Positions 1 through 64,000 of a stretch of DNA of 64,000 bases are shown here, in pieces; within the stretch, counting starts at the first letter, position 1; each line of letters starts with the position of its first letter. The DNA lies in NCBI GenBank assembly GCA_016935015.1, contig JAFGRT010000122.1:1-64000 (forward strand), in the 5' to 3' direction. The DNA comes from Acidobacteriota bacterium (lineage in GTDB: Bacteria > Acidobacteriota > JAAYUB01). A program made the translations under genes and the position numbers. The notes beneath the pieces were generated by a model, which was given only the letters and a program-made list of their open reading frames with translations, was not told the origin of the DNA and did no database searches.

Positions 1-92
1 ATCCTGCTTGCAACCGCTCAAGCTGGAAGCTTGAACTACCGTGGCGCAAGCATCCTGCTTGCAACCACGCTCAAGCTGGAAGCTTGAACTAC
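1..92. repeat. Two-copy direct repeat built from small hairpins
   Basis: A unit of about 51 bp occurs twice: copy 1 begins at 1 and copy 2 at 52, with a 2-base difference. Each unit holds two short palindromes. One is GCAAGC-ATCCT-GCTTGC, complete in copy 2 at 46-62; copy 1 is cut by the window edge. The other is TCAAGCT-GGA-AGCTTGA, at 18-34 and 71-87. No reading frame across it looks like a gene. The array probably extends to the left of the window. Function is unknown; it could be a dispersed intergenic repeat family. Confidence 0.75.
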
Positions 93-153
93 TGGAAGGG
101 GAATCCACACGGTGGTGGTGGTGACGGCGTCGTATTGACAATTAGTACGAAAA

Positions 154-189
154 GTCAATTACCCTCGTCTCAAGGCGAGGGTAATTGAC
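154..189. repeat. Long perfect inverted repeat (hairpin)
   Basis: GTCAATTACCCTCG at 154-167 pairs perfectly over 14 bp with CGAGGGTAATTGAC at 176-189, leaving an 8-nt loop. No U-run of useful length follows on either strand, so it is not a classical intrinsic terminator. It lies between the hairpin repeat and the tRNA-Ser terminator and may close a transcript arriving from the left. Confidence 0.6.
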
Positions 190-205
190 TCGGGCATCTG
201 CCGGA

Positions 206-237
206 CAAAAAAATGCCGCCAGCGGGAGCTGACGGCA
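206..237 (-). terminator. Intrinsic terminator of tRNA-Ser
   Basis: Read on the minus strand, the stem TGCCG.CAGC / GCTG.CGGCA, with one internal mismatch and a short loop, is followed at once by a run of seven to eight T. It sits about 13 nt downstream of the encoded CCA of tRNA-Ser, as expected for a rho-independent terminator. Confidence 0.75.
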
Positions 238-249
238 GGTGCAAAAAAC

Positions 250-346
250 TGGCGGAGGAGGTGGGATTCGAACCCACGTGCCCCAGTGTTTGCTGAGACA
301 AGTCGATTTCGAGTCGACCCCGTTACGACCACTTCGGTACTCCTCC
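250..346 (-). tRNA. tRNA-Ser (anticodon CGA)
   Basis: The minus strand folds as a tRNA. The acceptor stem GGAGGAG / CTCCTCC runs from 346 inward and from 254, with discriminator G and an encoded CCA. The anticodon stem GTCGA / TCGAC holds the loop CTCGAAA, giving anticodon CGA for UCG codons. A long variable arm and the T-loop GGTTCGAATCC are present, as expected of a class II serine tRNA. A terminator follows and an extended -10 promoter precedes. Confidence 0.95.
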
Positions 347-359
347 GGTCTATCCGGAA

Positions 360-383
360 GCCGGCGCGCCGTCGCGCGCCGGC
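360..383. repeat. GC-rich perfect hairpin upstream of tRNA-Ser
   Basis: GCCGGCGCGC at 360-369 pairs with GCGCGCCGGC at 374-383 around a 4-nt loop. It lies in the presumed 5' leader of the tRNA-Ser transcript, between its promoter and the mature 5' end, and has no U-run. Within 347-695 I see this hairpin, the promoter at 410-418 and no credible gene. Confidence 0.5.
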
Positions 384-409
384 CGGCATCTGCAAAGAAC
401 AGCCGGGCG

Positions 410-418
410 ATTATAGCA
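410..418 (-). promoter_or_regulatory. Extended -10 promoter for tRNA-Ser
   Basis: On the minus strand this reads TGCTATAAT, a perfect extended -10 (TGnTATAAT), about 64 nt before the tRNA-Ser 5' end. There is no good -35 at the usual distance, which suits an extended -10 promoter. Confidence 0.5.
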
Positions 419-695
419 AAAGGCGGCGACGCGTGCCACATTTTTTCGCCGGGGATCTGTCACCCACCAGCACCCGCCGCTCCCGGCCGCTCCGCTCTCC
501 GGATCATCGCCCGGCAAGAAGCGACGGCCCGGCCTGTCCGTACAGCCGCGGCCGGCGCGCCGGTGCGCGACGGAAAAGGACCCGACGAACGGCCCCGCCT
601 GCCGATCTCCACGACACGTCGGCAACTCTTGGAGGGCGATGGTCGCGCCCGTAGAGGGCGCAGCCATCCTTTGTTCCCATGACAGAGAGTCCATC

Positions 696-989
696 TCAGG
701 TGCTGATTTCCGTCGTCTCCAGAGTCAGGACACCGATGCCTCGCTTGGCCAGCGAGTGATAACGCAACGGTACGTTCTTGCTCCAGCGGATCTGCGCCCG
801 CGTGCGATAGCGCCGTGTGCCCGATTCGAAAATCACCTCGACCATCTCGCCCGCCTTGAACGGCAAGGACGTCTGGATGTAAAGTCCCTGTTTGGACGCG
901 TTGGTGATGATGCCTGAATGCTCTTTCCCCCCGGCAACCAGTTTGATCATCTGGCGGCAATTCCGGCGGGCGTTCTGACGTCGCTCCAT
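696..989 (-). CDS. PilZ domain protein
   Basis: This 97-residue protein consists of a single PilZ-like domain, a fold that usually binds cyclic di-GMP and changes the activity of motility, envelope or polysaccharide machinery. An arginine-rich start (ERRQNARR, the RxxxR region) is followed by an NASKQG segment that fits the D/N-x-S-x-x-G motif. Beta-strand-rich sequence then runs to the end, as in other stand-alone PilZ proteins. The ATG is preceded by AGGGGGTGA. It is transcribed alone from a good promoter at 1117-1145. No cyclase or phosphodiesterase gene is nearby, so its target cannot be inferred. Confidence 0.8.
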   Translation of the reverse strand: MERRQNARRNCRQMIKLVAGGKEHSGIITNASKQGLYIQTSLPFKAGEMVEVIFESGTRRYRTRAQIRWSKNVPLRYHSLAKRGIGVLTLETTEIST

Positions 990-1116
990 CGTCTTTCACC
1001 CCCTGGAGAGATCTGGCGTATCCATATCCCCCCCGCGCTTGCCAACTTGCAACCAGCCATCATCGACGCGAAACGTCTGTCCCAGTCGATCACACGGGGA
1101 GAATGAAATTAATGCT

Positions 1117-1145
1117 ATTATAGCCCAATTCGCCGGCGGGCTCAA
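1117..1145 (-). promoter_or_regulatory. Sigma-70-type promoter of the PilZ gene
   Basis: On the minus strand a TTGAGC -35 (1140-1145) and a perfect TATAAT -10 (1117-1122) are separated by 17 nt. Transcription would start near 1110, giving a leader of about 120 nt before the PilZ start codon. Confidence 0.6.
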
Positions 1146-1197
1146 TCTTCATTTTAAGCGATAACACCGGGCATTCAGGCTGACGCTTCACCCGTGA

Positions 1198-2403
1198 TCA
1201 ACCCTCTTCGGCCACCCCTGCTTCTGGGGGGACATCGTCGAATCGCCCTTCTGGCCGCGGGAGTAGGTGGCGGGGCAAGAAGGCCATGCCGGCGATGAGT
1301 GTCGGTACGACGGCGCTGGCGATGACCACGGCGACCAGAAAGGAATATTGTCCCTGCGTGATAATTTCGTGCGAAAAACCGTACAAGGCAGAAATGGTGC
1401 CGAAAGTCAATCCGGTGGACATCATCAACGTGTAATACCAGCGCTCGTCTCGTTGGCGACGAAACCAGCCGATCACCGGATACAATCCGAAGATCTTCGA
1501 AAAAACCTTCCCGCCCAGCAGAATAAAAAAAACAAGGGGCGCGGCGGCAAGAGCGGGCATCGAAACAAAGGTTCCCGCGCGAAGGAAATAGAACGGGGTC
1601 AAAAATCCGATGGTCAAGGTCCGGAGACGTCGAATCCATAAGGTGTCTCCGTTGGAAAACTCCGCCAACACCATGCCGACGATGTAAGCAGGGAGTACCG
1701 CCTCACTGCCGGACCAGAGTGCCAGTGCTCCCAAACCAAAGAGAATGAAAATGATCCATTTGGTTCGGATCGCCGCGGTCCGGTGGGCGTACATGCGAGT
1801 CAACCACTGACTGGTGCTGGGCAATACGACGAGCACAGCCAGGGTTGCCACGATGAAAATGACCGTCTTGTAAGTAAACGGCGCGAACAGCAGTCCCAGA
1901 GCGATGACCGTGCCGAGATCGTTGATAAAGCATGCGCCGAGGATGCCTTTGCCGAAATCCGTCCGGTTGAAGCCGGTTTCCAGCATCACGGCATAGACGA
2001 CCGCCATGGATGTAGTGGAGAGTGCCACCCCACAGAGCAGGCTGGCGGGCAGATCCCAACCCAGACCATAGTACGCGATGCCGGCACACCCCAGAAAAGG
2101 GGCGAAAAAACCAACGAGGCCGACGACCGTCACTTCCTTGAGTTTTTTTCGAATCAGCGACGGCTCAAGCTCGGCTCCGGCCAAAAACGTGAGCAGCACC
2201 GCTCCTGATGCCGCCAGGAAACGGAGCCATTCCGAATCGGCAGCCAGCAGAGCAAGGTTTCCGCTATAGCCGGCGACAGCGGCGGCCAGAACCCCGAGAC
2301 AGATCTCAACCAGCGCAATGGATATCCGCAAATGGTTGGCGACGACAGCGGCAAGAACAGCGAGCCCAAGCCAGAGGGCGGCAATCGTAAAGGCATGTTC
2401 CAT
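1198..2403 (-). CDS. Cation:proton antiporter, KefB/CPA2 family
   Basis: This 401-residue integral membrane protein has about twelve hydrophobic segments, typical of the Na+(K+)/H+ exchanger domain of monovalent cation:proton antiporters (CPA2). It probably exchanges protons for Na+ or K+ across the inner membrane. It lacks the C-terminal TrkA-N/RCK domain of full KefB/KefC proteins and ends soon after the last membrane segment. The reading frame is open further upstream, but I chose the ATG at 2403 because AAGGAGGA lies eight bases before it and the protein then begins with a membrane helix (MEHAFTIAALWLG). It stands alone, so the cation is not determined. Confidence 0.85.
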   Translation of the reverse strand: MEHAFTIAALWLGLAVLAAVVANHLRISIALVEICLGVLAAAVAGYSGNLALLAADSEWLRFLAASGAVLLTFLAGAELEPSLIRKKLKEVTVVGLVGFFAPFLGCAGIAYYGLGWDLPASLLCGVALSTTSMAVVYAVMLETGFNRTDFGKGILGACFINDLGTVIALGLLFAPFTYKTVIFIVATLAVLVVLPSTSQWLTRMYAHRTAAIRTKWIIFILFGLGALALWSGSEAVLPAYIVGMVLAEFSNGDTLWIRRLRTLTIGFLTPFYFLRAGTFVSMPALAAAPLVFFILLGGKVFSKIFGLYPVIGWFRRQRDERWYYTLMMSTGLTFGTISALYGFSHEIITQGQYSFLVAVVIASAVVPTLIAGMAFLPRHLLPRPEGRFDDVPPEAGVAEEG

Positions 2404-2727
2404 GATGAAGTCCTCCTTCGGGAAACTTTCCAGACCAAAGCACAGCCTGTGCAAGGCAGGAGTCATCAGCCTGGTCCGGGCAGTTTCAATGGGGGACTCC
2501 ATCCCCGGCGGAGCCAGTTTACGCATCCACACGTTTCGAGTCAAGCCGTTCGGGGGGTGGCATATGCTGTTTGTCGTGGACCAGGGGAGGGCGGTATGGC
2601 GAAAATAGCCCCTCTCTGGAACAGTTCTGGCCCCATTTTAATGATGGAAAAAAACCGGTGCCTATGCTATTGTTAATGCGCATGCCAAACAGAGCTATCG
2701 ATGAAAATCAAGGCAAGGAGAAACCTC

Positions 2728-3261
2728 ATGGACAACTTGCGTGACCGGGCGGAATCGCAGAGGAATATCATCGAGAAGATCCTGCTGAAGATTCCCGGTT
2801 TCAAGGGGTACCTGGAGAAAGAATTCCGGCGGGAAACGGATCACGTTTTCCGGCAGTTTATGGTTCAGCGGCTGGCCGAAGGTAAGAAGCGGCTCAACGA
2901 TGCGGTGCGGGCCGTGACGGATGTGGGCAAGATCAGCCTGTTGCAACCCGTGACGGAAATCAGCAACCGGCTGGAACGGGTGGAGAACCGCATCCGATTT
3001 GCCAGCCACGGTTACGCCGGTTTTTTTGACGTGGTCAAGGTCCGGGAGGCCGAACTGGACGCGCTCTATCAGTTCGATCTGAATCTGCTGGACAAGGTGG
3101 AGGAACTGGTCGGCCTGTTGTCCGATCTGGAAACGACCGTGGACGAAGAGGCCGATTTCAAGCAGGCGGTTCGGCTGTGCCGGGATATGGTCCGGGAAAT
3201 GGACAGCCTGCTGGACGAGCGCCAGAATACGCTGACCGGTTTGACGGGCACCGCCCTGTAA
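2728..3261 (+). CDS. Conserved helical protein upstream of SPFH gene
   Basis: I do not recognise a family for this 177-residue soluble protein. It is highly charged and predicted to be almost entirely alpha-helical, with a probable coiled coil around residues 60-165 and no signal peptide or membrane segment. The ATG at 2728 follows AAGGAG at a good distance; an upstream in-frame ATG at 2701 has no ribosome site. It lies 85 nt before the SPFH/zinc-ribbon gene on the same strand and is probably co-transcribed with it, so a role as partner of that membrane-associated scaffold is plausible. This is inference from context only. Confidence 0.65.
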   Translation: MDNLRDRAESQRNIIEKILLKIPGFKGYLEKEFRRETDHVFRQFMVQRLAEGKKRLNDAVRAVTDVGKISLLQPVTEISNRLERVENRIRFASHGYAGFFDVVKVREAELDALYQFDLNLLDKVEELVGLLSDLETTVDEEADFKQAVRLCRDMVREMDSLLDERQNTLTGLTGTAL

Positions 3262-3346
3262 AGCTGCCTACATGCCGGTCGGGCATTGGCGCACGCCTTC
3301 AGGTGGGGTGTACGGAAAGGAATAACAAGGAATTTAGGAGAAGGAT

Positions 3347-4501
3347 ATGGCACTGGAAGTCATTCAGTATTTTGACAGTACCGGCCAGGAGGTCGTCCAT
3401 CGGTGGCCGGAAAGCGGCTCGGCGGAGATCAAGCTGGGGGCGCAGCTCATTGTCCAGGAGAATCAGGCGGCCGTTTTCTTTCGGGACGGCAAGGCCCTGG
3501 ATACGTTCCTGACGGGACGTCACACGTTGACCACCCAGAACATTCCCTTTCTGGGCAAACTCATCGGCCTGCCCTTCGGCGGCCAGAGCCCCTTCCGGGC
3601 GCAGGTCTACTTCGTCAGCCTGCAGACTTTTCTGGATATGAAGTGGGGCACCAAGGAGCCCATCGTCTTTCGGGACAGCGAGTTGGCCATGGTGCGTTTG
3701 CGGGCCTTCGGCAAGTATTCTTTCAAGGTGCGTGACCCGCAGCTGTTCGTGGCCGAAGTGGTGGGCACGCGCGGAGTGTACTCCCGCAATTCCATCGAGG
3801 ATTACTTCCGCGATTTCATCGTCGCCCGCCTCAACGACGTGTTGGGCGAGAATGTGACCAGCATCTTCGACTTGCCTCGTCACTACGACGAACTGGGCTT
3901 GGCCGGCCGTTCCCGCATCAGCAACGATTTTGAAAAATATGGCATCGAGATGGTGGACTTCTTCATCACCGCCATCACTCCCCCCGAAGAAGTGCAGCAG
4001 ATGATCGATCAGCGAAGCAGCATGGGCGCCATCGGCGACATGAACAAGTTCATGCAATTCAAGGCCGCCCGGGCAGTGGAAAAGGCTTCCGAGCAGGAAG
4101 GCGGCGGGGCCGGCGGGGCCGGCGCCGGATTGGGAATCGGCCTGGGCGCCGGCTTTGGCATGATGATGCCGGGCATGATTCACCAGTCCATGCAGGCGGG
4201 TCAGGCCGGTGGTCCCTACGCGCAGCCGCCGGGACCGGGCGGTACTCCGGGACCCATGACGCCGTGCCCCAAGTGCAACACACCCAATCCGTCCGGCGCC
4301 AAGTTTTGCGCCAACTGCGGCGAACCGTTGGGCAGCCCGATGGTCAAATGCGGCAAATGCGGCTTCGACAATCCCCAAGGCGCCAAGTTCTGTTCCAATT
4401 GCGGCAACAACATGGCACCGGCGGTGGCCAAATGTCCGAAATGCGGACATGACAATCCGGCGGGCGCCAAGTTTTGTTCCAATTGTGGCCAGTCATTCTG
4501 A
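3347..4501 (+). CDS. SPFH domain protein with three C-terminal zinc ribbons
   Basis: This 384-residue protein has an SPFH/Band 7-type N-terminal domain (about residues 20-225), resembling the 'virion core protein' YdjI group. A Gly/Ala/Met-rich hydrophobic segment (about 250-300) follows. From residue 307 there are three zinc ribbons, each of the form CxxC-x(10-12)-FCxNCG. In Bacillus the YdjI-type protein works with a PspA-family protein in membrane stress responses; no PspA gene is seen here, but a helical protein is encoded just upstream. A TAGGAGAAGG ribosome site precedes the ATG. A strong hairpin lies just downstream. Probably a membrane-microdomain scaffold. Confidence 0.8.
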
Positions 4502-4505
4502 GTCT

Positions 4506-4543
4506 CGCCGGGAGGGGAACGGTCCGCCCGGACCCTCCCGGCG
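4506..4543 (+). terminator. Hairpin after the SPFH gene
   Basis: CGCCGGGAGGG at 4506-4516 pairs with CCCTCCCGGCG at 4533-4543, and the loop itself can form GGTCC/GGACC. It starts five bases after the stop codon. There is no T-run, so termination efficiency is uncertain. Confidence 0.55.
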
Positions 4544-4608
4544 GGAAAGTCTTGCCGTCACCCCGCGGTTCTTGCCCAATTTAATCTGTTCCATCCTCTG
4601 AATTTGGG

Positions 4609-4614
4609 TATAAT
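4609..4614 (+). promoter_or_regulatory. -10 element of a probable tyrS promoter
   Basis: A perfect TATAAT at 4609-4614 would start transcription near 4621, about 25 nt before the tyrS start codon. I see no good -35 at 16-18 nt. No T-box leader with a tyrosine specifier is present, as the leader is too short. Confidence 0.4.
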
Positions 4615-4645
4615 GACCATCCGGAATTCAGGCAGAGGGATGTTT

Positions 4646-5932
4646 ATGGCTACGAACGCTTACGATGTCTTGCAGGCAAGAGGTTTCATTTACCAGTGTA
4701 CCGATGACGACGGTTTGCAGAAGCTGCTGGCCGAAAAAAACATCTCCTGCTACATCGGTTTCGATCCCACCGCCGCCAGCTTGCATGTCGGCAGCCTGGT
4801 GCCCATCATGGCCCTGGTGCATCTGCAACAGGCGGGACACCGGCCCATCATCATCGTCGGCGGCGGCACCGCCATGGTGGGTGATCCCAGCGGCCGGACC
4901 GAAATGCGCCGCCTGCTTACTCTGGAGCAGATCGCCCGCAATGCCGAACTCATCAGGCAACAGATCGGCAAATACATCTCCTTCGAACAGGGCCGGGCCT
5001 TGTTGCTCAACAACGCCGCCTGGCTCGTGCCCTTGAATTACATCGATTTTCTGAGGGATATCGGGCGACATTTCAGCGTCAACCGAATGTTGAGCGCCGA
5101 ATCGTACCGGGTCCGCCTGGAAGCGGGGCTCAGCTTTCTGGAATTTAACTACATGCTCCTGCAGGCCTATGATTTTTACGTTTTGGAGCGTGATTACCAG
5201 TGCCCGGTCCAGATGGGCGGGCAGGACCAGTGGGGCAATATCGTGGCCGGCATCGACCTGATCCGCCGCAAGAGCAACCGCCCGGCCTATGGCATGACTT
5301 TTCCGCTCATCACCAACGACAGCGGGGAGAAATTCGGCAAATCCGTGGCCGGGGCCGTCTGGCTGGACGAAGAAAAAACGCCTCCTTTCGACTTTTACCA
5401 ATTTTGGCGTAATACGGAAGATGCCGACGTCAAACGATTTCTCGGTCTGTTTACTCTGTTGCCCATGGACGAGGTAAACCGTCTGGGTAGCCTGCAACCG
5501 CCTCTCCTAAACCGGGCCAAGGAGATCCTGGCCTATGAGGCCGTCCGCATCACCCACGGCCGCGAAAAAGCCGATGCCGCCTACGCCTCCGCCCTGAGCC
5601 AGTTCGGTCTGACCGATCCGGGCAACCTGGTGGAAACATCTTCCGCCATCCGCCACATCGGCGAGACACAGGACAGTATCATTCCCACGTCGGAAATCGC
5701 CCTGCAACATTTTTCGCCCGCGGGCCTTGATCTGGTGGATGTCATGCTGCAGGCCGGTCTGGCGCCATCCAAATCAGAAGCCCGGCGGATGATCAAGGGC
5801 GGGGGCGTTTCCGTCAACGAACGCAAGGTGGACAGCGTACCCGCGCACCTGCACCGGGACGACATAACGGACGGCGAGATCTTGATCAAGGTGGGCAAGA
5901 AACGTTTTCATCGCCTCAAGATCGTGGACTAG
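4646..5932 (+). CDS. tyrS: Tyrosyl-tRNA synthetase
   Basis: This 428-residue class I aminoacyl-tRNA synthetase charges tRNA-Tyr with tyrosine in the cytoplasm. Visible are the HIGH-like HVGS motif at residues 47-50, the tyrosine-binding region with GGQDQWGN near residue 190, the KMSKS-like KFGKS at 229-233 and a C-terminal S4 RNA-binding domain from about residue 360. This is the TyrS (TyrRS-S type) architecture at normal length. Two ATG codons (4640 and 4646) are possible; AGAGGG fits the second better. A TATAAT box lies just upstream. The following gene begins 60 nt after the stop. Confidence 0.95.
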   Translation: MATNAYDVLQARGFIYQCTDDDGLQKLLAEKNISCYIGFDPTAASLHVGSLVPIMALVHLQQAGHRPIIIVGGGTAMVGDPSGRTEMRRLLTLEQIARNAELIRQQIGKYISFEQGRALLLNNAAWLVPLNYIDFLRDIGRHFSVNRMLSAESYRVRLEAGLSFLEFNYMLLQAYDFYVLERDYQCPVQMGGQDQWGNIVAGIDLIRRKSNRPAYGMTFPLITNDSGEKFGKSVAGAVWLDEEKTPPFDFYQFWRNTEDADVKRFLGLFTLLPMDEVNRLGSLQPPLLNRAKEILAYEAVRITHGREKADAAYASALSQFGLTDPGNLVETSSAIRHIGETQDSIIPTSEIALQHFSPAGLDLVDVMLQAGLAPSKSEARRMIKGGGVSVNERKVDSVPAHLHRDDITDGEILIKVGKKRFHRLKIVD

Positions 5933-5992
5933 CCGGCACACATCGTTACCCTGCCGACCGGTCAACCAGTGCAATCCGTAGAAGGAGCGACT

Positions 5993-7369
5993 ATGCCTAC
6001 GATCATCAAAAACGGTCAGATCGTGACCGGCGACCAGATCATCACGGGCGATATCCTGATCAAGAACGGCAAAATCACCGAAATCGGCACCGGTTTCACC
6101 AAGGTGACCCAGGAAATCGTGGACGCCACCGGCAAATACATCCTGCCAGGCGGTGTGGATGCATCGGTTCACTTCCAGGAAGAGGCGTACAACACCACCA
6201 CGGCCGATGATTTCGAGTCCGGGACCATCGCCGCCGCCGCCGGCGGCACAACCACCGTCCTGGTCTACGCCTTTTCCCAGAAGAGTTATTTCAAGCGCGG
6301 CCTGGAAACCTGGATCCGGCGGGCGGATAAAAAATGCGCCGTAGATTATGGTTTCCACCTTGTCTTGACGCATTACAACGACCGCTCATTGAACGAAATC
6401 TCCCATATCGTCAAGGAGGGAACGAACAGTTTCATCTGTTTTTTTACCGGACGCTCCATGGGCATCAACGAAGGCCAGCTGTACGCTATTCTGCGGCGAG
6501 TGGCCGCGGAAAAGGGGATCGTCGGTATCCATGCCGGCAACGGCTCCGTGACGGACATTCTGGAACATAGTCACATCCAGAGCGGTTCCCGCGGGCCCAA
6601 GGCCCATGCCGAATGCCGGCCACCGGAAGTGGAAGGTTTCGCGGTGAATTCCGCTCTGACCCTGGCGGAAATGGCCCAGGCGCCTCTGTTTGTCAGGCAT
6701 ATCTCCGCGGTCCACGCCCTGGAAAAGCTGAAGATCTTTCGGGACCGTGGCAATACGGTCTTCGGCGAAACCTGCCCCCACTACCTTTTTTTGGACGAAA
6801 GCCGCCTCGATGATGCCGATTTCGAGACGGCCCGCTTCGTCTGCTCGCCGCCGCTCCGGCCGGCCTGGCATCCGTGCGGTCTGTGGCGGGGTATCGCATC
6901 CGGCGACATCCGCATGGTCAGCAGCAACCATATGCCGTTTAATTTTGACAATCAGAAAAGCCATGGAAAACGGGATTTTCGCAAGATTCCCAGCGGCCTG
7001 CCCGGCGTGGAACACCGTCTGCTGCTTATGTACGGCCTGGGCGTCGTGCCGGGGAAAATATCCCTGACCCGGATGGTGCGACTGGTCGCCGCCGATCCGG
7101 CGCGCCTCTTCGGCATGTATCCTCAGAAAGGCACGATCACTCTCGGCAGTGATGCTGATTTGGTGATCCTGAATCCGCAGGGAAAAACGAAAATCCAGCG
7201 CTCGAGCCAGTACCAGAAGGTGGATTATACGCCCTACGAAGGCCTGGAGTTGCCCGGCGTCATCGAACGGGTGTTTCTCCGCGGCAAGCAGGTGGTCAAG
7301 GAAGGAAAATACATCGGCCAAGCCGGTGACGGCCGGCTGATCCAGCGAGGGAATCCTCTTTTGGATTAA
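5993..7369 (+). CDS. Dihydropyrimidinase-like protein with lost metal ligands
   Basis: This 458-residue protein aligns over its full length with D-hydantoinase/dihydropyrimidinase, amidohydrolases that open cyclic ureides at a two-metal site. Compared with the family pattern, the first His of HxH is Ser58 (VDASVH, His60 kept). The carbamylated metal-bridging Lys is Ile148 (SFICFF), and the metal-binding Asp is Asn312 (SSNHMPF). His180 and His236 remain. Three of six metal ligands are thus gone, so hydrolysis by the usual mechanism is unlikely; compare the catalytically inactive CRMP relatives in animals. AAGGAG precedes the ATG. It lies 3 nt before the RpiB-like gene and likely shares an operon with it and deoC. 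Confidence 0.85.
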   Translation: MPTIIKNGQIVTGDQIITGDILIKNGKITEIGTGFTKVTQEIVDATGKYILPGGVDASVHFQEEAYNTTTADDFESGTIAAAAGGTTTVLVYAFSQKSYFKRGLETWIRRADKKCAVDYGFHLVLTHYNDRSLNEISHIVKEGTNSFICFFTGRSMGINEGQLYAILRRVAAEKGIVGIHAGNGSVTDILEHSHIQSGSRGPKAHAECRPPEVEGFAVNSALTLAEMAQAPLFVRHISAVHALEKLKIFRDRGNTVFGETCPHYLFLDESRLDDADFETARFVCSPPLRPAWHPCGLWRGIASGDIRMVSSNHMPFNFDNQKSHGKRDFRKIPSGLPGVEHRLLLMYGLGVVPGKISLTRMVRLVAADPARLFGMYPQKGTITLGSDADLVILNPQGKTKIQRSSQYQKVDYTPYEGLELPGVIERVFLRGKQVVKEGKYIGQAGDGRLIQRGNPLLD

Positions 7370-7372
7370 TCT

Positions 7373-8110
7373 ATGGACAAGGACGAACTGCGGCAGATGA
7401 TCGGCACAGTGATTCGGGAGGAACTTGCGCGACTGGCATCTGCGCCGGATCGACACGGTGCATCGCCGTGCGCCGCACCGGCCGTTCTGCCAGCCGAATA
7501 CCGTTTCGAGGGCAAGGTCCTCACGGCGATGGATCTTGAGGCTGTTCAACCGCACACCTCTCTGGTCATTCCGGCAGGTACCCTGGTGTCGCCCTTGGTC
7601 AGGGATCTGTTGGCCGAGAAAAAAGTCCGCCTGGTTCAGGCCGACGACCGGACGTTGCCCGGCGTGGCCCTGGGGGGTGTCCGGACGGCCGTCGCCGCCC
7701 GGGAGGAATTGGCCGCCTGGCTGGAACGGGCCGAATATCCCGTCTTTGACTTCGGCGCCCGGACACAGGATCAGGAAGCGAATTCTCATTTCATTCTTAA
7801 AATCGCCCGGGCGGTTTCGGAGAATCATTACCCGCTGGGCGTGTTCCTGGATGACGTCGCCGCAGGGGCGGTGATCATGGCCAACAAGTTTCCCGGGGTA
7901 CGAGCCGCGTATTGTCCCGATGTGGAGACGGCCCAGGCAAGCCGGCGGCGTTACGCCGCCAATGTACTGGTGCTGCGGGCCGGAAATCCGAGGGTGCCGC
8001 CGGTGGAGATTCTCCGCGCCTGGCTGGAAACCGCGGGAGATGAGACGGCTTCCCAACAGGATCTGGCCTGCGTGCGCGAACTGGAAACCAAATACCTTTC
8101 GCCCCCCTGA
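7373..8110 (+). CDS. RpiB/LacAB-like protein with N-terminal targeting-like helix
   Basis: The C-terminal half (about residues 115-240) of this 245-residue protein matches ribose-5-phosphate isomerase B/LacAB, most clearly in ANKFPGVRAAYC and ANVLVLRAGN. The usual CGTGIG loop is replaced by LDDVAAG and the CHD histidine by Pro, so the catalytic Cys, Thr and His of RpiB are missing. The N-terminus (MDKDELRQMIGTVIREELA) is an amphipathic helix like the encapsulation peptides of microcompartment cargo enzymes. After a linker comes a region (about 45-85) like the VPAGTLVTPLARD segment of microcompartment-associated proteins. It sits between the dihydropyrimidinase-like gene and deoC. Role unknown; no shell protein genes are in the window. 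Confidence 0.75.
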   Translation: MDKDELRQMIGTVIREELARLASAPDRHGASPCAAPAVLPAEYRFEGKVLTAMDLEAVQPHTSLVIPAGTLVSPLVRDLLAEKKVRLVQADDRTLPGVALGGVRTAVAAREELAAWLERAEYPVFDFGARTQDQEANSHFILKIARAVSENHYPLGVFLDDVAAGAVIMANKFPGVRAAYCPDVETAQASRRRYAANVLVLRAGNPRVPPVEILRAWLETAGDETASQQDLACVRELETKYLSPP

Positions 8111-8133
8111 GGCGGCGGACAGGGAAGGAAAAA

Positions 8134-8817
8134 ATGACGGAAATCCCCCCCATGCCTGTGCCCAAGCCATCCGACCTGGCGGCCTATATCGATCATACCT
8201 TGCTGAAACCGGACTGCCGCCAAGCCGAGGTCGAGAGGCTCTGTGCAGAGGCCGTGACCCACCATTTCGCCGCGGTATGCGTGTTGCCCTGCTGGCTCCG
8301 TCTGGCGGCGCAGAAGACCGCTGTCTCCGCCGTGGCGGCAGGCACGGTCATCGGTTTCCCGCTGGGTGCCGCCGTCAGCGGGGTAAAGGCTCAAGAAGCC
8401 CGGCAGGCCATTGCCGACGGGGCAACCGAATTGGATATGGTGCTCAATATCAGCGCCTTGAAATCCGGGCAGGACGATTGGGTGGCCCTGGACATTCGAG
8501 GCGTGGTCGAGGTGGCCCGGCCCGCCGGCGCCCTGGTCAAAGTCATTCTTGAAACATGCCTGCTGACGGATGAGGAGAAGAATCGGGCCTGCAGGATCGC
8601 CGAAGCGGCCGGCGCTGATTTCGTCAAAACATCCACCGGTTTTTCTTACGGCGGTGCCACGGTGGAGGATGTACGCCTGATGCGGGCGGCTGTCGGGTCG
8701 ACCGTCCAGGTCAAGGCCTCAGGCGGCATCCGCACTTTCGCCCAGGCGGTGGCCATGCTCCAGGCCGGTGCCACCCGCCTGGGCACCAGCTCCGGGGTCG
8801 CCCTGGTAACGGGTTGA
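8134..8817 (+). CDS. deoC: Deoxyribose-phosphate aldolase
   Basis: This 227-residue TIM-barrel aldolase reversibly cleaves 2-deoxyribose-5-phosphate to acetaldehyde and glyceraldehyde-3-phosphate. The IDHTLLKP start, the Schiff-base lysine Lys165 in FVKTSTGF and the second lysine in VKASGGI are all present, so it should be active. Length is normal for DeoC, with a short extra N-terminus. GGAAGGAAAAA precedes the ATG. It is the third gene of a run with the dihydropyrimidinase-like and RpiB-like genes. DeoC and RpiB-like proteins also co-occur in some bacterial microcompartment loci that handle aldehydes. Confidence 0.92.
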   Translation: MTEIPPMPVPKPSDLAAYIDHTLLKPDCRQAEVERLCAEAVTHHFAAVCVLPCWLRLAAQKTAVSAVAAGTVIGFPLGAAVSGVKAQEARQAIADGATELDMVLNISALKSGQDDWVALDIRGVVEVARPAGALVKVILETCLLTDEEKNRACRIAEAAGADFVKTSTGFSYGGATVEDVRLMRAAVGSTVQVKASGGIRTFAQAVAMLQAGATRLGTSSGVALVTG

Positions 8818-8961
8818 GTCCCTCTGCCGTACCAACCTCCCGTTCAGCCGAGTGGCCGGCGGCAACGAAACCTTCGCCGCATGGATCGTCAAACAAACAA
8901 GGCCAGGACGCATACCGCTCCAGAGAGGGCAGGGGAAGGACGGCATCGTCGAAAATTCCCG

Positions 8962-8990
8962 AAAAAAATGGACCCCGCTGGGCGGGGTCC
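8962..8990 (-). terminator. Intrinsic terminator of the YtxH/DUF948 pair
   Basis: On the minus strand a 9-bp perfect GC-rich stem (GGACCCCGC / GCGGGGTCC, 3-nt loop, 8970-8990) is followed by a run of seven T. It lies 28 nt past the stop of the DUF948-like gene. Confidence 0.85.
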
Positions 8991-9017
8991 AACCATGTTT
9001 CAGCACCCAACAAAACG

Positions 9018-9563
9018 TCAGATATACATATCGTCCCGGCCCTGATCGTGGCGGGCGTATTTTGATGGTCGCTCGCCGCGCAGATACCGCAGTGCCGTTC
9101 GCACCCCCACCAGGAAGGCAGAGATTTCGGCCAGCGGATTGAGCAGACTCTCGGTTACGGTGTTGGTGATGAGCTCCATCCGTTTGACCGTGGTGGTCAT
9201 TGCGTTGTCGATCCGGGTAATCTGCTGTTTGGCCGAATAGCTGGTTTCCTTAATGAGGTCCGACACATCGGCGGAAGTCTCCTTGGCCGATTCCACGATA
9301 TCCTTGATATTCATGCTGATATCGACCAGTTGTTCACCCACTGGCTGACAGGCTTTGACAAAATCATTGACCCCGGTGACAATATCCACCAATCGGGGCC
9401 GGAGCGCCTGGATCGTCTGATTCAGCTCATTGGTGCTCTTCTGGACCTGGGCGGTGGTCTCCGATACCTTGCGGGACGCTTTTACCAAGGCGACAGCCAT
9501 TACAACCAACACCAGGGTTTGTACGACCAGAACGATGCTTAAAATCAAAAGTTCTGAAGACAT
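9018..9563 (-). CDS. DUF948-like membrane-anchored protein
   Basis: This 181-residue protein has one N-terminal membrane segment (about residues 5-27) followed by a long helical region rich in Thr, Val, Ile and Asn with heptad spacing, as in DUF948 proteins. The C-terminus is basic and Arg/Tyr-rich. The ATG follows GGGAAGGAC. It is the second gene after the YtxH protein, the usual pairing for this family, and is followed by a strong terminator. The function of the pair is not established; an envelope or general stress role is often suggested. Confidence 0.7.
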   Translation of the reverse strand: MSSELLILSIVLVVQTLVLVVMAVALVKASRKVSETTAQVQKSTNELNQTIQALRPRLVDIVTGVNDFVKACQPVGEQLVDISMNIKDIVESAKETSADVSDLIKETSYSAKQQITRIDNAMTTTVKRMELITNTVTESLLNPLAEISAFLVGVRTALRYLRGERPSKYARHDQGRDDMYI

Positions 9564-9626
9564 TGTCCTTCCCTGAACTGCAGATTTTTCCCGATCCGTG
9601 AGTCGTCACGGGAATTGTGGTTTCGG

Positions 9627-9971
9627 CTACTTGTCCTTCTTTTCGGTGGACTCCCGTTCTTCTTTGTAGGCCTGCTTGCCGGCTTCGATGGCGGCGGAAA
9701 TGACCTCTTTCTCCTTGTCGACGATTTTCCGGCCGCGATGGATGGCATCGCGGGCTTCGGTCGTCAGGCGATCCTTCGTTTTAACGATCTGCTCCTGGGC
9801 GGATTTCAGGCCTTCATTCACATAATCCCGACCCTCCTTGACGCGGGAGCTGATGAATTCTCGGGTCTCTTCTCCACTGCGCGGCGCCAACAGCAGGGCG
9901 GAGATGGCTCCGACCAGGCCGCCGAAAAGAAAATAAACCATTCTTTCGCCCCATTTTCCTCGTTCGTCCAT
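9627..9971 (-). CDS. YtxH family protein
   Basis: This 114-residue protein has an N-terminal hydrophobic segment with the YtxH signature (GGLVGAISALLLAPRSGEETR), then a charged helix to a Lys/Glu-rich tail. YtxH proteins are small membrane-anchored proteins often linked to general stress; molecular function is unknown. A strong AAAGGAGGAAAAT site precedes the ATG. It is the first gene of a two-gene unit with the DUF948-like protein. Confidence 0.85.
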   Translation of the reverse strand: MDERGKWGERMVYFLFGGLVGAISALLLAPRSGEETREFISSRVKEGRDYVNEGLKSAQEQIVKTKDRLTTEARDAIHRGRKIVDKEKEVISAAIEAGKQAYKEERESTEKKDK

Positions 9972-10203
9972 ATTTTCCTCCTTTTTTGTCTGGCAAAGGG
10001 TAACGTTAAACGGGTAAGGTGACTTTCTTAGTGTAACAAATAATTTGATTTCAGTAAATCCCTATTTAAAATGGATAGGGAAAAAGTGCACCCCGTGATA
10101 TAGTGAAGTGCTCCCCGGGTTGGCCGGACCGGTTTCCGGCTCGGGGATTGTTCCTCGGCGCAATGGCGGTCGATGGTTTCATTTTCTCAGGGGACAGACC
10201 CGC

Positions 10204-11043
10204 ATGGCCAATGAAAAAAAGCTGAAACACATTCTCGCCCAACGACCTTTTCGTTCCATCCTGATCAAGCCGAAAGTGTACAAGGCCCTGTCGGTCGGCG
10301 CGTCCGATCCCTCGGGTGGCACTGGGATCCAGGCGGATCTGAAGACGTTTGCCGCCTTTGACGTGTATGGCAGCACCGTCATCACCGCCCTGACCGCCCA
10401 GAATACGGCACAGTGGGGTGGGGTGGAAGCGGTGAGCGGGCATTTCATCCGCCGGCAGATGGAGCTGGTGTTCGATGATCTTGGGGTTCAGGCCGTCAAG
10501 ACCGGCCTGGTCACCGAGGCAGACGGGATTCGGACGGTGCTGGACGTGTTGAAAACCTACAGTGTCCGTCAGCTGATCGTGGATCCCGTGATGCTGGCAC
10601 CGGAACAGGCGGCCGCCGCGGATGACATCGTACCTTCGCTGAAAGAGCTCATCAGTTACGGCCTGCTGGTGACCCCCAACCTGGCCGAAGCGACTCGCCT
10701 GACCGGAGAAAAAATTGATGACATCGATGCCATGAAAGAGGCGGCTTTGCATATTTACGGCTTCGGTGTCAAGAATGTCCTGATCAAGGGGGGGCATCTC
10801 GTGGATGAAGCCACGGACCTGTTTTTCGACGGCAAGGAATTCATTTTGCTGACGGAAAAAAAACTGCCCCTGGGTGAGGTTCACGGCACCGGTTCCGCAT
10901 ATTCCGCCGCCATCACCGCCGGACTGTCCAAAGGGATGCAACTGCTCGATGCCATCATCAACGCCAAGATTTTTGTCACCCGGGCCCTCAAATTTTCCAT
11001 CGAAGTGGGCCAGGGGGCGAAAGTTCTCAATTTCTTCGTTTGA
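10204..11043 (+). CDS. thiD: Hydroxymethylpyrimidine/phosphomethylpyrimidine kinase
   Basis: This 280-residue ribokinase-fold enzyme phosphorylates HMP and HMP-phosphate to give HMP-pyrophosphate for thiamine synthesis. Family motifs include SDPSGGTGIQADLKTF near the start, TALTAQNT, VTPNLAEA and the GTGSAYSAAI catalytic/anion-hole region. The ThiD form usually has GTGCT(F/L)S, so the Ser-Ala-Tyr here is a small deviation. The first 25 residues are extra. I see no TPP riboswitch in the 232 bp upstream. The MoxR operon begins 11 nt downstream, so co-transcription is likely although the functions look unrelated. Confidence 0.85.
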   Translation: MANEKKLKHILAQRPFRSILIKPKVYKALSVGASDPSGGTGIQADLKTFAAFDVYGSTVITALTAQNTAQWGGVEAVSGHFIRRQMELVFDDLGVQAVKTGLVTEADGIRTVLDVLKTYSVRQLIVDPVMLAPEQAAAADDIVPSLKELISYGLLVTPNLAEATRLTGEKIDDIDAMKEAALHIYGFGVKNVLIKGGHLVDEATDLFFDGKEFILLTEKKLPLGEVHGTGSAYSAAITAGLSKGMQLLDAIINAKIFVTRALKFSIEVGQGAKVLNFFV

Positions 11044-11054
11044 CGGTTTGATTC

Positions 11055-12011
11055 ATGAATACAGCTTCCCCGGATCTGCAACAAAAACTGACCGCTCTTA
11101 CCCGGTCCATCGGCAACATACTGCTCGGCAAGGAGGAGGTCGTCACGTTTTCGGTGCTGACGCTGCTGGCTGGCGGCCATCTCCTCATCGAAGACGCACC
11201 GGGCGTCGGCAAGACCACCCTGGCCCAGGCATTGGCCCGCTCCATTGACGGCAGTTTCAAGCGGATCCAGTTTACCAGCGATCTGCTCCCCTCGGATATT
11301 CTGGGAGTGTCGGTCTTCTATCCCGACCGCAGCGAGTTCCAGTTCAAGAAAGGGCCCATTTTTGCCAATGTCGTGCTCGCCGATGAGATCAATCGCGCCA
11401 CTCCCAAAACCCAAAGCGCTTTGTTGGAGGCCATGAACGAACGGCGTGTCACCATGGACATGGCGTCCCACAAGCTGGCCACGCCGTTTCTGGTATTGGC
11501 CACGCAGAATCCGGTGGAGTACCACGGCACGTTTCCGTTGCCCGAGTCGCAACTGGACCGGTTTCTCATGCGCATCAAAATCGGCTACCCCGATCCGCAG
11601 GAAGAGAAGCGGATTCTCATCGAAATGCGCGACACGTCAGTGCTGGATCATCTCGAACCGGTGATCTGTGCTTCGGAAGTCATGGAATTGAGCGAACAGA
11701 CCAAGCAGGTCACCATGGAAGAGAGCATCCTGGACTACATCATGCATCTCGTCGGGGCGACCCGGTCCTCTGCCGCGGTGCAGGTGGGAGTCAGTCCGCG
11801 GGGTTCCCTGGCACTGTACCGCGCGGCCCAGGTCCACGCCTTTTTGCAGGGCCGGGATTATTGTATCCCCGATGACGTCAAGCGGGTAGCCGTCCCCACG
11901 CTGTCGCACCGCCTCATCCTCAAGAAAAAATACGCCCATCTGATGGATCTCCGGGAAGAGTCCGAGGCCATCATCACCGAGATGCTCGACTCCGTGCCCG
12001 TCCCTATCTAG
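11055..12011 (+). CDS. MoxR family AAA+ ATPase
   Basis: This 318-residue ATPase has Walker A around Lys53 (APGVGKTTL), Walker B near residue 112 (VVLADEINRA) and sensor/arginine-finger regions typical of MoxR (ATQNPVEYHGTFPLPESQLDRF). MoxR proteins act as chaperone-like ATPases that mature or insert partner proteins, commonly with a DUF58 protein. Here it is followed by DUF58 and a transglutaminase-like membrane protein, a very common three-gene set. It starts 11 nt after thiD. Confidence 0.9.
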   Translation: MNTASPDLQQKLTALTRSIGNILLGKEEVVTFSVLTLLAGGHLLIEDAPGVGKTTLAQALARSIDGSFKRIQFTSDLLPSDILGVSVFYPDRSEFQFKKGPIFANVVLADEINRATPKTQSALLEAMNERRVTMDMASHKLATPFLVLATQNPVEYHGTFPLPESQLDRFLMRIKIGYPDPQEEKRILIEMRDTSVLDHLEPVICASEVMELSEQTKQVTMEESILDYIMHLVGATRSSAAVQVGVSPRGSLALYRAAQVHAFLQGRDYCIPDDVKRVAVPTLSHRLILKKKYAHLMDLREESEAIITEMLDSVPVPI

Positions 12012-12025
12012 GGCAGGTTTGTCTC

Positions 12026-13408
12026 ATGTCTGTTCTGTCGCGGGGTATTCGACATCCTTTTTTCTGGTCGCTGGTCTTTTCCGCCTTCGCTCTCCTGTTC
12101 ATCGAGCTGGGACTCTCCTTTTACCGCCATGGCGTGCGCGGCATGGGCATCCTGTTCTCCCTGCTGGGCATCGGTTTGCTGGTGCTGGAGATCGTGCTGT
12201 TTTTGCCCAGTCTGGTGCGCAATGCCATCCAGCATACGTCTTTCACGCTGCTGTTTCGGATCACCACGCCCGGTATTTTTTACATCATCATGATCTTCCT
12301 GATCGCTCTGGCGGCCATCAATACCGGCAACAACCTGTTGTACCTGCTGCTGTCTTTCCTGATCTCGGCCATTATCGTCTCGGGCATCGTATCGCGCTGG
12401 TCCCTGAACCGGTTGAGCGTCGGCGTGGATTATCAGGATGCCATTTTTGCGGGTGAATACACTTCCTACCGCCTGAAGCTGGAAAACCGCAAGCGGTGGG
12501 CCTCGTCGTTCTCCATGGGTATCGAGGGCTTCCTGGTGAATGCCACCTGGTTGGCGGTCTTCGAGCCCGAAGCTTTGGCCGGCGGCAAGCGTCTGGGTGA
12601 GAAAAGGCTCAGGGAGATGAGGATCCCATATTTGCGAACCTCCGCCTATTTCCCGGTGATTCCTGCCAAGGCCTCCGACGTCCAGGTTTTCCCGGTCCGT
12701 TTTTCGCATCGCGGACTCTACCGGATTACCGAGATCGAGGTCTTTACTTCCTTTCCCTTCGGTTTCTTCCGCAAGGGGCGGCGGATCCACACCCAGGGCG
12801 AACTGATCGTTTATCCGGCGCCCATCGGGGAATCCGAAGTGCAGGCCTGTCTGGAGGCGCAGTGGGAGACGACACCGCTGCTGCGCAAGGGATTGGGAAC
12901 GGAACTCTTTACCCTGCGCAACTACATCCCCGGCGAGGACTCCCGGTACATTCATTGGAAAGCATCCGCCCGTTCCAGTGGATACATCATGAAGGAATTC
13001 GCCACAGAGGTCATGCCCAGCTTCGTTTTTCTCGTCGATGAAACGGTGCCCGGCGAACCACCTGCATCATGGGACGTGTTCGAACGGGCGGTCTCCTTTT
13101 TCACCACGCTGGTGCTGGAGTTACACCAGTCGGGCAAAATCGTGCATATGCTCTTCAGCCACACCGCCGCCCGAGCGGATATCCGCCGCCAGGATATCCC
13201 CGCCTTGCTCCAAACGCTGGCCATGTCCTACCCGCGATATGCGGAGAAGGATTTTCTCCATCATCCCCTGAACCGCAAGACATTTATCGACGACTGGCTG
13301 CTGCCTGAGTTCGGCGGTTGTGTCACCCTGTGCTCATTTTACCCACCGGAGCACTTTCCGTCACTGTCGCCATACCTCGACAATTATCTGGATCTGAACA
13401 CGTTATGA
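12026..13408 (+). CDS. DUF58 domain membrane protein
   Basis: The protein is 460 residues long. Two or three N-terminal membrane segments (within residues 10-130) are followed by a beta-rich region and the DUF58 core (about residues 260-340, with LRNYIPGEDSRYIHWKASAR), which resembles a von Willebrand A fold. It lies 14 nt after moxR, and its TGA overlaps the ATG of the next gene, so the three are translationally coupled. DUF58 proteins are the usual partners of MoxR ATPases; the exact role is unknown. Confidence 0.88.
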   Translation: MSVLSRGIRHPFFWSLVFSAFALLFIELGLSFYRHGVRGMGILFSLLGIGLLVLEIVLFLPSLVRNAIQHTSFTLLFRITTPGIFYIIMIFLIALAAINTGNNLLYLLLSFLISAIIVSGIVSRWSLNRLSVGVDYQDAIFAGEYTSYRLKLENRKRWASSFSMGIEGFLVNATWLAVFEPEALAGGKRLGEKRLREMRIPYLRTSAYFPVIPAKASDVQVFPVRFSHRGLYRITEIEVFTSFPFGFFRKGRRIHTQGELIVYPAPIGESEVQACLEAQWETTPLLRKGLGTELFTLRNYIPGEDSRYIHWKASARSSGYIMKEFATEVMPSFVFLVDETVPGEPPASWDVFERAVSFFTTLVLELHQSGKIVHMLFSHTAARADIRRQDIPALLQTLAMSYPRYAEKDFLHHPLNRKTFIDDWLLPEFGGCVTLCSFYPPEHFPSLSPYLDNYLDLNTL

Positions 13409-15609
13409 ACTTTGCAGCGTTTCTGAAGCTCTTTTATTATCAGTTGATCCTGGCCGGCTTCCTGGCCATTTACGTCACCGGAAAACTGGATCTTCCGTCC
13501 GGAGTGCTTTTCCTGGCCGGATTGGCGCTGGCCTTCCTGCGCGGTGACCAGATGGCCGCCCGGCACCGCAGATTCAGCCGTTTTTCCGTGTTTTTGCTGA
13601 TGCTGTTTCTCATGTTCTTTTTCCTGTTTGATGCCTTGCTGGTTTCGGGAGAATTCGCCCTGGCCGTGGTCCACGTGGCCCTGATCGTATGCTTGCTCAA
13701 GCTGTTCACTCGCAAAACCGGCCGCGATCATGTTTATTTGTTCATGATCGCCTTTGGCTTCCTGCTGGTTTCCTCCACATTCAGCGTTGACATGTGGTTC
13801 CTCCTTTTCGCCTCATGGTTCCTGGTGAGCGGTATCGTGATCCTGATGCTGAATGATCTGCGCAGCTCGTCCCTGCGATTTTCCATGGCTACTTTCGCCG
13901 GTCCGGCCGCGACAACCACCGAGGAATCATTGGCGACCACCCCGGCCCAGCCCGGCCGATACCTGTTGCCGTCCCGCCATTTCGTCCTGCTGGCTGTGGG
14001 TATTTTTCTGGCGGTGATCCTGTTCACGGCGCCGATTTTTTTTCTGCTGCCACGGCTGGCCTTCGGTCTGTGGCAGCTTGATCTGTCAGATCGGCAGGAG
14101 ATCAGCGGATTTTCCGAGATCACCACCCTGGGCGACATCACCAGCATCAAACGCAACGATGCCACGGTCATGTATGTCCGGACCAGCATCCCGCCGAATG
14201 AATTGCCGGCGGATCTCAAATGGCGCGGTATCGCCCTGGATCACTACGATGGGCGTAACTGGAGCCTGGCCGGAAGCGACGTGACTCATCTCCATCATCC
14301 TCCGTCCGGGGCCTGGTATACCATCAATGAACGAAAATACCCGGAAACCCTTTTGTACCAGGAGATTTACCTCGAACCCATCGCCTCGCGGGTCCTTTTC
14401 CTGGCCCACCGGCAAATCAGCATGTCCCGGAACATCGGCCGGGTCTATCTGTCCCGTACCCAGACCCTGGTCAAGCCGCATACGCATTTCCGGAAATTCA
14501 AGTATTTCGGCTATTCGGACGTCGCCCGCTTTCCGTTGACGGAACTTCTGACGTCACCGCCCGCTTCGCCCGAGGAAGTGCCGGCCCCATTTCTGGAGAT
14601 TCCCACTTACTCCCACCCCATTGAAAACCTGGTCCTGCGGATAACGGCCGGCCTGGATTCGCCCTACGCCCGCGCGCTGCGAATTCAGGACCATCTGCGT
14701 CAAAATTATGAGTACTCCCTGGAAATGGAAGAGTGTCCGTCCGATGAAGACCCCATCGAGTTCTTTCTGTTTCGTATGCGGCGTGGTCACTGTGAATATT
14801 ACGCTTCCGCTCTGGCCATCATGCTGCGCTACTCCGGAATACCGTCCCGGCTGGTCAACGGATTTCAGAGAGGCGAAATCAACCCCATCACCGAAACGTT
14901 CGTCGTCCGGCAGAATGACGCCCACAGCTGGGTGGAGGCGTATTTCACCGGTTTCGGTTGGGTGGAACTGGATGCGACACCGCCGGATACCGCCCAGAGC
15001 CGGCTGGCCATTTTGCGCTATCTGGAGCACCTTTTCGAATCCGTTCATTTTTTCTGGATGAGCAACGTGGTGAACTTCGATTTGGGCGATCAGTTCCGCC
15101 TGTTCAATTCCGTCCGCAACAATGCCCATTCATGGCGCACGACCGTGGCGGAATACTATCAGCGGTTCCAAACCGGAATATCGGAACTGGCCCGGGTCTG
15201 GACCCAGCGGCTGCATGATTCCCGGGACCGCTCCTCATTTTGGGGATTCCGGCTGCTGGGGGCGATTCTGCTGGTGGTTCTGGGCGGCGCCGTCGTGGTA
15301 CTCTGGCGGTATTGGCGATGGGCATACCGCCGGCGGCGGAGGGTCTCCCGGCACCTGATTACCCGGGTTTACCAACGGTTTCAATCTCTGGCCGCCGGCG
15401 CCGGGTTGCGACGGAAAGCGGGGGAGACTCCCCGCGAATTTGCCGTCCGAACCCGCCATGTCTTTCCGGCGGAACTGGTGGATGAGTTCACCAGCCTCTA
15501 CTACCTTCTCCGATATGGTTCTGCGGACATCGCTTCCACCACCTGGGACAGGCTGGAAGATCTGCTGCGGCTGTTGCGCGGAGCACAGAAACGGGGCAGG
15601 GGGAAATGA
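13405..15609 (+). CDS. TgpA-like transglutaminase membrane protein
   Basis: The protein is 734 residues long. The N-terminal DUF3488-like part has about six membrane segments (within residues 5-220). It is followed by a transglutaminase-like domain with an intact triad: Cys463 in RRGHCEYYAS, His507 in NDAHSWVE and Asp523 in VELDATP. A further membrane segment (about 615-635) and a cytoplasmic DUF4129-like tail close the protein. The ATG overlaps the TGA of the DUF58 gene (ATGA), which sets the start. It is probably an envelope-facing cysteine protease or acyl transferase. Its stop codon abuts the convergent phosphatase gene with no gap. Confidence 0.9.
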   Translation: MNFAAFLKLFYYQLILAGFLAIYVTGKLDLPSGVLFLAGLALAFLRGDQMAARHRRFSRFSVFLLMLFLMFFFLFDALLVSGEFALAVVHVALIVCLLKLFTRKTGRDHVYLFMIAFGFLLVSSTFSVDMWFLLFASWFLVSGIVILMLNDLRSSSLRFSMATFAGPAATTTEESLATTPAQPGRYLLPSRHFVLLAVGIFLAVILFTAPIFFLLPRLAFGLWQLDLSDRQEISGFSEITTLGDITSIKRNDATVMYVRTSIPPNELPADLKWRGIALDHYDGRNWSLAGSDVTHLHHPPSGAWYTINERKYPETLLYQEIYLEPIASRVLFLAHRQISMSRNIGRVYLSRTQTLVKPHTHFRKFKYFGYSDVARFPLTELLTSPPASPEEVPAPFLEIPTYSHPIENLVLRITAGLDSPYARALRIQDHLRQNYEYSLEMEECPSDEDPIEFFLFRMRRGHCEYYASALAIMLRYSGIPSRLVNGFQRGEINPITETFVVRQNDAHSWVEAYFTGFGWVELDATPPDTAQSRLAILRYLEHLFESVHFFWMSNVVNFDLGDQFRLFNSVRNNAHSWRTTVAEYYQRFQTGISELARVWTQRLHDSRDRSSFWGFRLLGAILLVVLGGAVVVLWRYWRWAYRRRRRVSRHLITRVYQRFQSLAAGAGLRRKAGETPREFAVRTRHVFPAELVDEFTSLYYLLRYGSADIASTTWDRLEDLLRLLRGAQKRGRGK

Positions 15610-17679
15610 TCACTCCCGTCTGACGACCACGAGGGTCATGTCGTCGTGCTGGGACACTCCCTTGAACCAGGCCCGCGTGTCCGTCATCACGCGGTCGAGG
15701 ATGATTTCCGGCTCCTCATGGCGCAGTTCGGTCAAGAGTTTCGTCAGGCGCTTCTCGCCGTATTCCTCTCCATCGGCATTGATGGCATCGGTCAGCCCGT
15801 CGGTAAAGATGACGATCAGATCGCCGGTCTGCATCTCCAGTTCTTTGGTTTCGAAAGAAGTTTCCGGGAATGCGCCCAGGATGGTCCCGCCGTCGCTCAT
15901 TCGGTGCATACTGCCGTCGGCCCGGAAAAGAAAAGGGGCTTCATGGCCGGCGTTGCAGAACTGCAGAAGATGCTTGTCGGTGAGGAGCCGGACGTAGAAG
16001 AGCGTGGCAAACTTCTCCGGCGGGGTGATGGAAAAAAGATGCCGGTTCAGTACATGGATGAGCAGTGACAGCTGCTGTGGATCCACATAGCCGTTATCTG
16101 ACAGAACCGGGGGTTGGGCGCGGCTGGCGCTCTGGATGCTGGCCATGAGCAAGGCGGCGGAAATCCCCTTGCCGCTGATGTCGCCCACCAGCACGTCAAG
16201 GGTCTGGGGTGAACGTTGCAGATAATCGTAAAAATCTCCACTGACCTCCCGGGCGGGAATGCAGCGTCCGGCCAACCGGTAGCCCCTGACCTGAGGAATG
16301 CGTACCGGGAAGAACTGCCGCTGTACATCCTTGGCGATTTCCAATTCCCGCTGGATCCGCTGCTTATCGGCCACTTCGTTCAACAGGGACTGAATGCTCT
16401 GGGCCATGGTGTTGAAAGAAGTGGACAGCTGGCCCAGCTCATCGTTTCGGGAAACAGGGACGACAAAATTCAGATTCCCCTTGCGTAATTCCCGGGTGCC
16501 GGTCGTCAGCTGGTGAACCGAGCGAGTCACGGATCGGATGATAATCATCCCGATGACGAAGGAGACAAGTTCCATAATGAGAAAAAACCAGACAAAGAAA
16601 ATCAAAGCGTTGTAGAGCAGCTTCTCCCGTTCCGTATTGAAGGACAGATGAGACACAATGGTGCGGAAGGACATGCTCACGATAACCCTGATTTCACGTG
16701 AGCTGGCGGATATATTCTCCCGTGTATACCAATCCGTGGCGGAAATAGCCGAGTCGGCCTGCGGGGCAAACTCGTCGCTGGTCTGGGTGTAGAACAGGCG
16801 AAACAGGTTTCGCAAGTCCCGGGTGGCGATGGGGCTGGGCGCCAGGCCGCGAAAACCGTTGTAGGGCACATATGAAGTCAGTTCCGTATCTCCCGCTTCG
16901 TTCTCAATCCGCTCGGTGATATAGACCATGGAGCGCAGGTTGCTGTTGGCCAAAAGATAATCGAACGCCTGCTGCCGGAAGGGGATGAATAAATCCAGAT
17001 AGTATGTCCGGCCCTGCAAATCGAGGCAATTGTGGGCGTAAATAAACAGACTGTAGTTCTTGATGATCAAATCGAAAAAGGACACCTGCTGCAGCCAGTC
17101 GGGCAGATATTGATCCTGGCATTCCTCCCAGCCCAAATAGGATGAAACGATGGTGTGGTAGTTCATACGCCCGTTTTCGTCAATGCTGTACACCATTGCA
17201 CTCACATCCGGCAGTTCCGGGGCTTCGGAGATCAGGACGGTTTCGATTTTTTCGTAGAGGAATTCCGGATCTTCGGCCCGTTCCGGATTGTTGTACAGCG
17301 ATTCCGCCATCCGGCTGTTCAGGGAGCGGAGCTCATAGGTCAGGTTCTTCAGTTCATTCTGGTAAATGATGATGGACAGGTTGTTCAGGAAGAGGCTGAT
17401 GACCAGGAGGGTAATGACCAGTACAAGTCCGATGGGAATGATTCCGGCGAACAGGTAGAAGAAGACGATTCGATTGCGGACTTTATAGAAGATCCGGGCC
17501 TTGAGGTATCGAGCCAGGCGATAGAATGACCATGGCAGGGTCGGGACCAGGACGATGATGCCGCACCAGGTGAGATACTGGTGAAGAGCACTTTCCGGAA
17601 CCGTGAAACGGATGGCTGTTCCAGCGCAATACAGGAACATACCGGCGAACAACAGATACAGAAACGGATGCCGTCGCAT
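15610..17679 (-). CDS. SpoIIE-type protein phosphatase with HAMP domain
   Basis: This 689-residue sensor-type phosphatase has two N-terminal membrane segments (about 8-50), a third near 70-95, a large extracytoplasmic sensor region (about 95-345) and another membrane segment (about 355-380). A HAMP domain (about 380-435) and a PP2C/SpoIIE domain (about 460-689) follow, with VSGDFYD, DISGKGISAALLM and TDGLTDA metal-binding motifs. Such proteins (RsbU/RsbP type) dephosphorylate anti-sigma-factor antagonists in partner-switching. No anti-sigma/antagonist pair is next to it. It starts 2 nt after the M16-like gene and is likely co-expressed with it. Confidence 0.9.
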   Translation of the reverse strand: MRRHPFLYLLFAGMFLYCAGTAIRFTVPESALHQYLTWCGIIVLVPTLPWSFYRLARYLKARIFYKVRNRIVFFYLFAGIIPIGLVLVITLLVISLFLNNLSIIIYQNELKNLTYELRSLNSRMAESLYNNPERAEDPEFLYEKIETVLISEAPELPDVSAMVYSIDENGRMNYHTIVSSYLGWEECQDQYLPDWLQQVSFFDLIIKNYSLFIYAHNCLDLQGRTYYLDLFIPFRQQAFDYLLANSNLRSMVYITERIENEAGDTELTSYVPYNGFRGLAPSPIATRDLRNLFRLFYTQTSDEFAPQADSAISATDWYTRENISASSREIRVIVSMSFRTIVSHLSFNTEREKLLYNALIFFVWFFLIMELVSFVIGMIIIRSVTRSVHQLTTGTRELRKGNLNFVVPVSRNDELGQLSTSFNTMAQSIQSLLNEVADKQRIQRELEIAKDVQRQFFPVRIPQVRGYRLAGRCIPAREVSGDFYDYLQRSPQTLDVLVGDISGKGISAALLMASIQSASRAQPPVLSDNGYVDPQQLSLLIHVLNRHLFSITPPEKFATLFYVRLLTDKHLLQFCNAGHEAPFLFRADGSMHRMSDGGTILGAFPETSFETKELEMQTGDLIVIFTDGLTDAINADGEEYGEKRLTKLLTELRHEEPEIILDRVMTDTRAWFKGVSQHDDMTLVVVRRE

Positions 17680-17681
17680 GA

Positions 17682-19055
17682 TTATCGGTGTTCATCACGG
17701 CCGGAAAACTGCTGTAATTCAATAGGAAATCCTTCAGTTTGTATGGGATCCCGGCTGACGATCACGGTTTTTATACCCGCCAGGTATTTCCCGGCGAGAT
17801 AGGCGATGTCTTCACGAATCAGACCGTCCAGCTGATCCGGATAGTCGTCCAGGTAGCGGACACCCAGTCGATAGAATTCCGCGTGCACCAGCAGCTGGTT
17901 GCGCCGGGCCGCTTCCGCCCGCTGCGCCAGAAATTCTTCGACCAGATCATTCCTGGCGCCCAGGAATTCGGCCGGCGAGCAACCGCCCCTGATCAAATCC
18001 TGAACGGACTGGTGAATCGCGGAAGTGACCTCGCTGGCGGCGGCCGCAGGTCCGGCGGCGTTGATCAGAAAGACCCCGTTTTTGAGATGTCCTTCGCTCT
18101 CGGTGTCGATGACATATCCGTTCCGGGAACCGGCCGGTTCCACCAGCCGTTTCTGAAGGATGCGTCGCAGCACATGGAGGGCAGGGGTGTCATCATGCTT
18201 GACCGGCAGGGTCTCCGCGCCGACGGCGATACAGCACCCGTCGGTATCGCCCGTTTGCTGCAGGAGACCAGTCGGCGTTCCGGCCGGATCCGCCTTCGGG
18301 AAATTGTATTCCGGCGCTTCCTGCTTGGTCCACATGCCGAAAAAGCGGGTAGCGAACAGGCGGAAATCTTTTCCGGAGAGCGGGGAAGAAATCAGCAGGA
18401 TGGTGCGGTTCGGCAGGTAACACCGGCGGTAAAAGCGGATCAGGTCAGCCGCTTCGATAACAGACAGGCTGTCGCTGGTGCCGCGGGGCGGAAAAGCATA
18501 GGGTGATGGTTGCATCAGTACCTGGCGAAGTCGCCGTTGGGCCAGGTAGCAGGGCTGACGCTCAAGAGCCCGTATTTCGGCGATGACTTCCGTCTTCACC
18601 GGGCCGATAACAGCCTCGTCAAAATCAGCCGCCGGCAGAATCTCTGCCAAGGCTCGACCGGCGAAGGTCAAGTGTTCGACGGGCCCGGACAACCGGAAAA
18701 ACGTTCCGTCGGCGGTTACCCACGTTTCCAGCTGGACGGACGGCTGCTCCGCCGCCGGACGGTCCTGGGAGAAATCGAGGCGGATCCGCTCTCGCAACTG
18801 TTGGGCGACACAGCGGGCCGTCAGGTAGGCTGTCCCCTGTTTTTGCGGCGGATCGAACAGGGCGCCGTGCTTGAGGGCGATGTACAATTCGAACGAACCG
18901 GCCGTGTCGGGCACCCCGATGACGGTCAGGTCATTGAGCAAAACCTCCCGGCGGACCGCGGCGAACTGGCCGGAATCCTGCGCGGTGATGAAACTGACCG
19001 GCAGGATCGCTGCCAGGATGATCAATGCCGTGATGGGGGTCCGTCCGGTTATCAT
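17682..19055 (-). CDS. M16 peptidase-like protein, active site lost
   Basis: This 457-residue protein starts with a signal peptide (ALIILAAILPVSFITAQ), so it is probably periplasmic, and has the two-lobe M16 (pitrilysin/insulinase) fold. The HxxEH zinc motif expected after GTA is replaced by GTAYLTARC, so it cannot bind zinc in the usual way. It is probably the inactive partner of a two-subunit M16B system, but no active partner is in the window. The ATG at 19055 follows GGGAGGAAAC and is supported by the signal peptide; the open frame upstream is not coding in style. An extended -10 promoter precedes it. Confidence 0.75.
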   Translation of the reverse strand: MITGRTPITALIILAAILPVSFITAQDSGQFAAVRREVLLNDLTVIGVPDTAGSFELYIALKHGALFDPPQKQGTAYLTARCVAQQLRERIRLDFSQDRPAAEQPSVQLETWVTADGTFFRLSGPVEHLTFAGRALAEILPAADFDEAVIGPVKTEVIAEIRALERQPCYLAQRRLRQVLMQPSPYAFPPRGTSDSLSVIEAADLIRFYRRCYLPNRTILLISSPLSGKDFRLFATRFFGMWTKQEAPEYNFPKADPAGTPTGLLQQTGDTDGCCIAVGAETLPVKHDDTPALHVLRRILQKRLVEPAGSRNGYVIDTESEGHLKNGVFLINAAGPAAAASEVTSAIHQSVQDLIRGGCSPAEFLGARNDLVEEFLAQRAEAARRNQLLVHAEFYRLGVRYLDDYPDQLDGLIREDIAYLAGKYLAGIKTVIVSRDPIQTEGFPIELQQFSGRDEHR

Positions 19056-19086
19056 GCTCGTGTTTCCTCCCGATCTGATGGTTGCA

Positions 19087-19095
19087 ATTCTAGCA
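19087..19095 (-). promoter_or_regulatory. Extended -10 promoter for the M16-like gene
   Basis: The minus strand reads TGCTAGAAT, an extended -10 with one mismatch, placed so that transcription would start about 25 nt before the start codon. No convincing -35 is seen. Confidence 0.35.
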
Positions 19096-19336
19096 CAAAG
19101 GCACCGGAACGATGTCTGAATTGTTCCTTGCTGGATTATGGTCAAGAATGTGTAAAAATACAAGGGGCTGTCGTGATGAACCAAAACAGGCCCGGACACG
19201 ACGATCAGGGTCTGAGCAGAATCCCGCCCGGTGTCTGCGTTGCACCTGAGTGATTGTCTCTTCTGTCAGGATGTGAGGCCGCTGACTCGGGGATACGGAA
19301 AATTGAATGAGGTGTTAGAGTTAATGTAAAAAAACA

Positions 19337-19365
19337 TTGCATGACCCTTTGATTTCAGGTAGTAT
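19337..19365 (+). promoter_or_regulatory. Probable promoter for the 19.4-23.9 kb genes
   Basis: TTGCAT (19337-19342) and TAGTAT (19360-19365) are spaced by 17 nt. Transcription would begin near 19372, before the small ORF and the acidic protein gene. The remaining 19096-19390 stretch holds nothing else I can identify. Confidence 0.4.
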
Positions 19366-19390
19366 GAGAAAAACGTAGGTTGGTGATTTT

Positions 19391-19468
19391 ATGTCAGATA
19401 TTGTTCTGCTTGCTTTCATGATACTGATTTTGGTTGTCATTTTTTTCCTGCCTGTGAAATTGCTGTAG
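19391..19468 (+). CDS. Possible 25-residue single-pass membrane peptide
   Basis: A short frame from ATG at 19391 to TAG encodes a 25-residue peptide that is almost wholly a hydrophobic helix (MSDIVLLAFMILILVVIFFL, then PVKLL). It starts about 19 nt after a predicted transcription start. Its ribosome site (GGTGATTTT) is weak. Length and composition resemble known single-helix small membrane proteins, but coding status is unproven. Confidence 0.3.
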   Translation: MSDIVLLAFMILILVVIFFLPVKLL

Positions 19469-19528
19469 CCAAAGTCGGTTGCCGGACATAACGGACAGGA
19501 AATTCGGATTTTCTTCAGGAGTTTGAGC

Positions 19529-21571
19529 ATGAACCAAGGAGCAGAGTTCGAACATCAACTGGCCCGCCGGTTTCATAAACTGATTCAGGAATATGAGGCA
19601 AAGCTGAGATATGAGCTGGATGACCTGCGTGAACGCGTGCAGGCCATCGCCGAAGAATCGGAGAGCGAGCTGTTCGCCGACGCCACCCGGCAAGTCAGCC
19701 GGCATATGTCGGAACAGATCCAGGAAAGGATCCAGGATCTGCAGGAAAGCTACCGTGCGTCGAAAAGATGGCAGGCCGAATTTACCCGTCAGCTCCAGTC
19801 CATGTGCACAACCGTGACCCAGCGTGATTTTTTACAAAAGCTTTTGGATGTCGCCGCCATCATTTCCTCACGCAATATGTTGTTCCTGGTGAAGCAGGGC
19901 CGGATCCAAGGGTGGGATAGCCGCGGATATGCCGGTCTGCTGGATCAGAACAATATCCGCTCCTTTGCCCATCCCCTCACGGAAGATCCGTTTTTCAACC
20001 GGATATCCACCACCCGTGAAGTCAAGGTCCTGTCCACCCGCGATTTACCCGACAGCGAGGGATTTCTGGCCTATGCCTCGTTTGATTCACCGGCCCTGTT
20101 CCTCGCCTGTCCCCTGCGTCTGTTCGGCAGCCTGACCGCCGTGCTGGTTCTGGATGAAGAATCACTGAACACCAGCCGGGTCGACGCGAATTTAGCCCTT
20201 TTTCATCTGGCCATGATCTCCTCGACCTGGCTGGAGAATCTGGCCATGCGCAAGGGACTCGGTCTCGAAGCGATGCCCGTCCCGGCCGCCTTGCCGTTAT
20301 TGGATCAGGAGATCGACCACATGGTACTGGGCGCCCCGGAATGGACCGAAGAACGCGCCACTGCGGAGGAAGAATATCCCGAACCGGAGACGGACTGGGC
20401 GTCCGCTCCGGCTCTCGAGACGGAGCCGGAGGCGGAATCGTCCGTCGCGGACCACATGATGGTGGAAGAAGAAGAGGTCATCCAGGAGGAAGGCGCCGTA
20501 CCACCGGAATTCATCGAAGAAGAAATTCTAGAAGAATTTGCCGGAGAAGTATCCGCCGAGGAGCTCTATGAACCGGCCGTCGAGGAGGCGATGGAGCTCG
20601 ATTTCGCCGAGGAGGATATGGTCGAAGCGCCCCAGGGAATTCATGAACAAACCACTCCCGACATCGTGGTAGAAGAGGATGAAGCGGCCGACTCGGCGAC
20701 GGATGAAGCCTTCGTGGAGGAAGTCGCCGACGAAATACGGCTGGATGATCTGGACGATATTTCCGTTGACGAAGATATGGTGGAAGAGATCGAGGCGGAA
20801 GTGGGGGATTTCGCTGAAGAGGAAATTTCCCTGGATGAGGATGCATTCGACTGGTCCGGCCGCGAAGAGGTGGCGGCTTCGGCTGAGGCGCTGGAAGACA
20901 TGGCGATCGAGGAGGAAGTAGAAGAAATCGAGGCGCCGGAATTCGCCGCGGAAATGCCGGAGGAAGAACCCCTCGAAGAAGAACTTTCCGCCTTGGATGA
21001 GGATGAAGTCCTGCTGATGGAGGAGGAGCCATCGCCGGGAGATATTTTTGCGGCCGGCGAGGCAGTGGAAGTGGAACAGGCTCCGGCCGAGACTCAGGAA
21101 ATGTCGGAGATCACGGAGGATGAGGAAATTGTCCTCGAGGAGCGGGCGCTGGATGAACTGATCGAGGAGGAGAGCGGGGAAGCGACGGTGGAGGAAACGT
21201 TCGTCGCCGATCAGGATCACTTTGCGCCACCGGCGGAGGTGGCAGAGGAAGTTGAGGCCGGGCCTCTCTGGGAAACGGAGGAAGAGGAAAAACTCCACAG
21301 CGATGCCCGTCGATTTGCCCGCTTGCTGGTCTCGGAAATCAAGCTTTATAACGAGGAAGCCGTGGCCGAGGGCAGAATCAATAAGGACCTGTACTATCGT
21401 CTCAAGCGGGATATTGACCGCAGCCGCGAAATGTACGAAAAACGTGTGTCCGATGTTGTGGCAAGGAAATTTGATTACTTTCACGAAGAATTGGTCCGGA
21501 TTCTTGGGGAGGGCGATGTCGCCAAACTTGGCGGGAACTACCCGGGTCCGCAGGTTCGATCCGGGGAATAG
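19529..21571 (+). CDS. Large acidic protein with GAF-like domain
   Basis: This 680-residue protein of unknown function has a predicted N-terminal coiled coil (about 5-95) and a GAF-like sensor region (about 95-240, including LVKQGRIQGWDSRGY and ALFLACPLRLFGSLTAVLVLD). A very acidic, Glu/Asp-rich low-complexity stretch of about 320 residues (270-590) follows, then a conserved-looking helical C-terminus (about 600-670, with ARRFARLLVSEIKLYNEE). No membrane segments are seen. AGGAG precedes the ATG. It overlaps the start of the transglycosylase gene by 56 nt. The C-terminal segment may be the functional unit; the acidic linker may be an extended spacer. Confidence 0.75.
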   Translation: MNQGAEFEHQLARRFHKLIQEYEAKLRYELDDLRERVQAIAEESESELFADATRQVSRHMSEQIQERIQDLQESYRASKRWQAEFTRQLQSMCTTVTQRDFLQKLLDVAAIISSRNMLFLVKQGRIQGWDSRGYAGLLDQNNIRSFAHPLTEDPFFNRISTTREVKVLSTRDLPDSEGFLAYASFDSPALFLACPLRLFGSLTAVLVLDEESLNTSRVDANLALFHLAMISSTWLENLAMRKGLGLEAMPVPAALPLLDQEIDHMVLGAPEWTEERATAEEEYPEPETDWASAPALETEPEAESSVADHMMVEEEEVIQEEGAVPPEFIEEEILEEFAGEVSAEELYEPAVEEAMELDFAEEDMVEAPQGIHEQTTPDIVVEEDEAADSATDEAFVEEVADEIRLDDLDDISVDEDMVEEIEAEVGDFAEEEISLDEDAFDWSGREEVAASAEALEDMAIEEEVEEIEAPEFAAEMPEEEPLEEELSALDEDEVLLMEEEPSPGDIFAAGEAVEVEQAPAETQEMSEITEDEEIVLEERALDELIEEESGEATVEETFVADQDHFAPPAEVAEEVEAGPLWETEEEEKLHSDARRFARLLVSEIKLYNEEAVAEGRINKDLYYRLKRDIDRSREMYEKRVSDVVARKFDYFHEELVRILGEGDVAKLGGNYPGPQVRSGE

Positions 21572-23882
21572 TCGCCACCCCGTTTCAATCAGGTTCGCCT
21601 ATATCTTGTTACTATGCCTGTGTTGCGGTATTTCGCCGTGGGGAAAGTGCTCCGTTCCAATCACACCCCGGACCGATGGCCTCGCATGGTTGCAGAGGCA
21701 GATCGCCGCGGATGACGACCTGGCGTATCTTCAACAGATCCGGCAACGCATCCTGGATGTTCCCCTCAAAATTCAGCCAAAAATCTGGCGGCAGCAGCTC
21801 CGGGAGGCAGAAGCGGCCGGCTCATCCCGACTGGCCGGATTGGTCCGCCTCCAGTTGGCCCGGTTGTCCGAAGTCGATGCCGGACTGGAACCGGGACAGG
21901 GCCTGTTGCATCCATCCATATTCCGTGATACCTCACTTGGACTCGCCGCCCTGGAACGGATCAGGGAGGAATTGAACCGGCATCCGGATCGCTTTCCCGC
22001 TTTATGGGGGATTGTCAAGCGCAGAGATCTGCTCGATCCGTTGCTCTCGCTGGCCCATGAAGATTTTTTTGATCGGGCCATGGAACGGAAGGACGATGTC
22101 ACGGCCGGCGATATTGTGGCTTGGTCCCTGCACCGGCCGGAAGTATCGCCGCACTGGCGTTCCTGGGCCGAAGCCCGGCTGGCCCATCACCAGGGAAAGC
22201 GGCCCTTGGCGCTGGAAAAGCTCTCCGTTTGTCTCAGAACGGAGGAATGGACGACCTGGTGGCTGCGGGCGGAAAGTTTGGGGCGGGAGATACTGAAGCA
22301 AAATCCGCTGGAATATTTTTTATCCATCGACGATGCACGAAGGATCGGAGCCGGATTCCTCGCACAAAACCGCGACGCGACTGCCTGGCGCTGTTTCCAG
22401 GCGGTGCTCTCCCGTCAGAAGAAGCTCCCGGCTACTGATCCCATCTGGTTCCAGGCCGGTCTGGTCAACCGCCGGCTGGGGCATTTCAGCGTCGCCTTGC
22501 GATATCTGCGACGTTTCCAGACAGATAAAATGCCGCGAAAAATCGAATCGCTCAGCCTGCAGGCCATGTGCCTGCATCGACTCGGCCGCACGGCCGATTT
22601 CGAATCATTGATTGCGCGCCTGCGTCGGTTAGACCCCGCCCATGCGGAATATCTGCACCTGTTGCAGGCGGTGGCCTATGATGCCGAACTGACGGGCGAC
22701 AACGCAAAAATCGAGGAATATTACCGGGAGATCATGGCGCGCTATCCGGAGACCCTGCGCGGGACCGAAGCCTGCTGGAAATTGGCGTGGCAGGCCTATC
22801 GGACGGGGGATTTCAATGCCGCTGCGGAGCTGTTTTTGAAAACGGTCCGGCAGGACAGGGGCCTGGACTATGCGGTGGCTGCCCTATACTGGTACGGTGT
22901 CGTCCAGTTGCGCCGGAACGAACAGGAGAACGGACGGGGTGCGCTGGAATGCGTGGCCGGGCTCTTCCCCTACGGCTACTATGCCTCACTGGCCCGCGTC
23001 CGTCTGGCAGATCTTGCGGGTGAATATGACGCGGCGCTGGCGGCGCGTGTGGCCGGCGAATGGCAGTCCCTCCTGCTGTCCAGGCGCAGCGATCGGCCCA
23101 TGCCGCCCCTGGAGCACTGGTCACTGGTCATGGATGCGGCCATCCTGCGGCCGGTAGCCGAGGCATACGTTTGCGGTTTTCCCAAACATGCCTACCGTGC
23201 GCTCGTCGAGCTGGAAAAGCAAGTGGCGGCTCCGCTGCGAAGCGGCTACTATGAGTCCCGGGCGATCCTGGCCGGGCATGCCGATGATACCGCGGCCGTC
23301 ATTGCCGATTTCAACCAGGCCCATCCTGAGTGGAGCCAGGTATCCCTGGACCAGTTTCCCCGCGACATTTGGGAGATGATATTTCCGCGAAAATATCTGA
23401 CCGTGATCGAGAAGCAGGTTACCGGAGATAACATGGATCCCTTGCTCATTTTGGCGTTGATCAGGCAGGAATCCGCTTTCCGGGAGGACGCCCGCTCATC
23501 CGCCAATGCCTTGGGCTTGATGCAGTTGCTGACACGCACGGCCGCGGCCGAGATGCGGTTCCGCGGCAGTCGTCGCCGGATGGCGGTCAAGCTGCTGGAT
23601 CCTGATTATAACATTCAGGCCGGCTGCCGTCATTTGAGCGGTCTGTTGCGGACATTCGAGGGGCGCATCCCCCTGGCGCTGGCCGCTTACAACGGCGGCA
23701 CCCGCCGGGTCAAGACAACCTTTCAGCGCAACGAGTCCGACCTCGGTCTGGCGGAAATCATCGAACTGATCCCCATGAGCCAGACGAGGAATTACGTCAA
23801 GTACGTCCTGCGGAATTACAATTATTATTGCCTGCTGTACCGTGAAAAAGCCGCGGACTTCGCTGAGTTGTTCTCGGAATAA
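21516..23882 (+). CDS. Soluble lytic murein transglycosylase
   Basis: This 788-residue protein has a long helical N-terminal superhelix (TPR/Slt70 U-domain type, about 80-620) and a C-terminal SLT lysozyme-like domain. The catalytic Glu652 lies in IRQESAF, with ANALGLMQL and LALAAYNGG following. It cleaves peptidoglycan glycan strands, making 1,6-anhydro ends. The start is inferred: ATG at 21516 inside the preceding gene follows GGGAG and gives a basic stretch then a hydrophobic segment (FAYILLLCLCCGIS), so the protein is exported, possibly as a lipoprotein. A hairpin follows the stop. Confidence 0.85.
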   Translation: MSPNLAGTTRVRRFDPGNSRHPVSIRFAYILLLCLCCGISPWGKCSVPITPRTDGLAWLQRQIAADDDLAYLQQIRQRILDVPLKIQPKIWRQQLREAEAAGSSRLAGLVRLQLARLSEVDAGLEPGQGLLHPSIFRDTSLGLAALERIREELNRHPDRFPALWGIVKRRDLLDPLLSLAHEDFFDRAMERKDDVTAGDIVAWSLHRPEVSPHWRSWAEARLAHHQGKRPLALEKLSVCLRTEEWTTWWLRAESLGREILKQNPLEYFLSIDDARRIGAGFLAQNRDATAWRCFQAVLSRQKKLPATDPIWFQAGLVNRRLGHFSVALRYLRRFQTDKMPRKIESLSLQAMCLHRLGRTADFESLIARLRRLDPAHAEYLHLLQAVAYDAELTGDNAKIEEYYREIMARYPETLRGTEACWKLAWQAYRTGDFNAAAELFLKTVRQDRGLDYAVAALYWYGVVQLRRNEQENGRGALECVAGLFPYGYYASLARVRLADLAGEYDAALAARVAGEWQSLLLSRRSDRPMPPLEHWSLVMDAAILRPVAEAYVCGFPKHAYRALVELEKQVAAPLRSGYYESRAILAGHADDTAAVIADFNQAHPEWSQVSLDQFPRDIWEMIFPRKYLTVIEKQVTGDNMDPLLILALIRQESAFREDARSSANALGLMQLLTRTAAAEMRFRGSRRRMAVKLLDPDYNIQAGCRHLSGLLRTFEGRIPLALAAYNGGTRRVKTTFQRNESDLGLAEIIELIPMSQTRNYVKYVLRNYNYYCLLYREKAADFAELFSE

Positions 23883-23907
23883 CTTCGGCCGAACAGTCGA
23901 AATAAAT

Positions 23908-23932
23908 GGGGAGAGTGTCGAGCACTCTCCCC
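23908..23932. terminator. Hairpin between convergent genes
   Basis: GGGGAGAGTG at 23908-23917 pairs perfectly with CACTCTCCCC at 23923-23932 around a 5-nt loop. It sits between the convergent transglycosylase and RDD genes and could serve both strands, though T-runs are weak. Confidence 0.6.
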
Positions 23933-23950
23933 TCGTCGTTCAGGCGGATA

Positions 23951-24586
23951 TTATCCTTGCGCGGGCGGCGGGGGCGGAGGAGTCGGCGGCCCGGGCGGCG
24001 GCTGCGGCGCACTAGGCGCTGGTGGGGACGAAGGCTGGGCCGTGGCGGCCGGGGATTCGGCAACCACGCGCGTTCCGGCGAAAGTGTCTCCCCAGCGGAT
24101 TCCGTCGGGCTCCTTGGTGATGGTGATGATTTCCCAAATGATGAAACCGAGCACGGCAAGCGCAATAATCACTTGGAGCACCCATAAAATGAGGCCCACG
24201 ACTCCGGCCAGGCACGACACTGCCGACGGGAGAATGGCCCCGATGAAGCCCAGGAGATTTTGGACAAAAAGGAACAGATAGGGGACGGCAAACACGAAGT
24301 TCCGTTTGGCGGAGTGAGTGAAGCTCAGGGCTTCACCGCCGGCGGTGACGGTCTTGATCTTCATCAATTTTTTGCCCAGGCTGTTGCCACTGAAAACCAT
24401 GTCGCGGGCCAGAAAGAAACCCATCACTACCAGGGCTCCGATCACACTCAGTAATGCGCCGATGGCGGAGTGGATGAAAGCGAGGATCACGCTGAGAATG
24501 GCGAACACCACGTAAATGGCGAAAGCGATTAGAAAATCGATTAAAGCGGCAATAAAACGGTTTTTTTGCAGTTCGCTGTTGGTCAT
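23951..24586 (-). CDS. RDD family membrane protein with Pro-rich tail
   Basis: This 211-residue protein has four to five membrane segments in an RDD-type domain (about 8-165; the SLGKKLMKIK motif follows the second helix). It ends in a tail of about 40 residues made almost only of Pro, Ala and Ser. RDD proteins are small membrane proteins of mostly unknown function; some affect ion homeostasis. An AAGGAGT site precedes the ATG. Another RDD gene lies 36 nt upstream on the same strand, so the two form a unit. Confidence 0.75.
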   Translation of the reverse strand: MTNSELQKNRFIAALIDFLIAFAIYVVFAILSVILAFIHSAIGALLSVIGALVVMGFFLARDMVFSGNSLGKKLMKIKTVTAGGEALSFTHSAKRNFVFAVPYLFLFVQNLLGFIGAILPSAVSCLAGVVGLILWVLQVIIALAVLGFIIWEIITITKEPDGIRWGDTFAGTRVVAESPAATAQPSSPPAPSAPQPPPGPPTPPPPPPAQG

Positions 24587-24622
24587 ATAGATACTCCTTG
24601 CTGTAATAGTCCAGAGTCTGGA

Positions 24623-25021
24623 TTATCCCTTGATCACTTTGGTTTTGGCCCATTTGTCGCCGAAGCGCAAGTGGTGTTCATCAATAAAGACCATCACACC
24701 ATCCACGACACCGAAGACCGGAATCATGAGGGAGATGTTGCGAATCAGGGATTCATTGGTTTTGCACGGGGTATTGGTGTCTGAATTCACCACCCGTAAA
24801 CCCATCATTTTTTTGCCGATACTTCGCCCATCGTATAACGCATCACGCAATAGGGCATAGGCCAGCCCGGGCAAAATGCACAAGATGCTGCCGATAGTGA
24901 TGATGACGGCATCAATCAGATAGGCCCACAGCCGGTCAAGAGGTTCAGCGTCAACGATCTGTTCAGGGGTCAGAGGAATGTTTTTCGCCTCATCACCCAT
25001 CCAAAAACTTGGTTCTTGCAT
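24623..25021 (-). CDS. RDD family membrane protein
   Basis: This 132-residue RDD protein has a soluble start, the LDRLWAYLIDAVI first helix, a second helix, then the DGRSIGKKMMGLRVV motif and a third hydrophobic segment. It is compact and of the usual length. An AGGAGAAAT site precedes the ATG. It is the first of two consecutive RDD genes, about 80 nt downstream of the RNase P RNA gene on the same strand. Confidence 0.8.
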   Translation of the reverse strand: MQEPSFWMGDEAKNIPLTPEQIVDAEPLDRLWAYLIDAVIITIGSILCILPGLAYALLRDALYDGRSIGKKMMGLRVVNSDTNTPCKTNESLIRNISLMIPVFGVVDGVMVFIDEHHLRFGDKWAKTKVIKG

Positions 25022-25098
25022 AGGGATATTTCTCCTGTGATCATTTTGATCAATAATAATTAAAGTGGTTGTCGATGTCTAGTGGAATAATGAAAAAA

Positions 25099-25467
25099 CC
25101 GAAGTGGCGTGTAAGCCGGATTCTGTTCATTCCCTTTCGGGAACGGGCAAACATTCATCTGGGCTGTGGCTCACGTCGCAGCTCAAGCGGCCTACCCGAA
25201 TGCAGCGGCCGGGCCAGCCGGTGGCGCATTCCTATTTGGCCTTGCTCCGTGTGGGGTTTACCAAGCATCCGATGTTACCACCGGATCTGGTGGGCTCTTA
25301 CTCCACCGTTTCACCCTTGCCTGTGCCTGAAAAGGCCATCGGCGGTCTGCTCTCTGTTGCACTTTCCGTAGGGTCACCCCTCCCTCCTGTTAGGAGGCAC
25401 ACTGCCCTGTGGAGTCCGGACTTTCCTCCCTTCGCCGAACGAAGAGCGTTTGCCGCAGCCACTCCGG
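25099..25467 (-). ncRNA. rnpB: RNase P RNA, bacterial type A
   Basis: This is the catalytic RNA that matures tRNA 5' ends. On the minus strand the P1 helix pairs CCGGAGTGGC (from 25467) with GCCACTTCGG (to 25099). The conserved core is present: GAGGAAAGTCCGGACT (P4/CRII side), ACAGAGAGCAGACCGCC, AGGGTGAAACGGTGG with GTAAGAGCCCACC, and the 3' ACAGAATCCGGCTTA. Length is about 369 nt. A T-run directly follows the 3' end. The promoter at 25475-25503 fits the 5' end. Confidence 0.95.
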
Positions 25468-25474
25468 TAACAAA

Positions 25475-25503
25475 AAAGTACAAGAAAACGGCCTGTTTTG
25501 CAA
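25475..25503 (-). promoter_or_regulatory. Probable rnpB promoter
   Basis: On the minus strand TTGCAA (25498-25503) and TACTTT (25475-25480) are spaced by 17 nt and would start transcription at about the rnpB 5' end. The -10 is weak. Confidence 0.4.
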
Positions 25504-25566
25504 GCAGTTTCGTCCGAAATCGGGCCGGAGAGAAGGAAAAAAGCGGTATCCGCCGCCGCGGCGCGA

Positions 25567-25770
25567 TTATCTGAGTTTCACGGACAGGGATTTGCCCTTC
25601 TCCACGAAATCGATTTTATCTTCCTTCGCCAGCCAGCCGATCCCCTGCATGCACAGCGCATCGCCAGCCTCCAGCTCCTTCTTCAGCTTGGCCACGGTGG
25701 TCGTCCCGTGTTCATTTAGAAAGTGCCAGATCTTTCCGGCTACCTGGCCGATTTTATCCCGATACATCAT
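25567..25770 (-). CDS. Small winged helix-turn-helix protein (DUF2582-like)
   Basis: This 67-residue protein consists of one winged-helix domain: DKIGQVAGKIWHFLNEHG, then TTTVAKLKKELEA and a recognition-like helix GDALCMQGIGWLAKEDKI with a short beta wing (SLSVKLR). It resembles the small PF10771/DUF2582 group. Two adjacent ATG codons follow GGAGGAGGGAAT; I chose the first. It stands alone upstream of rnpB. DNA binding is likely but the target is unknown. Confidence 0.75.
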   Translation of the reverse strand: MMYRDKIGQVAGKIWHFLNEHGTTTVAKLKKELEAGDALCMQGIGWLAKEDKIDFVEKGKSLSVKLR

Positions 25771-25877
25771 ATTCCCTCCTCCTGGATGCTCACGTTGAAC
25801 GGGCAAAAATAGCAGTGAATTCCGTGATAATCAAGCAGATTTTCCTTATTCACGAATAACTAACCCCCCGGTAATTG

Positions 25878-25886
25878 TGCTATAAT
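25878..25886 (+). promoter_or_regulatory. Extended -10 promoter for the ECF sigma operon
   Basis: TGCTATAAT is a perfect extended -10, about 65 nt upstream of the sigma factor start codon. No clear -35 is present, and I could not identify an ECF-type autoregulatory motif. Confidence 0.45.
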
Positions 25887-25950
25887 TGCAAAAAAAGGGA
25901 ACATTTTTACCCTTCCGCTGGTCTAAATAGATAGAGCGAAAGGAGTGGAG

Positions 25951-26577
25951 ATGGCCCAACCGGAGTTACTATTGAAACGGCTATCGGAACAGGACGTTCT
26001 ACTCCCGATCCGTCAGGAAAAGATCCTGTTGGGGGAACTCGCAGATGCGATTACGTTCGAAGATCTCTTTATTGAATTCAGGAACCTGGTGTATAACATG
26101 TCCCTGAGGATGCTGGGCAACCATGAGGACGCGCTGGACCTGTCACAGGAAGTATTCCTGACCATCCATCGCAAGCTGCATACGTTTAAAGGTAATTCTT
26201 CACTAAAGACATGGATCTACCGTATAACAATCAATAAAGCATCGAACAGAATACGCTGGTGGCGCGTTCGTTGCAAAAAGGACACCATGTCCTTTCAGGC
26301 ACTGAACCATTCATCTTTGCAGCTGCTGAATCTGAAACAAAGTCGCCAAACGGAGACGCCCGAACAGAAATGTGCGGGTAATGAAACGAAGGAAATATAC
26401 CATCGATGTCTGCAGAAACTGCCTTTTAAGTACCGGGTCATCTTGGTGATGCGCGACCTGGACGATATGACCTACGAGGAGATTGCCGCCAGTCTCAACG
26501 TTTCGCTGGGGACGGTGAAAAGCCGCATCGCCCGGGGTCGGGAGCGGCTTCGGGAACTGGTGGAGAATTACTTGTAG
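25951..26577 (+). CDS. ECF RNA polymerase sigma factor
   Basis: This 208-residue sigma factor directs RNA polymerase to a dedicated promoter set. Region 2 (about 30-105) contains FRNLVYNMSLRMLGNHEDALDLSQEVF and the basic RIRWWRVRCKK. Region 4 (about 145-205) contains the helix-turn-helix MTYEEIAASLNVSLGTVKSRIARGRERLRE. This is the RpoE/SigW type. AAGGAG is well placed before ATG 25951. The next gene is a zinc-finger anti-sigma factor 8 nt downstream, the normal arrangement, so activity is probably controlled by a membrane signal. Confidence 0.93.
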   Translation: MAQPELLLKRLSEQDVLLPIRQEKILLGELADAITFEDLFIEFRNLVYNMSLRMLGNHEDALDLSQEVFLTIHRKLHTFKGNSSLKTWIYRITINKASNRIRWWRVRCKKDTMSFQALNHSSLQLLNLKQSRQTETPEQKCAGNETKEIYHRCLQKLPFKYRVILVMRDLDDMTYEEIAASLNVSLGTVKSRIARGRERLRELVENYL

Positions 26578-26585
26578 TGGGTGAC

Positions 26586-27383
26586 ATGATGAAATGCAAA
26601 AATATGAAACAGCTGATTCACGCCTATATCGATCACGAACTTACCGCTGAGCAGCGACGGGCTATCGAGGACCATCTGGCATCCTGCGCCGCCTGCCGCA
26701 TGTATGCGGCCCGTATGCAGGAAACCCGTGACATGGCCCGATCCGTGCCCCCCACAGGAGCACCCTCCCTGCTGACCACAATGATCCGTGGCCGCCTGGG
26801 TCTGCCGGGCAGCCCATCCAGCGGCTGGTTGTCCACCCTGAAATTCCAGCACATCGAGTTTTCAGGCATCGAGCGCCTGTCTTCAGCCCTCCTGGCGACT
26901 CCATTGACGGTGGCACTGTTCATTTGTGCCGCCCTGATGGTCTATTCGCCGGACGGCATCCAGAACATGACCTCCTTTTTGAGCCGCTCGTCCGCCTCTC
27001 TCGGAGCATATACCCCGGAGGAACGGAAGAATTTGGAGAACATGTATGAGTTCAGCCCGGAGGTAACCACCGAGGAGTACATCTGTTCCGGCGAGACCAT
27101 GAGGGTGAACAGCAAATCCCAGCCACGGATTACCGTCGCCCCTGTCCGGATGTTCGCCGAGTATGAGTTCACGGACAGCCGAGTGAATCATCTGTCCGTC
27201 CTGACCTGCGTTCATTCCGACGGCAGTACGGTTGTGGAATCCATCAGTCATGAAGAAAAATGGGTCAAGGACAAGATCGATGACATGCTTGAGTCGTCCA
27301 TCATCTTCCCGGCCTTGGTCAATGGCCGCATGGTAGATTCCATGATCCTGTTTACTTTCGACAAGATCGAAGTCAACGGTTAG
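26586..27383 (+). CDS. Zinc-finger anti-sigma factor
   Basis: This 265-residue membrane protein has an N-terminal zf-HC2/ZAS domain (IDHELTAEQRRAIEDHLASCAACRMY, with the HxxxCxxC motif). A cytoplasmic linker, one membrane segment (about 105-122, ATPLTVALFICAALMVYS) and an extracytoplasmic domain of about 140 residues of no recognised family follow. It should hold the adjacent sigma factor inactive until an envelope signal triggers release. Two start codons (26586 and 26589) are equally possible. Confidence 0.88.
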   Translation: MMKCKNMKQLIHAYIDHELTAEQRRAIEDHLASCAACRMYAARMQETRDMARSVPPTGAPSLLTTMIRGRLGLPGSPSSGWLSTLKFQHIEFSGIERLSSALLATPLTVALFICAALMVYSPDGIQNMTSFLSRSSASLGAYTPEERKNLENMYEFSPEVTTEEYICSGETMRVNSKSQPRITVAPVRMFAEYEFTDSRVNHLSVLTCVHSDGSTVVESISHEEKWVKDKIDDMLESSIIFPALVNGRMVDSMILFTFDKIEVNG

Positions 27384-27401
27384 GTCACCCCAGGCGCATC
27401 T

Positions 27402-28244
27402 TCAATTCCTTTTCGGTATTCTTCCCTTTGTTTTCCGGTAATCAGGGCCATCCATGACGACGTCGTCGCACCGTTCGATGATGCGCGAGAGGAGGCGGTC
27501 GGTGATGCGTTCGGCCAGTGTATAAACCTGGGGTGAGGAAAAGGGGGGCCGGTTGCGAAGCAGGGAACTTCCCTCCAGTGAACCATTCTCCGCTGAGCGA
27601 GCGGCGACCGGCTCGACGGCGTCCAGATAGTTGGTAGTGAAAATCATGGAGATCTTTCGGTCGAAACAAAAATTCACGATGTCGTACAATTTGTTAAACA
27701 CGAATTCCGACGGTTTGGTGGCGCCGAGTTCATCCATCACCACCACCGTGCAGCGTTCCAGCTGTCGGAAAAATTCCGGTTCATAGACATCCCGTTCCGG
27801 ATCGTAACTCTGTTTGATCTTTTCGATGAGGTGGATGAAATTGAAGAAATAGCCGTTTAATCCCTGGTTCAACAGCTCCTGGAGGATCCCTACGGCCAGA
27901 TGAGTCTTGCCGACGCCCACCGGTCCCCGGAAAAGGATGCCCCGGCCAAAGTATCGATCATAATGCTTGGCGAAGGACTTGGCATGCGTCAACGCCTTCA
28001 TGATACTGTCGCTTTGCGGATTTTCCTCCTTGGGCGGCCTGAAGTTTTCCAGGAGGCAGTGAAGATAGGAGGGAGGAATGTGGGCCCGTTCCGGACGACG
28101 AGTTTTTTCGGCCTCACGGAAACAGTCACAGCGGCGGGAAACCCCATTTTCAATGATCCAGCCGCTATCCCCACAACGGGGACAAGCACGCCGGAAGTAT
28201 TCGGAAAACAGATTCAGCATGGATTCATCTGGTTTTTCTTTCAT
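27402..28244 (-). CDS. DnaC/IstB-like ATPase with N-terminal zinc cluster
   Basis: This 280-residue AAA+ protein is of the DnaC/DnaI helicase-loader type. The N-terminus has a four-cysteine cluster (CPRCGDSGW and CDC, about residues 20-40). Walker A is FRGPVGVGKTHLA near residue 110, Walker B VVVMDELGA near 170, and a sensor FTTNY follows. DnaC/DnaI proteins load the replicative helicase; IstB proteins serve IS21 transposases. No transposase or replication gene is adjacent, so a chromosomal helicase-loader role is more likely. It is convergent with the anti-sigma gene. Confidence 0.8.
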   Translation of the reverse strand: MKEKPDESMLNLFSEYFRRACPRCGDSGWIIENGVSRRCDCFREAEKTRRPERAHIPPSYLHCLLENFRPPKEENPQSDSIMKALTHAKSFAKHYDRYFGRGILFRGPVGVGKTHLAVGILQELLNQGLNGYFFNFIHLIEKIKQSYDPERDVYEPEFFRQLERCTVVVMDELGATKPSEFVFNKLYDIVNFCFDRKISMIFTTNYLDAVEPVAARSAENGSLEGSSLLRNRPPFSSPQVYTLAERITDRLLSRIIERCDDVVMDGPDYRKTKGRIPKRN

Positions 28245-28459
28245 TTGCGTTGAACGATACCCGTTTTTTCTTTAAAATGTTACGGGAATGCCACCCGGAA
28301 AAATCATTATAAGCCAAAACCGGGCGTTTGGCTAGATGGTCCGCTTTACAAGGCGAACCGTATCGCCGGAGCAACAAGGCATCGCCGGTGATTGCCGAAA
28401 CCAGGCGGGCACGAAGTTCCTGCTGATAGTGGCCAGACAGGCAAGGGATTGCGGAATTT

Positions 28460-28993
28460 ATGATCGCGCTACTGATGATCGTACTTAATCTGGGGAATCT
28501 GTTCGGCCTCCTGGGCAGCGAAAGTGGCCAGGTCGGAGAGATCGCCGTGGAATGCCGGCCGGATGCCATTGTGGTGGTATGCGCCGTTGGGGATCTGGAT
28601 GAGGGGAGATTGCGCCAATTGCTCGAATCCGGCGAGATCGTCGAATTCACGTACCAGATCGAGCACCAGGTGCAGCGGCGGATGTGGTTTGATGTCAATC
28701 TGGGCGAATACCAGATTCAGAAAATCCTGTCCTATAATCCTCTGGCCCGTCAGTATTTGGCTCGGCGACTGGCCGTGGACGAAGCCACGGAAGAAAGGAT
28801 TTTCCCGGATTTCCACGAAGCGTTTTACTGGCTGACGTCGCTGCAGGTCCGCCTGCCTCGTCTCCCGGATCCCGAGCCGGCGGGGCGGGAGTATTTGCGC
28901 GTGCGCGTCGTCCAGCAGAAAAGCCGCTTCCTGCTACTGATTCCCAGGGAAATGAGCACCCCCTGGCAGAAAGTGGCGGTGAAATGCCCATGA
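28460..28993 (+). CDS. DUF4390-like exported protein
   Basis: The protein is 177 residues long. A short N-terminal hydrophobic segment (IALLMIVLNLGNLFGLL) may act as a signal peptide or anchor. The rest is beta-rich with the pattern of DUF4390 (DLDEGRLRQLLESGEIVEFTYQIE, then a YNPLARQY segment). DUF4390 genes commonly sit directly upstream of NtrY-like sensor kinases, as here: its TGA overlaps the kinase start. It may help sense the signal in the envelope; function is not established. Confidence 0.65.
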   Translation: MIALLMIVLNLGNLFGLLGSESGQVGEIAVECRPDAIVVVCAVGDLDEGRLRQLLESGEIVEFTYQIEHQVQRRMWFDVNLGEYQIQKILSYNPLARQYLARRLAVDEATEERIFPDFHEAFYWLTSLQVRLPRLPDPEPAGREYLRVRVVQQKSRFLLLIPREMSTPWQKVAVKCP

Positions 28994-31239
28994 GTCAGAA
29001 AAAACTGCCCAGACGCTATACCACTCTCCTGGTGATCTCGGTCATGATTATCCTGGCTCTGATCCTGCTCTTTATCATTCATTATCATCTCGGCAGCAGC
29101 GGCCTGGTTACCCCTGAGTTTAATCTCCAGGCCATCATTCTCATTTTTCTGACGTTGATTGATATTCTGGTGATACTGACCCTGATCTTCGTACTCTCGC
29201 GCTACCTGGTGAAGACGTTCTTCGAAAAACGGACCCGACGAATTTTCACCGGCATCAAGACCAAACTGACGCTGGCGTTGATGGCCTTGGCCATTTTGCC
29301 CATCGCCGTTTTCATGTTTCTGTCCTATGAAGTGATCAATGAAAGCGTGAACCAGTGGTTTTCGGCGCCCGCGGAGGAAATCCTTCGCCAGGCAGAGAAT
29401 CTGGCCCAGGAGTACTATGAGCTGGTCATTGAGCAGACACGGCGGGACATGCGGCAATTTCTGGCCGATTTTCCAGCAGGCCAGGCCGATGCCGCCGCCG
29501 TACGACGCTTCCGGGATCGTTCGGGGTCCGATGCTTTGATGCTGCTGGATGACGCCGGCCGGCTGATCTGGTCTGAAAAAGCAACAGCCCTACCGGATGA
29601 TATCCTGCAATTGGATAACACCCGGCTGATCCAGCAGAATGTCAAGGCGGATGAAATATCTTTTTACGTTGAAAACCATCCCGAAGCGGATCACGTGGTG
29701 TGTTTCGTTCGTTATCCTGGACCGGGCGACCGGATTCTGGTCTGTATCCGCCGCATCCAGGGATCGGTGGCCTACCGGGCCTTCGTCATCACCGAGGCGT
29801 ATCAGGAATATTTCCAGCTGAAAAACCAAGTGGAACTGATTCGTTTGAATTACTTTATCGTTGTGGGCGCCACAGGCATCATCCTGATGTTCGCCTTCGT
29901 CTGGTTCAGCCTGTATATTTCCAAGCAGATCATCGTGCCGGTTCAGGCCCTGCTGGATGGTTCGCAACGGGTCGCCGCCGGAGATTTTTCCATGCCTATC
30001 CGCTGCGACGCCCGGGATGAATTCGATGTGCTCATCGGTTCCTTCAATCAGATGATGCAGGAACTTCAAAACAACAAAAGCATCATTGAAGAAGCCAGCC
30101 GGCGTCTGAAACAGGTGAACGCCGAGCTGGAAAACCGCAACGCGTTTATCCATTCGGTGCTCAATACCGTGGCCGCCGGGGTGGTCTCCCTCAACGAGGA
30201 TCTCGTCATCACGGTGTACAACGACGCGGTGCGCCATCTCCTGAAACAGCGACACATCCAGATCAACCAAACACAGCTCAAGGATGTGGTTCCGCGGGAG
30301 AAGTATTTTGAATTGTTGCGTTTGTTGAAAGAAACGGAGTTTTACCAGCGGGTCAGCCGCGAGGTCATCTTCCGCAGCGGCAAGCGGGAGATGCATTTTG
30401 TGGTCACGGCTACCCTGCTGCAGGATTATGACGGCCGGCGGACAGGCTATGTCATTGTCTTCGATGATGTCAGCGATCTGATCAAGACGGAGAAAGCGGC
30501 CGCCTGGCAGGAGGTGGCCCGCCGATTGGCACATGAAATCAAGAATCCCTTGACGCCGATTCAGCTGTCCATGGAGCGGATCCGTAAGCAGTTCAAAAAG
30601 ATGAAGGATGAAGACCGGTTGCCGAACAGCAGCGAGGTGCAGCAGTTTGAACAGCTTCTGGCGGAATCCCTGGAGACGACTCGCGCTGAAACCCGAACGC
30701 TCAAGTACCTTGTGGAGGAATTCAGCCGTTTCGCCCGCCTGCCGGTGCCCACGCTCCGGCCGACGGATCTGAACACCCTGGTGGAGGACGTGGTGCGCGG
30801 CTACGCGGGGGAGGGGAACCGGACCCTTGTCCGGATGGATCTGGCCGGATTTCTGCCGGAAATCTATGCCGATGCGGAACTGATCCGTCGTGTCATCGTC
30901 AACCTGGTGGACAATGCCATCGAGGCCGTTCAGGAAAAAGACACCGAGGGGCTGGTGCGTGTGACCACCTGGTATGAGGAGAACGGCCCGCGTATACTGT
31001 TGGCCGTGGAAGACAACGGCCGTGGTATTCCCGAGGAGATGCGGGAACATCTTTTTCTGCCCTATTTTTCCACCAAGGAGACCGGCATGGGTCTGGGACT
31101 GACCTTCGTCAAAAAAATACTGGACGATCATGACGCGCTGATTCGCGCTGAGAATCTAAACCGGGGAGGCTGCCGTTTCACGGTGGAATTTCGCAAGGTA
31201 AGGTCCGGTGAGCATGAAATCCGACCCAGTGGCACATGA
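28990..31239 (+). CDS. NtrY-like sensor histidine kinase
   Basis: This 749-residue membrane kinase has three N-terminal membrane segments (within about 10-115), an extracytoplasmic sensor region (about 120-285) and a fourth membrane segment (about 290-312). HAMP (about 312-365), a PAS domain (about 380-490) and a HisKA domain with phospho-acceptor His515 (RRLAHEIKNPLTP) follow. The ATPase domain has NAIEAV, VEDNGRGIP and GMGLGLTFV. It overlaps the DUF4390 stop (ATGA; ATG at 28984 is also possible). No response regulator is adjacent; instead a sigma factor gene overlaps its 3' end by 26 nt. Confidence 0.92.
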   Translation: MSQKKLPRRYTTLLVISVMIILALILLFIIHYHLGSSGLVTPEFNLQAIILIFLTLIDILVILTLIFVLSRYLVKTFFEKRTRRIFTGIKTKLTLALMALAILPIAVFMFLSYEVINESVNQWFSAPAEEILRQAENLAQEYYELVIEQTRRDMRQFLADFPAGQADAAAVRRFRDRSGSDALMLLDDAGRLIWSEKATALPDDILQLDNTRLIQQNVKADEISFYVENHPEADHVVCFVRYPGPGDRILVCIRRIQGSVAYRAFVITEAYQEYFQLKNQVELIRLNYFIVVGATGIILMFAFVWFSLYISKQIIVPVQALLDGSQRVAAGDFSMPIRCDARDEFDVLIGSFNQMMQELQNNKSIIEEASRRLKQVNAELENRNAFIHSVLNTVAAGVVSLNEDLVITVYNDAVRHLLKQRHIQINQTQLKDVVPREKYFELLRLLKETEFYQRVSREVIFRSGKREMHFVVTATLLQDYDGRRTGYVIVFDDVSDLIKTEKAAAWQEVARRLAHEIKNPLTPIQLSMERIRKQFKKMKDEDRLPNSSEVQQFEQLLAESLETTRAETRTLKYLVEEFSRFARLPVPTLRPTDLNTLVEDVVRGYAGEGNRTLVRMDLAGFLPEIYADAELIRRVIVNLVDNAIEAVQEKDTEGLVRVTTWYEENGPRILLAVEDNGRGIPEEMREHLFLPYFSTKETGMGLGLTFVKKILDDHDALIRAENLNRGGCRFTVEFRKVRSGEHEIRPSGT

Positions 31240-31786
31240 TTTGGAGTTGGTCCAGCGGGCCCTGGCGGGGGAAAAGTCCGCCTGGGATGCACTCTTTCTG
31301 GAGATTCTGGAACCATATATTAACAGATTGGTGGCCAAGTCCTTTTTGCCGGGTCACCCTGATCTTTTCGAGGAAGCGGTATTGGAATCGGTTTACCAGA
31401 TCTATGCCAATCTGGCGCAGTACCGGGGCGACGCCAAAATTACCACCTGGTGCTACTACTACGTGATGAACGCCATCAGCCAATCGTGGCGGGTGATGAA
31501 GCACCGGCGGCAATCCGACGAGATTACCGAGAATCCATCTCTGGAGGCCCATCCGGCCCTCCATGAGAATCCGGAAGGTGATCTGGAAAAACAGTTGCTG
31601 CTGAAAAAAGTGGAGGAAGCCCTGGGTGATCTGAGCGATATCTACCGGCGAGCTATAGAATGGCATGTGTTCGACGGGCTTACCGCCCCGGAAATCGCCG
31701 AACGAGAGGGCGTCAGCATCCATACCGTGAAATCCTGGCTCAAACGAGCCCGCAAGAAATTACGTGAACACTTCGAACGAGGCTGA
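31214..31786 (+). CDS. Sigma-70 family (ECF-type) sigma factor
   Basis: This 190-residue sigma factor has a region 2 part (about 15-85) that is less canonical than in the first sigma factor of this window. Its region 4 (about 130-185) is clear: LSDIYRRAIEWHVFDGLTAPEIAEREG then VSIHTVKSWLKRARKKLRE. Its ATG lies inside the end of the kinase gene, so translation is probably coupled. The following gene, 3 nt downstream, has a CxxC and a membrane segment and is the likely anti-sigma factor. Confidence 0.82.
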   Translation: MKSDPVAHDLELVQRALAGEKSAWDALFLEILEPYINRLVAKSFLPGHPDLFEEAVLESVYQIYANLAQYRGDAKITTWCYYYVMNAISQSWRVMKHRRQSDEITENPSLEAHPALHENPEGDLEKQLLLKKVEEALGDLSDIYRRAIEWHVFDGLTAPEIAEREGVSIHTVKSWLKRARKKLREHFERG

Positions 31787-31789
31787 ACG

Positions 31790-32557
31790 ATGTTCTTCCA
31801 CGAATCACATCACGAGCACAAAGTTCTTCTGGCCCGCTACCTGGCGGATGAATTGTCGCCGGCCGATAAGATCCGTTTTTTCAAGAAGGTGGCCCGATGC
31901 CGTACGTGCCAGCGGGAACTGCAGGATTTCGAGGAAATTCGCTCGGCCATGAGCCCCGGGGATACTCCTGTGCCGGCATCACGCGTGTTTGCGCCCGCAG
32001 TCGAAACCTTGAGGCGGCTCCATTTGCGGGACGGTTTCCGGGAGCGTCTGCTGCCCGAGGAACCGGCCGCCGCCCGCGCCTTCAACCCGTCCCCGGCCCT
32101 GCGACTGGCCGGTTTCGCCTTGATGATGCTGCTTATCGTTACCGTACCGTTGGTGCTCTATTATTCCGGTCGCCCGGCGGATGTAGCACCGGCCGCTATC
32201 ACCGTGAAGACCGTAGAATCAGCCCCCCCGGATCCGGGCGCGACAGCGAGCCTGCCAACGGTGACACCCGCCCAACCAGCACTTCGGCCCCCGTCTGCCA
32301 ATCCCATTCCTTCGGACACCGAAGCCCGGGGCGTCGTCATCGACAGCGCCACCCTCGTACTGCTGACCAATTATCTGTCCGGTAACATCAACCGGAACAA
32401 TTTCCGGTATGTGGATCTCAACCATAACGGGATGGTCGATGCCGTCGATCTGGCCGTCATCCTGAATTTCAGCGTGGACAACGTCACCCTGCCACAACTG
32501 AACAAGTTGTTGCAGGCGCATCCTCCCAAACCGGCCTCTCCCCAAACTGTCATCTGA
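31790..32557 (+). CDS. Anti-sigma-like membrane protein with dockerin-type repeat
   Basis: The protein is 255 residues long. The N-terminus (about 1-45) looks like a reduced anti-sigma zinc finger with CRTC and upstream histidines. One membrane segment (about 103-123) and a Pro/Ala/Thr-rich stretch follow. The C-terminal domain (about 185-240) carries a dockerin/EF-hand-like calcium loop, DLNHNGMVDAVDLAVIL, preceded by a degenerate copy (LVLLTNYLSGNINRNNF). If anchored with the N-terminus inside, this domain is in the periplasm. It sits directly after the second sigma factor gene, which supports an anti-sigma role. The combination is unusual. Confidence 0.65.
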   Translation: MFFHESHHEHKVLLARYLADELSPADKIRFFKKVARCRTCQRELQDFEEIRSAMSPGDTPVPASRVFAPAVETLRRLHLRDGFRERLLPEEPAAARAFNPSPALRLAGFALMMLLIVTVPLVLYYSGRPADVAPAAITVKTVESAPPDPGATASLPTVTPAQPALRPPSANPIPSDTEARGVVIDSATLVLLTNYLSGNINRNNFRYVDLNHNGMVDAVDLAVILNFSVDNVTLPQLNKLLQAHPPKPASPQTVI

Positions 32558-32627
32558 TTCTTTTTTCGGCCGTCTTCATCGGTTATGATACTTCTGCGGG
32601 TGTTGTGCCCGGGGAAGGAGCATTCCA

Positions 32628-33857
32628 TTGAAACAACGGTTAATTCAATACTTTACCCAGAACCGGGAACGGATCGCTGCCGACATCGTCCGCCTGATGT
32701 CCGCATTCGTTGCCGAACGAACCATTAATGTCATCTCGGAAAGATTGGCCGATTATCCTTTTCTGAAGTGCCGCGGTGAGGAATACCGGGTCGCGGAACT
32801 GGTGAAGCAAGAGTTCCGCCGATTCGGCATCCGCTTCACCGAATATGCCCGCCGGCCGGAACGGCCCAATGTCGTCGGCACTGTGGGACGGGATGAAGCG
32901 GGCACGCGCCTGCTGCTGGCGGCGCACATGGATATCGTACCGGCTGGTGACGGCTGGACAACGGATCCATATCATGTGACCATCAGGGATGGCATCGCCT
33001 ATGGCCGGGGCGTTCTGGACAACAAAGGACCACTGGCCGCCATCATCGTGGCCGGAGGAATTCTCACGGAACTTTTCGGCGATCGTCCGATGGCCGGCCA
33101 ATTGCTCATCGCCGCCCTGGCCGACGAGGAGGTGACGGATCCGGACGGTATCGACTACGGCATCGAATACCTGTTGACGGAGCGTCTGATCCGGCCCAGC
33201 CACGCCATCATCCCGGATATCGGCGGTGACATGCGGCAGATCGATGTCGCCGAAAAGGGCCAGGCTGTCATCCGGATCACCGCCCAGGGAAGGCAGGCGC
33301 ACGGCTCGACACCGGAACAAGGTATCAACGCCATCTATCGGATGGCGTCCCTTGTGCGCGAGTTGGAGAGGCTGGTGCTGGATTACACGCCCCATGCCGT
33401 GTTGGGGATTCCCACTCTCAATCTAGGAGAGATTCACGGCGGCGCCGCTCCCAATATCGTGCCGGGTGAGTGCACCATCCATCTGGATATTCGCACCGTG
33501 CCCGGACTGACGCGCCAATCCCTCGAGCACCAGTTGCAAAAATGCCTGGTCCAGGTAGACGGCTCCTTCCGGATGGAAACCATCAGCTGGAGTGAGCCGC
33601 ATCAGCTCGATCCGGACAATGAAGTGGTCCGGGCCATCCAGAATAACAGCCTGAATCTGCTTGGATTCCGCCCTGAACCTTTCGGCATGGGCGGCGGGAC
33701 GTTCGCCAAAACACTGAACCTGGCCGGGATCGCGGCTGTGGGTTGGGGGCCGGGGTCCGAGAATGCCTTTCACGTAACCGATGAATGGATGGAGATCCGG
33801 CAACTGGTGGATTTCGCCCTGCTGATCTGCCTGATCAGCTGGGATTTGCTGACCTGA
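32628..33857 (+). CDS. M20 family metallopeptidase (ArgE/DapE type)
   Basis: This 409-residue protein matches M20 di-zinc peptidases/deacylases, which remove an acyl or amino-acid group from small substrates. Ligand motifs are LLAAHMDIVP (His), YGRGVLDNKGP (Asp) and ADEEVTD (catalytic Glu). A dimerisation domain (about 200-310, with RQAHGSTPEQGINAI) and a C-terminal GMGGGTFAK in place of the common GGTDA follow. No ATG fits; a TTG start at 32628 lies seven bases after a perfect AAGGAG. No signal peptide is present. The substrate cannot be told from context. Confidence 0.87.
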   Translation: MKQRLIQYFTQNRERIAADIVRLMSAFVAERTINVISERLADYPFLKCRGEEYRVAELVKQEFRRFGIRFTEYARRPERPNVVGTVGRDEAGTRLLLAAHMDIVPAGDGWTTDPYHVTIRDGIAYGRGVLDNKGPLAAIIVAGGILTELFGDRPMAGQLLIAALADEEVTDPDGIDYGIEYLLTERLIRPSHAIIPDIGGDMRQIDVAEKGQAVIRITAQGRQAHGSTPEQGINAIYRMASLVRELERLVLDYTPHAVLGIPTLNLGEIHGGAAPNIVPGECTIHLDIRTVPGLTRQSLEHQLQKCLVQVDGSFRMETISWSEPHQLDPDNEVVRAIQNNSLNLLGFRPEPFGMGGGTFAKTLNLAGIAAVGWGPGSENAFHVTDEWMEIRQLVDFALLICLISWDLLT

Positions 33858-34065
33858 ACAGACTGATCGTAACGGGATGCGCATATCGGGGACAAGACGG
33901 GAGACGATTGCGACTCCTGCCCGCCACCCACTGTGGCGGAAACGAGTAGTGGGAGCTGGACCGGTGCATCCATGCGCGTCGGACTCCACTGTCATGCGCC
34001 GGGATATCCGGTTGAGGGCATTCATCTTTCGCCTGGATTTCCTCGCCGCCAAGCTAAAAAATCTG

Positions 34066-34094
34066 TTGACACCATCAGACCCCTCTGCTAAAAT
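34066..34094 (+). promoter_or_regulatory. Near-consensus sigma-70 promoter of tRNA-Gly
   Basis: A perfect TTGACA (34066-34071), a 17-nt spacer and TAAAAT (34089-34094) lie just before the tRNA-Gly 5' end, with transcription expected near 34101. Confidence 0.8.
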
Positions 34095-34106
34095 TCGCAT
34101 TCTTGA

Positions 34107-34181
<75 letters not shown>

Positions 34182-34195
34182 GTTTTTTGAAAGAG

Positions 34196-34218
34196 AAAGT
34201 CCCCGCGGGGACTTTTTT
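34196..34218 (+). terminator. Intrinsic terminator between tRNA-Gly and tRNA-Cys
   Basis: A perfect 20-nt palindrome at 34196-34215 (AAAGTCCCCG and its complement) is followed by a run of six T, 15 nt after the CCA of tRNA-Gly. It separates two tRNAs that would otherwise look co-transcribed. Confidence 0.8.
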
Positions 34219-34237
34219 CATCTTGCCAGACCTGAGA

Positions 34238-34313
34238 GGCGGCGTACCCAAGTGGCTAAGGGAGAGGTCTGCAAAACCTCGATTCAGCGGTTCGAGTCCG
34301 CTCGCCGCCTCCA
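34238..34313 (+). tRNA. tRNA-Cys (anticodon GCA)
   Basis: The acceptor stem GGCGGCG / CGCCGCC, the anticodon loop CTGCAAA with anticodon GCA, the T-loop GGTTCGAGTCC and an encoded CCA are all present. It begins 20 nt after a strong terminator-like hairpin, so it depends on readthrough or on a promoter I cannot see. Confidence 0.95.
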
Positions 34314-34481
34314 TTATTTTCGGCGGATGACCGCACCCATGCCCGCAACGCCAAACCGATCGCGGCCAATCTTCACCCTTCCGACAGTGATCATGCCTCT
34401 GTGTCCATCATGTATCCGGAGTGTACTGCCGAGCGGCCGTGTCGAACAGGTAGGCGCGGAGGGGCCTGAACATCCGCTTGC

Positions 34482-34570
34482 GCCGATGTGGTGGAATTGG
34501 CAGACACAAGGGACTTAAAATCCCTCGGGGGGCGACCTCCGTGCCGGTTCGAGTCCGGCCATCGGCACCA
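34482..34570 (+). tRNA. tRNA-Leu (anticodon TAA)
   Basis: The acceptor stem GCCGATG / CATCGGC, the anticodon stem GGGA with loop CTTAAAA (anticodon TAA, reading UUA/UUG), a long variable arm, the T-loop GGTTCGAGTCC and an encoded CCA identify a class II leucine tRNA. No clear promoter is seen in the 168 nt before it. Confidence 0.95.
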
Positions 34571-34575
34571 CTCTC

Positions 34576-34604
34576 CGGCCGAGCCATCGCGCTCGGCCGT
34601 TCTT
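34576..34604 (+). terminator. Hairpin terminator after tRNA-Leu
   Basis: CGGCCGAGC at 34576-34584 pairs with GCTCGGCCG at 34591-34599 and is followed by TTCTT. The T-run is interrupted, but position and stem strength fit a terminator. Confidence 0.65.
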
Positions 34605-34715
34605 ATCCAGGGTGATCGGTCTCACACTGCGAGGCCGAGACACTGACGCCGGCACGCCAGGCGCATCTGCATTCCGGGCAGCTGGAGAAAAGTTATTCTG
34701 ATCACGGTGACTCTC

Positions 34716-36200
34716 ATGGAAGAGAACAACCTGAACGAACTGGATCCATCTTTCGCCCAACCGCCCCCGGAGCGGGGCATCTTCTGCAACCGGACCCTGA
34801 ATTTGCGTTCCCTGCGGGCCATCGGCTATGACATGGATTACACTCTCATCCATTATCATATCCATGCATGGGAGGCACGAGCCTACGAATACGTCCGGCT
34901 GAGTCTCGCCGGCCGGGGTTGGCCGGTGCAGGATCTCGTATTCGACCCCGACCTGGCGATTCGCGGTCTCATCGTCGACACGCGCCTGGGCAACGTGGTC
35001 AAGGCCAACCGTTTCGGCTACATCAAGCGGGCATATCACGGCACGTGTCCCCTGGATTTCGATACCCAGCGGCGGACCTATTCGCGGACCATCATCGATC
35101 TCAACGATCGTCGCTGGGTGGTCCACAACACCCTTTTTTCCCTCTCCCGCTCCTGCATTTACATGCAGCTGGTCGACCTGATGGACCGGCAGGCCCTACC
35201 GGAAGTTCTGGGCTATGCCGAACTGTACGACACGGTCCGGAATACGCTGAGCCAGGCGCACATGGAAGGAAAACTCAAGGGAGAGATCGTCGCCGCGCCC
35301 AAACGCTTCGTCGATCTGGATCCCGATACGCCAGCCGCCCTCCTGGATCAGAAAGAAGCGGGCAAGAAGATCCTCCTCATCACCAATTCCGATTGGGCCT
35401 ACACCCGGGCGATGATGAGTTATTCCTTCGATCGGTTCCTGCCGGCGGCGATGACCTGGCGGGAACTATTCGACTTGGTCATTATCTCCGCCCGCAAACC
35501 GGAATTCTTCGCCGGTACGTCACCCGTCTTCGAAATCGTGACGGAGGAAGGCCTGCTCCAATCCTGTCCCGCCGGCATCCAGAAAAGCGGGATTTTCATG
35601 GGCGGTAACGCCTCGCTGGTGGAAGAATTCCTGCATTGCCACGGCTCGGATATCCTCTACGTCGGCGACCATATTTACGGCGATGTGCATCAAAGCAAAA
35701 ATGTCCGCCGCTGGCGCACCGCATTGATCCTTAGGGAGTTGGAAGCGGAAATCCGGGAGCTGACAGAGTTCCGTAAAGAGCAGGCAGTGTTGTCAGAGCT
35801 CATGGGACGAAAAGATGAGGCCGAGATTCAATTGGCCCGTCTCAGGCTGGCGCAGCAAAGGGCCGGACGGATCGGGAGATCCGTACCCGGTGAGACATCC
35901 GCCGTTCTTGCAAAGAGCATCCGCCGCCGGCAGCAGGAAATCGCCCGCCTGGACGAGGAAATCACGCCGCTGGCCCGGGCCGCCGGCCAACTCCTGAATC
36001 CCCACTGGGGCCTTTTGATGAGGACCGGTAACGACAAGAGCTACCTGGCACGGCAAGTGGAGCGTCATGCCGACATCTACTCCTCGCGGGTGTCCAATTT
36101 TCTGGTACAGACCCCTTTTCTCTCCTTCCGCTCGCACCGGGGATCCCTCCCCCATGATCCGCTGTCCGCGCAATCGTGGGATGAGGAAGAATCCAACTGA
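34716..36200 (+). CDS. HAD-IG family 5'-nucleotidase
   Basis: This 494-residue protein belongs to the HAD subfamily IG related to the purine cytosolic 5'-nucleotidase cN-II. HAD motif I is GYDMDYTLIHY near residue 40, motif II-like LLITNSDWAYT near 220 and the late motif DILYVGDHIYGDV near 315. A helical C-terminal part (about 345-425) holds coiled-coil-like sequence. It probably dephosphorylates nucleoside monophosphates such as IMP or GMP in the cytoplasm. The ATG at 34716 follows GGTGA; a GTG nine bases upstream is an alternative. It is a single gene. Confidence 0.88.
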   Translation: MEENNLNELDPSFAQPPPERGIFCNRTLNLRSLRAIGYDMDYTLIHYHIHAWEARAYEYVRLSLAGRGWPVQDLVFDPDLAIRGLIVDTRLGNVVKANRFGYIKRAYHGTCPLDFDTQRRTYSRTIIDLNDRRWVVHNTLFSLSRSCIYMQLVDLMDRQALPEVLGYAELYDTVRNTLSQAHMEGKLKGEIVAAPKRFVDLDPDTPAALLDQKEAGKKILLITNSDWAYTRAMMSYSFDRFLPAAMTWRELFDLVIISARKPEFFAGTSPVFEIVTEEGLLQSCPAGIQKSGIFMGGNASLVEEFLHCHGSDILYVGDHIYGDVHQSKNVRRWRTALILRELEAEIRELTEFRKEQAVLSELMGRKDEAEIQLARLRLAQQRAGRIGRSVPGETSAVLAKSIRRRQQEIARLDEEITPLARAAGQLLNPHWGLLMRTGNDKSYLARQVERHADIYSSRVSNFLVQTPFLSFRSHRGSLPHDPLSAQSWDEEESN

Positions 36201-36593
36201 TTCCGATTCCTGATGAAGCCCTCTTTCCCTCCATCGTTGTCGCTGTCATCATGGTAGTCGTAATCGTCGTCGACAGATCGCCCCCCTCTTCTTCCGAACC
36301 ATCGCCCAATAGCCGAACTTCTGTTCTGCCCGCGAAGACAGCTCCTTCGGTACGTCGCTCACTGGAGAAAACGGAATCATCAAGGGGATCATCGATCACG
36401 ACTACGGCTACAATTACGACAACGACAGCGAAAACGATGGGGCAACGAACCAGAGAACGATGAGGCCCGCCATTCACATGTCGCATCGCCGTTGATCCGG
36501 CCGGATCGAACGCGCCTGGCAGATTCTGCATCTAGATATAGGGAGTATTGTTCCCGCCGCACAGGATAGATATGATCCCTTTCCAAAGAACAT
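36201..36593. other. Intergenic region with inverted Asp/Tyr-codon-rich segments
   Basis: About 390 nt without a credible gene. Two segments, 36230-36273 and about 36396-36441, are imperfect inverted copies of each other. The core GACAGCGAAAACGATGG on the plus strand matches GACAGCGACAACGATGG on the minus strand at 16 of 17 positions. Each would read as an acidic Tyr/Asn-rich peptide (DYGYNYDNDSENDG and DDDYDYHDDSDNDGG), but neither frame has a start or a ribosome site. The transcript could form a long-range hairpin. Confidence 0.5.
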
Positions 36594-36623
36594 TTGCCCA
36601 TGGGTCCGGCAGTTCGCTATAAT
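36594..36623 (+). promoter_or_regulatory. Promoter of the VWFA-domain gene
   Basis: TTGCCC (36594-36599), an 18-nt spacer and a perfect TATAAT (36618-36623) give a start near 36630, about 17 nt before the ATG. GGAGG lies in the short leader. Confidence 0.6.
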
Positions 36624-36646
36624 GAAGTTCGGAGGTGGACAAGAAT

Positions 36647-37651
36647 ATGAATGCAAGATTCGGTCCCATCATCGTGCTGCTTACCTTTGCCGCCTTTTGT
36701 AGCGGGACAATTTCCGCCCAGCAGAAGGAAAAACAGAAAGGGCAGGAAGAGCAGGTGGAAGGGGTTTCCAGCATCACGGTGAAAATTCCGGCCGTGACCG
36801 TAAATGTTACGGTCACGGACAAGCGCGGCAACCTGATCAAGGGTTTGACCAAGGATTATTTCAAGGTTTACGAGGACGGTAAGGAGCAGGAGATCACCAA
36901 TTTCTTTCCGGATGAGGCGCCACTGAGCATCGTACTGCTGCTGGAGACCAGTCGCCAGATCCAGGGACTGGAGTACGATTACTGGTATGCCACTCTGGAC
37001 TTCATCCGCAACCTGCGCCGGGAGGATTACTGCGCGCTGGTCACATACGACATGAAACCGCGTATCGCCGCCGATTTCACCCTGGACAAGAACAAGATCA
37101 TCAGTGAGGCGAACGTCAATCTCTATTTCAAGGGATTCAACGAGAGCAACCTCAGCGACGCCATCATTTTTGTGCTGGAGCGCATGGCCGAAGTGGATGG
37201 AAAGAAAGCGGTGGTTCTGCTCTCCACGGGATTGGACACATTCAGCAAGCGCAACTATGACGACGCCATCGAAGTGGCCGAATCATCGGACACGGTGGTT
37301 TACGCCATCTCCATGGGTCAGCTGGTCCGGCTGCGTTATGAAACGCGGATGTCCGACATTCTGCAATCGGATTTCCGTTTTGCCGACCTCCGGTTGAAGA
37401 CATTCGCCAAAATCACCGGTGGCGAGTCCTATTTCCCGCGGTTCGCCACCGAATATCCGGCGATATTCCAGAACATCCTGCTCTACCTTCGTTACCAGTA
37501 TACCCTGGCGTATACACCCCGGAATCAGGATACGGACGACGAGAAACGAAAGATCGAAGTCAAGGCGTTCTTCGATATGGACGGTGACGGCAAGATGGAC
37601 GAGTTGAAAGTTCGCCACAAGAAAACGTATCGCGTAGCCATATCCGAGTAG
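36647..37651 (+). CDS. VWFA-related domain secreted protein (acidobacterial type)
   Basis: This 334-residue exported protein has a signal peptide (about 1-24, ending in TISAQ). It then shows the VWFA-related acidobacterial domain pattern (TIGR03436 type): VNVTVTDKRGNLIKGLTKDYFKVYEDGKEQEI, then a von Willebrand A-like fold (about 85-270). The metal-site motif is weakened: the DxSxS position reads LLETSRQ. The C-terminus has TLAYTPRN and a DMDGDGKMDELKV calcium-loop-like stretch. These proteins are abundant in Acidobacteriota; function is unknown. GGAGG precedes the ATG. Confidence 0.82.
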   Translation: MNARFGPIIVLLTFAAFCSGTISAQQKEKQKGQEEQVEGVSSITVKIPAVTVNVTVTDKRGNLIKGLTKDYFKVYEDGKEQEITNFFPDEAPLSIVLLLETSRQIQGLEYDYWYATLDFIRNLRREDYCALVTYDMKPRIAADFTLDKNKIISEANVNLYFKGFNESNLSDAIIFVLERMAEVDGKKAVVLLSTGLDTFSKRNYDDAIEVAESSDTVVYAISMGQLVRLRYETRMSDILQSDFRFADLRLKTFAKITGGESYFPRFATEYPAIFQNILLYLRYQYTLAYTPRNQDTDDEKRKIEVKAFFDMDGDGKMDELKVRHKKTYRVAISE

Positions 37652-37809
37652 GGAAGGACCGGCACCGGTTCATCGAGCCATCCGCCAGTCAGTGCTTCCG
37701 ATCAGGTTCATGCCACCCTATCCGCGGCGCTGATGAACGCGACCCGCCGCCTGTTTCTGCGGATGGACCGCTCCATGATCCGGCGCGAACTTCAGCGAGG
37801 AGGAAAGCC

Positions 37810-39369
37810 ATGAAACGCATCATCCGGCCGGCTGAAATTCTTCTGGTGATGGGAATGCTGACTTTCGCCGGACCGGCGGCGGGAGCAAACGAACTGCCCC
37901 ACCGACCACCGGCTGTGGCCGGGATGTGGTATGCCGCGGATGCCACCCAATTGCGGGCGCAGGTGGAGGGGTACCTGGTGCAGGCGGAGGAGGCCGTCCA
38001 ACGTCGTGCCGGTGAAGTTCCGGTAGCCCTGATTGTGCCGCATGCCGGCTACATCTATTCGGGCAAAACGGCAGCCAAGGCCTATGTCCATTTGCGCGGC
38101 ACATCGTTCCGGCGGGCCTTGCTAATCGGTCCTTCTCATCGTGCCATGTTCAGCGGAGTCTCCATTCCGGCCGTATCCGCTTATGACACGCCTCTGGGCA
38201 GTGTCCGGCTGGATCGAGCCGCCTGCGATGGACTTCTTGAAAATCCCTTGGTCGGCAGTCATCCGGACGCCCATGTGGAAGAGCACAACCTCGAGGCCCA
38301 GCTGCCGTTTCTGCAGGTTCTATTCCCGGACATCTGCATCGTACCCATGTTGACCGGGCAACTGACAATCCACCAGATGGATCAGCTGGCCGATCTGATC
38401 TCCCCTCTGCTGGACAGTTCCACCATACTCATCATTTCCAGTGATTTCACACACTACGGTTCGAACTTCCGGTATGTGCCGTTTCATGAAAACGTGGCGA
38501 CCAATCTGGAAAAATACGCCCGGACAGCTGGCCGGCACATCACCCGACTGGATTTCGAGGGCTTTATGAGCCATTGCCAAGAGACCCGCGACACGATCTG
38601 CGGCCAGCAGGGTATCGGCGTGGCCATCAAGGTTCTGCAGAACATGGCCGGGAACAAGAAGATCAACGGGAGCATCGAGGGCTTCGCGACTTCCGGCGAG
38701 ATCACCCATGACTGGACGACCTCGGTGAGTTACCTGGCCGTCCTGTTCACCGATCCACCTTTGTCCCCGGCCACAGAACACACTTGCCCGGCGGATCCGG
38801 CCCCATCCTTCGCCCTGAGCGACGAGGAAAAAGAAACCCTTCTCCGCCTGGCCCGGCATACTCTGACTGCTTACCTCGCCACGGGCAAAATGCCGGAATT
38901 CGATTCGGAGCGATTCAAGCTGACACCCTCGCTCTGCGAACAGTGCGGCGCCTTCGTCACCCTGAACAAGAGGCACCAACTGCGGGGGTGCATCGGTTAC
39001 GTGGTGGCGGTCAAGCCGCTCTATGTGGCCGTGCAGGAGATGGTCATCAACGCGGCGGTACGCGATCCCCGCTTCCCGCCCGTTACGGCTGCGGAATTGT
39101 CCGAAATCAAAATGGAGATCTCCGTGCTGTCTCCCTTGGAGCCGTGCGCTGATCCGAACCATGTTACGGTCGGCCGGCATGGATTGGTGATTCAAAAAGA
39201 TGGCCGGTCAGGTTTGCTGCTTCCCCAGGTGCCGGTGGAATGGGGTTGGGACCGGACGCAGTTCCTGCGACAGGTTTGCGCCAAGGCCGGTCTGCCCTCC
39301 GAAGCTTACAAGGAGCAGGACGCCGTCCTGTATGTTTTTACCGCCGAGGTGTTTCATGAGCCGGAGTAG
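37810..39369 (+). CDS. Memo-AMMECR1 fusion (AmmeMemoRadiSam proteins B and A)
   Basis: The protein is 519 residues long. A signal peptide (about 1-25) is followed by a Memo-like domain (about 30-300) with the expected histidines in PHAGYIYSG and GPSHRAMF, EEHNLEAQLPFL and the cysteine in TICGQQGIG. An AMMECR1 domain follows (about 335-515, with LRGCIGY). Memo and AMMECR1 proteins occur with a radical SAM enzyme in the AmmeMemoRadiSam system, whose reaction is unknown. GAGGAGG precedes the ATG. Its last 14 nt overlap the DUF362 gene. The signal peptide is unexpected for a family usually treated as cytoplasmic. Confidence 0.88.
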   Translation: MKRIIRPAEILLVMGMLTFAGPAAGANELPHRPPAVAGMWYAADATQLRAQVEGYLVQAEEAVQRRAGEVPVALIVPHAGYIYSGKTAAKAYVHLRGTSFRRALLIGPSHRAMFSGVSIPAVSAYDTPLGSVRLDRAACDGLLENPLVGSHPDAHVEEHNLEAQLPFLQVLFPDICIVPMLTGQLTIHQMDQLADLISPLLDSSTILIISSDFTHYGSNFRYVPFHENVATNLEKYARTAGRHITRLDFEGFMSHCQETRDTICGQQGIGVAIKVLQNMAGNKKINGSIEGFATSGEITHDWTTSVSYLAVLFTDPPLSPATEHTCPADPAPSFALSDEEKETLLRLARHTLTAYLATGKMPEFDSERFKLTPSLCEQCGAFVTLNKRHQLRGCIGYVVAVKPLYVAVQEMVINAAVRDPRFPPVTAAELSEIKMEISVLSPLEPCADPNHVTVGRHGLVIQKDGRSGLLLPQVPVEWGWDRTQFLRQVCAKAGLPSEAYKEQDAVLYVFTAEVFHEPE

Positions 39370-40354
39370 GCGGCATTTTCTCCGGTGCAGCGGGTTGAGC
39401 CTGCTGGCTGCCCCGATCGTGGGGCCCATGTCATCGCCTGTTTTTCGCAACGGGTATGCCGAGTCGATGTCCCTCGATCGCTGGCGGGGTCGGGTCGTGG
39501 TGGCCCGCAATTCCGGGTACGACTCCTTTTCGAAGAATCCGGCCGGATTGCTGGATCAGGGATTGGCCGCCCTGCTGGGAACGGAACGAGGGAGTGACGC
39601 CTGGCGGCGTCTGTTCCGGCGTGAAGATGTGGTGGCCGTGAAGGTAAACGCCCTGGCCGGTCCCCGCTTGTCTCCGGGCTGGCCGCTGGTACAGGCAGTG
39701 GTGGATGGCCTGAAAACCGCCGGTGTCCCGGCCGGCCAGATTATCGTCTGGGATCGTTCCTCACGGGAGCTGAAGCGTCTGGGCTATCCGGTGAACACAT
39801 CCGGTGACGGCGTCAAGGTTTTCGGCACGGACGCCCTGCGACAGGGCTATGAGGAAACCATCACCCGGGCCGGCAGTGTCGGCTCCTGTTTTTCCCGGAT
39901 CATTGCCCGCTACGCCACCGCCGTCATCAATGTGGGGGTGCTCAAGGACCACGACCTGGCCGGGATTTCCGTATTGCTGAAAAATTTCTACGGAGCGATT
40001 CACAATCCCAACAAATACCATGACAACAACTGTTCGCCCTATGTGGCCCATGTGAACAGTCATCCCGATATCCGGCAGAAACTGCGACTCAATATCGTGG
40101 ATGCGCCGGTCGGCCAGTATCACGGCGGGCCGGCGTTCAACAACCGCTACACCTGGACGTTCGGCGGTTTGCTGCTGGCCGTGGACGCCGTGGCCGCCGA
40201 CCGCGTGGCCTTGGACCTGATCCAGCGGCAACGACAGAGTGCCGGCCTGCGAACGCTGCGTCAGGACAACCGCTACCCCGCCTATATCGACGTCGCCGGC
40301 GAAATGGGACTGGGTGAGGCAACGCTGTCGGCGATCCGGCGAATCGAGGTTTAG
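39356..40354 (+). CDS. DUF362 protein with Tat-type signal
   Basis: This 332-residue DUF362 protein begins with a twin-arginine signal (SRSRRHFLRCSGLSLLAAP), so it is probably exported folded. DUF362 signatures include EDVVAVKVNALAGP, AVINVGVLKDH and SVLLKNFYGAIHNP. Some DUF362 proteins carry extra 4Fe-4S ferredoxin domains; this one does not. The ATG lies inside the end of the Memo-AMMECR1 gene and the next gene starts 3 nt after its stop, so it is part of a tight operon. The function of DUF362 is unknown. Confidence 0.85.
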   Translation: MSRSRRHFLRCSGLSLLAAPIVGPMSSPVFRNGYAESMSLDRWRGRVVVARNSGYDSFSKNPAGLLDQGLAALLGTERGSDAWRRLFRREDVVAVKVNALAGPRLSPGWPLVQAVVDGLKTAGVPAGQIIVWDRSSRELKRLGYPVNTSGDGVKVFGTDALRQGYEETITRAGSVGSCFSRIIARYATAVINVGVLKDHDLAGISVLLKNFYGAIHNPNKYHDNNCSPYVAHVNSHPDIRQKLRLNIVDAPVGQYHGGPAFNNRYTWTFGGLLLAVDAVAADRVALDLIQRQRQSAGLRTLRQDNRYPAYIDVAGEMGLGEATLSAIRRIEV

Positions 40355-40357
40355 AGT

Positions 40358-41521
40358 ATGAACTCCATAAATCGCAGGCATATGATGCGGCTGATGCTCC
40401 TCGGGAGTGGCGCATACTCCCTGGGGCAGGACCGGGCACCTTCCAGCGGCAGTTCCGTGAATCTGGATGATCTCCAGTTCAAGGCGGAGCCATCCTTGCG
40501 GCCCGTGGAGGCCATGTTCTGGGAGAAGCAACCCCAGGACAAGAAGGTCAAGTGTACCCTCTGCCCGCACGAATGTGTCGTGGCCGATATGGAACGGGGA
40601 ACCTGCGGAGTACGTGAGAATCGTGATGGCACGTATTACACACTGGTCCATTCCCGGTTGTGCGCTGCACACCTGGATCCCATCGAAAAAAAGCCGTTGT
40701 TTCACTATCTTCCCGGAACCAAAGCATTTTCCATTGCCACACCCGGCTGTAACCTGGAATGCAAATATTGCCAGAACTGGCAAATATCCCAGTTTCGGCC
40801 TGAGCAGATCGAGTGTATCGAGGCATCGCCCGAGGTATTGGTGGCCAATGCCAGTCGGAACGCTGCGCCGACCATCGCCTTTACCTATACCGAGCCGGTG
40901 ATTTTCTATGAATATATGTACGATATTGCTGTTGCCGCCCGGCCGGCGGGCATCGGCAGCGTCATGATCACCAGCGGCTTCATCAACCGGGAGCCACTGC
41001 GGAAACTAATCCCGGAACTGGCCGCCATCAAGGTGGATTTCAAGGGCTTCACCGACGAATTTTACCGGACTATTTGTGGCGGCGAACTGCAGCCGGTCCT
41101 GGATGCCCTGGTCACCATTCGCCGCGAGGGTCTCTGGCTGGAGCTGGTGGTTCTCATTGTGCCCACCCTCAATGATTCGATTGAAGAGAACCGAAAGATG
41201 TTTCATTGGATCAAAGATAACCTCGGCAGCCATGTACCTCTGCACCTGAGCCGATTTCATCCCACCTATAAGCTGAAAAATCTGCCGGCCACACCGGTGT
41301 CCACATTGGAACGCCTCCACAGTGAAGCCCGGGATGCCGGTTTGAACTACGTCTACCTTGGCAATGTTCAGTGGGGGCATCCGGCCGAGAACACGTATTG
41401 TCACTCCTGCGGCAAGATGCTGATTCGTCGCTACGGCTTTCAGGTAGTGGAGAATCACCTGGACAAGGGGCACTGTCCCCACTGCCGGCAATCCATCCCC
41501 GGAGTGTTCACAAAATCATGA
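40358..41521 (+). CDS. AmmeMemoRadiSam radical SAM enzyme
   Basis: This 387-residue radical SAM protein has the cluster motif CNLECKYC (Cys131, Cys135, Cys138). It is preceded by a cysteine-rich segment (Cys66, 69, 73, 83) and followed by a C-terminal zinc-ribbon-like pair (CHSCGKM and CPHC). It matches the AmrS/PflA-like enzyme of the AmmeMemoRadiSam system. The N-terminus (NRRHMMRLMLLGSGAYSLG) looks like a weak twin-arginine signal. Its stop overlaps the ATG of the LarA-like gene (ATGA). The reaction is unknown. Confidence 0.9.
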   Translation: MNSINRRHMMRLMLLGSGAYSLGQDRAPSSGSSVNLDDLQFKAEPSLRPVEAMFWEKQPQDKKVKCTLCPHECVVADMERGTCGVRENRDGTYYTLVHSRLCAAHLDPIEKKPLFHYLPGTKAFSIATPGCNLECKYCQNWQISQFRPEQIECIEASPEVLVANASRNAAPTIAFTYTEPVIFYEYMYDIAVAARPAGIGSVMITSGFINREPLRKLIPELAAIKVDFKGFTDEFYRTICGGELQPVLDALVTIRREGLWLELVVLIVPTLNDSIEENRKMFHWIKDNLGSHVPLHLSRFHPTYKLKNLPATPVSTLERLHSEARDAGLNYVYLGNVQWGHPAENTYCHSCGKMLIRRYGFQVVENHLDKGHCPHCRQSIPGVFTKS

Positions 41522-42819
41522 ATCTGTCTCTGAAGTATAACAGGACCGAAATTGAGCTCAACCTGCCGGCGGCGCGTTTTCAGTTATTGCTGCCGCCAAT
41601 AGGAGGCAGAGCAGGGGAATCAGATCCCCTGCGGGAAGGGCGGTGTTTCGACGAACCGGTTCAGCGCCCGCCCTTGCACGAGTTCCTTGAAAACAAGCGT
41701 CGCATCCTGTTGGTGGTGTCGGATGCCACCCGCCGCACCGGTTCGGCGGAGGTCGTTTCCGAGCTGGCAAAATACTTTATAAAATATGATATAAAATACG
41801 AAGAATTCAACATAATCGTCGCAACCGGAATTCATCGTCCACCGACCGAATCGGAGATTCCTGCGCTGCTGGGGGAACAGTGGCCCGCCCGGGCCCGCCT
41901 GTTGGCCTACCGGGCCGAAGATGAGAGTCACCTGGTCTATGTCGGCCGGACTTCGTTTGAAAACCGGATCTATCTGCACCATTCTTTGATCCATGCCGAT
42001 GCGGTTCTCATCTGCGGCGGCGTGGGTTTTCACTATTTCGCGGGCTTCAGCGGCGGACGCAAGAGCATTCTGCCCGGACTGGCCGGCCTCGAATCTCTGA
42101 GTGCCAATCACAACCTTATTTTTCATGGGGCGGAGGAAGGCCGGCATCCCAGGGCCACGACCGCCTCCCTGAATGGCAATCCGGTGCACGAAGACATGAT
42201 GGAAGCCATGGAATTGTTCGGAACAGACCAGATCTTTCTGATCAATACGCTGTTTTCGGCCGACGGCACGCGCAGCGACATCATCTGCGGTCACCCGGTT
42301 CATTCCCATCGCGAGGCCTGTCGCCGCTATCTGGACGGGCATTCCGTGGTCATTCCGCGGCCGGCCGATCTGGTGGTGGCCAGCGCCGGCGGTTTCCCGC
42401 GTGATATCAATATGATCCAGTCCCACAAGGCCATTGAGATGGCCCGCTATGCCCTACGGCCGGGGGGCACCCTGATCATGCTCGCCGCTTGCCAGGAAGG
42501 GATGGGGCATCCGGCCTTTTTCCCCTGGTTTCGCTTCGAAACGGAAGCAGAGTTCCGGCGGGAATTGCGCCGCAATTACGTCGTCAATGGACAGACGGCA
42601 CTGGCTCTGTTCGAAAAAAGCCGGCGTTACCGTATTTACCTCGCTTCTGAGCTGGATCCGGCCGCAGTTCGACAGATGGGCATGCAGCCCCTTCCGCCGG
42701 CGGCGAGCGCCATTCAGGCTCTTCTGGAAGGGGAATTTAGAGCGGCCGTGGGTTATGTGCTGCCCGAAGCGGCGACGACCTTTTGTCAGCCGGCGGATGC
42801 TCGTATCGAGCGGCCGTGA
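41518..42819 (+). CDS. LarA-like nickel-pincer racemase family protein
   Basis: This 433-residue protein aligns with lactate racemase LarA. The residues that bind the nickel-pincer cofactor and act as acid/base in LarA (His108, His174, Lys184, His200 of the Lactobacillus plantarum enzyme) have counterparts at His106 (ATGIHRPPT), His172 (FHYFAGFSGG), Lys182 (GGRKSILPG) and His198 (SANHNL), a constant offset of two. It should therefore bind a pincer cofactor and racemise or epimerise a 2-hydroxyacid. The larB, larC and larE genes needed for the cofactor are not in the window. It is coupled by ATGA overlap to the radical SAM gene. Confidence 0.85.
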   Translation: MNLSLKYNRTEIELNLPAARFQLLLPPIGGRAGESDPLREGRCFDEPVQRPPLHEFLENKRRILLVVSDATRRTGSAEVVSELAKYFIKYDIKYEEFNIIVATGIHRPPTESEIPALLGEQWPARARLLAYRAEDESHLVYVGRTSFENRIYLHHSLIHADAVLICGGVGFHYFAGFSGGRKSILPGLAGLESLSANHNLIFHGAEEGRHPRATTASLNGNPVHEDMMEAMELFGTDQIFLINTLFSADGTRSDIICGHPVHSHREACRRYLDGHSVVIPRPADLVVASAGGFPRDINMIQSHKAIEMARYALRPGGTLIMLAACQEGMGHPAFFPWFRFETEAEFRRELRRNYVVNGQTALALFEKSRRYRIYLASELDPAAVRQMGMQPLPPAASAIQALLEGEFRAAVGYVLPEAATTFCQPADARIERP

Positions 42820-42832
42820 ATGGCGCAGCCCT

Positions 42833-43684
42833 TCAGTCTCGCGGGGGGATAATTCCCGTTGTCTCAAGAAATCCGGCCACATCGCGCCAGAACTGACTCC
42901 AGGATGGCGGACAGCTGTTGTGTCCGGCTTCGTAGGTGATCATCTGACTGTGTCGTGCAGTCGCATGCAGGGCCACACCGTGGGAATAGGGAACGATACG
43001 GTCGTGCCGGCCGTGAATGATCAGGATGGGGCCTGTGTAACGTTCCACCACGGCGCGGTTATCAAACGGATCGAGAATCAGGAATGACGGAGCGAGATAG
43101 CGTCCGGCGAACGACCGGACACTGGTAAAGGTGGACATCAGGATCATGGCGGTGGATGGCCGGGCGGCGGCCAGCAGGCACACAGCCCCGCCGCCTACGG
43201 ACCGCCCGAAAAGGACGACCCGTGACGCATCGATGTCCGCTCGCCGGGTCACGTCATCGTAGGCGGCAGTGAAGGCCATGCGGATGCTTTCCTGGGACGG
43301 AGACCCGGCGGAACGGCCGTAACCCGGATATTCCACCAATAGCAAGGCCACGCCCATTTCCACAAAAGGATACAGTTCATGTGGCCAGTATTCAATGAGC
43401 TCGCCGTTACCGTGGGCATAGATGACCACCGGGTATGGTCCACCGGTGGATGATTGCGGCAGAATCAGCCAGGATTCCACCCGCCCGAAATCGGTGTCCA
43501 CCCATATTTGTTTCAGGCCGGGGATATTCTGTGGTGGATCCGAGGCGGCAGGAGTGAAATGTCGCGGGAAAAGCATGCGCCGCTGCATCACGAACATCAG
43601 GGCGAGATAGGCCACATAAGCGAAGATCAGCAAAAGGAATATTCTGAGCATACGTCTCCCGAGGATATGCCGGACAGTCATCAT
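42833..43684 (-). CDS. Alpha/beta hydrolase, BEM46-like, membrane-anchored
   Basis: This 283-residue protein has one N-terminal membrane anchor (about 13-33) and an alpha/beta-hydrolase fold. The nucleophile is Ser in FGRSVGGGA, the acid in GRHDRIVP and the base His in EAGHNSCPP. The oxyanion-hole region is YAHGNGE. BEM46-like hydrolases are serine esterases or peptidases of unknown physiological substrate. It is downstream of the LptFG gene on the same strand, 39 nt away, and convergent with the LarA-like gene. Confidence 0.87.
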   Translation of the reverse strand: MMTVRHILGRRMLRIFLLLIFAYVAYLALMFVMQRRMLFPRHFTPAASDPPQNIPGLKQIWVDTDFGRVESWLILPQSSTGGPYPVVIYAHGNGELIEYWPHELYPFVEMGVALLLVEYPGYGRSAGSPSQESIRMAFTAAYDDVTRRADIDASRVVLFGRSVGGGAVCLLAAARPSTAMILMSTFTSVRSFAGRYLAPSFLILDPFDNRAVVERYTGPILIIHGRHDRIVPYSHGVALHATARHSQMITYEAGHNSCPPSWSQFWRDVAGFLETTGIIPPRD

Positions 43685-43723
43685 ACGCCTGCCGATACCG
43701 GAATTCCACCCGTCCGCGTGACG

Positions 43724-46069
43724 TCAGGTGCGCAGATTCAGGACCAGGTAGAATCCCGTAAATCCGAAGAAAAGGTTGGGCGCCCAGGCTGCCAGCAGCG
43801 ACGGAATGATGCCGTGGCTGCCGATGGCGCTGAATACATTGAACAAGGCCCAGAAAAGAATTCCCGTCAGGATACTCACGGCAACGCCGTACAGGGCCCC
43901 TCTTTTACCCATCATGAAGGAGAAAGGGAGCCCAATGAACAGCATGATGAGATTGACCAGGGGATAGGATATTTTTTTGTGCAGGTCCACTTCCAGACTG
44001 AGAGTTTCGAAGCCGCCCCGGCGGAGTTTGTGAATATAGGCGGACAGCTCGGCATAGGACATCTTATCCGATCTCTTCAGTTCCGTCTTGAAATAGGCCG
44101 GATTCTCCGCCGCTGTATATGTGAGTTCTTGAAACCGGTCAAAATGATAGGTCGCTTGCCGGAAATCCCTTTCCCAGCCGTTATAGAGCACCCACTCCCG
44201 GCCCTCGGCATTCCAGCCGGCCTGCGGGGCAAACAGGCGCCGGCGCAGCTGGGCCTGGCGCAGATTCAGTTCGAAGATGGTGAGGTCGGCAAACACGTTC
44301 CGGTCGTAGTCGAAATAGCTGTAATGGTAGATCGTGCGATCATTCCCCATGATCCAGGTGATGTCGGGGCGATAATATGTCTGTACCTGGTGCCCCTTGA
44401 TTTCGTGCAACAGATCGTCCTGGCGCTGGTTGGTGTAGGGAAGGATAAACTCCTGCAGCACAAACACGCCCAGCGACAGCAGGACCGTCACCAGGACGAT
44501 GGGCGATGACATCCGATAAATGCTGATACCGCAAGCCTTGAGTGCCGTAACCTGGCTTGTTTTTTCCAGCACCCCGAAAAAGACCAGGATGGAGATGAGA
44601 ATGCACAACGGGATGATGAGCACCAAAATCATGGGGGCAACGAAGAGGAAGTATTCCACAATCTTGGTGGCTGGGATCTGGTTGGTGTAGATTTCGTCCA
44701 GCAGCTCGAAGAGTGTAAATATGGTGAAAAGAAGAAGCCCGCCCATGATGGTGAGAGCCAACAATTTTAAGAATTCCTTCAGAATGAACGTATCCATGAC
44801 CCGGGCGAACCGGTATTCCATCTCCGACACATTTGTGCGACCCGGCACCAGCCGTTGCCGCAATGCCCGCCACACCGTAGCGACCAGATCGCGCAGCCGG
44901 AAAAAACCGCGGTTCACATGTCTGAGGAAGGTACGGGTCAGCCAGCGGCGCAATGTACGATGGTCATTATTGGCCGACAGCAAAAAAAAGACACCGCAAA
45001 CGGTGAACAGAATATTCGCAATCCAGACTCCGAAACCGATAGGGAAAAGTCTGTAATGAACACCCGCCTTCCAAGAATAGGCAAAGATCAGGTAATACAG
45101 AAAGACAACAAAAAGGGAGATGACGAAGCCGGAAGAGCGGCCGCCACGTCGGGTGCTGAGACCGAGGGGCACCCCCAGCAGACCGAAAACGATACAGGCG
45201 AAGGGCAGAGCCAGGCGACGATGATACTCCAGCTCGAGATTATGGCGGCGATCATTGTCGTCTTCAGGGCCGTCGGTTTTCATTTCCCGGGCCAGTTCGG
45301 CCATGGTTTTCTCGCGGTTTCGCTTGGGCACCCGTTCCAATGGAGTCAGGTTCAGATTTTGCAGGGGAATGTCGAGGGAGCCGAAATAGGTAATGGCGTC
45401 GGACGACGGATCTGCCGTGGAAACCGTATAAATCTCGCCGTCCTCCAGATGCAGCTGCAGCAGTTCCCGGGAGGGATGGATGAAAATATTCCCCCGCCGG
45501 GCAAGGTATACCTTCTGTTGGGACCCGCCACCGTTCTCCACCAGAAATATGCCTTTCCACGTCTCCGTGCTGCGATCGATGTCGTCGACATAGAAAATAA
45601 AATTTCGGAATCGTTCGTTGAAGACCCGCGGCTGGATTTCCGTGGTCAGTTGGGAAAGCGCCACATCATATTGTAGCGTCCGAAAATGATTATTGGCCTT
45701 CGGGGCCAGGGTAGTGGTCAGCAGAAAAGTCACGCCGAAGAGCAGCAAAGCCATGACGATGACGGGACCGATCAGTCGAAAGACGCTGACGCCGCAGGCT
45801 TTGAGGGAAATGATTTCGCTATCGGCGCTGAGACGACTGTAACAGGAGATGATGCCGATGAGCAAGGCGATGGGGGTGGTGAAAAACAGGACGTTGGCCA
45901 GGACGATGAGAATCACTTCCATAAACGTTTGGATGGATGTGCCGGAGGTAATGAGCAGCTGGGCGAAACGCTGAAATTCCTTGGAAAAGGCAATGAAGGT
46001 AAGCACCACCAGGGCAATGGCGATGGTCGGCAGGCTCTCCTTGTAAATCAGCTGATGAATGATCTTCAT
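43724..46069 (-). CDS. Fused LptF-LptG permease of the LPS exporter
   Basis: This 781-residue protein consists of two complete LptF/LptG-type permeases in tandem. The first half (about 1-375) has membrane pairs at both ends and a periplasmic jellyroll-like domain between. The second half (about 420-781, from MDTFILKEFLKLLALTIMGG) repeats the plan. Each half carries the coupling segment with LKACGVSVFR / LKACGISIYR, which contacts the LptB ATPase. Together they would form the membrane part of the LptB2FG transporter that extracts lipopolysaccharide. The genes are normally separate, so this is a gene fusion. Confidence 0.9.
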   Translation of the reverse strand: MKIIHQLIYKESLPTIAIALVVLTFIAFSKEFQRFAQLLITSGTSIQTFMEVILIVLANVLFFTTPIALLIGIISCYSRLSADSEIISLKACGVSVFRLIGPVIVMALLLFGVTFLLTTTLAPKANNHFRTLQYDVALSQLTTEIQPRVFNERFRNFIFYVDDIDRSTETWKGIFLVENGGGSQQKVYLARRGNIFIHPSRELLQLHLEDGEIYTVSTADPSSDAITYFGSLDIPLQNLNLTPLERVPKRNREKTMAELAREMKTDGPEDDNDRRHNLELEYHRRLALPFACIVFGLLGVPLGLSTRRGGRSSGFVISLFVVFLYYLIFAYSWKAGVHYRLFPIGFGVWIANILFTVCGVFFLLSANNDHRTLRRWLTRTFLRHVNRGFFRLRDLVATVWRALRQRLVPGRTNVSEMEYRFARVMDTFILKEFLKLLALTIMGGLLLFTIFTLFELLDEIYTNQIPATKIVEYFLFVAPMILVLIIPLCILISILVFFGVLEKTSQVTALKACGISIYRMSSPIVLVTVLLSLGVFVLQEFILPYTNQRQDDLLHEIKGHQVQTYYRPDITWIMGNDRTIYHYSYFDYDRNVFADLTIFELNLRQAQLRRRLFAPQAGWNAEGREWVLYNGWERDFRQATYHFDRFQELTYTAAENPAYFKTELKRSDKMSYAELSAYIHKLRRGGFETLSLEVDLHKKISYPLVNLIMLFIGLPFSFMMGKRGALYGVAVSILTGILFWALFNVFSAIGSHGIIPSLLAAWAPNLFFGFTGFYLVLNLRT

Positions 46070-46203
46070 CTAACCCTGAGCGAGATAATAATTAGCGTGA
46101 AATTGTATCACACTCAGGAGTTAAAATCACCTGTCGAAAAGTGTTGTTTTCGGACACCAAGGCGGACTTCAGTCATGAAGATATATATCTGATCACGGCC
46201 AAC

Positions 46204-48405
46204 TTAATTACCGGCCAGCAGGTTGGCGATGGCCAGGAGGTCGGGCGCATCCACCACCTGATCCTGATTCATATCGGCGTTGCGGCGACCGGTGTCACTC
46301 AATTCCATCATGCCGTTGGCGTGACACGTAGCCAACACCAGGTCGCGGACGGAGCAAACCCCGTCACAATCCGCGTCACCGGCGTGACGGGGCGGCCAGG
46401 CACTGTAGGTAATCTCCAGAAAAGTGCGTTGCCCGGCGGAATACTCGCTGGCTTTGAGTCCGGTGGAGGTGAGGGAGTCGTTCACCAGTATCATCCCGTA
46501 ATTGGCTCGGATTCCAGCCGTCCACTGCTGCACGATGTCCGTCACGTCGATGAGAGGATAAAAATCATGGTCCACTCCGTCCAGCAACTCCGTCGAGCCC
46601 AACCAGTCATCGTAATCTCCGCCGGGGGTGGACCACGGGGTGCCGGACATGGCGGAATTCCAGGTGACGCCTGATTCGGTCCAGGGGGTATTGATCCGGT
46701 ACAGATCCAGGTATTGATCGGGCTGCCAGCCCGTCTGGTTCCAGCCGTAGAAACCGACGACGGCCGATTGGATGTATTGACCGGAGAGGGCCGGTGGAAA
46801 ATTGAATTTCACGGAGTAGTGCGTGAACACGGAGGCCCAGTTGGCGCTGCCGTAATTGGTGTCGGGTGCATTCGGATTCAGGAAGGCATCGTCTACGTCG
46901 GTAGTGTTCTCCAGACGGATGAGCTGTGTTTCCTGCGGTAAGTATACGGATGCCTCGTTGGACCAGGCCGACGGTCCGAAATCGTTGACGGCCCGAACAC
47001 GATACGTATACGTATGGAGGGGTTCGGGCGATGGATCCACGTAGGTAGTGGAGTCGGGTGGGACCGTGTCGTCCAGCAGAATGAATGTTCCGTCATCCAT
47101 TTTTCGTACCAACGAGAACCCCTCCTCGTTGGTACTAACATCCGTCCATGAAAGATGAATATCACCGGCGCTGATTCCGGCGGTGAGATCGGCTGGGGGG
47201 TCGGGTGGATCCGCGGCGATAACGGCCGTCGCCACATTGGACGGTGCCGAATCGCAGGGAACGCCACTGCCGTTATCATACCGGTGAGCCACCACCCGGT
47301 ACCGATAAGTGGCGGAGCCAAGGCCGCCGTCCAAGTAGTATATCGTATCGGCCGTAACCCAGTCGTAGGCGTTGTTCCAAACGCCGTCGTCGACTTGCCG
47401 CTGAATGAGGAAACCGTCTTCATTGGGCTCCGTGGCGTTATCCGTCCAGGACAGTTCGATCTGGCCCAGCAGGGAATCCGGCGAGGCGACCAGACTGGTG
47501 GGGCAGGGGACGCACTCGTTACCGTCCCAGCCCGCCAGGCGGGCAAACATCCACCAAGCCGCTCTTCCCTTCAGGATGCAGTTGATGTTGGCTTCAGCCG
47601 GGCTGTCGGAGTGGGCGCACCCGCTGCAACCGGCGGTAAGATCGGCCAGCTCCGAAGTGGGATTGGCGGCGATCCATTCCACAGCCCAATTGCCGTCGTC
47701 GTAGTCGAGGTCATCCTCGAGCCCCAAGTCCCAGTAATAGAAACCGTCCGGGTCATAGGCCTCAATATCGGCGAAATCAAACAGGATCCGCGCGTGGGTC
47801 AGGCAATGCTGGCGGATGGTCTCATTGTTGTAATGCACATTGCCATTGCCGGTATCCGGATCGTAGAATTGGTATTCGCCCTGTCCTTCGGCGTGCCCTG
47901 TCATAAAAACGAAAGCGACGTCGGGATATTCGGCGATGAGTTTTTCCATGTTTTCCAGGTACCGCGCGGCGTTATGGCCGTTGATGCTGCACCATGACCA
48001 CATGATCACGTTGATGTGGCTGTTGACCGGATTGTCCAGCAACTGCCGGGTGGCTACCACCCAGGGCGTATCGCCGTTCTCATCCACCCAGTCTCCCTGG
48101 CTCAGATCGGCGCAACCGGGGATGCCTTCATCATCCAGGTCCAGAGCGCCGGGCCGGGCACCGCTGTCATCCCAATCATACAGGGATCCATACAGCGGAT
48201 AGTCCCGTAAACGATCCATGCCGGTAATGAGCTGGCTGCCGTGGGAAGTATGCTGATAAGCGATATGCAGGGTGTTCTTTGCCTGGATGATCCATTCTTC
48301 GGGGATTTGCGCCGAGTCTGTACTCTCGTGACCGACGACAAATCCCTGAGCGAAGACCACGATGCCGGCCAGCATCGTTAACGAAGCCGCTACTAAGAGT
48401 CGCAT
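46204..48405 (-). CDS. Secreted FnIII/DNRLRE/dockerin protein
   Basis: This 733-residue exported protein has a signal peptide (about 1-20). An N-terminal domain (about 25-290) resembles a hydrolase-like fold with YQHTSHGSQLITGM and VFMTGHAEGQG motifs that I cannot assign firmly. Two fibronectin type III repeats (about 305-485) and a DNRLRE-type beta domain (about 490-665) follow. A C-terminal type I dockerin has two calcium loops (DADCDGVCSVRDLV and DMNQDQVVDAPDLL). The ATG at 48405 follows AGGAGG. The dockerin suggests attachment to a surface scaffold or use as a structural calcium module. Confidence 0.8.
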   Translation of the reverse strand: MRLLVAASLTMLAGIVVFAQGFVVGHESTDSAQIPEEWIIQAKNTLHIAYQHTSHGSQLITGMDRLRDYPLYGSLYDWDDSGARPGALDLDDEGIPGCADLSQGDWVDENGDTPWVVATRQLLDNPVNSHINVIMWSWCSINGHNAARYLENMEKLIAEYPDVAFVFMTGHAEGQGEYQFYDPDTGNGNVHYNNETIRQHCLTHARILFDFADIEAYDPDGFYYWDLGLEDDLDYDDGNWAVEWIAANPTSELADLTAGCSGCAHSDSPAEANINCILKGRAAWWMFARLAGWDGNECVPCPTSLVASPDSLLGQIELSWTDNATEPNEDGFLIQRQVDDGVWNNAYDWVTADTIYYLDGGLGSATYRYRVVAHRYDNGSGVPCDSAPSNVATAVIAADPPDPPADLTAGISAGDIHLSWTDVSTNEEGFSLVRKMDDGTFILLDDTVPPDSTTYVDPSPEPLHTYTYRVRAVNDFGPSAWSNEASVYLPQETQLIRLENTTDVDDAFLNPNAPDTNYGSANWASVFTHYSVKFNFPPALSGQYIQSAVVGFYGWNQTGWQPDQYLDLYRINTPWTESGVTWNSAMSGTPWSTPGGDYDDWLGSTELLDGVDHDFYPLIDVTDIVQQWTAGIRANYGMILVNDSLTSTGLKASEYSAGQRTFLEITYSAWPPRHAGDADCDGVCSVRDLVLATCHANGMMELSDTGRRNADMNQDQVVDAPDLLAIANLLAGN

Positions 48406-48408
48406 CAA

Positions 48409-48968
48409 TACCTCCTGAGAAGGGTTGCGGCGGAGAATAAAACGTCCCGGTCACCAGCGACCAGGTCCGAAAAAAGAATCACAGAATGTCAAATTAATGC
48501 AACACATGTGCCAAATATATCACGACAGGATATCCATGGAATCCTTGAAGGATACGCATGCTGGTCATGTGACTCCCCACATTCACTGCCACAAAATGTT
48601 ACCGTGACCGCCCCCGGATGTCATCGCAGCCCCATGATGGCCATTCGCATTACCCGGCGGAGAGCAGGGAAAACTGGATTTGTCCCCATCGTCGGACAGT
48701 GAAGCGTCCGCCGGCCGGCGCGCGCACAGAAACATGCCGGCGGAAAGCAGCGGCCCACAAACCGTCCGGTGGATAGACTTTTGTGCAAGTGTTTTTTTAC
48801 TGTGAGATAGGGGGAAGGAGCCGTCAAGGGAGGAAGAAGACGGAAGGAACTAGACTTCGTGTCAGATGAGGAATCACCGGCAAAATGTCCGGCCGATACC
48901 GGCGCCGCCCCGAACACCATGCCGGCGGGGATCCACGGCGGCGCCGATCGCATCATTGCGGCGCATTC
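48409..48968. other. Intergenic region, nothing identified
   Basis: About 560 nt between two minus-strand genes for secreted proteins. It holds short GC-rich stretches and a T-run near 48791, but I find no convincing promoter, RNA or coding sequence. It must contain the promoter of the dockerin protein gene and possibly the end of the upstream transcript. Confidence 0.4.
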
Positions 48969-51392
48969 CTATTGGGCCGCACCATCCGGATCAGAACGGA
49001 AGAAATTGATCAGAATTCCTTTTTCCGTGTGAACGAAGAAGCCCATGTCGATGGAATGGGTCAGGTCCATTTTTACGTCCAGCTGCCAGGGATCGGACGG
49101 TGAGGAGGCGAAACACTTGATCACGAAATCCTCTTCGCCCGCATAGGCCGTATGGCAGTCGTAAAAATAGCCCACGCCGGTATAAACACCTTTGTGGTCA
49201 CTCGTGTTCACTTCGAGAACGTATTTACCCGAACAGCTGCAAATGGTAAGCACACATTGGCCGTTGTCGTCCTCGATGATGATGTCCGGGTCACACACCG
49301 GCAGGATGATGACGTAACCCAGGTCGAAACAGATATCGCCATCGGTAATCACCGCCATGGCCCAGGGAAAGATGCCGGGTATGTCGTACACATGGGTGGC
49401 GTGGGCGCCCAGGGCGGTGGATCCGTCCCCGAAAGACCACACCACTTCGGAAAACTCGGCACCGGAGACATCCGTATCGATATCGAACTTGACGACTTTG
49501 CCTTCATACGTCATGTGGGGATGGGCATAGCCGCTGCACAGCAGATCATCGGGGATATCGGCCATCTTCAACAATTGCCAACCGCCAGCCGGCATCGGCT
49601 GCCTGTCTGCCAGGGATGACAGTGGCACAGGCGGCATGGCTGGCGGCACCAGGTTCATGGGATTGGCCGTTCCGATGAAGAGACCGTCCTCATCGGCCAG
49701 CATGGTCCGGATGCCGTAATTGAGGTAATTGCCGAGGCCGGAGATATTTTCCGGCTTGGCCGCCAGATTGATGGACGCAACCCGGAACAGGTCAGCGCCG
49801 AAAGGGGTCATCGGCAACTTCAGCGCATCATGAGGCACTGTGCCGAATTTCTGTCCCAGGACCGTATCAATAACGTCATACAGCAGATAACTCCAGTCGA
49901 ACGTGCCGATATAGAGCTGGTTGTTGTAGACGCTCATCGCCCAGGTGTAATTGTTAAAGAAATTGTCGAATCCGGAAAAACCGTGCATGGGATGACGGTC
50001 ATATTCATGCATGTTGTTGGGTTGGATACTCCAGCCCTGTTGAGGATCATAGGCCGGCAGGTAGGGCATGCCATAGGCCAGCTTGATATGCTGATACTTG
50101 TCGGGATCGCCGAAATCCTTGCCGACAAAGAGCGTCGTGTTACGCCAGGTTCCCAGCAAGGCCAGAAGAGCATCATCCAGCGTCGAAAGCTCGATGCCGT
50201 AGGCCTGCAGATACGCCAGGAAACCGGTCATCGGTACGTGCATGGTGCCCCAGTACAGACGCCCCTGGAAGGACGCCAGGGCCCCGCCACCGTACGTGCG
50301 GGCCACCACCGGATCCGGTTCGTAATCATCGACTTGCCAGACCTTTTCCCAACCCGCGGCGTGGGCAGCGGTCAGGCCGCCGGCGGGGATGGGCGGGCTC
50401 ATGTAGAGACCGGCCAGGTTGGATTCCATGAGAATGTCGATATTGGGCCAGGTGGTCACGAAAAGCCGGCCGTCGTGCAGCGCCATGTTGGCCGCATCCG
50501 TGTCCAGAATTCCGACGACTTCGAAATCAAAGAGGTCGACGAAATTCTCCAGAAAACGACCGTTATGGAACCTGGGCAGATCGCCGGTCCAGCGCAATAG
50601 ATGCCCGCCGCCGCCGGTGCAGCTGACCCCCAGGTACATGACGCCCTCAATGGTGGAAATATTCCGGATATTGTTGTAACCGGGGAGGTTGATGGCCGAT
50701 AAGAACATGCCGCTGGCAGCGTCGAAGGCGAAGATGTTGACGCCGTCGATCATGCTGGGCCCGGCCAGGAAAACGAGATCGCCGAGGGAACCGGCGGCGC
50801 GCAACCCAACGGTGGTGAGCAGCAACAGCTGGTGGGAAAAGGGGATCTGGAGGGTTTTCTCCTCCAGGGTCATGGTTTCAACATCGTACATGAAGATACG
50901 CGGCGGACGCCAGTCCGTCGGGTAGCCGGGTGGAAACGGCGGACTGGGTAGGAAGAACTGGCTGGCATAAAATTCACAAACCCAGGAGTTTGTCTGGAGC
51001 GGGGGTAGCAGCTGACCCAGACCCATCATCTCGCCCAGAACCATGCATTGTGTATTGCTCATGGTACCGTACCAGATTTGGGTTCCTGTTTTGGTCATGC
51101 CCCAGATATAGGCGTCGTTGGTCTTGGGCTGGCTGCCCGGCGGGCAGGGGAGTATCAGATTGAGATCGTAAAAGTTGTTTGGATCGCCGATCCCGTAAAA
51201 ACATTCATCCGGCTGGGCCTGGGCCAATAGCTGCCAGTAAAGCCAGTGACCTTTGTCGGCTTTATCGGCTTTGATATCGGCATAATGGTCCAACCAGAAA
51301 TTCTCGAGCTCTTCGAAGGTCATTTCTCCAAAGAGAGGCCCGACAATAATCAGGCAAAAGATGAATGAGAAAATTAGGTTGCGGTAACGCAA
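48969..51392 (-). CDS. Large secreted protein with PKD domain
   Basis: This 807-residue exported protein has a signal peptide LIFSFIFCLIIVGPLFG just after the start. The start is a TTG at 51392, placed six bases after GGAGG; no ATG fits. Most of the protein (about 60-600) is a beta-rich region that I do not recognise, with repeated short blocks such as RLYWGTMH, QLYIGTFDW and GLFIGTAN that suggest a beta-propeller. A PKD domain follows (about 620-710, VVWSFGDGS). It probably acts at the cell surface or outside. It shares its orientation with the dockerin protein but is 560 nt upstream of it. Confidence 0.72.
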   Translation of the reverse strand: MRYRNLIFSFIFCLIIVGPLFGEMTFEELENFWLDHYADIKADKADKGHWLYWQLLAQAQPDECFYGIGDPNNFYDLNLILPCPPGSQPKTNDAYIWGMTKTGTQIWYGTMSNTQCMVLGEMMGLGQLLPPLQTNSWVCEFYASQFFLPSPPFPPGYPTDWRPPRIFMYDVETMTLEEKTLQIPFSHQLLLLTTVGLRAAGSLGDLVFLAGPSMIDGVNIFAFDAASGMFLSAINLPGYNNIRNISTIEGVMYLGVSCTGGGGHLLRWTGDLPRFHNGRFLENFVDLFDFEVVGILDTDAANMALHDGRLFVTTWPNIDILMESNLAGLYMSPPIPAGGLTAAHAAGWEKVWQVDDYEPDPVVARTYGGGALASFQGRLYWGTMHVPMTGFLAYLQAYGIELSTLDDALLALLGTWRNTTLFVGKDFGDPDKYQHIKLAYGMPYLPAYDPQQGWSIQPNNMHEYDRHPMHGFSGFDNFFNNYTWAMSVYNNQLYIGTFDWSYLLYDVIDTVLGQKFGTVPHDALKLPMTPFGADLFRVASINLAAKPENISGLGNYLNYGIRTMLADEDGLFIGTANPMNLVPPAMPPVPLSSLADRQPMPAGGWQLLKMADIPDDLLCSGYAHPHMTYEGKVVKFDIDTDVSGAEFSEVVWSFGDGSTALGAHATHVYDIPGIFPWAMAVITDGDICFDLGYVIILPVCDPDIIIEDDNGQCVLTICSCSGKYVLEVNTSDHKGVYTGVGYFYDCHTAYAGEEDFVIKCFASSPSDPWQLDVKMDLTHSIDMGFFVHTEKGILINFFRSDPDGAAQ

Positions 51393-51791
51393 AACACACC
51401 TCCAAGTATGAATTGATTCAACAGATTGATCAGATAACAGCGAGCGAACGATCGCTCGGAAAATCCATGCGTTATGAGAGGTATCGCGTCCTCTTACATG
51501 TTGCGTCAGGTCCGTCCAATAAATGATGCAAAAGAAAGCATTGATCAGGTTCATTTTATGACAGAGTTTCATTCTTCGCAATGAAATATTTGTACCAATT
51601 TCGTCGCAAAAGTAGTGAATTTTCCGATACGTCGGGTGGGGGGACAACGCGAGGGGGCTTAGTCGGCGGCCGCCAAGGAAGTGCTGAAAACTCCGTATTT
51701 ATAATGTCTGATAAGATATATTATGTCAACTAACAGATGTGATTTCCGGTCCCATCAATGAATCCACCTGCACAGACACCAAAATATTGTT
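51393..51791. other. AT-rich divergent intergenic region
   Basis: About 400 nt between divergently transcribed genes, clearly more AT-rich than its surroundings, especially at 51700-51760. It should contain the promoter of the PKD protein gene on the minus strand, which I could not place. I see no gene or structured RNA. Confidence 0.4.
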
Positions 51792-51820
51792 TTGCATTAT
51801 TCAGAGTCATGGTCTATAGT
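51792..51820 (+). promoter_or_regulatory. Promoter of the radical SAM gene
   Basis: TTGCAT (51792-51797), a 17-nt spacer and TATAGT (51815-51820) would start transcription near 51827, about 30 nt before the start codon. Confidence 0.6.
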
Positions 51821-51857
51821 TATCCGTTATTTGCCATATCATCGAAGGATGGCACCC

Positions 51858-52877
51858 ATGCCCCATATTCCTTTTAAGTACGCTCCACGGCTCATATGGA
51901 ACGGTACGCGCAATTTTTTCACCAATCGGCCGCTGATTGTTTCCTTTGAGATCACGCTCGCCTGCAACGCCAATTGCCTGCACTGCGATATTGGCGGGCC
52001 GGTTCCCAACGAGAAAAGAATCCCCCCGGAAGCCTATCGAAAATACATCGATGAGTTCAAGCCGGTGGTCGTTCAGCTTTCCGGAGGCGAACCGCTGCTG
52101 CGAAACGATATTCAGGATATTGTCCGCAATATAAAAATCAATCCATTCAATCCGTATACCATTCTGGTCACCAATGGCTGGCTTCTGACCAAGGAACGTT
52201 ACATCGCCCTGCGCAAGGAAGGTGTCAATCAATTCTCTGTTTCCCTCGATTTTCCTGATGAAAGACATGATGAATTCCGCGTAATGAAGGGGCTATATCG
52301 TCGTTTAGATAAACAAATACCTGAAATCGTAAGTATCGCGGATGGCGATGTGGTGCTGAATACGGCTATCACCTCCCGCAACGTTCGGGAGCTGCCGGAC
52401 ATCATCGAAAATGCCCGTCGCTGGGGAGTTTGTTTGAGTTTCAGCGTATACACTCCCCTCCGAACCGGCAATCACGAATTGACGGTGCATACGGATGAGG
52501 ATATTGCATTTCTGACAAAAATATTTGATAACTGCAAGAAAAAAAAGGGAATATATTCTTCTGTCGTGAATTCCGCCTATAACCTGGACGGACTTCTCCA
52601 GTTCATCCGGGATGGTGATATTCCCAACTGTTCCGCCGGTAAACGGTTTCTGGTTGTTCGACCCGATGGACTTCTCAATCCATGCTCCTTGCAGCGCATT
52701 CAATTCGAAAATCAGGCGGATATGATTCGTGAATTCAGTTCAAGAAATACCTGCGGCGGCTGTTATGTTTCCATCCGCTCCTATGTAGAGATCTCCTTCC
52801 CAAAGCTGTTCTGGGAGAATGTCTCCATGCGGGTCCTGAACCAACGGCGTTCTGTTACCGCGCCCGGCGGCGAGTAA
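51858..52877 (+). CDS. Radical SAM protein with SPASM-like C-terminus
   Basis: This 339-residue radical SAM protein has CNANCLHC (Cys36, Cys40, Cys43) early in the chain, the SGGEPLL glycine motif, and a short C-terminal cysteine set (NCSAG, NPCSL, NTCGGC) that could hold an auxiliary iron-sulfur cluster. SPASM-type enzymes often modify peptides or assist cofactor synthesis, but no precursor peptide is visible nearby. Of two ATG codons (51849, 51858), the second has GAAGG at a workable distance. It is a single gene with its own promoter; the product is not predictable. Confidence 0.82.
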   Translation: MPHIPFKYAPRLIWNGTRNFFTNRPLIVSFEITLACNANCLHCDIGGPVPNEKRIPPEAYRKYIDEFKPVVVQLSGGEPLLRNDIQDIVRNIKINPFNPYTILVTNGWLLTKERYIALRKEGVNQFSVSLDFPDERHDEFRVMKGLYRRLDKQIPEIVSIADGDVVLNTAITSRNVRELPDIIENARRWGVCLSFSVYTPLRTGNHELTVHTDEDIAFLTKIFDNCKKKKGIYSSVVNSAYNLDGLLQFIRDGDIPNCSAGKRFLVVRPDGLLNPCSLQRIQFENQADMIREFSSRNTCGGCYVSIRSYVEISFPKLFWENVSMRVLNQRRSVTAPGGE

Positions 52878-52958
52878 GTCGTTTCAGAATTTTCGCTTCT
52901 TCCACCGGTTTCGTTCATCCAAACTTCAAGACTTCAGGTATGGGAGGCGGCATTCAGC

Positions 52959-53372
52959 ATGGAAGTCAAGGTAATCTGGAGCGAGGGGATGGCCTTCGAA
53001 AGCCATCAGAACAATCACAAAATCATGCTGGATGCCGAGGCCCGCTTCGGCGGCCAGGACAAGGGCCCCCCCCCAAAAACCCTTGTACTTTCCAGTCTGG
53101 CCGGTTGCACCGCCATGGACGTGATCAGTATTCTCAATAAGATGAAGATATCGCCCGAATCATTCAAAGTGAAGGTAGAAGCAGATTTATCGAAGGAACA
53201 TCCGAAGGTCTTCACCCGGATTCATCTCACCTATTTTTTCCAGGGCAATGACCTGCCCCTGGATAAGTTGGAAAAGGCCGTCAATCTCTCCCAGGAGAAA
53301 TATTGCGGCGTTTCGGCCATGCTGTCCAAAGTGTGTCCCCTCAGCTACGAAATCATCACCGAATCCGCCTGA
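52959..53372 (+). CDS. OsmC/Ohr family protein
   Basis: This 137-residue protein has the OsmC fold with the two redox cysteines in SSLAGCTAMDV and QEKYCGVSAML. Members reduce organic hydroperoxides with a thiol partner. Length matches the short YhfA/OsmC-type proteins. It lies 81 nt after the radical SAM gene on the same strand and may be co-transcribed. GGGAGG is slightly far from the ATG. Confidence 0.88.
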   Translation: MEVKVIWSEGMAFESHQNNHKIMLDAEARFGGQDKGPPPKTLVLSSLAGCTAMDVISILNKMKISPESFKVKVEADLSKEHPKVFTRIHLTYFFQGNDLPLDKLEKAVNLSQEKYCGVSAMLSKVCPLSYEIITESA

Positions 53373-53479
53373 TGCTGCCCAGGCATTCCTCATCCGAATA
53401 TCGCCCCTCCCGGGGGCCCCTGCCCTGCCCGGCACAAGGGCCATGCCCCACCGCTTCGGCGGGAGAGGTGGCAGGGACG

Positions 53480-54475
53480 TTATTCGAAAAATTGGATGCT
53501 GATGGGATCGGGGATGAAGGTGCACAAGAAAATAATGAGCGCTACCACCGCCAAGATCCGACGGGACCGGCTGACCGGCAGGTCATCGAACAGGGTGGGC
53601 GGATGTCGCAAGCGGAGGACGATCAGAATCAGGGCGAACAGCAGATAACTGGGGAAAAAAATGATGGAATTCAGTGTCAGGACAATAAAGAAAACGAAGG
53701 ATACCACCCGGTGTCCTCGGGGGCCGAACAACGCATAGACAATGTGGCCGCCGTCCAACTGTCCGATGGGCAGCAGGTTTAGACTGGTGGCCACAAAACC
53801 GAAAAACGCCGCCCAGCCCAGCGGATGCAGGGCGATGGCGTGGGACGCGACACCGTCCGAAAAAAATGCCTGTATTCCCAGATACGTCAGAAGATTATCT
53901 CCAAAAACCAGAACCAGTCCTCGGGGTTCCACCACGCTGGGCGCACTCAAATAGAATCCGGCCAGGTAGACCGGGATGGCGGCGACCATGCCCGCCAGGG
54001 GGCCACCGATACCCACGTCAAACAACTGGCGGCGGTTGCGAAATGGTTGCTTGATTTTGATCACAGCTCCCAGGGTACCGAAGGAGAGAATGGCCGGTCC
54101 GGCCGGAAATGGGATGGGAAACGGGGGTGTTGAATGAAGTCGGTAATACCGGCAGACAAGGAAATGGCCCATCTCATGGCTGAGCAGGATGAACAGGATG
54201 CCGCCAGCATATGGCAAACCGCGCAGCAACAGCTGGGGGTGTTGCCAGATGTCGGTTTCGGCAATCAGGATGCCGGTGGTGGCGTAGCGAAACTCGATAT
54301 CCCAGAAAAATCCGGCCAAGGTGGCGGTGAACAGGGTAATCAGCAACAACACACCGGCGCGAATGATATTCTTCTTTTCACGCTGTAGATAGGATACGGA
54401 CTGGTACGCGGTCAGATCAAAGGAGGGGCCCAATTTATCCGGCGAAGGGAACAACAGGCCAGGCTCTTCTTTCAA
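53480..54475 (-). CDS. Site-2 protease family (M50) membrane metalloprotease
   Basis: The protein is 331 residues long with about six to seven membrane segments. The zinc-binding HEMGH is at residues 100-104 and the third ligand Asp241 lies in NLLPIGQLDGGH. These proteases cut within or next to membrane helices, often of anti-sigma factors. The protein has no PDZ or CBS domain. No ATG fits; TTG at 54475 is the likely start with GAAGG upstream. It follows the HU gene by 18 nt on the same strand. It could act on the anti-sigma proteins encoded elsewhere in this window, but that is speculative. Confidence 0.85.
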   Translation of the reverse strand: MKEEPGLLFPSPDKLGPSFDLTAYQSVSYLQREKKNIIRAGVLLLITLFTATLAGFFWDIEFRYATTGILIAETDIWQHPQLLLRGLPYAGGILFILLSHEMGHFLVCRYYRLHSTPPFPIPFPAGPAILSFGTLGAVIKIKQPFRNRRQLFDVGIGGPLAGMVAAIPVYLAGFYLSAPSVVEPRGLVLVFGDNLLTYLGIQAFFSDGVASHAIALHPLGWAAFFGFVATSLNLLPIGQLDGGHIVYALFGPRGHRVVSFVFFIVLTLNSIIFFPSYLLFALILIVLRLRHPPTLFDDLPVSRSRRILAVVALIIFLCTFIPDPISIQFFE

Positions 54476-54493
54476 GCGGTAGTGCCTTCACTG

Positions 54494-54769
54494 CTACTGA
54501 ATGTGATCGGATGAAAGATTCTTGCCTGGTTTGAAACGGACCGTCTTGCCCAACGGGATTTCCACTTCTTCGCCGGTTTTCGGGTTCCGGCCGATGCCGG
54601 TCTTGCGATTCTTGACGATCAGGACCCCAAACCCCCGGAGTTCAATGCGTTCCCCTTCCTTGAGAGACTCCTTCATGGCGTCGAAGAAGGCATTGACCAC
54701 TTCCGCGGCCTTGACTTTCGTGACCCCCAGACGATCGGCGACTCTTTGTATAATGTCCTGCTTGATCAC
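54494..54769 (-). CDS. HU/IHF family DNA-binding protein
   Basis: This 91-residue histone-like protein bends and compacts DNA as a dimer. The family pattern is complete: the N-terminal helical dimerisation part, then ELRGFGVLIVKNRKTGIGRNP, the DNA-intercalating arm with GRNPKTG, and VRFKPGK. The start is GTG, nine bases after GGAGG. It is transcribed ahead of the site-2 protease gene. Confidence 0.95.
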   Translation of the reverse strand: MIKQDIIQRVADRLGVTKVKAAEVVNAFFDAMKESLKEGERIELRGFGVLIVKNRKTGIGRNPKTGEEVEIPLGKTVRFKPGKNLSSDHIQ

Positions 54770-54864
54770 GCTTCAAACCTCCACAAGAATTGCTGAGTAT
54801 TGTTTATACAATTAACATAAAGAGAAATGGGAAATCAATAGAAAAAATCGGAAATCTTTTCATC

Positions 54865-54893
54865 TTGAATTATTTAGACAGGAATGTTACACT
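54865..54893 (+). promoter_or_regulatory. Promoter of the leuS operon
   Basis: TTGAAT (54865-54870), a 17-nt spacer and TACACT (54888-54893) would start transcription near 54900, about 30 nt before the leuS ATG. No T-box leader is present. Confidence 0.45.
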
Positions 54894-54931
54894 CACCCGT
54901 CTCTTCAGGCCAAGACGGAGGTTTCCTGTAT

Positions 54932-57424
54932 ATGACTGACGTCTATCCATTTAACGAAATCGAAAGTAAATGGCAAAAATTATGGGAAAAAAATGATTTG
55001 TACCGCTCCGTTGACTTTGCCGGGGAGAAATACTACGTGCTGGAGATGCTGCCCTACCCTTCCGGGAAATTGCACATGGGTCATGTCCGGAACTACAGCA
55101 TCGGCGATGCTCTGGCCCGCTATCAGCGGATGAAAGGCTACAACGTTCTCCATCCCATCGGTTGGGATGCTTTCGGATTGCCGGCCGAGAACGCGGCCAT
55201 CAAGCATGGCATTCACCCCGAGAAGTGGACACTCGACAATATCGCCTATATGAAAAGCCAAATGCGGCGGTTGGGATTCAGTTATGACTGGGAACGCGAG
55301 CTGGCCACCTGCCTGCCGGATTATTATCGCTGGAACCAGTGGTTTTTCATCCAGATGTTTCAAAACGATCTGGTGTATAAAAAAACGGCCATGGTCAATT
55401 GGTGTGACGCCTGCCAGACCGTACTGGCCAACGAACAGGTGGTGGACGGAGGATGCTGGCGGGACGGGACACCCGTTATCCAGAAAAAACTGAGTCAGTG
55501 GTATATCCGCATCACCCGCTACGCCGCCGAGCTGCTGGCGGATCTGGAAGGCCTGACCGACTGGCCGGAACGGGTGCGTGTCGCCCAGACCAACTGGATC
55601 GGGCGTTCAGAGGGAGCCAATGTGCTCTTTGCGGTCGACGGCACCGGGGTGGAGATTGAAATTTTCACCACTCGTCTCGATACCATCTACGGGGCCAATG
55701 CCGTTTTTCTTTCGCCGGCTCATCCGCTGGTGGAACAATTGCTGGAAAATCATCCACGCCGGCCGGAACTGGCCCGCCAAATCGAGCGGATGACCAATCA
55801 GGTCATGGCGGACCGCACCTACCAGGGCACCACCAAAGAGGGAATTTTCCTGGAACGATATGCCATCAATCCGTTTAACGGTGAGCGATTGCCCATCTGG
55901 ATTGCCAATTTCATCCTGATGGGATACGGCACCGGCGCCATCATGGCCGTGCCGGCCCATGACCAGCGGGATCACGAGTTTTCCCGTAAGTATCAACTGC
56001 CCATCCGACCGGTTATCCAACCCCCGCCGGATCACCCGACCGCGGCTGACGACACCTTGATCTATACCGGGTACGGGCGGCTCATCAACTCGGGACTTTG
56101 GACCGGTCTGGATTCCGCCACGGCCATGGACCGCATGGCGGAACACGCCGCGGCAAATGGGTTCGGCAAGGCGACGGTCTCCTACCGTATCCGCGACTGG
56201 GGGATCTCCCGGCAACGCTACTGGGGAACGCCCATCCCCATCGTTTACTGCGATCATTGTGGAACGGTACCCGTTCCTGAAGCGGAGCTGCCGGTCCTGC
56301 TGCCGCCCTTGCGGAAAATCGATTACCGGGGTGGTTCTCCCCTGCTCAATATCGAGGAGTTCGTCCATGCCGAATGCCCCCGTTGCCGGCGTCCGGCTCG
56401 CCGGGAGACGGACACCATGGATACATTTGTCGATTCATCCTGGTATTATCTGCGCTATACGAATGCCCGCCTGTCCGGCAATCCGGTGGAGCCCGAAATC
56501 GTCAGGTACTGGTTCCCGGTGGACATCTACATCGGTGGCATTGAGCACGCCACCGGCCATCTGATCTACACCCGTTTCTGGTGGAAGATGATGCGCGATC
56601 TCGGCCTGGTGACGGGCGCGGAACCGGTCAATCGGCTGTTGACCCAGGGCATGGTGATCAAGGACGGCGCTAAGATGAGCAAGTCGCTGGGCAATATTGT
56701 GGATCCGGATGCCATTATGAAAGATTTCGGTGCCGACACCACCCGGCTTTTCATTCTGTTCGCCTCACCGCCGGAAAAGGACCTGGACTGGAGCGGCACG
56801 GATATCAAGGGATGCTTCCGCTTCCTCAATCGCCTGTACCGCATTGTGCGCAGACAGCGGCGGTGGATCGCCGCCCCGCCCGGGCCGATCCCGGGGCCTG
56901 ACATCCTGGACGAACGGCAGTCAGTCTTGCTGCGCAAAACGCACCGGACCATAGACAAAGTCAGTCGGGACATCGACGAACGGCTGCAATTCAATACGGC
57001 CATCGCCGCCTGCATGGAATTGCTGAATGAGATGTACACATTTGAACAGGGCGGCATCAGGACGGCCCATGATCAATGGGTCTTTCGGATGGTGACCAAG
57101 CGCCTGCTCCTGCTGGCGGCTCCTTTCGTACCGCACCTGGCCGAGGAACTATGGCACGTGATCGGTGAGCCCGGCTCTGTTCTGTTGGCCGAGTGGCCGA
57201 CGGCGGACCCGGACCTGCTGGTGGAAGATTCACCCCTTGTCGAGATCCCGGTTATGATCAACGGCAAACTGCGGGACCGCATCCTCCTGCCTGTGGAGGC
57301 AGAACAGGAGCAGGCCGTAGCCGATGCCGCGGAAATTCCGAAGATCCGGAAACTTCTACAGGAAAAACGCATCGTTAACTCGGTGTATGTGCCCGGAAGA
57401 ATCATCAACTTCATTGTAAAATGA
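54932..57424 (+). CDS. leuS: Leucyl-tRNA synthetase
   Basis: This 830-residue class I synthetase charges tRNA-Leu. It shows HMGH at residues 48-51, an editing (CP1) domain between the Rossmann halves with TTRLDTIYGANAVFLSP, the KMSKS loop at 581-585 and the C-terminal anticodon-binding part. Length is normal. GGAGG precedes the ATG. Its TGA overlaps the ATG of the lptE-like gene, and leuS-lptE-holA is the same order as in Escherichia coli. Confidence 0.97.
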   Translation: MTDVYPFNEIESKWQKLWEKNDLYRSVDFAGEKYYVLEMLPYPSGKLHMGHVRNYSIGDALARYQRMKGYNVLHPIGWDAFGLPAENAAIKHGIHPEKWTLDNIAYMKSQMRRLGFSYDWERELATCLPDYYRWNQWFFIQMFQNDLVYKKTAMVNWCDACQTVLANEQVVDGGCWRDGTPVIQKKLSQWYIRITRYAAELLADLEGLTDWPERVRVAQTNWIGRSEGANVLFAVDGTGVEIEIFTTRLDTIYGANAVFLSPAHPLVEQLLENHPRRPELARQIERMTNQVMADRTYQGTTKEGIFLERYAINPFNGERLPIWIANFILMGYGTGAIMAVPAHDQRDHEFSRKYQLPIRPVIQPPPDHPTAADDTLIYTGYGRLINSGLWTGLDSATAMDRMAEHAAANGFGKATVSYRIRDWGISRQRYWGTPIPIVYCDHCGTVPVPEAELPVLLPPLRKIDYRGGSPLLNIEEFVHAECPRCRRPARRETDTMDTFVDSSWYYLRYTNARLSGNPVEPEIVRYWFPVDIYIGGIEHATGHLIYTRFWWKMMRDLGLVTGAEPVNRLLTQGMVIKDGAKMSKSLGNIVDPDAIMKDFGADTTRLFILFASPPEKDLDWSGTDIKGCFRFLNRLYRIVRRQRRWIAAPPGPIPGPDILDERQSVLLRKTHRTIDKVSRDIDERLQFNTAIAACMELLNEMYTFEQGGIRTAHDQWVFRMVTKRLLLLAAPFVPHLAEELWHVIGEPGSVLLAEWPTADPDLLVEDSPLVEIPVMINGKLRDRILLPVEAEQEQAVADAAEIPKIRKLLQEKRIVNSVYVPGRIINFIVK

Positions 57425-57942
57425 TGCTTTTCAAAACCATACTCATCAGCCTGATCCTGCTCCTTCCGACGATGGGGTGCGGGTACCGCATGACCGCCCG
57501 TTACAACAGTCTGCCTCCGCATATCACCACCATCGCCGTTCCCTCCTTTGAGAATCGGACCATGCAATTCGATCTGTCCGCCAAGCTGACCCAGGCGGTC
57601 AAACGCGAGTTCATGGAGAGGTCCGCCTGCCGGATCTCCAGCGACGAAGCGGAGGCCGATGCCGTCCTGCACGGCATCATCTCCGGCTATTCGGTGACGC
57701 CCATCGCCATCAAGCGGCAGAATGTCGGCACCTCCTTCCTCATCACCCTGACGGTGAAGATCGTGTTTTCGGACCGTCGCGAAGACCGGGTTCTATATTC
57801 GAATCCGTCGTTCATTCTGCGGGAGGAATACATTTTGTCCGAGCGGAACGTGGATTTCTACGTGGAGGAGGGACCGGCCATCGAACGGGCGGCCCAGGCG
57901 TTTGCCGACAGATTGGTGGCCACCATTCTGGAAGATTTTTGA
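57421..57942 (+). CDS. lptE: LptE family LPS-assembly lipoprotein
   Basis: This 173-residue lipoprotein has a signal peptide with the lipobox PTMGCGY, so mature Cys20 should be acylated and outer-membrane anchored. The body fits the LptE fold: HITTIAVPSFENRT, a conserved strand and helix, and a C-terminal amphipathic helix. LptE plugs the LptD barrel that inserts lipopolysaccharide in the outer leaflet. Its ATG overlaps the leuS stop and its TGA overlaps the TTG preceding holA, so the three genes are coupled. The fused LptFG in this window belongs to the same pathway. Confidence 0.85.
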   Translation: MMLFKTILISLILLLPTMGCGYRMTARYNSLPPHITTIAVPSFENRTMQFDLSAKLTQAVKREFMERSACRISSDEAEADAVLHGIISGYSVTPIAIKRQNVGTSFLITLTVKIVFSDRREDRVLYSNPSFILREEYILSERNVDFYVEEGPAIERAAQAFADRLVATILEDF

Positions 57943-57944
57943 TC

Positions 57945-58994
57945 ATGCCCGGAACCATGTCGAATTACTGGACATTCGAGAACAAGCTCCGCAAAGGACA
58001 ACCGGAGCCTTGCGTGTCTTTTTTCGGCGAAGAGGCCTATTTACACCGTCGGGCCATCGATCTTCTCAAAAAGGTGGTCCTGAACGACCACGCGGACTGT
58101 TTCAATTACACCATGGCCTATGCCGAAGAGGTTAATTTGGCCGAATTCCTGGCCCAATCACGCACGGCATCCATGCTGGCCGGCCCCAAACTCATGATCC
58201 TCCGCCATTGCGAAAAAATAGGCGCCAATCAGTTGCCGGTCCTGGAGTATTTTCTGAAGCAGCCTTCCGCCAAAAACATCGTTCTCTTCGATTTTTCACC
58301 GGACATCGAGTTGTGGCGCATGAAAAGCTCCGGCGGAGCCGGGCAGAAACTCCACAAGATGATGCTGCAGCATACGGACGCCTTCGAGTTTGAGCGGTTC
58401 CGGCAGCCCCAACATTTGGTCCAGTTTTTACGGAATCTGGCCCAGGAAGCTCCGTACCGTTTTGAGGACGACGCCCTGAAGTACCTGACGGATCGTCTCG
58501 GCGGAGATCTGGAGCTGATTGTCCAGGAAATGGAAAAAGTGTGGATTCTGATCGGTGCCCAAGGAATTATCCGGCAGCGGGATATGGAACACCTGGTCGG
58601 CCGGCATCCCTACGCCACCATCTTCGATCTCATCAACGCCCTGGCCCGTCGTGATGCCCGCCAGGCGATGGAGCGGCTGGAAGTCATGCTCGGTCAGGGC
58701 GAGCCGCACCTGTACATTCTATCCCTGCTGACTCGTTTTTTCCGTCAGGCCATGCTATATAAAAGCCTTGTCCGGCAGGGCAAATCGCGTAACGAGATCA
58801 AGGTCGCGATGAATATCCGCTTTGACAAGCCGCTGGATGATCTTCGCCTCAGTCATCAGAATTATCGCCAGCAGGATCTGTGGGCCTGTCTGCAGCTGAT
58901 CGGCAAAGCCGACCAGGCCTTCAAAAGCAGCCGTGTCAACATCCGGACGCACCTCGAATTCCTGCTGCTTACCATCTGTCGAACCGGTCAATGA
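57945..58994 (+). CDS. holA: DNA polymerase III delta subunit
   Basis: This 349-residue clamp-loader delta subunit opens the beta clamp during replication. An N-terminal ATPase-like domain without nucleotide motifs (about 20-150, PCVSFFGEEAYLHRRAIDLL) is followed by helical domain II and the C-terminal collar domain (about 215-345, IFDLINALARRDARQAMERLEVML). It follows lptE by 2 nt; further ATG or TTG codons near the start are possible. Confidence 0.9.
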   Translation: MPGTMSNYWTFENKLRKGQPEPCVSFFGEEAYLHRRAIDLLKKVVLNDHADCFNYTMAYAEEVNLAEFLAQSRTASMLAGPKLMILRHCEKIGANQLPVLEYFLKQPSAKNIVLFDFSPDIELWRMKSSGGAGQKLHKMMLQHTDAFEFERFRQPQHLVQFLRNLAQEAPYRFEDDALKYLTDRLGGDLELIVQEMEKVWILIGAQGIIRQRDMEHLVGRHPYATIFDLINALARRDARQAMERLEVMLGQGEPHLYILSLLTRFFRQAMLYKSLVRQGKSRNEIKVAMNIRFDKPLDDLRLSHQNYRQQDLWACLQLIGKADQAFKSSRVNIRTHLEFLLLTICRTGQ

Positions 58995-59001
58995 CCACAC
59001 G

Positions 59002-59355
59002 ATGAAGACCGAAGAACTCAAGGCTCGACTTAAGGAAGTACTACATTTCTCCACATTTACGGAGGCAGAAACGTCGCTGCGCGTAATTCATGCACTGTAT
59101 GAGGATTGCCGCGCCACCCGCGACGGGGAGGGGATGACGCTCTGCCGCCAACGGATTCTGGACGCCAAAAAACGCGCCCTGCTCATTGCCCGAAATCCAA
59201 AAGTTGCTCCTCGCAAACGGGACCAAAAGAAGGAGATGCACCTCTGGTTTTCCTTATGGCTGGAAAATGCGGACACCTTTTTTGTGTGGCTGGATCTGCG
59301 AAAGAATACCCGTGCCTTTCAGGAGTTGTCGAAGTCCGAGGAATCGAATGCATAA
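59002..59355 (+). CDS. Conserved hypothetical protein after holA
   Basis: I do not recognise this 117-residue protein. It is helical and basic, with a cysteine-containing centre (EDCRATRDGEGMTLCRQRILDAKKRAL), a Lys/Arg-rich stretch (about 72-85), and an aromatic segment (LWFSLWLENADTFFVWLDLRK). No signal peptide or membrane helix is present. It starts 7 nt after holA and is the last gene of the leuS operon. The ribosome site is weak but context supports translation. Confidence 0.6.
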   Translation: MKTEELKARLKEVLHFSTFTEAETSLRVIHALYEDCRATRDGEGMTLCRQRILDAKKRALLIARNPKVAPRKRDQKKEMHLWFSLWLENADTFFVWLDLRKNTRAFQELSKSEESNA

Positions 59356-59462
59356 TTTTTCTGGTTGTGACGGCAATAGATAAAATGCTAATTATATAAA
59401 CAGAACACCATCATTCGTCCGTTCGGGTGAGCGGCACTTTTTTTGGGACGGATCGGCACATT

Positions 59463-60641
59463 ATGTATCCGAAAATTTATTTGAAACCCGGCAAAGAAAA
59501 ACCGCTGACCGCCCATCACCATTGGGTGTTCTCGGGGGCCATCCTGAAGCGGGACCCCGAGATCATCGCCGGTGCGATCGTGGATGTCTGCTCGTCCGAT
59601 CATAAATATCTGGGCACTGGATATTTCAATGACAAAACATCCATCGCCGTCCGCATGCTCTCTTTCGAGCCCACGACCATCGACGGCAACTTTTTTTGGG
59701 AGAGAATTTACCGGTCCTGGCAGTACCGCCAGAAACTTTTTGCCGAGACAGATACCAATGCGTTCCGGGTCGTTTTTTCCGAGGGCGACTTCCTGCCTGG
59801 CCTTATCGTGGACAAGTACGGTTCAGGACTGGTCCTGCAAATCCAGACACTCGGCATCGACGGCTTTCGAAATGAACTCGTGGAACTGCTGAATGTGATG
59901 CTGCGACCCGATTTCATCCATGAGCGGAGTGAAGGGGCTGCCCGGGCGGAGGAAGGCCTGACGGATATCAACCGGACGTTGTGGGGAACGCTGCCGGGAA
60001 ACCCCGTGGAGATTCGGGAGAATGGTGTTGTTTTCATCGTGGACGTGGTCCAGGGGCAAAAGACGGGATTCTTCCTTGACCAGCGGGACAACCGACACCT
60101 GATTCGCCGAGTGGCAAAGGGCAAAACCGTTTTGAACTGTTTCGGCTATACGGCCGGTTTCGCTGTTTATGCCGCACTGGGGGGCGCCACGCGGACGGTG
60201 ACCGTCGATTTATCCGAACCAGCGTTGGCGCTCGCCCAAGAGAATTTCCGCCGTAACGGACTGGATCCGGGTCGGCATGAATTTGTGCGGGAGGATGTCT
60301 TTCAGTACCTGCGCCATTGCCGGGACAAATTTGATATCATCATCCTCGATCCGCCGGCCTTCGCCAAAAAACAGACCAATTTGACGGCCGCCTATCGCGG
60401 CTACAAGGATATCAATTTGCATGCCTTGAAATGCATCCAGCCCGGCGGCTGGCTCCTCACCTGCTCATGCTCCTATTATATTGACGCGCCCCAATTCCAG
60501 AAAATCCTCTTCCTGGCGGCCATGGATGCCGGGCACGAGGTGCAGATCGTGGCCAAGCGACCCCAACCCCCGGACCACCCGCTCAATGTTTTCCATCCCG
60601 AAAGCGAGTACCTCAAATCATTTTTCTGTAAAGTGTACTGA
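59463..60641 (+). CDS. RlmI-like 23S rRNA cytosine methyltransferase
   Basis: This 392-residue SAM-dependent methyltransferase of the RlmI/YccW family has an N-terminal PUA-like domain (about 1-75), a central domain, and a Rossmann methyltransferase core from about 205. The core contains LNCFGYTAGFAVYAALGGA (motif I), the catalytic-loop DPPAFAK and the late SCSYYI. RlmI methylates C1962 of 23S rRNA. The ATG overlaps nothing upstream, and the HD gene starts on the last base of its stop codon. Confidence 0.88.
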   Translation: MYPKIYLKPGKEKPLTAHHHWVFSGAILKRDPEIIAGAIVDVCSSDHKYLGTGYFNDKTSIAVRMLSFEPTTIDGNFFWERIYRSWQYRQKLFAETDTNAFRVVFSEGDFLPGLIVDKYGSGLVLQIQTLGIDGFRNELVELLNVMLRPDFIHERSEGAARAEEGLTDINRTLWGTLPGNPVEIRENGVVFIVDVVQGQKTGFFLDQRDNRHLIRRVAKGKTVLNCFGYTAGFAVYAALGGATRTVTVDLSEPALALAQENFRRNGLDPGRHEFVREDVFQYLRHCRDKFDIIILDPPAFAKKQTNLTAAYRGYKDINLHALKCIQPGGWLLTCSCSYYIDAPQFQKILFLAAMDAGHEVQIVAKRPQPPDHPLNVFHPESEYLKSFFCKVY

Positions 60642-61279
60642 TGCTGGAACTGGACCCAATCCGTCAATACGCTCGTTCTTTTTTCGAGGAGAATTCCGGT
60701 TGTCATGGCTGGGAACATACGGAACGGGTGCTGGCCCTGGCCCGGCGCATCGCGGTTGCCGAAGGGGCGGATCTGGACGTGGTCAGCGCCTCGGCGCTGC
60801 TCCACGATATCGGCCGTCGCGAGGAATCGGCGAGCAATGGTGCCTGTTGCCACGCCGCCTATGGTGCGGAACTGGCCGGCACGTTTCTGGAATCGCTGGC
60901 CGTGGATCGGGACGTCATTCAACGGATTGTCCACTGCATTGCCGCCCATCGTTTCCGCAACTCGCTTCATCCCGAAACGCTGGAAGCCCGGATATTGTTC
61001 GACGCCGACAAACTGGACTCTATCGGCGCTGTCGGCATTGGCCGGGCCTTTCAGTTCGCCGGTGAAGTCGGCGCCCGATTGCATGATCCGGCAGTGGATC
61101 CGGCCACCACACGACCCTACTCCATCCACGACACCGCCTACCGTGAATACCTGGTTAAGTTGCGATATCTCAAGGATCGAATGCTGACCGCTTCCGGACG
61201 ACGTCTAGCGAAAGAACGTTCGGCATTCATGGATGCTTTTTTTGCGCGTCTGAACGACGAAGTCGCCGGTGAGCTCTAA
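60641..61279 (+). CDS. HD domain phosphohydrolase
   Basis: This 212-residue HD-domain protein has the metal ligands His in GWEHTERV, His-Asp in LLHDIGR, His in AAHRF and Asp in DADKLDS. It is close to the short YedJ-type hydrolases, which act on nucleotides or phosphate esters. It is translationally coupled to the RlmI-like gene (TGATG). The downstream 61280-61433 stretch contains a run of nine G and no feature I can assign. Confidence 0.85.
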   Translation: MLELDPIRQYARSFFEENSGCHGWEHTERVLALARRIAVAEGADLDVVSASALLHDIGRREESASNGACCHAAYGAELAGTFLESLAVDRDVIQRIVHCIAAHRFRNSLHPETLEARILFDADKLDSIGAVGIGRAFQFAGEVGARLHDPAVDPATTRPYSIHDTAYREYLVKLRYLKDRMLTASGRRLAKERSAFMDAFFARLNDEVAGEL

Positions 61280-61433
61280 GATCCGCGAACCGGTTTGTGC
61301 CTGGAGATTTAACCGAACCGGAGGAGGGGGGGGGATTTCGGGCGAGGGTTTCGCCAATTGGGCAATCCTGGTTTGCGGCCGATCCGGGGCGCATCCCTGC
61401 TATTAAGATAGAAGGTTATTTATATCTAGCTAA

Positions 61434-62309
61434 ATGTCTATTATGAAAGAATATTCACCGAATAAATTCCAGGCGCTGGATCCACGGAAACGATGGCTCT
61501 ATCTGGCCTGGATGATGGAAAATCTACTGGCGCGGAGAGAGGATTCGCCGGCGGATTTGGCTGCCCGCGAGTGGTCGGAACGATTGTGCCGGTATGTCGC
61601 CTGTCTGCCGCAATCGGAGAGGACACTCTTCGCCTGGGACGACGTCATGGATCTGAATGCGGCGGATCCGGCATGGCGCACAGCCGTGATCCGACTGCTC
61701 GACGAGGTGTATGAGCGGGCCGGTTATGACCGGGAAAACTTGCGTCAATTGTTCGCCGAACCCGCCCCGGCGGCTGCCATCCGGCGGCGGGTCCAGCCGC
61801 TGCGGGTCATTGCCGACGGCATCCGTTCGCCGTTCAACGCCGGCTCCATCATCCGTTGTGCCGAAGCGGCCGGCAGTGAGGCTGTGTACCTGACCGGCTA
61901 CACGCCCGGTCCCGATCACCCCAAGGTGAGACGCAGTGCCATGTCCGCCCAAAATTACCTGCCCGTCCATGAGATGGCGGCCCCCCTGGATGCGGTCAGA
62001 CAGTGCCTGGCAGACGGCTATCTCCCTGTGGCTCTGGAGAGAACTTCGGGAAGCCTGGAATACGGCTCATTCCCCTTCCCTCGTCCGCTGGCGCTGGTCG
62101 TCGGCAACGAGGAGTTGGGCATTGCCCGGCCGGTCCTGGCGGCATGCCGGCATATCATTCATATCCCCATGCTGGGCGTTAAGCAGTCCCTCAATGTGAG
62201 CCAGGCCCTGGCGGTGGTTCTCTTCGCGTGCGTCCACCGTTGGCGGGCTGAAGAACGGACTCTGGAACGGGTCCCCAGGCACATTGCCAAGGAGCAGATA
62301 ATCGATTAA
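61434..62309 (+). CDS. TrmH/SpoU family RNA methyltransferase
   Basis: The protein is 291 residues long. The C-terminal SPOUT domain (about 120-275) has the three knot motifs NAGSIIRCAEAAG, LVVGNEELGI and IPMLGVKQSLNVSQALAVVLF. The N-terminal part (1-115) is helical and specific to this subgroup. It should 2'-O-methylate a ribose in tRNA or rRNA. ATG 61434 or 61443 could start it; neither has a clear ribosome site. Confidence 0.87.
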   Translation: MSIMKEYSPNKFQALDPRKRWLYLAWMMENLLARREDSPADLAAREWSERLCRYVACLPQSERTLFAWDDVMDLNAADPAWRTAVIRLLDEVYERAGYDRENLRQLFAEPAPAAAIRRRVQPLRVIADGIRSPFNAGSIIRCAEAAGSEAVYLTGYTPGPDHPKVRRSAMSAQNYLPVHEMAAPLDAVRQCLADGYLPVALERTSGSLEYGSFPFPRPLALVVGNEELGIARPVLAACRHIIHIPMLGVKQSLNVSQALAVVLFACVHRWRAEERTLERVPRHIAKEQIID

Positions 62310-62347
62310 AATCTTGCCGACATGTTATTCACATTGAGGACCATCAC

Positions 62348-64000
62348 ATGGATTCAAGAATCGTCTCATTCGTCATCGCTGAATTCAGTCATCTGAAGAC
62401 CTGGCAGATCGAGAACACCATCCAACTGCTGGAAGGCGGGGATACCATCCCCTTCATCACCCGTTACCGGAAGGAAAAAACAGGCGAACTGGATGAGGTC
62501 CAGATTCAATCCATCCGGGATCGCTATCATTATCTGCTGGAACTGGAAGAGCGCAAAAAGACCATTCTTGAATCCATCGACAAGCAGGGCAAGCTCTCCG
62601 CCGATCTGGAGCAGCGCATTCGCCGATGCGAGCGCAAGCAGGAACTGGAGGATCTGTATCTGCCATATCGACCCAAACGCCGGACACGCGGCGCCATCGC
62701 CCGGGAGAAGGGTTTGGAGCCGCTGGCCGTTCTGATCCGCGACTACATACAGCCGACGGCCAATCCGGCAGAGATCTGCCATCCCTTTATCGATGCCGCC
62801 AATGAAGTCGGTACCATCCAGGAGGCCTTGCAGGGGGCCAGCGACATTTTGGCCGAGGAAATCGCCGAGAATCCCGATTATCGGAAATTCATGCGAAAGA
62901 TCTATGCCGAAAAGAGCCTCATCGTCTCGCAGGTGAAAAAGGAGCATGAGGAGGAGCGGAGCAAGTTTGAAATGTATTACCGGCACTCCGAGCCGCTGGC
63001 CAAGGTGCCCTCCCATCGTTTTCTGGCCATGCGCCGCGGGGAAAAGGAGAAGTACCTCACCCTGGATCTGCAGGGGCCCGATGACCAGATCCTCGGCGTA
63101 TTGGCTTCGTTCTGGATCCGTCATCCCGAATCGTTTTTCAGTCCGTTACTCCGGGAATGCCTGGAAGACGCCTTCCGGCGACTGATGCGTCCTTCCCTGA
63201 TCTCCGAGTTGCTGACGGCGCAGAAAAACCAGGCGGACGACGACGCCATTCTGGTTTTTGAAAAGAATCTGCGTAACCTGCTGCTTCAGCCACCCGGCGG
63301 TGCCAAAGTGGTGATGGGTGTCGATCCCGGCTTTCGGACCGGCTGCAAAGTGGCCATCGTCGACAGTACCGGCAAATACCAGACCCATACCACCGTTTAC
63401 CCGGTGGAGCCATTTCACAAAAGCCAGGAAGCGGCGGCGGAACTCCTGCTTCTCTTCAAGAGACACGATGTGGAAGTCGTCTCCATCGGAAACGGAACGG
63501 CATCCCGGGAAACACATACTTTTTTCACAAACTTGCTCAAGGAACATGATTTGGCCGACCAGATCCGGATCTATGTGGTCAACGAGGCCGGAGCTTCGGT
63601 CTATTCCGCGTCGGAAGTAGCCCGCGAGGAATTTCCCGATCTGGATTCGACCATCCGCGGCGCCATCTCCATCGCTCGCCGGTTTCAGGATCCGCTGTCC
63701 GAACTGGTGAAAATCGATCCCAAATCCATCGGTGTGGGCCAGTACCAGCACGACGTCAACCAGCGTAAACTCAAGAGCAAACTGAGTGAAGTCGTTCAAT
63801 TCGTCGTCAACCGGGTGGGAGTGGAACTGAACAGCGCTTCCTATTCCCTGCTGGAGTATGTGTCCGGGATATCCGCCGGTTTGGCCCGTTCCCTGGTAGC
63901 CTATCGCGATGAGCAGGGTCCGTTCCCTTCCCGGCAGGCGTTGCGCGGTGTGCCACGTTTCGGGGAAAAAACCTATGAGCAGGCGGCCGGCTTCTTACGC
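62348..64000 (+). CDS. tex: Tex-like transcription accessory protein (3' end outside window)
   Basis: The first 551 residues of a Tex protein, an RNA-binding transcription factor, are visible; the frame is still open at 64000. The helical N-terminal part has FITRYRKEKTGELDE and EDLYLPYRPKRRTRG. The YqgF-like domain starts about residue 322 (MGVDPGFRTGCKVAIVD). The helix-hairpin-helix region starts about 500 (SGISAGLARSLVAYR). The C-terminal S1 domain would lie beyond the window. GAGG lies nine bases before the ATG. Confidence 0.95.
   Translation, partial: MDSRIVSFVIAEFSHLKTWQIENTIQLLEGGDTIPFITRYRKEKTGELDEVQIQSIRDRYHYLLELEERKKTILESIDKQGKLSADLEQRIRRCERKQELEDLYLPYRPKRRTRGAIAREKGLEPLAVLIRDYIQPTANPAEICHPFIDAANEVGTIQEALQGASDILAEEIAENPDYRKFMRKIYAEKSLIVSQVKKEHEEERSKFEMYYRHSEPLAKVPSHRFLAMRRGEKEKYLTLDLQGPDDQILGVLASFWIRHPESFFSPLLRECLEDAFRRLMRPSLISELLTAQKNQADDDAILVFEKNLRNLLLQPPGGAKVVMGVDPGFRTGCKVAIVDSTGKYQTHTTVYPVEPFHKSQEAAAELLLLFKRHDVEVVSIGNGTASRETHTFFTNLLKEHDLADQIRIYVVNEAGASVYSASEVAREEFPDLDSTIRGAISIARRFQDPLSELVKIDPKSIGVGQYQHDVNQRKLKSKLSEVVQFVVNRVGVELNSASYSLLEYVSGISAGLARSLVAYRDEQGPFPSRQALRGVPRFGEKTYEQAAGFLR

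Follow-up and report, generated by a model that had tools for sequence, protein, structure and literature searches.

To our knowledge, radical-SAM enzymes are known only from inside cells, and they are regarded as cytoplasmic because they require SAM and low-potential electrons. A three-gene locus at positions 37810-41521 of the window (64,000 nt from contig JAFGRT010000122.1 of Acidobacteriota assembly GCA_016935015.1) raises the question of whether an AmmeMemoRadiSam set can act outside the cytoplasm. The preliminary description of this locus had reported export signals on all three proteins, and these were confirmed here: a Sec signal on the Memo-AMMECR1 fusion, a strong Tat signal on the DUF362 protein and a weak one on the radical-SAM enzyme AmrS. 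The puzzle that it saw in a periplasmic radical-SAM enzyme stands, though a possible way to solve it is hinted at by the CxxCH motifs and membrane partners of relatives.

Gene layout and export signals

All three ORFs were found as described, each preceded by a Shine-Dalgarno-like sequence. Export signals were called by a rule combining hydrophobicity and motif; the genome is a draft assembly of 237 contigs. The first gene (37810..39369, forward strand) encodes a Memo-AMMECR1 fusion of 519 aa that scores above the cut-offs of TIGR04336 (216 bits, cut-off 26) and TIGR04335 (181 bits, cut-off 99). In the AMMECR1 part, the RGCIG motif is present as LRGCIG (residues 391-396). The Memo part keeps H49, H81 and C244, which are the iron ligands in MEMO1 (PMC11081632). 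The Sec signal peptide MKRIIRPAEILLVMGMLTFAGPAAGA (37810..37887, forward strand) has a hydrophobic core of 2.25, is followed by N and is likely to be cleaved after AGA. It is in line with the signals of homologues, since Memo-AMMECR1 fusions adjoining exported AmrS nearly always carry a Sec or lipoprotein signal.

The second gene (39356..40354, forward strand) encodes the DUF362 protein (332 aa; PF04015, 56 bits, cut-off 24). Its true start was found to be the ATG at 39356, which gives an overlap of 14 bases with the end of the Memo-AMMECR1 gene and an N-terminus reading MSRSRRHFLRCSGLSLLAAPIVG. The Tat signal MSRSRRHFLRCSGLSLLAAPIVGPMSSP... (39356..39466, forward strand) consists of SRRHFLR and an h-region of 1.88, and its RR pair is conserved in most of A3. 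An AF2 model of the protein (pLDDT 86) was searched with Foldseek, and the top matches were the LarA-type nickel-pincer enzymes 9q3j, 7s91 and 9eia, all distant (E about 2e-4 to 1e-3, TM-score 0.40-0.47). The motif HxxxGxSxxxK has the spacing of LarA. A comparison with the LarA profile using hhalign gave no significant match, its best local alignment lying on the same H...K motif; the link therefore rests on the fold search and on Pfam clan CL0471, which DUF362 shares with the LarA lactate racemase superfamily (PMC11770544). DUF362 is described here as having a LarA-like fold, by a distant match.

The third gene (40358..41521, forward strand) encodes AmrS, the AmmeMemoRadiSam radical-SAM enzyme (387 aa; TIGR04337, 358.7 bits, curated cut-off 220), with the CxxxCxxC motif (C131, C135, C138) and a GGEP-like TEP motif (E179, P180). 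Its N-terminus, MNSINRRHMMRLMLLGSGAYSLG, includes the Tat-like signal MNSINRRHMMRLMLLGSGAYSLGQDRA (40358..40450, forward strand), the h-region of which reaches 1.23 at a threshold of 1.15. Only 0.6% of shuffles of the signal residues equalled the real Tat score. In an E. coli control, the same rule called one of 41 CDS Tat-like, and that one was a membrane transporter. In an alignment of 15 exported AmrS, neither Met1 nor the RR pair (R6, R7) varies, while the rest of the N-terminus is variable; family members have an N-terminus reading SRRDMAKLFTLAACGCA. This invariance indicates that the AmrS start and the Tat motif are real. The weaker, Tat-like start given in the preliminary description is thus upheld by the family, and the true starts are not downstream of the segment. 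TatC is encoded in the genome (C121), and RRx[hydrophobic] plus h-region marks DUF362 strongly, and AmrS weakly, as Tat substrates.

A fourth gene, encoding a signal-less LarA-like protein of the nickel-pincer racemase family (41518..42819, forward strand; PF09861, 153 bits), overlaps the AmrS stop by 4 bases; its product scores below the cut-off of NCBIfam LarAH10. LarC was also found in the genome. The identical gene order, including the LarA-like gene, occurs at five further loci (L029, L030, L035, L037, L042) in genomes related at the family or order level. Additional, separate copies of AmrS and Memo are present in the window genome, both without signals.

Signal-bearing AmrS among relatives

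Signal-bearing AmrS form essentially one clade, whose members come from many bacterial phyla and from one lineage of archaea. With two doubtful start calls (L142, L084) left out, the tree requires a single change of export state; a careful tree of 80 rows requires two. N-terminal lengths are bimodal, and just one of the long forms lacks a recognised signal. Most members carry Tat signals, and the strict RRx[hydrophobic] plus h-region was identified in 57 of 63 Tat-class AmrS, compared with 3.5% of shuffles. From these sequence patterns, export is very probable. The preliminary description had expected the exported forms to be a clade with DUF362: the clade is borne out by the tree, whereas DUF362, beside 32 of 84 exported and 0 of 54 cytosolic AmrS, marks a part of it and not the whole. 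An AmrS subgroup inside or beside the clade (L090, L091, L093, L103, L108, L117) has no N-terminal segment yet partly retains the redox and membrane neighbours, which counts against the extracytoplasmic reading.

Signal type tends to go with presence or absence of the Tat system. Of 20 genomes that encode a Sec-type AmrS, 13 have no TatC, against 1 of 21 with Tat-type AmrS (Fisher 5e-5). This association is drawn from few independent lineages, and when Sec signals were set against TatC loss in independent pairs, there were too few of these (1 to 4) for significance.

In one exported subclade, an invariant CxxCH-x(8-13)-H lies between signal and enzyme (18 of 18 members with the second His). 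It is a probable haem-c site, and cytochrome-c assembly genes were found in 16 of 16 tested genomes of this subclade. The order AmrS, Memo-AMMECR1, membrane protein is repeated at 13 of its loci. The window AmrS has no CxxCH between signal and enzyme and does not belong to this subclade.

Several neighbours recur. At 27 of 61 exported and 2 of 46 cytosolic loci, AmrS has as a neighbour a spermidine-synthase-like membrane protein, whose domain is of the SAM type, and at 13 of 61 and 0 of 46, respectively, a DsbD_2 transporter. NapH/NosR-like ferredoxins adjoin exported AmrS in few loci and were rejected as a general partner, since no enrichment was observed (6 of 61 exported, 2 of 46 cytosolic; p=0.46). 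Several neighbour clusters were antisense or overlapping-frame ORFs and were disregarded. The spermidine-synthase-like membrane protein, DsbD_2 and the NapH/NosR-like ferredoxins are candidates for the supply of SAM or electrons outside. The spermidine-synthase domain sits between two TM blocks and possibly lies outside the membrane, and its usual catalytic Asp appears to be replaced. The charge pattern of 34 of 40 such sequences leans to the outside, but cannot by itself place the domain there, since parity is unchanged if neither flanking helix spans. No such partner is adjacent in the window locus; a homologue is encoded elsewhere in the genome (contig C75).

A possible extracytoplasmic pathway and its alternatives

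On this basis, the locus is judged to be a conserved extracytoplasmic variant of AmmeMemoRadiSam. That the operon encodes such a set and that radical-SAM catalysis takes place outside is plausible, at slightly better than even chances. AmrS would fold and receive its [4Fe-4S] cluster in the cytoplasm, cross by Tat and be active on the outer side of the membrane, beside the Sec-exported Memo-AMMECR1. It would be reduced via a membrane electron path, in one subclade through the haem c fused to AmrS and in other relatives through NapH/NosR/RnfG-like or DsbD_2 partners; in the window organism the electrons might come from a generic pathway. Where present, the spermidine-synthase-like membrane protein may handle SAM or a related nucleoside. 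The target of AmrS would likely be Memo-AMMECR1 itself or a small molecule bound by it, and the LarA-fold DUF362 may hold a metal or nucleotide cofactor. The full pathway, in which AmrS (with its own covalent haem c in one subclade) acts with Memo-AMMECR1 and a membrane protein presenting SAM or a related nucleoside at the outer face, is proposed tentatively, at somewhat less than an even chance. Several points count against the main reading: Sec-type AmrS would have to gain its cluster outside, the periplasm is not expected to contain free SAM, and the window AmrS combines a weak Tat signal with the lack of a CxxCH and of an adjacent membrane partner.

Alternatively, AmrS could carry out its chemistry in the cytoplasm, during assembly or earlier, and be exported later as a spent enzyme or bound-product carrier. 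Tat substrates are exported folded with their cofactor, and SAM and low-potential ferredoxin are located in the cytoplasm. In addition, several loci pair a signal-bearing AmrS with a DUF362 that has no recognised signal of its own, which fits a Tat hitchhiker and counts against export of the whole set. This is considered unlikely: Memo-AMMECR1 travels by Sec or as a lipoprotein, normally unfolded, which makes a folded cytoplasmic partner improbable; Sec-type AmrS likewise passes the membrane unfolded, and the CxxCH haem site, if real, matures only outside. Exported AmrS might also have ceased to be a radical-SAM catalyst and use its Fe-S and zinc-like cysteine sites for electron transfer, metal handling or binding. 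A SAM source outside the membrane is not known, and the C-terminal cysteines C351 and C376 are only about 85% kept in Sec-type AmrS. However, C131, C135 and C138 are kept in 100% of the exported rows, exported forms show no variation at the radical-SAM, TEP or N-terminal cysteine positions, CxxxCxxC, TEP and other radical-SAM positions are conserved equally well in cytosolic forms, and a SAM-type domain is repeatedly next door in relatives, so that loss of catalysis is quite unlikely.

Uncleaved membrane anchors with the catalytic domain facing the cytoplasm are improbable. Signal-anchor-like Sec-type N-termini do occur (L087, L102, L110), but most n-regions are positively charged, an arrangement that puts the domain after them outside, conservation of Tat motifs is widespread and the partner proteins bear cleavable or lipoprotein signals. 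The replacement of Tat by Sec signals also argues against the purely cytoplasmic helices that the preliminary description had named as a possible refutation. That the signals arise from wrongly chosen starts or from faulty assembly is scarcely credible in spite of the weak AmrS signal and the many contigs of the draft; a start-site artefact was rejected because of the conserved M1 and RR, the gene order is repeated in independent assemblies, and the Shine-Dalgarno sites are good.

Comparison with known systems

In many phyla, relatives of the set retain the export tags, often together with extra parts by which the enzyme could be fed outside the cell; radical-SAM chemistry may therefore not be confined to the cytoplasm. 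A conserved exported clade would imply that SAM and low-potential electrons are obtainable outside, or else point to a role of the family not suspected so far. Memo and AMMECR1 are linked to human disease, and the exported sets may provide a handle on them, as the partners DUF362, the spermidine-synthase-like membrane protein and electron carriers narrow the chemistry. In the literature searched, nothing was found on exported AmmeMemoRadiSam or extracytoplasmic radical-SAM enzymes; a 2019 JBC paper, reportedly a survey of the Memo superfamily, might mention secreted sets.

The locus resembles AmmeMemoRadiSam (TIGR04335, TIGR04336, TIGR04337) in having all three families with intact radical-SAM and Memo metal residues. 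It differs in the export signals, the fusion of Memo and AMMECR1, the added DUF362 (or, in relatives, membrane spermidine-synthase-like and redox proteins) and the signal-less AmrS and Memo held in the same genome. The solved structure nearest to AmrS by sequence is the pyruvate formate-lyase activating enzyme PflA (PDB 3C8F; E 8e-6). The CxxxCxxC radical-SAM core is shared with PflA and glycyl-radical activases, whereas PflA is cytosolic and AmrS has additional sites, CxxCxxxC...C at the N-terminus and CxxC...CxxC at the C-terminus; among the neighbours of AmrS, no glycyl-radical substrate was recognised. The Memo part conserves the three metal ligands of MEMO1 (PDB 7KQ8), but in contrast to MEMO1 and the LigB-type extradiol dioxygenases it is exported and fused to AMMECR1. 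DUF362 is similar to the LarA superfamily in its first structural matches and motif spacing; unlike LarA it is exported, its profile match is not significant and nickel-pincer binding is putative. The membrane neighbour of relatives shares its domain and multi-TM layout with fused membrane spermidine synthases (PF01564; NF037959, PRK03612), from which it differs by the position of the domain between two TM blocks, possibly outside, and by the apparent replacement of the catalytic Asp.

Operon structure and export signals

The genes for the Memo-AMMECR1 fusion, DUF362 and AmrS are closely packed in this order on the + strand at 37810-41521. The start of DUF362 overlaps the end of the fusion by 14 bases, its stop lies 3 bases before the AmrS start, and the AmrS gene in turn shares its last 4 bases, stop codon included, with a LarA-like gene. 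In the family profile searches, all three AmmeMemoRadiSam families and DUF362 passed the curated cut-offs. Immediately upstream of the operon, at 36635-37651, a secreted-looking VWA protein (TIGR03436) is encoded.

The preliminary description had assigned export signals to all three proteins, which was confirmed. The Sec signal of the Memo-AMMECR1 fusion is a textbook one and has an AxA site; DUF362 begins with SRRHFLR followed by a hydrophobic stretch, and AmrS has a weaker twin-arginine start (NRRHMMR) with a weak hydrophobic stretch. When the AmrS N-terminus was shuffled, 0.6% of trials were called Tat. In its calibration, the signal rule flagged 1 of 41 E. coli CDS as Tat-like (it encodes a transporter) and wrongly assigned a Sec signal to about 3 cytosolic proteins. 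M1, R6 and R7 were invariant in an alignment of 15 exported AmrS, the remaining N-terminus being variable.

TatC is encoded in the same genome. Since a second AmrS (contig C106, MKEAYLYEKL...) and a second Memo (contig C65, MHIRRTAVAGTFYP...), both without signal, are also present there, the exported proteins form an extra set. The genome further encodes two divergent Memo-family proteins (G000:C213:2509-3324, L010, and G000:C98:15-755, L011), one of which is part of a longer 522-aa protein. The nearest named relative is the Acidobacteriota draft genome of locus L042 (AmrS 61% identical).

Distribution and conservation of exported AmrS

The sample came from a search of 60 relatives and named genomes; it was chosen by similarity to exported AmrS, so the frequencies given here are not those in nature. 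Canonical Tat signals on AmrS were found in Acidobacteriota, Planctomycetota, Poribacteria, KSB1, Calditrichota, Latescibacterota, WOR-3, Bacteroidota, Ignavibacteriota and one Altiarchaeota archaeon. In Omnitrophota, among others, the AmrS signal was of Sec type or lipoprotein-like. The length of the N-terminal extension is bimodal, with ≤23 residues in 53 cytosolic-called forms versus at least 25 in signal-bearing ones. On a 163-row tree the export state required 4 changes with the initial calls and 1 after two doubtful start calls were set aside and L086 was corrected (a plain Sec signal overlooked by the length rule); a careful 80-row tree required 2. AmrS with a truncated N-terminus (L090, L091, L093, L103, L108, L117) form a subgroup inside or adjoining the exported clade, thus one loss is possible.

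TatC was missing from 13 of 20 genomes with Sec-type AmrS versus 1 of 21 with Tat-type (p=5e-5), although these comprise only 1 to 4 independent pairs and draft genomes may be incomplete. It is as if export were a trait under selection, seemingly retained upon loss of Tat. Nearly all Memo-AMMECR1 fusions adjoining exported AmrS have a Sec-type or lipoprotein signal, L067 and, doubtfully, L084 being the exceptions. The stand-alone Memo of L017, L157 and L161 has none, and in L108 a lipoprotein Memo lies alongside a signal-less AmrS. In L157 (G031:C1:767000-780000; identical to L019), AMMECR1 and AmrS are fused in one gene that encodes no signal, and Memo is a separate gene.

C131, C135, C138 and the N-terminal cysteines are present in all exported AmrS rows, in which TEP is invariant, and H49, H81 and C244, the iron site of MEMO1 (PMC11081632), are kept in at least 42 of 44 Memo proteins. 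Judged by this conservation, exported AmrS and Memo are proteins of retained function and no decaying relics. The set is very probably exported.

Candidate sources of electrons and SAM

Radical-SAM chemistry outside the cytoplasm is slightly more likely than not. In 18 of 18 AmrS of one subclade (L162-L177, L112, L118), which are not independent owing to shared ancestry, a Tat signal is followed by CxxCH, a His 9-14 residues further and the enzyme; the motif was not found in the remaining exported AmrS of the main set. This linker could be a zinc site; cytochrome-c assembly is encoded in 16 of 16 such genomes searched, and a built-in haem c is the probable reading.

Among neighbours, whose counts likewise share ancestry, a polytopic membrane protein that contains a spermidine-synthase domain (PF01564) recurs near 27 of 61 exported versus 2 of 46 cytosolic AmrS (e.g., L056:5814-7997; L066:11132-13261; L196-L211). 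Within the CxxCH subclade, 13 loci have AmrS, Memo-AMMECR1 and this membrane protein in that order; L197 deviates and two contigs end too early. The domain matches aminopropyltransferases in structure and partly retains the SAM-type glycine motif, the usual catalytic Asp being apparently replaced; tentatively, it may face outward. DsbD_2 transporters lie near 13 of 61 exported versus 0 of 46 cytosolic AmrS, mostly Sec-type. Such CcdA-like genes adjoin Sec-type AmrS of Omnitrophota and others in L070, L082, L083, L086, L094, L097, L098, L100 and L104. NapH/NosR/RnfG-like proteins occur in few loci, without significant enrichment. In L090, L091, L093 and L117 an FMN_bind/polyferredoxin (NosR/NapH-like) gene overlaps or directly precedes AmrS lacking the N-terminal segment and may encode an electron donor.

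None of these gene types lies next to the window locus. Its genome encodes one FMN_bind protein and, on contig C75, a full-length homologue of the membrane protein (L212:7131-9443). The latter faces a gene for a secreted-looking protein (L212:9532-10422) resembling one near exported AmrS in L058. A scheme in which haem c on AmrS would serve as electron entry in the CxxCH subclade, and the membrane protein, where present, would present SAM, is tentative and limited to subclades having these parts.

DUF362 and its likeness to LarA

DUF362 was found near 32 of 84 exported versus 0 of 54 cytosolic AmrS. Because copies in several genomes, Aminicenantes-like and other, have no recognised N-terminal signal (L023, L024, L026, L054, L058, L059, L068), some of them overlapping the AmrS start, DUF362 may act inside as a cytosolic partner or travel with AmrS as a Tat hitchhiker. 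LarC is encoded in the window's genome. The first structural matches of the DUF362 AF2 model (pLDDT 86) are LarA-type nickel-pincer enzymes, H199 and K209 show the LarA spacing, and Pfam clan CL0471 holds both DUF362 and LarA (PMC11770544).
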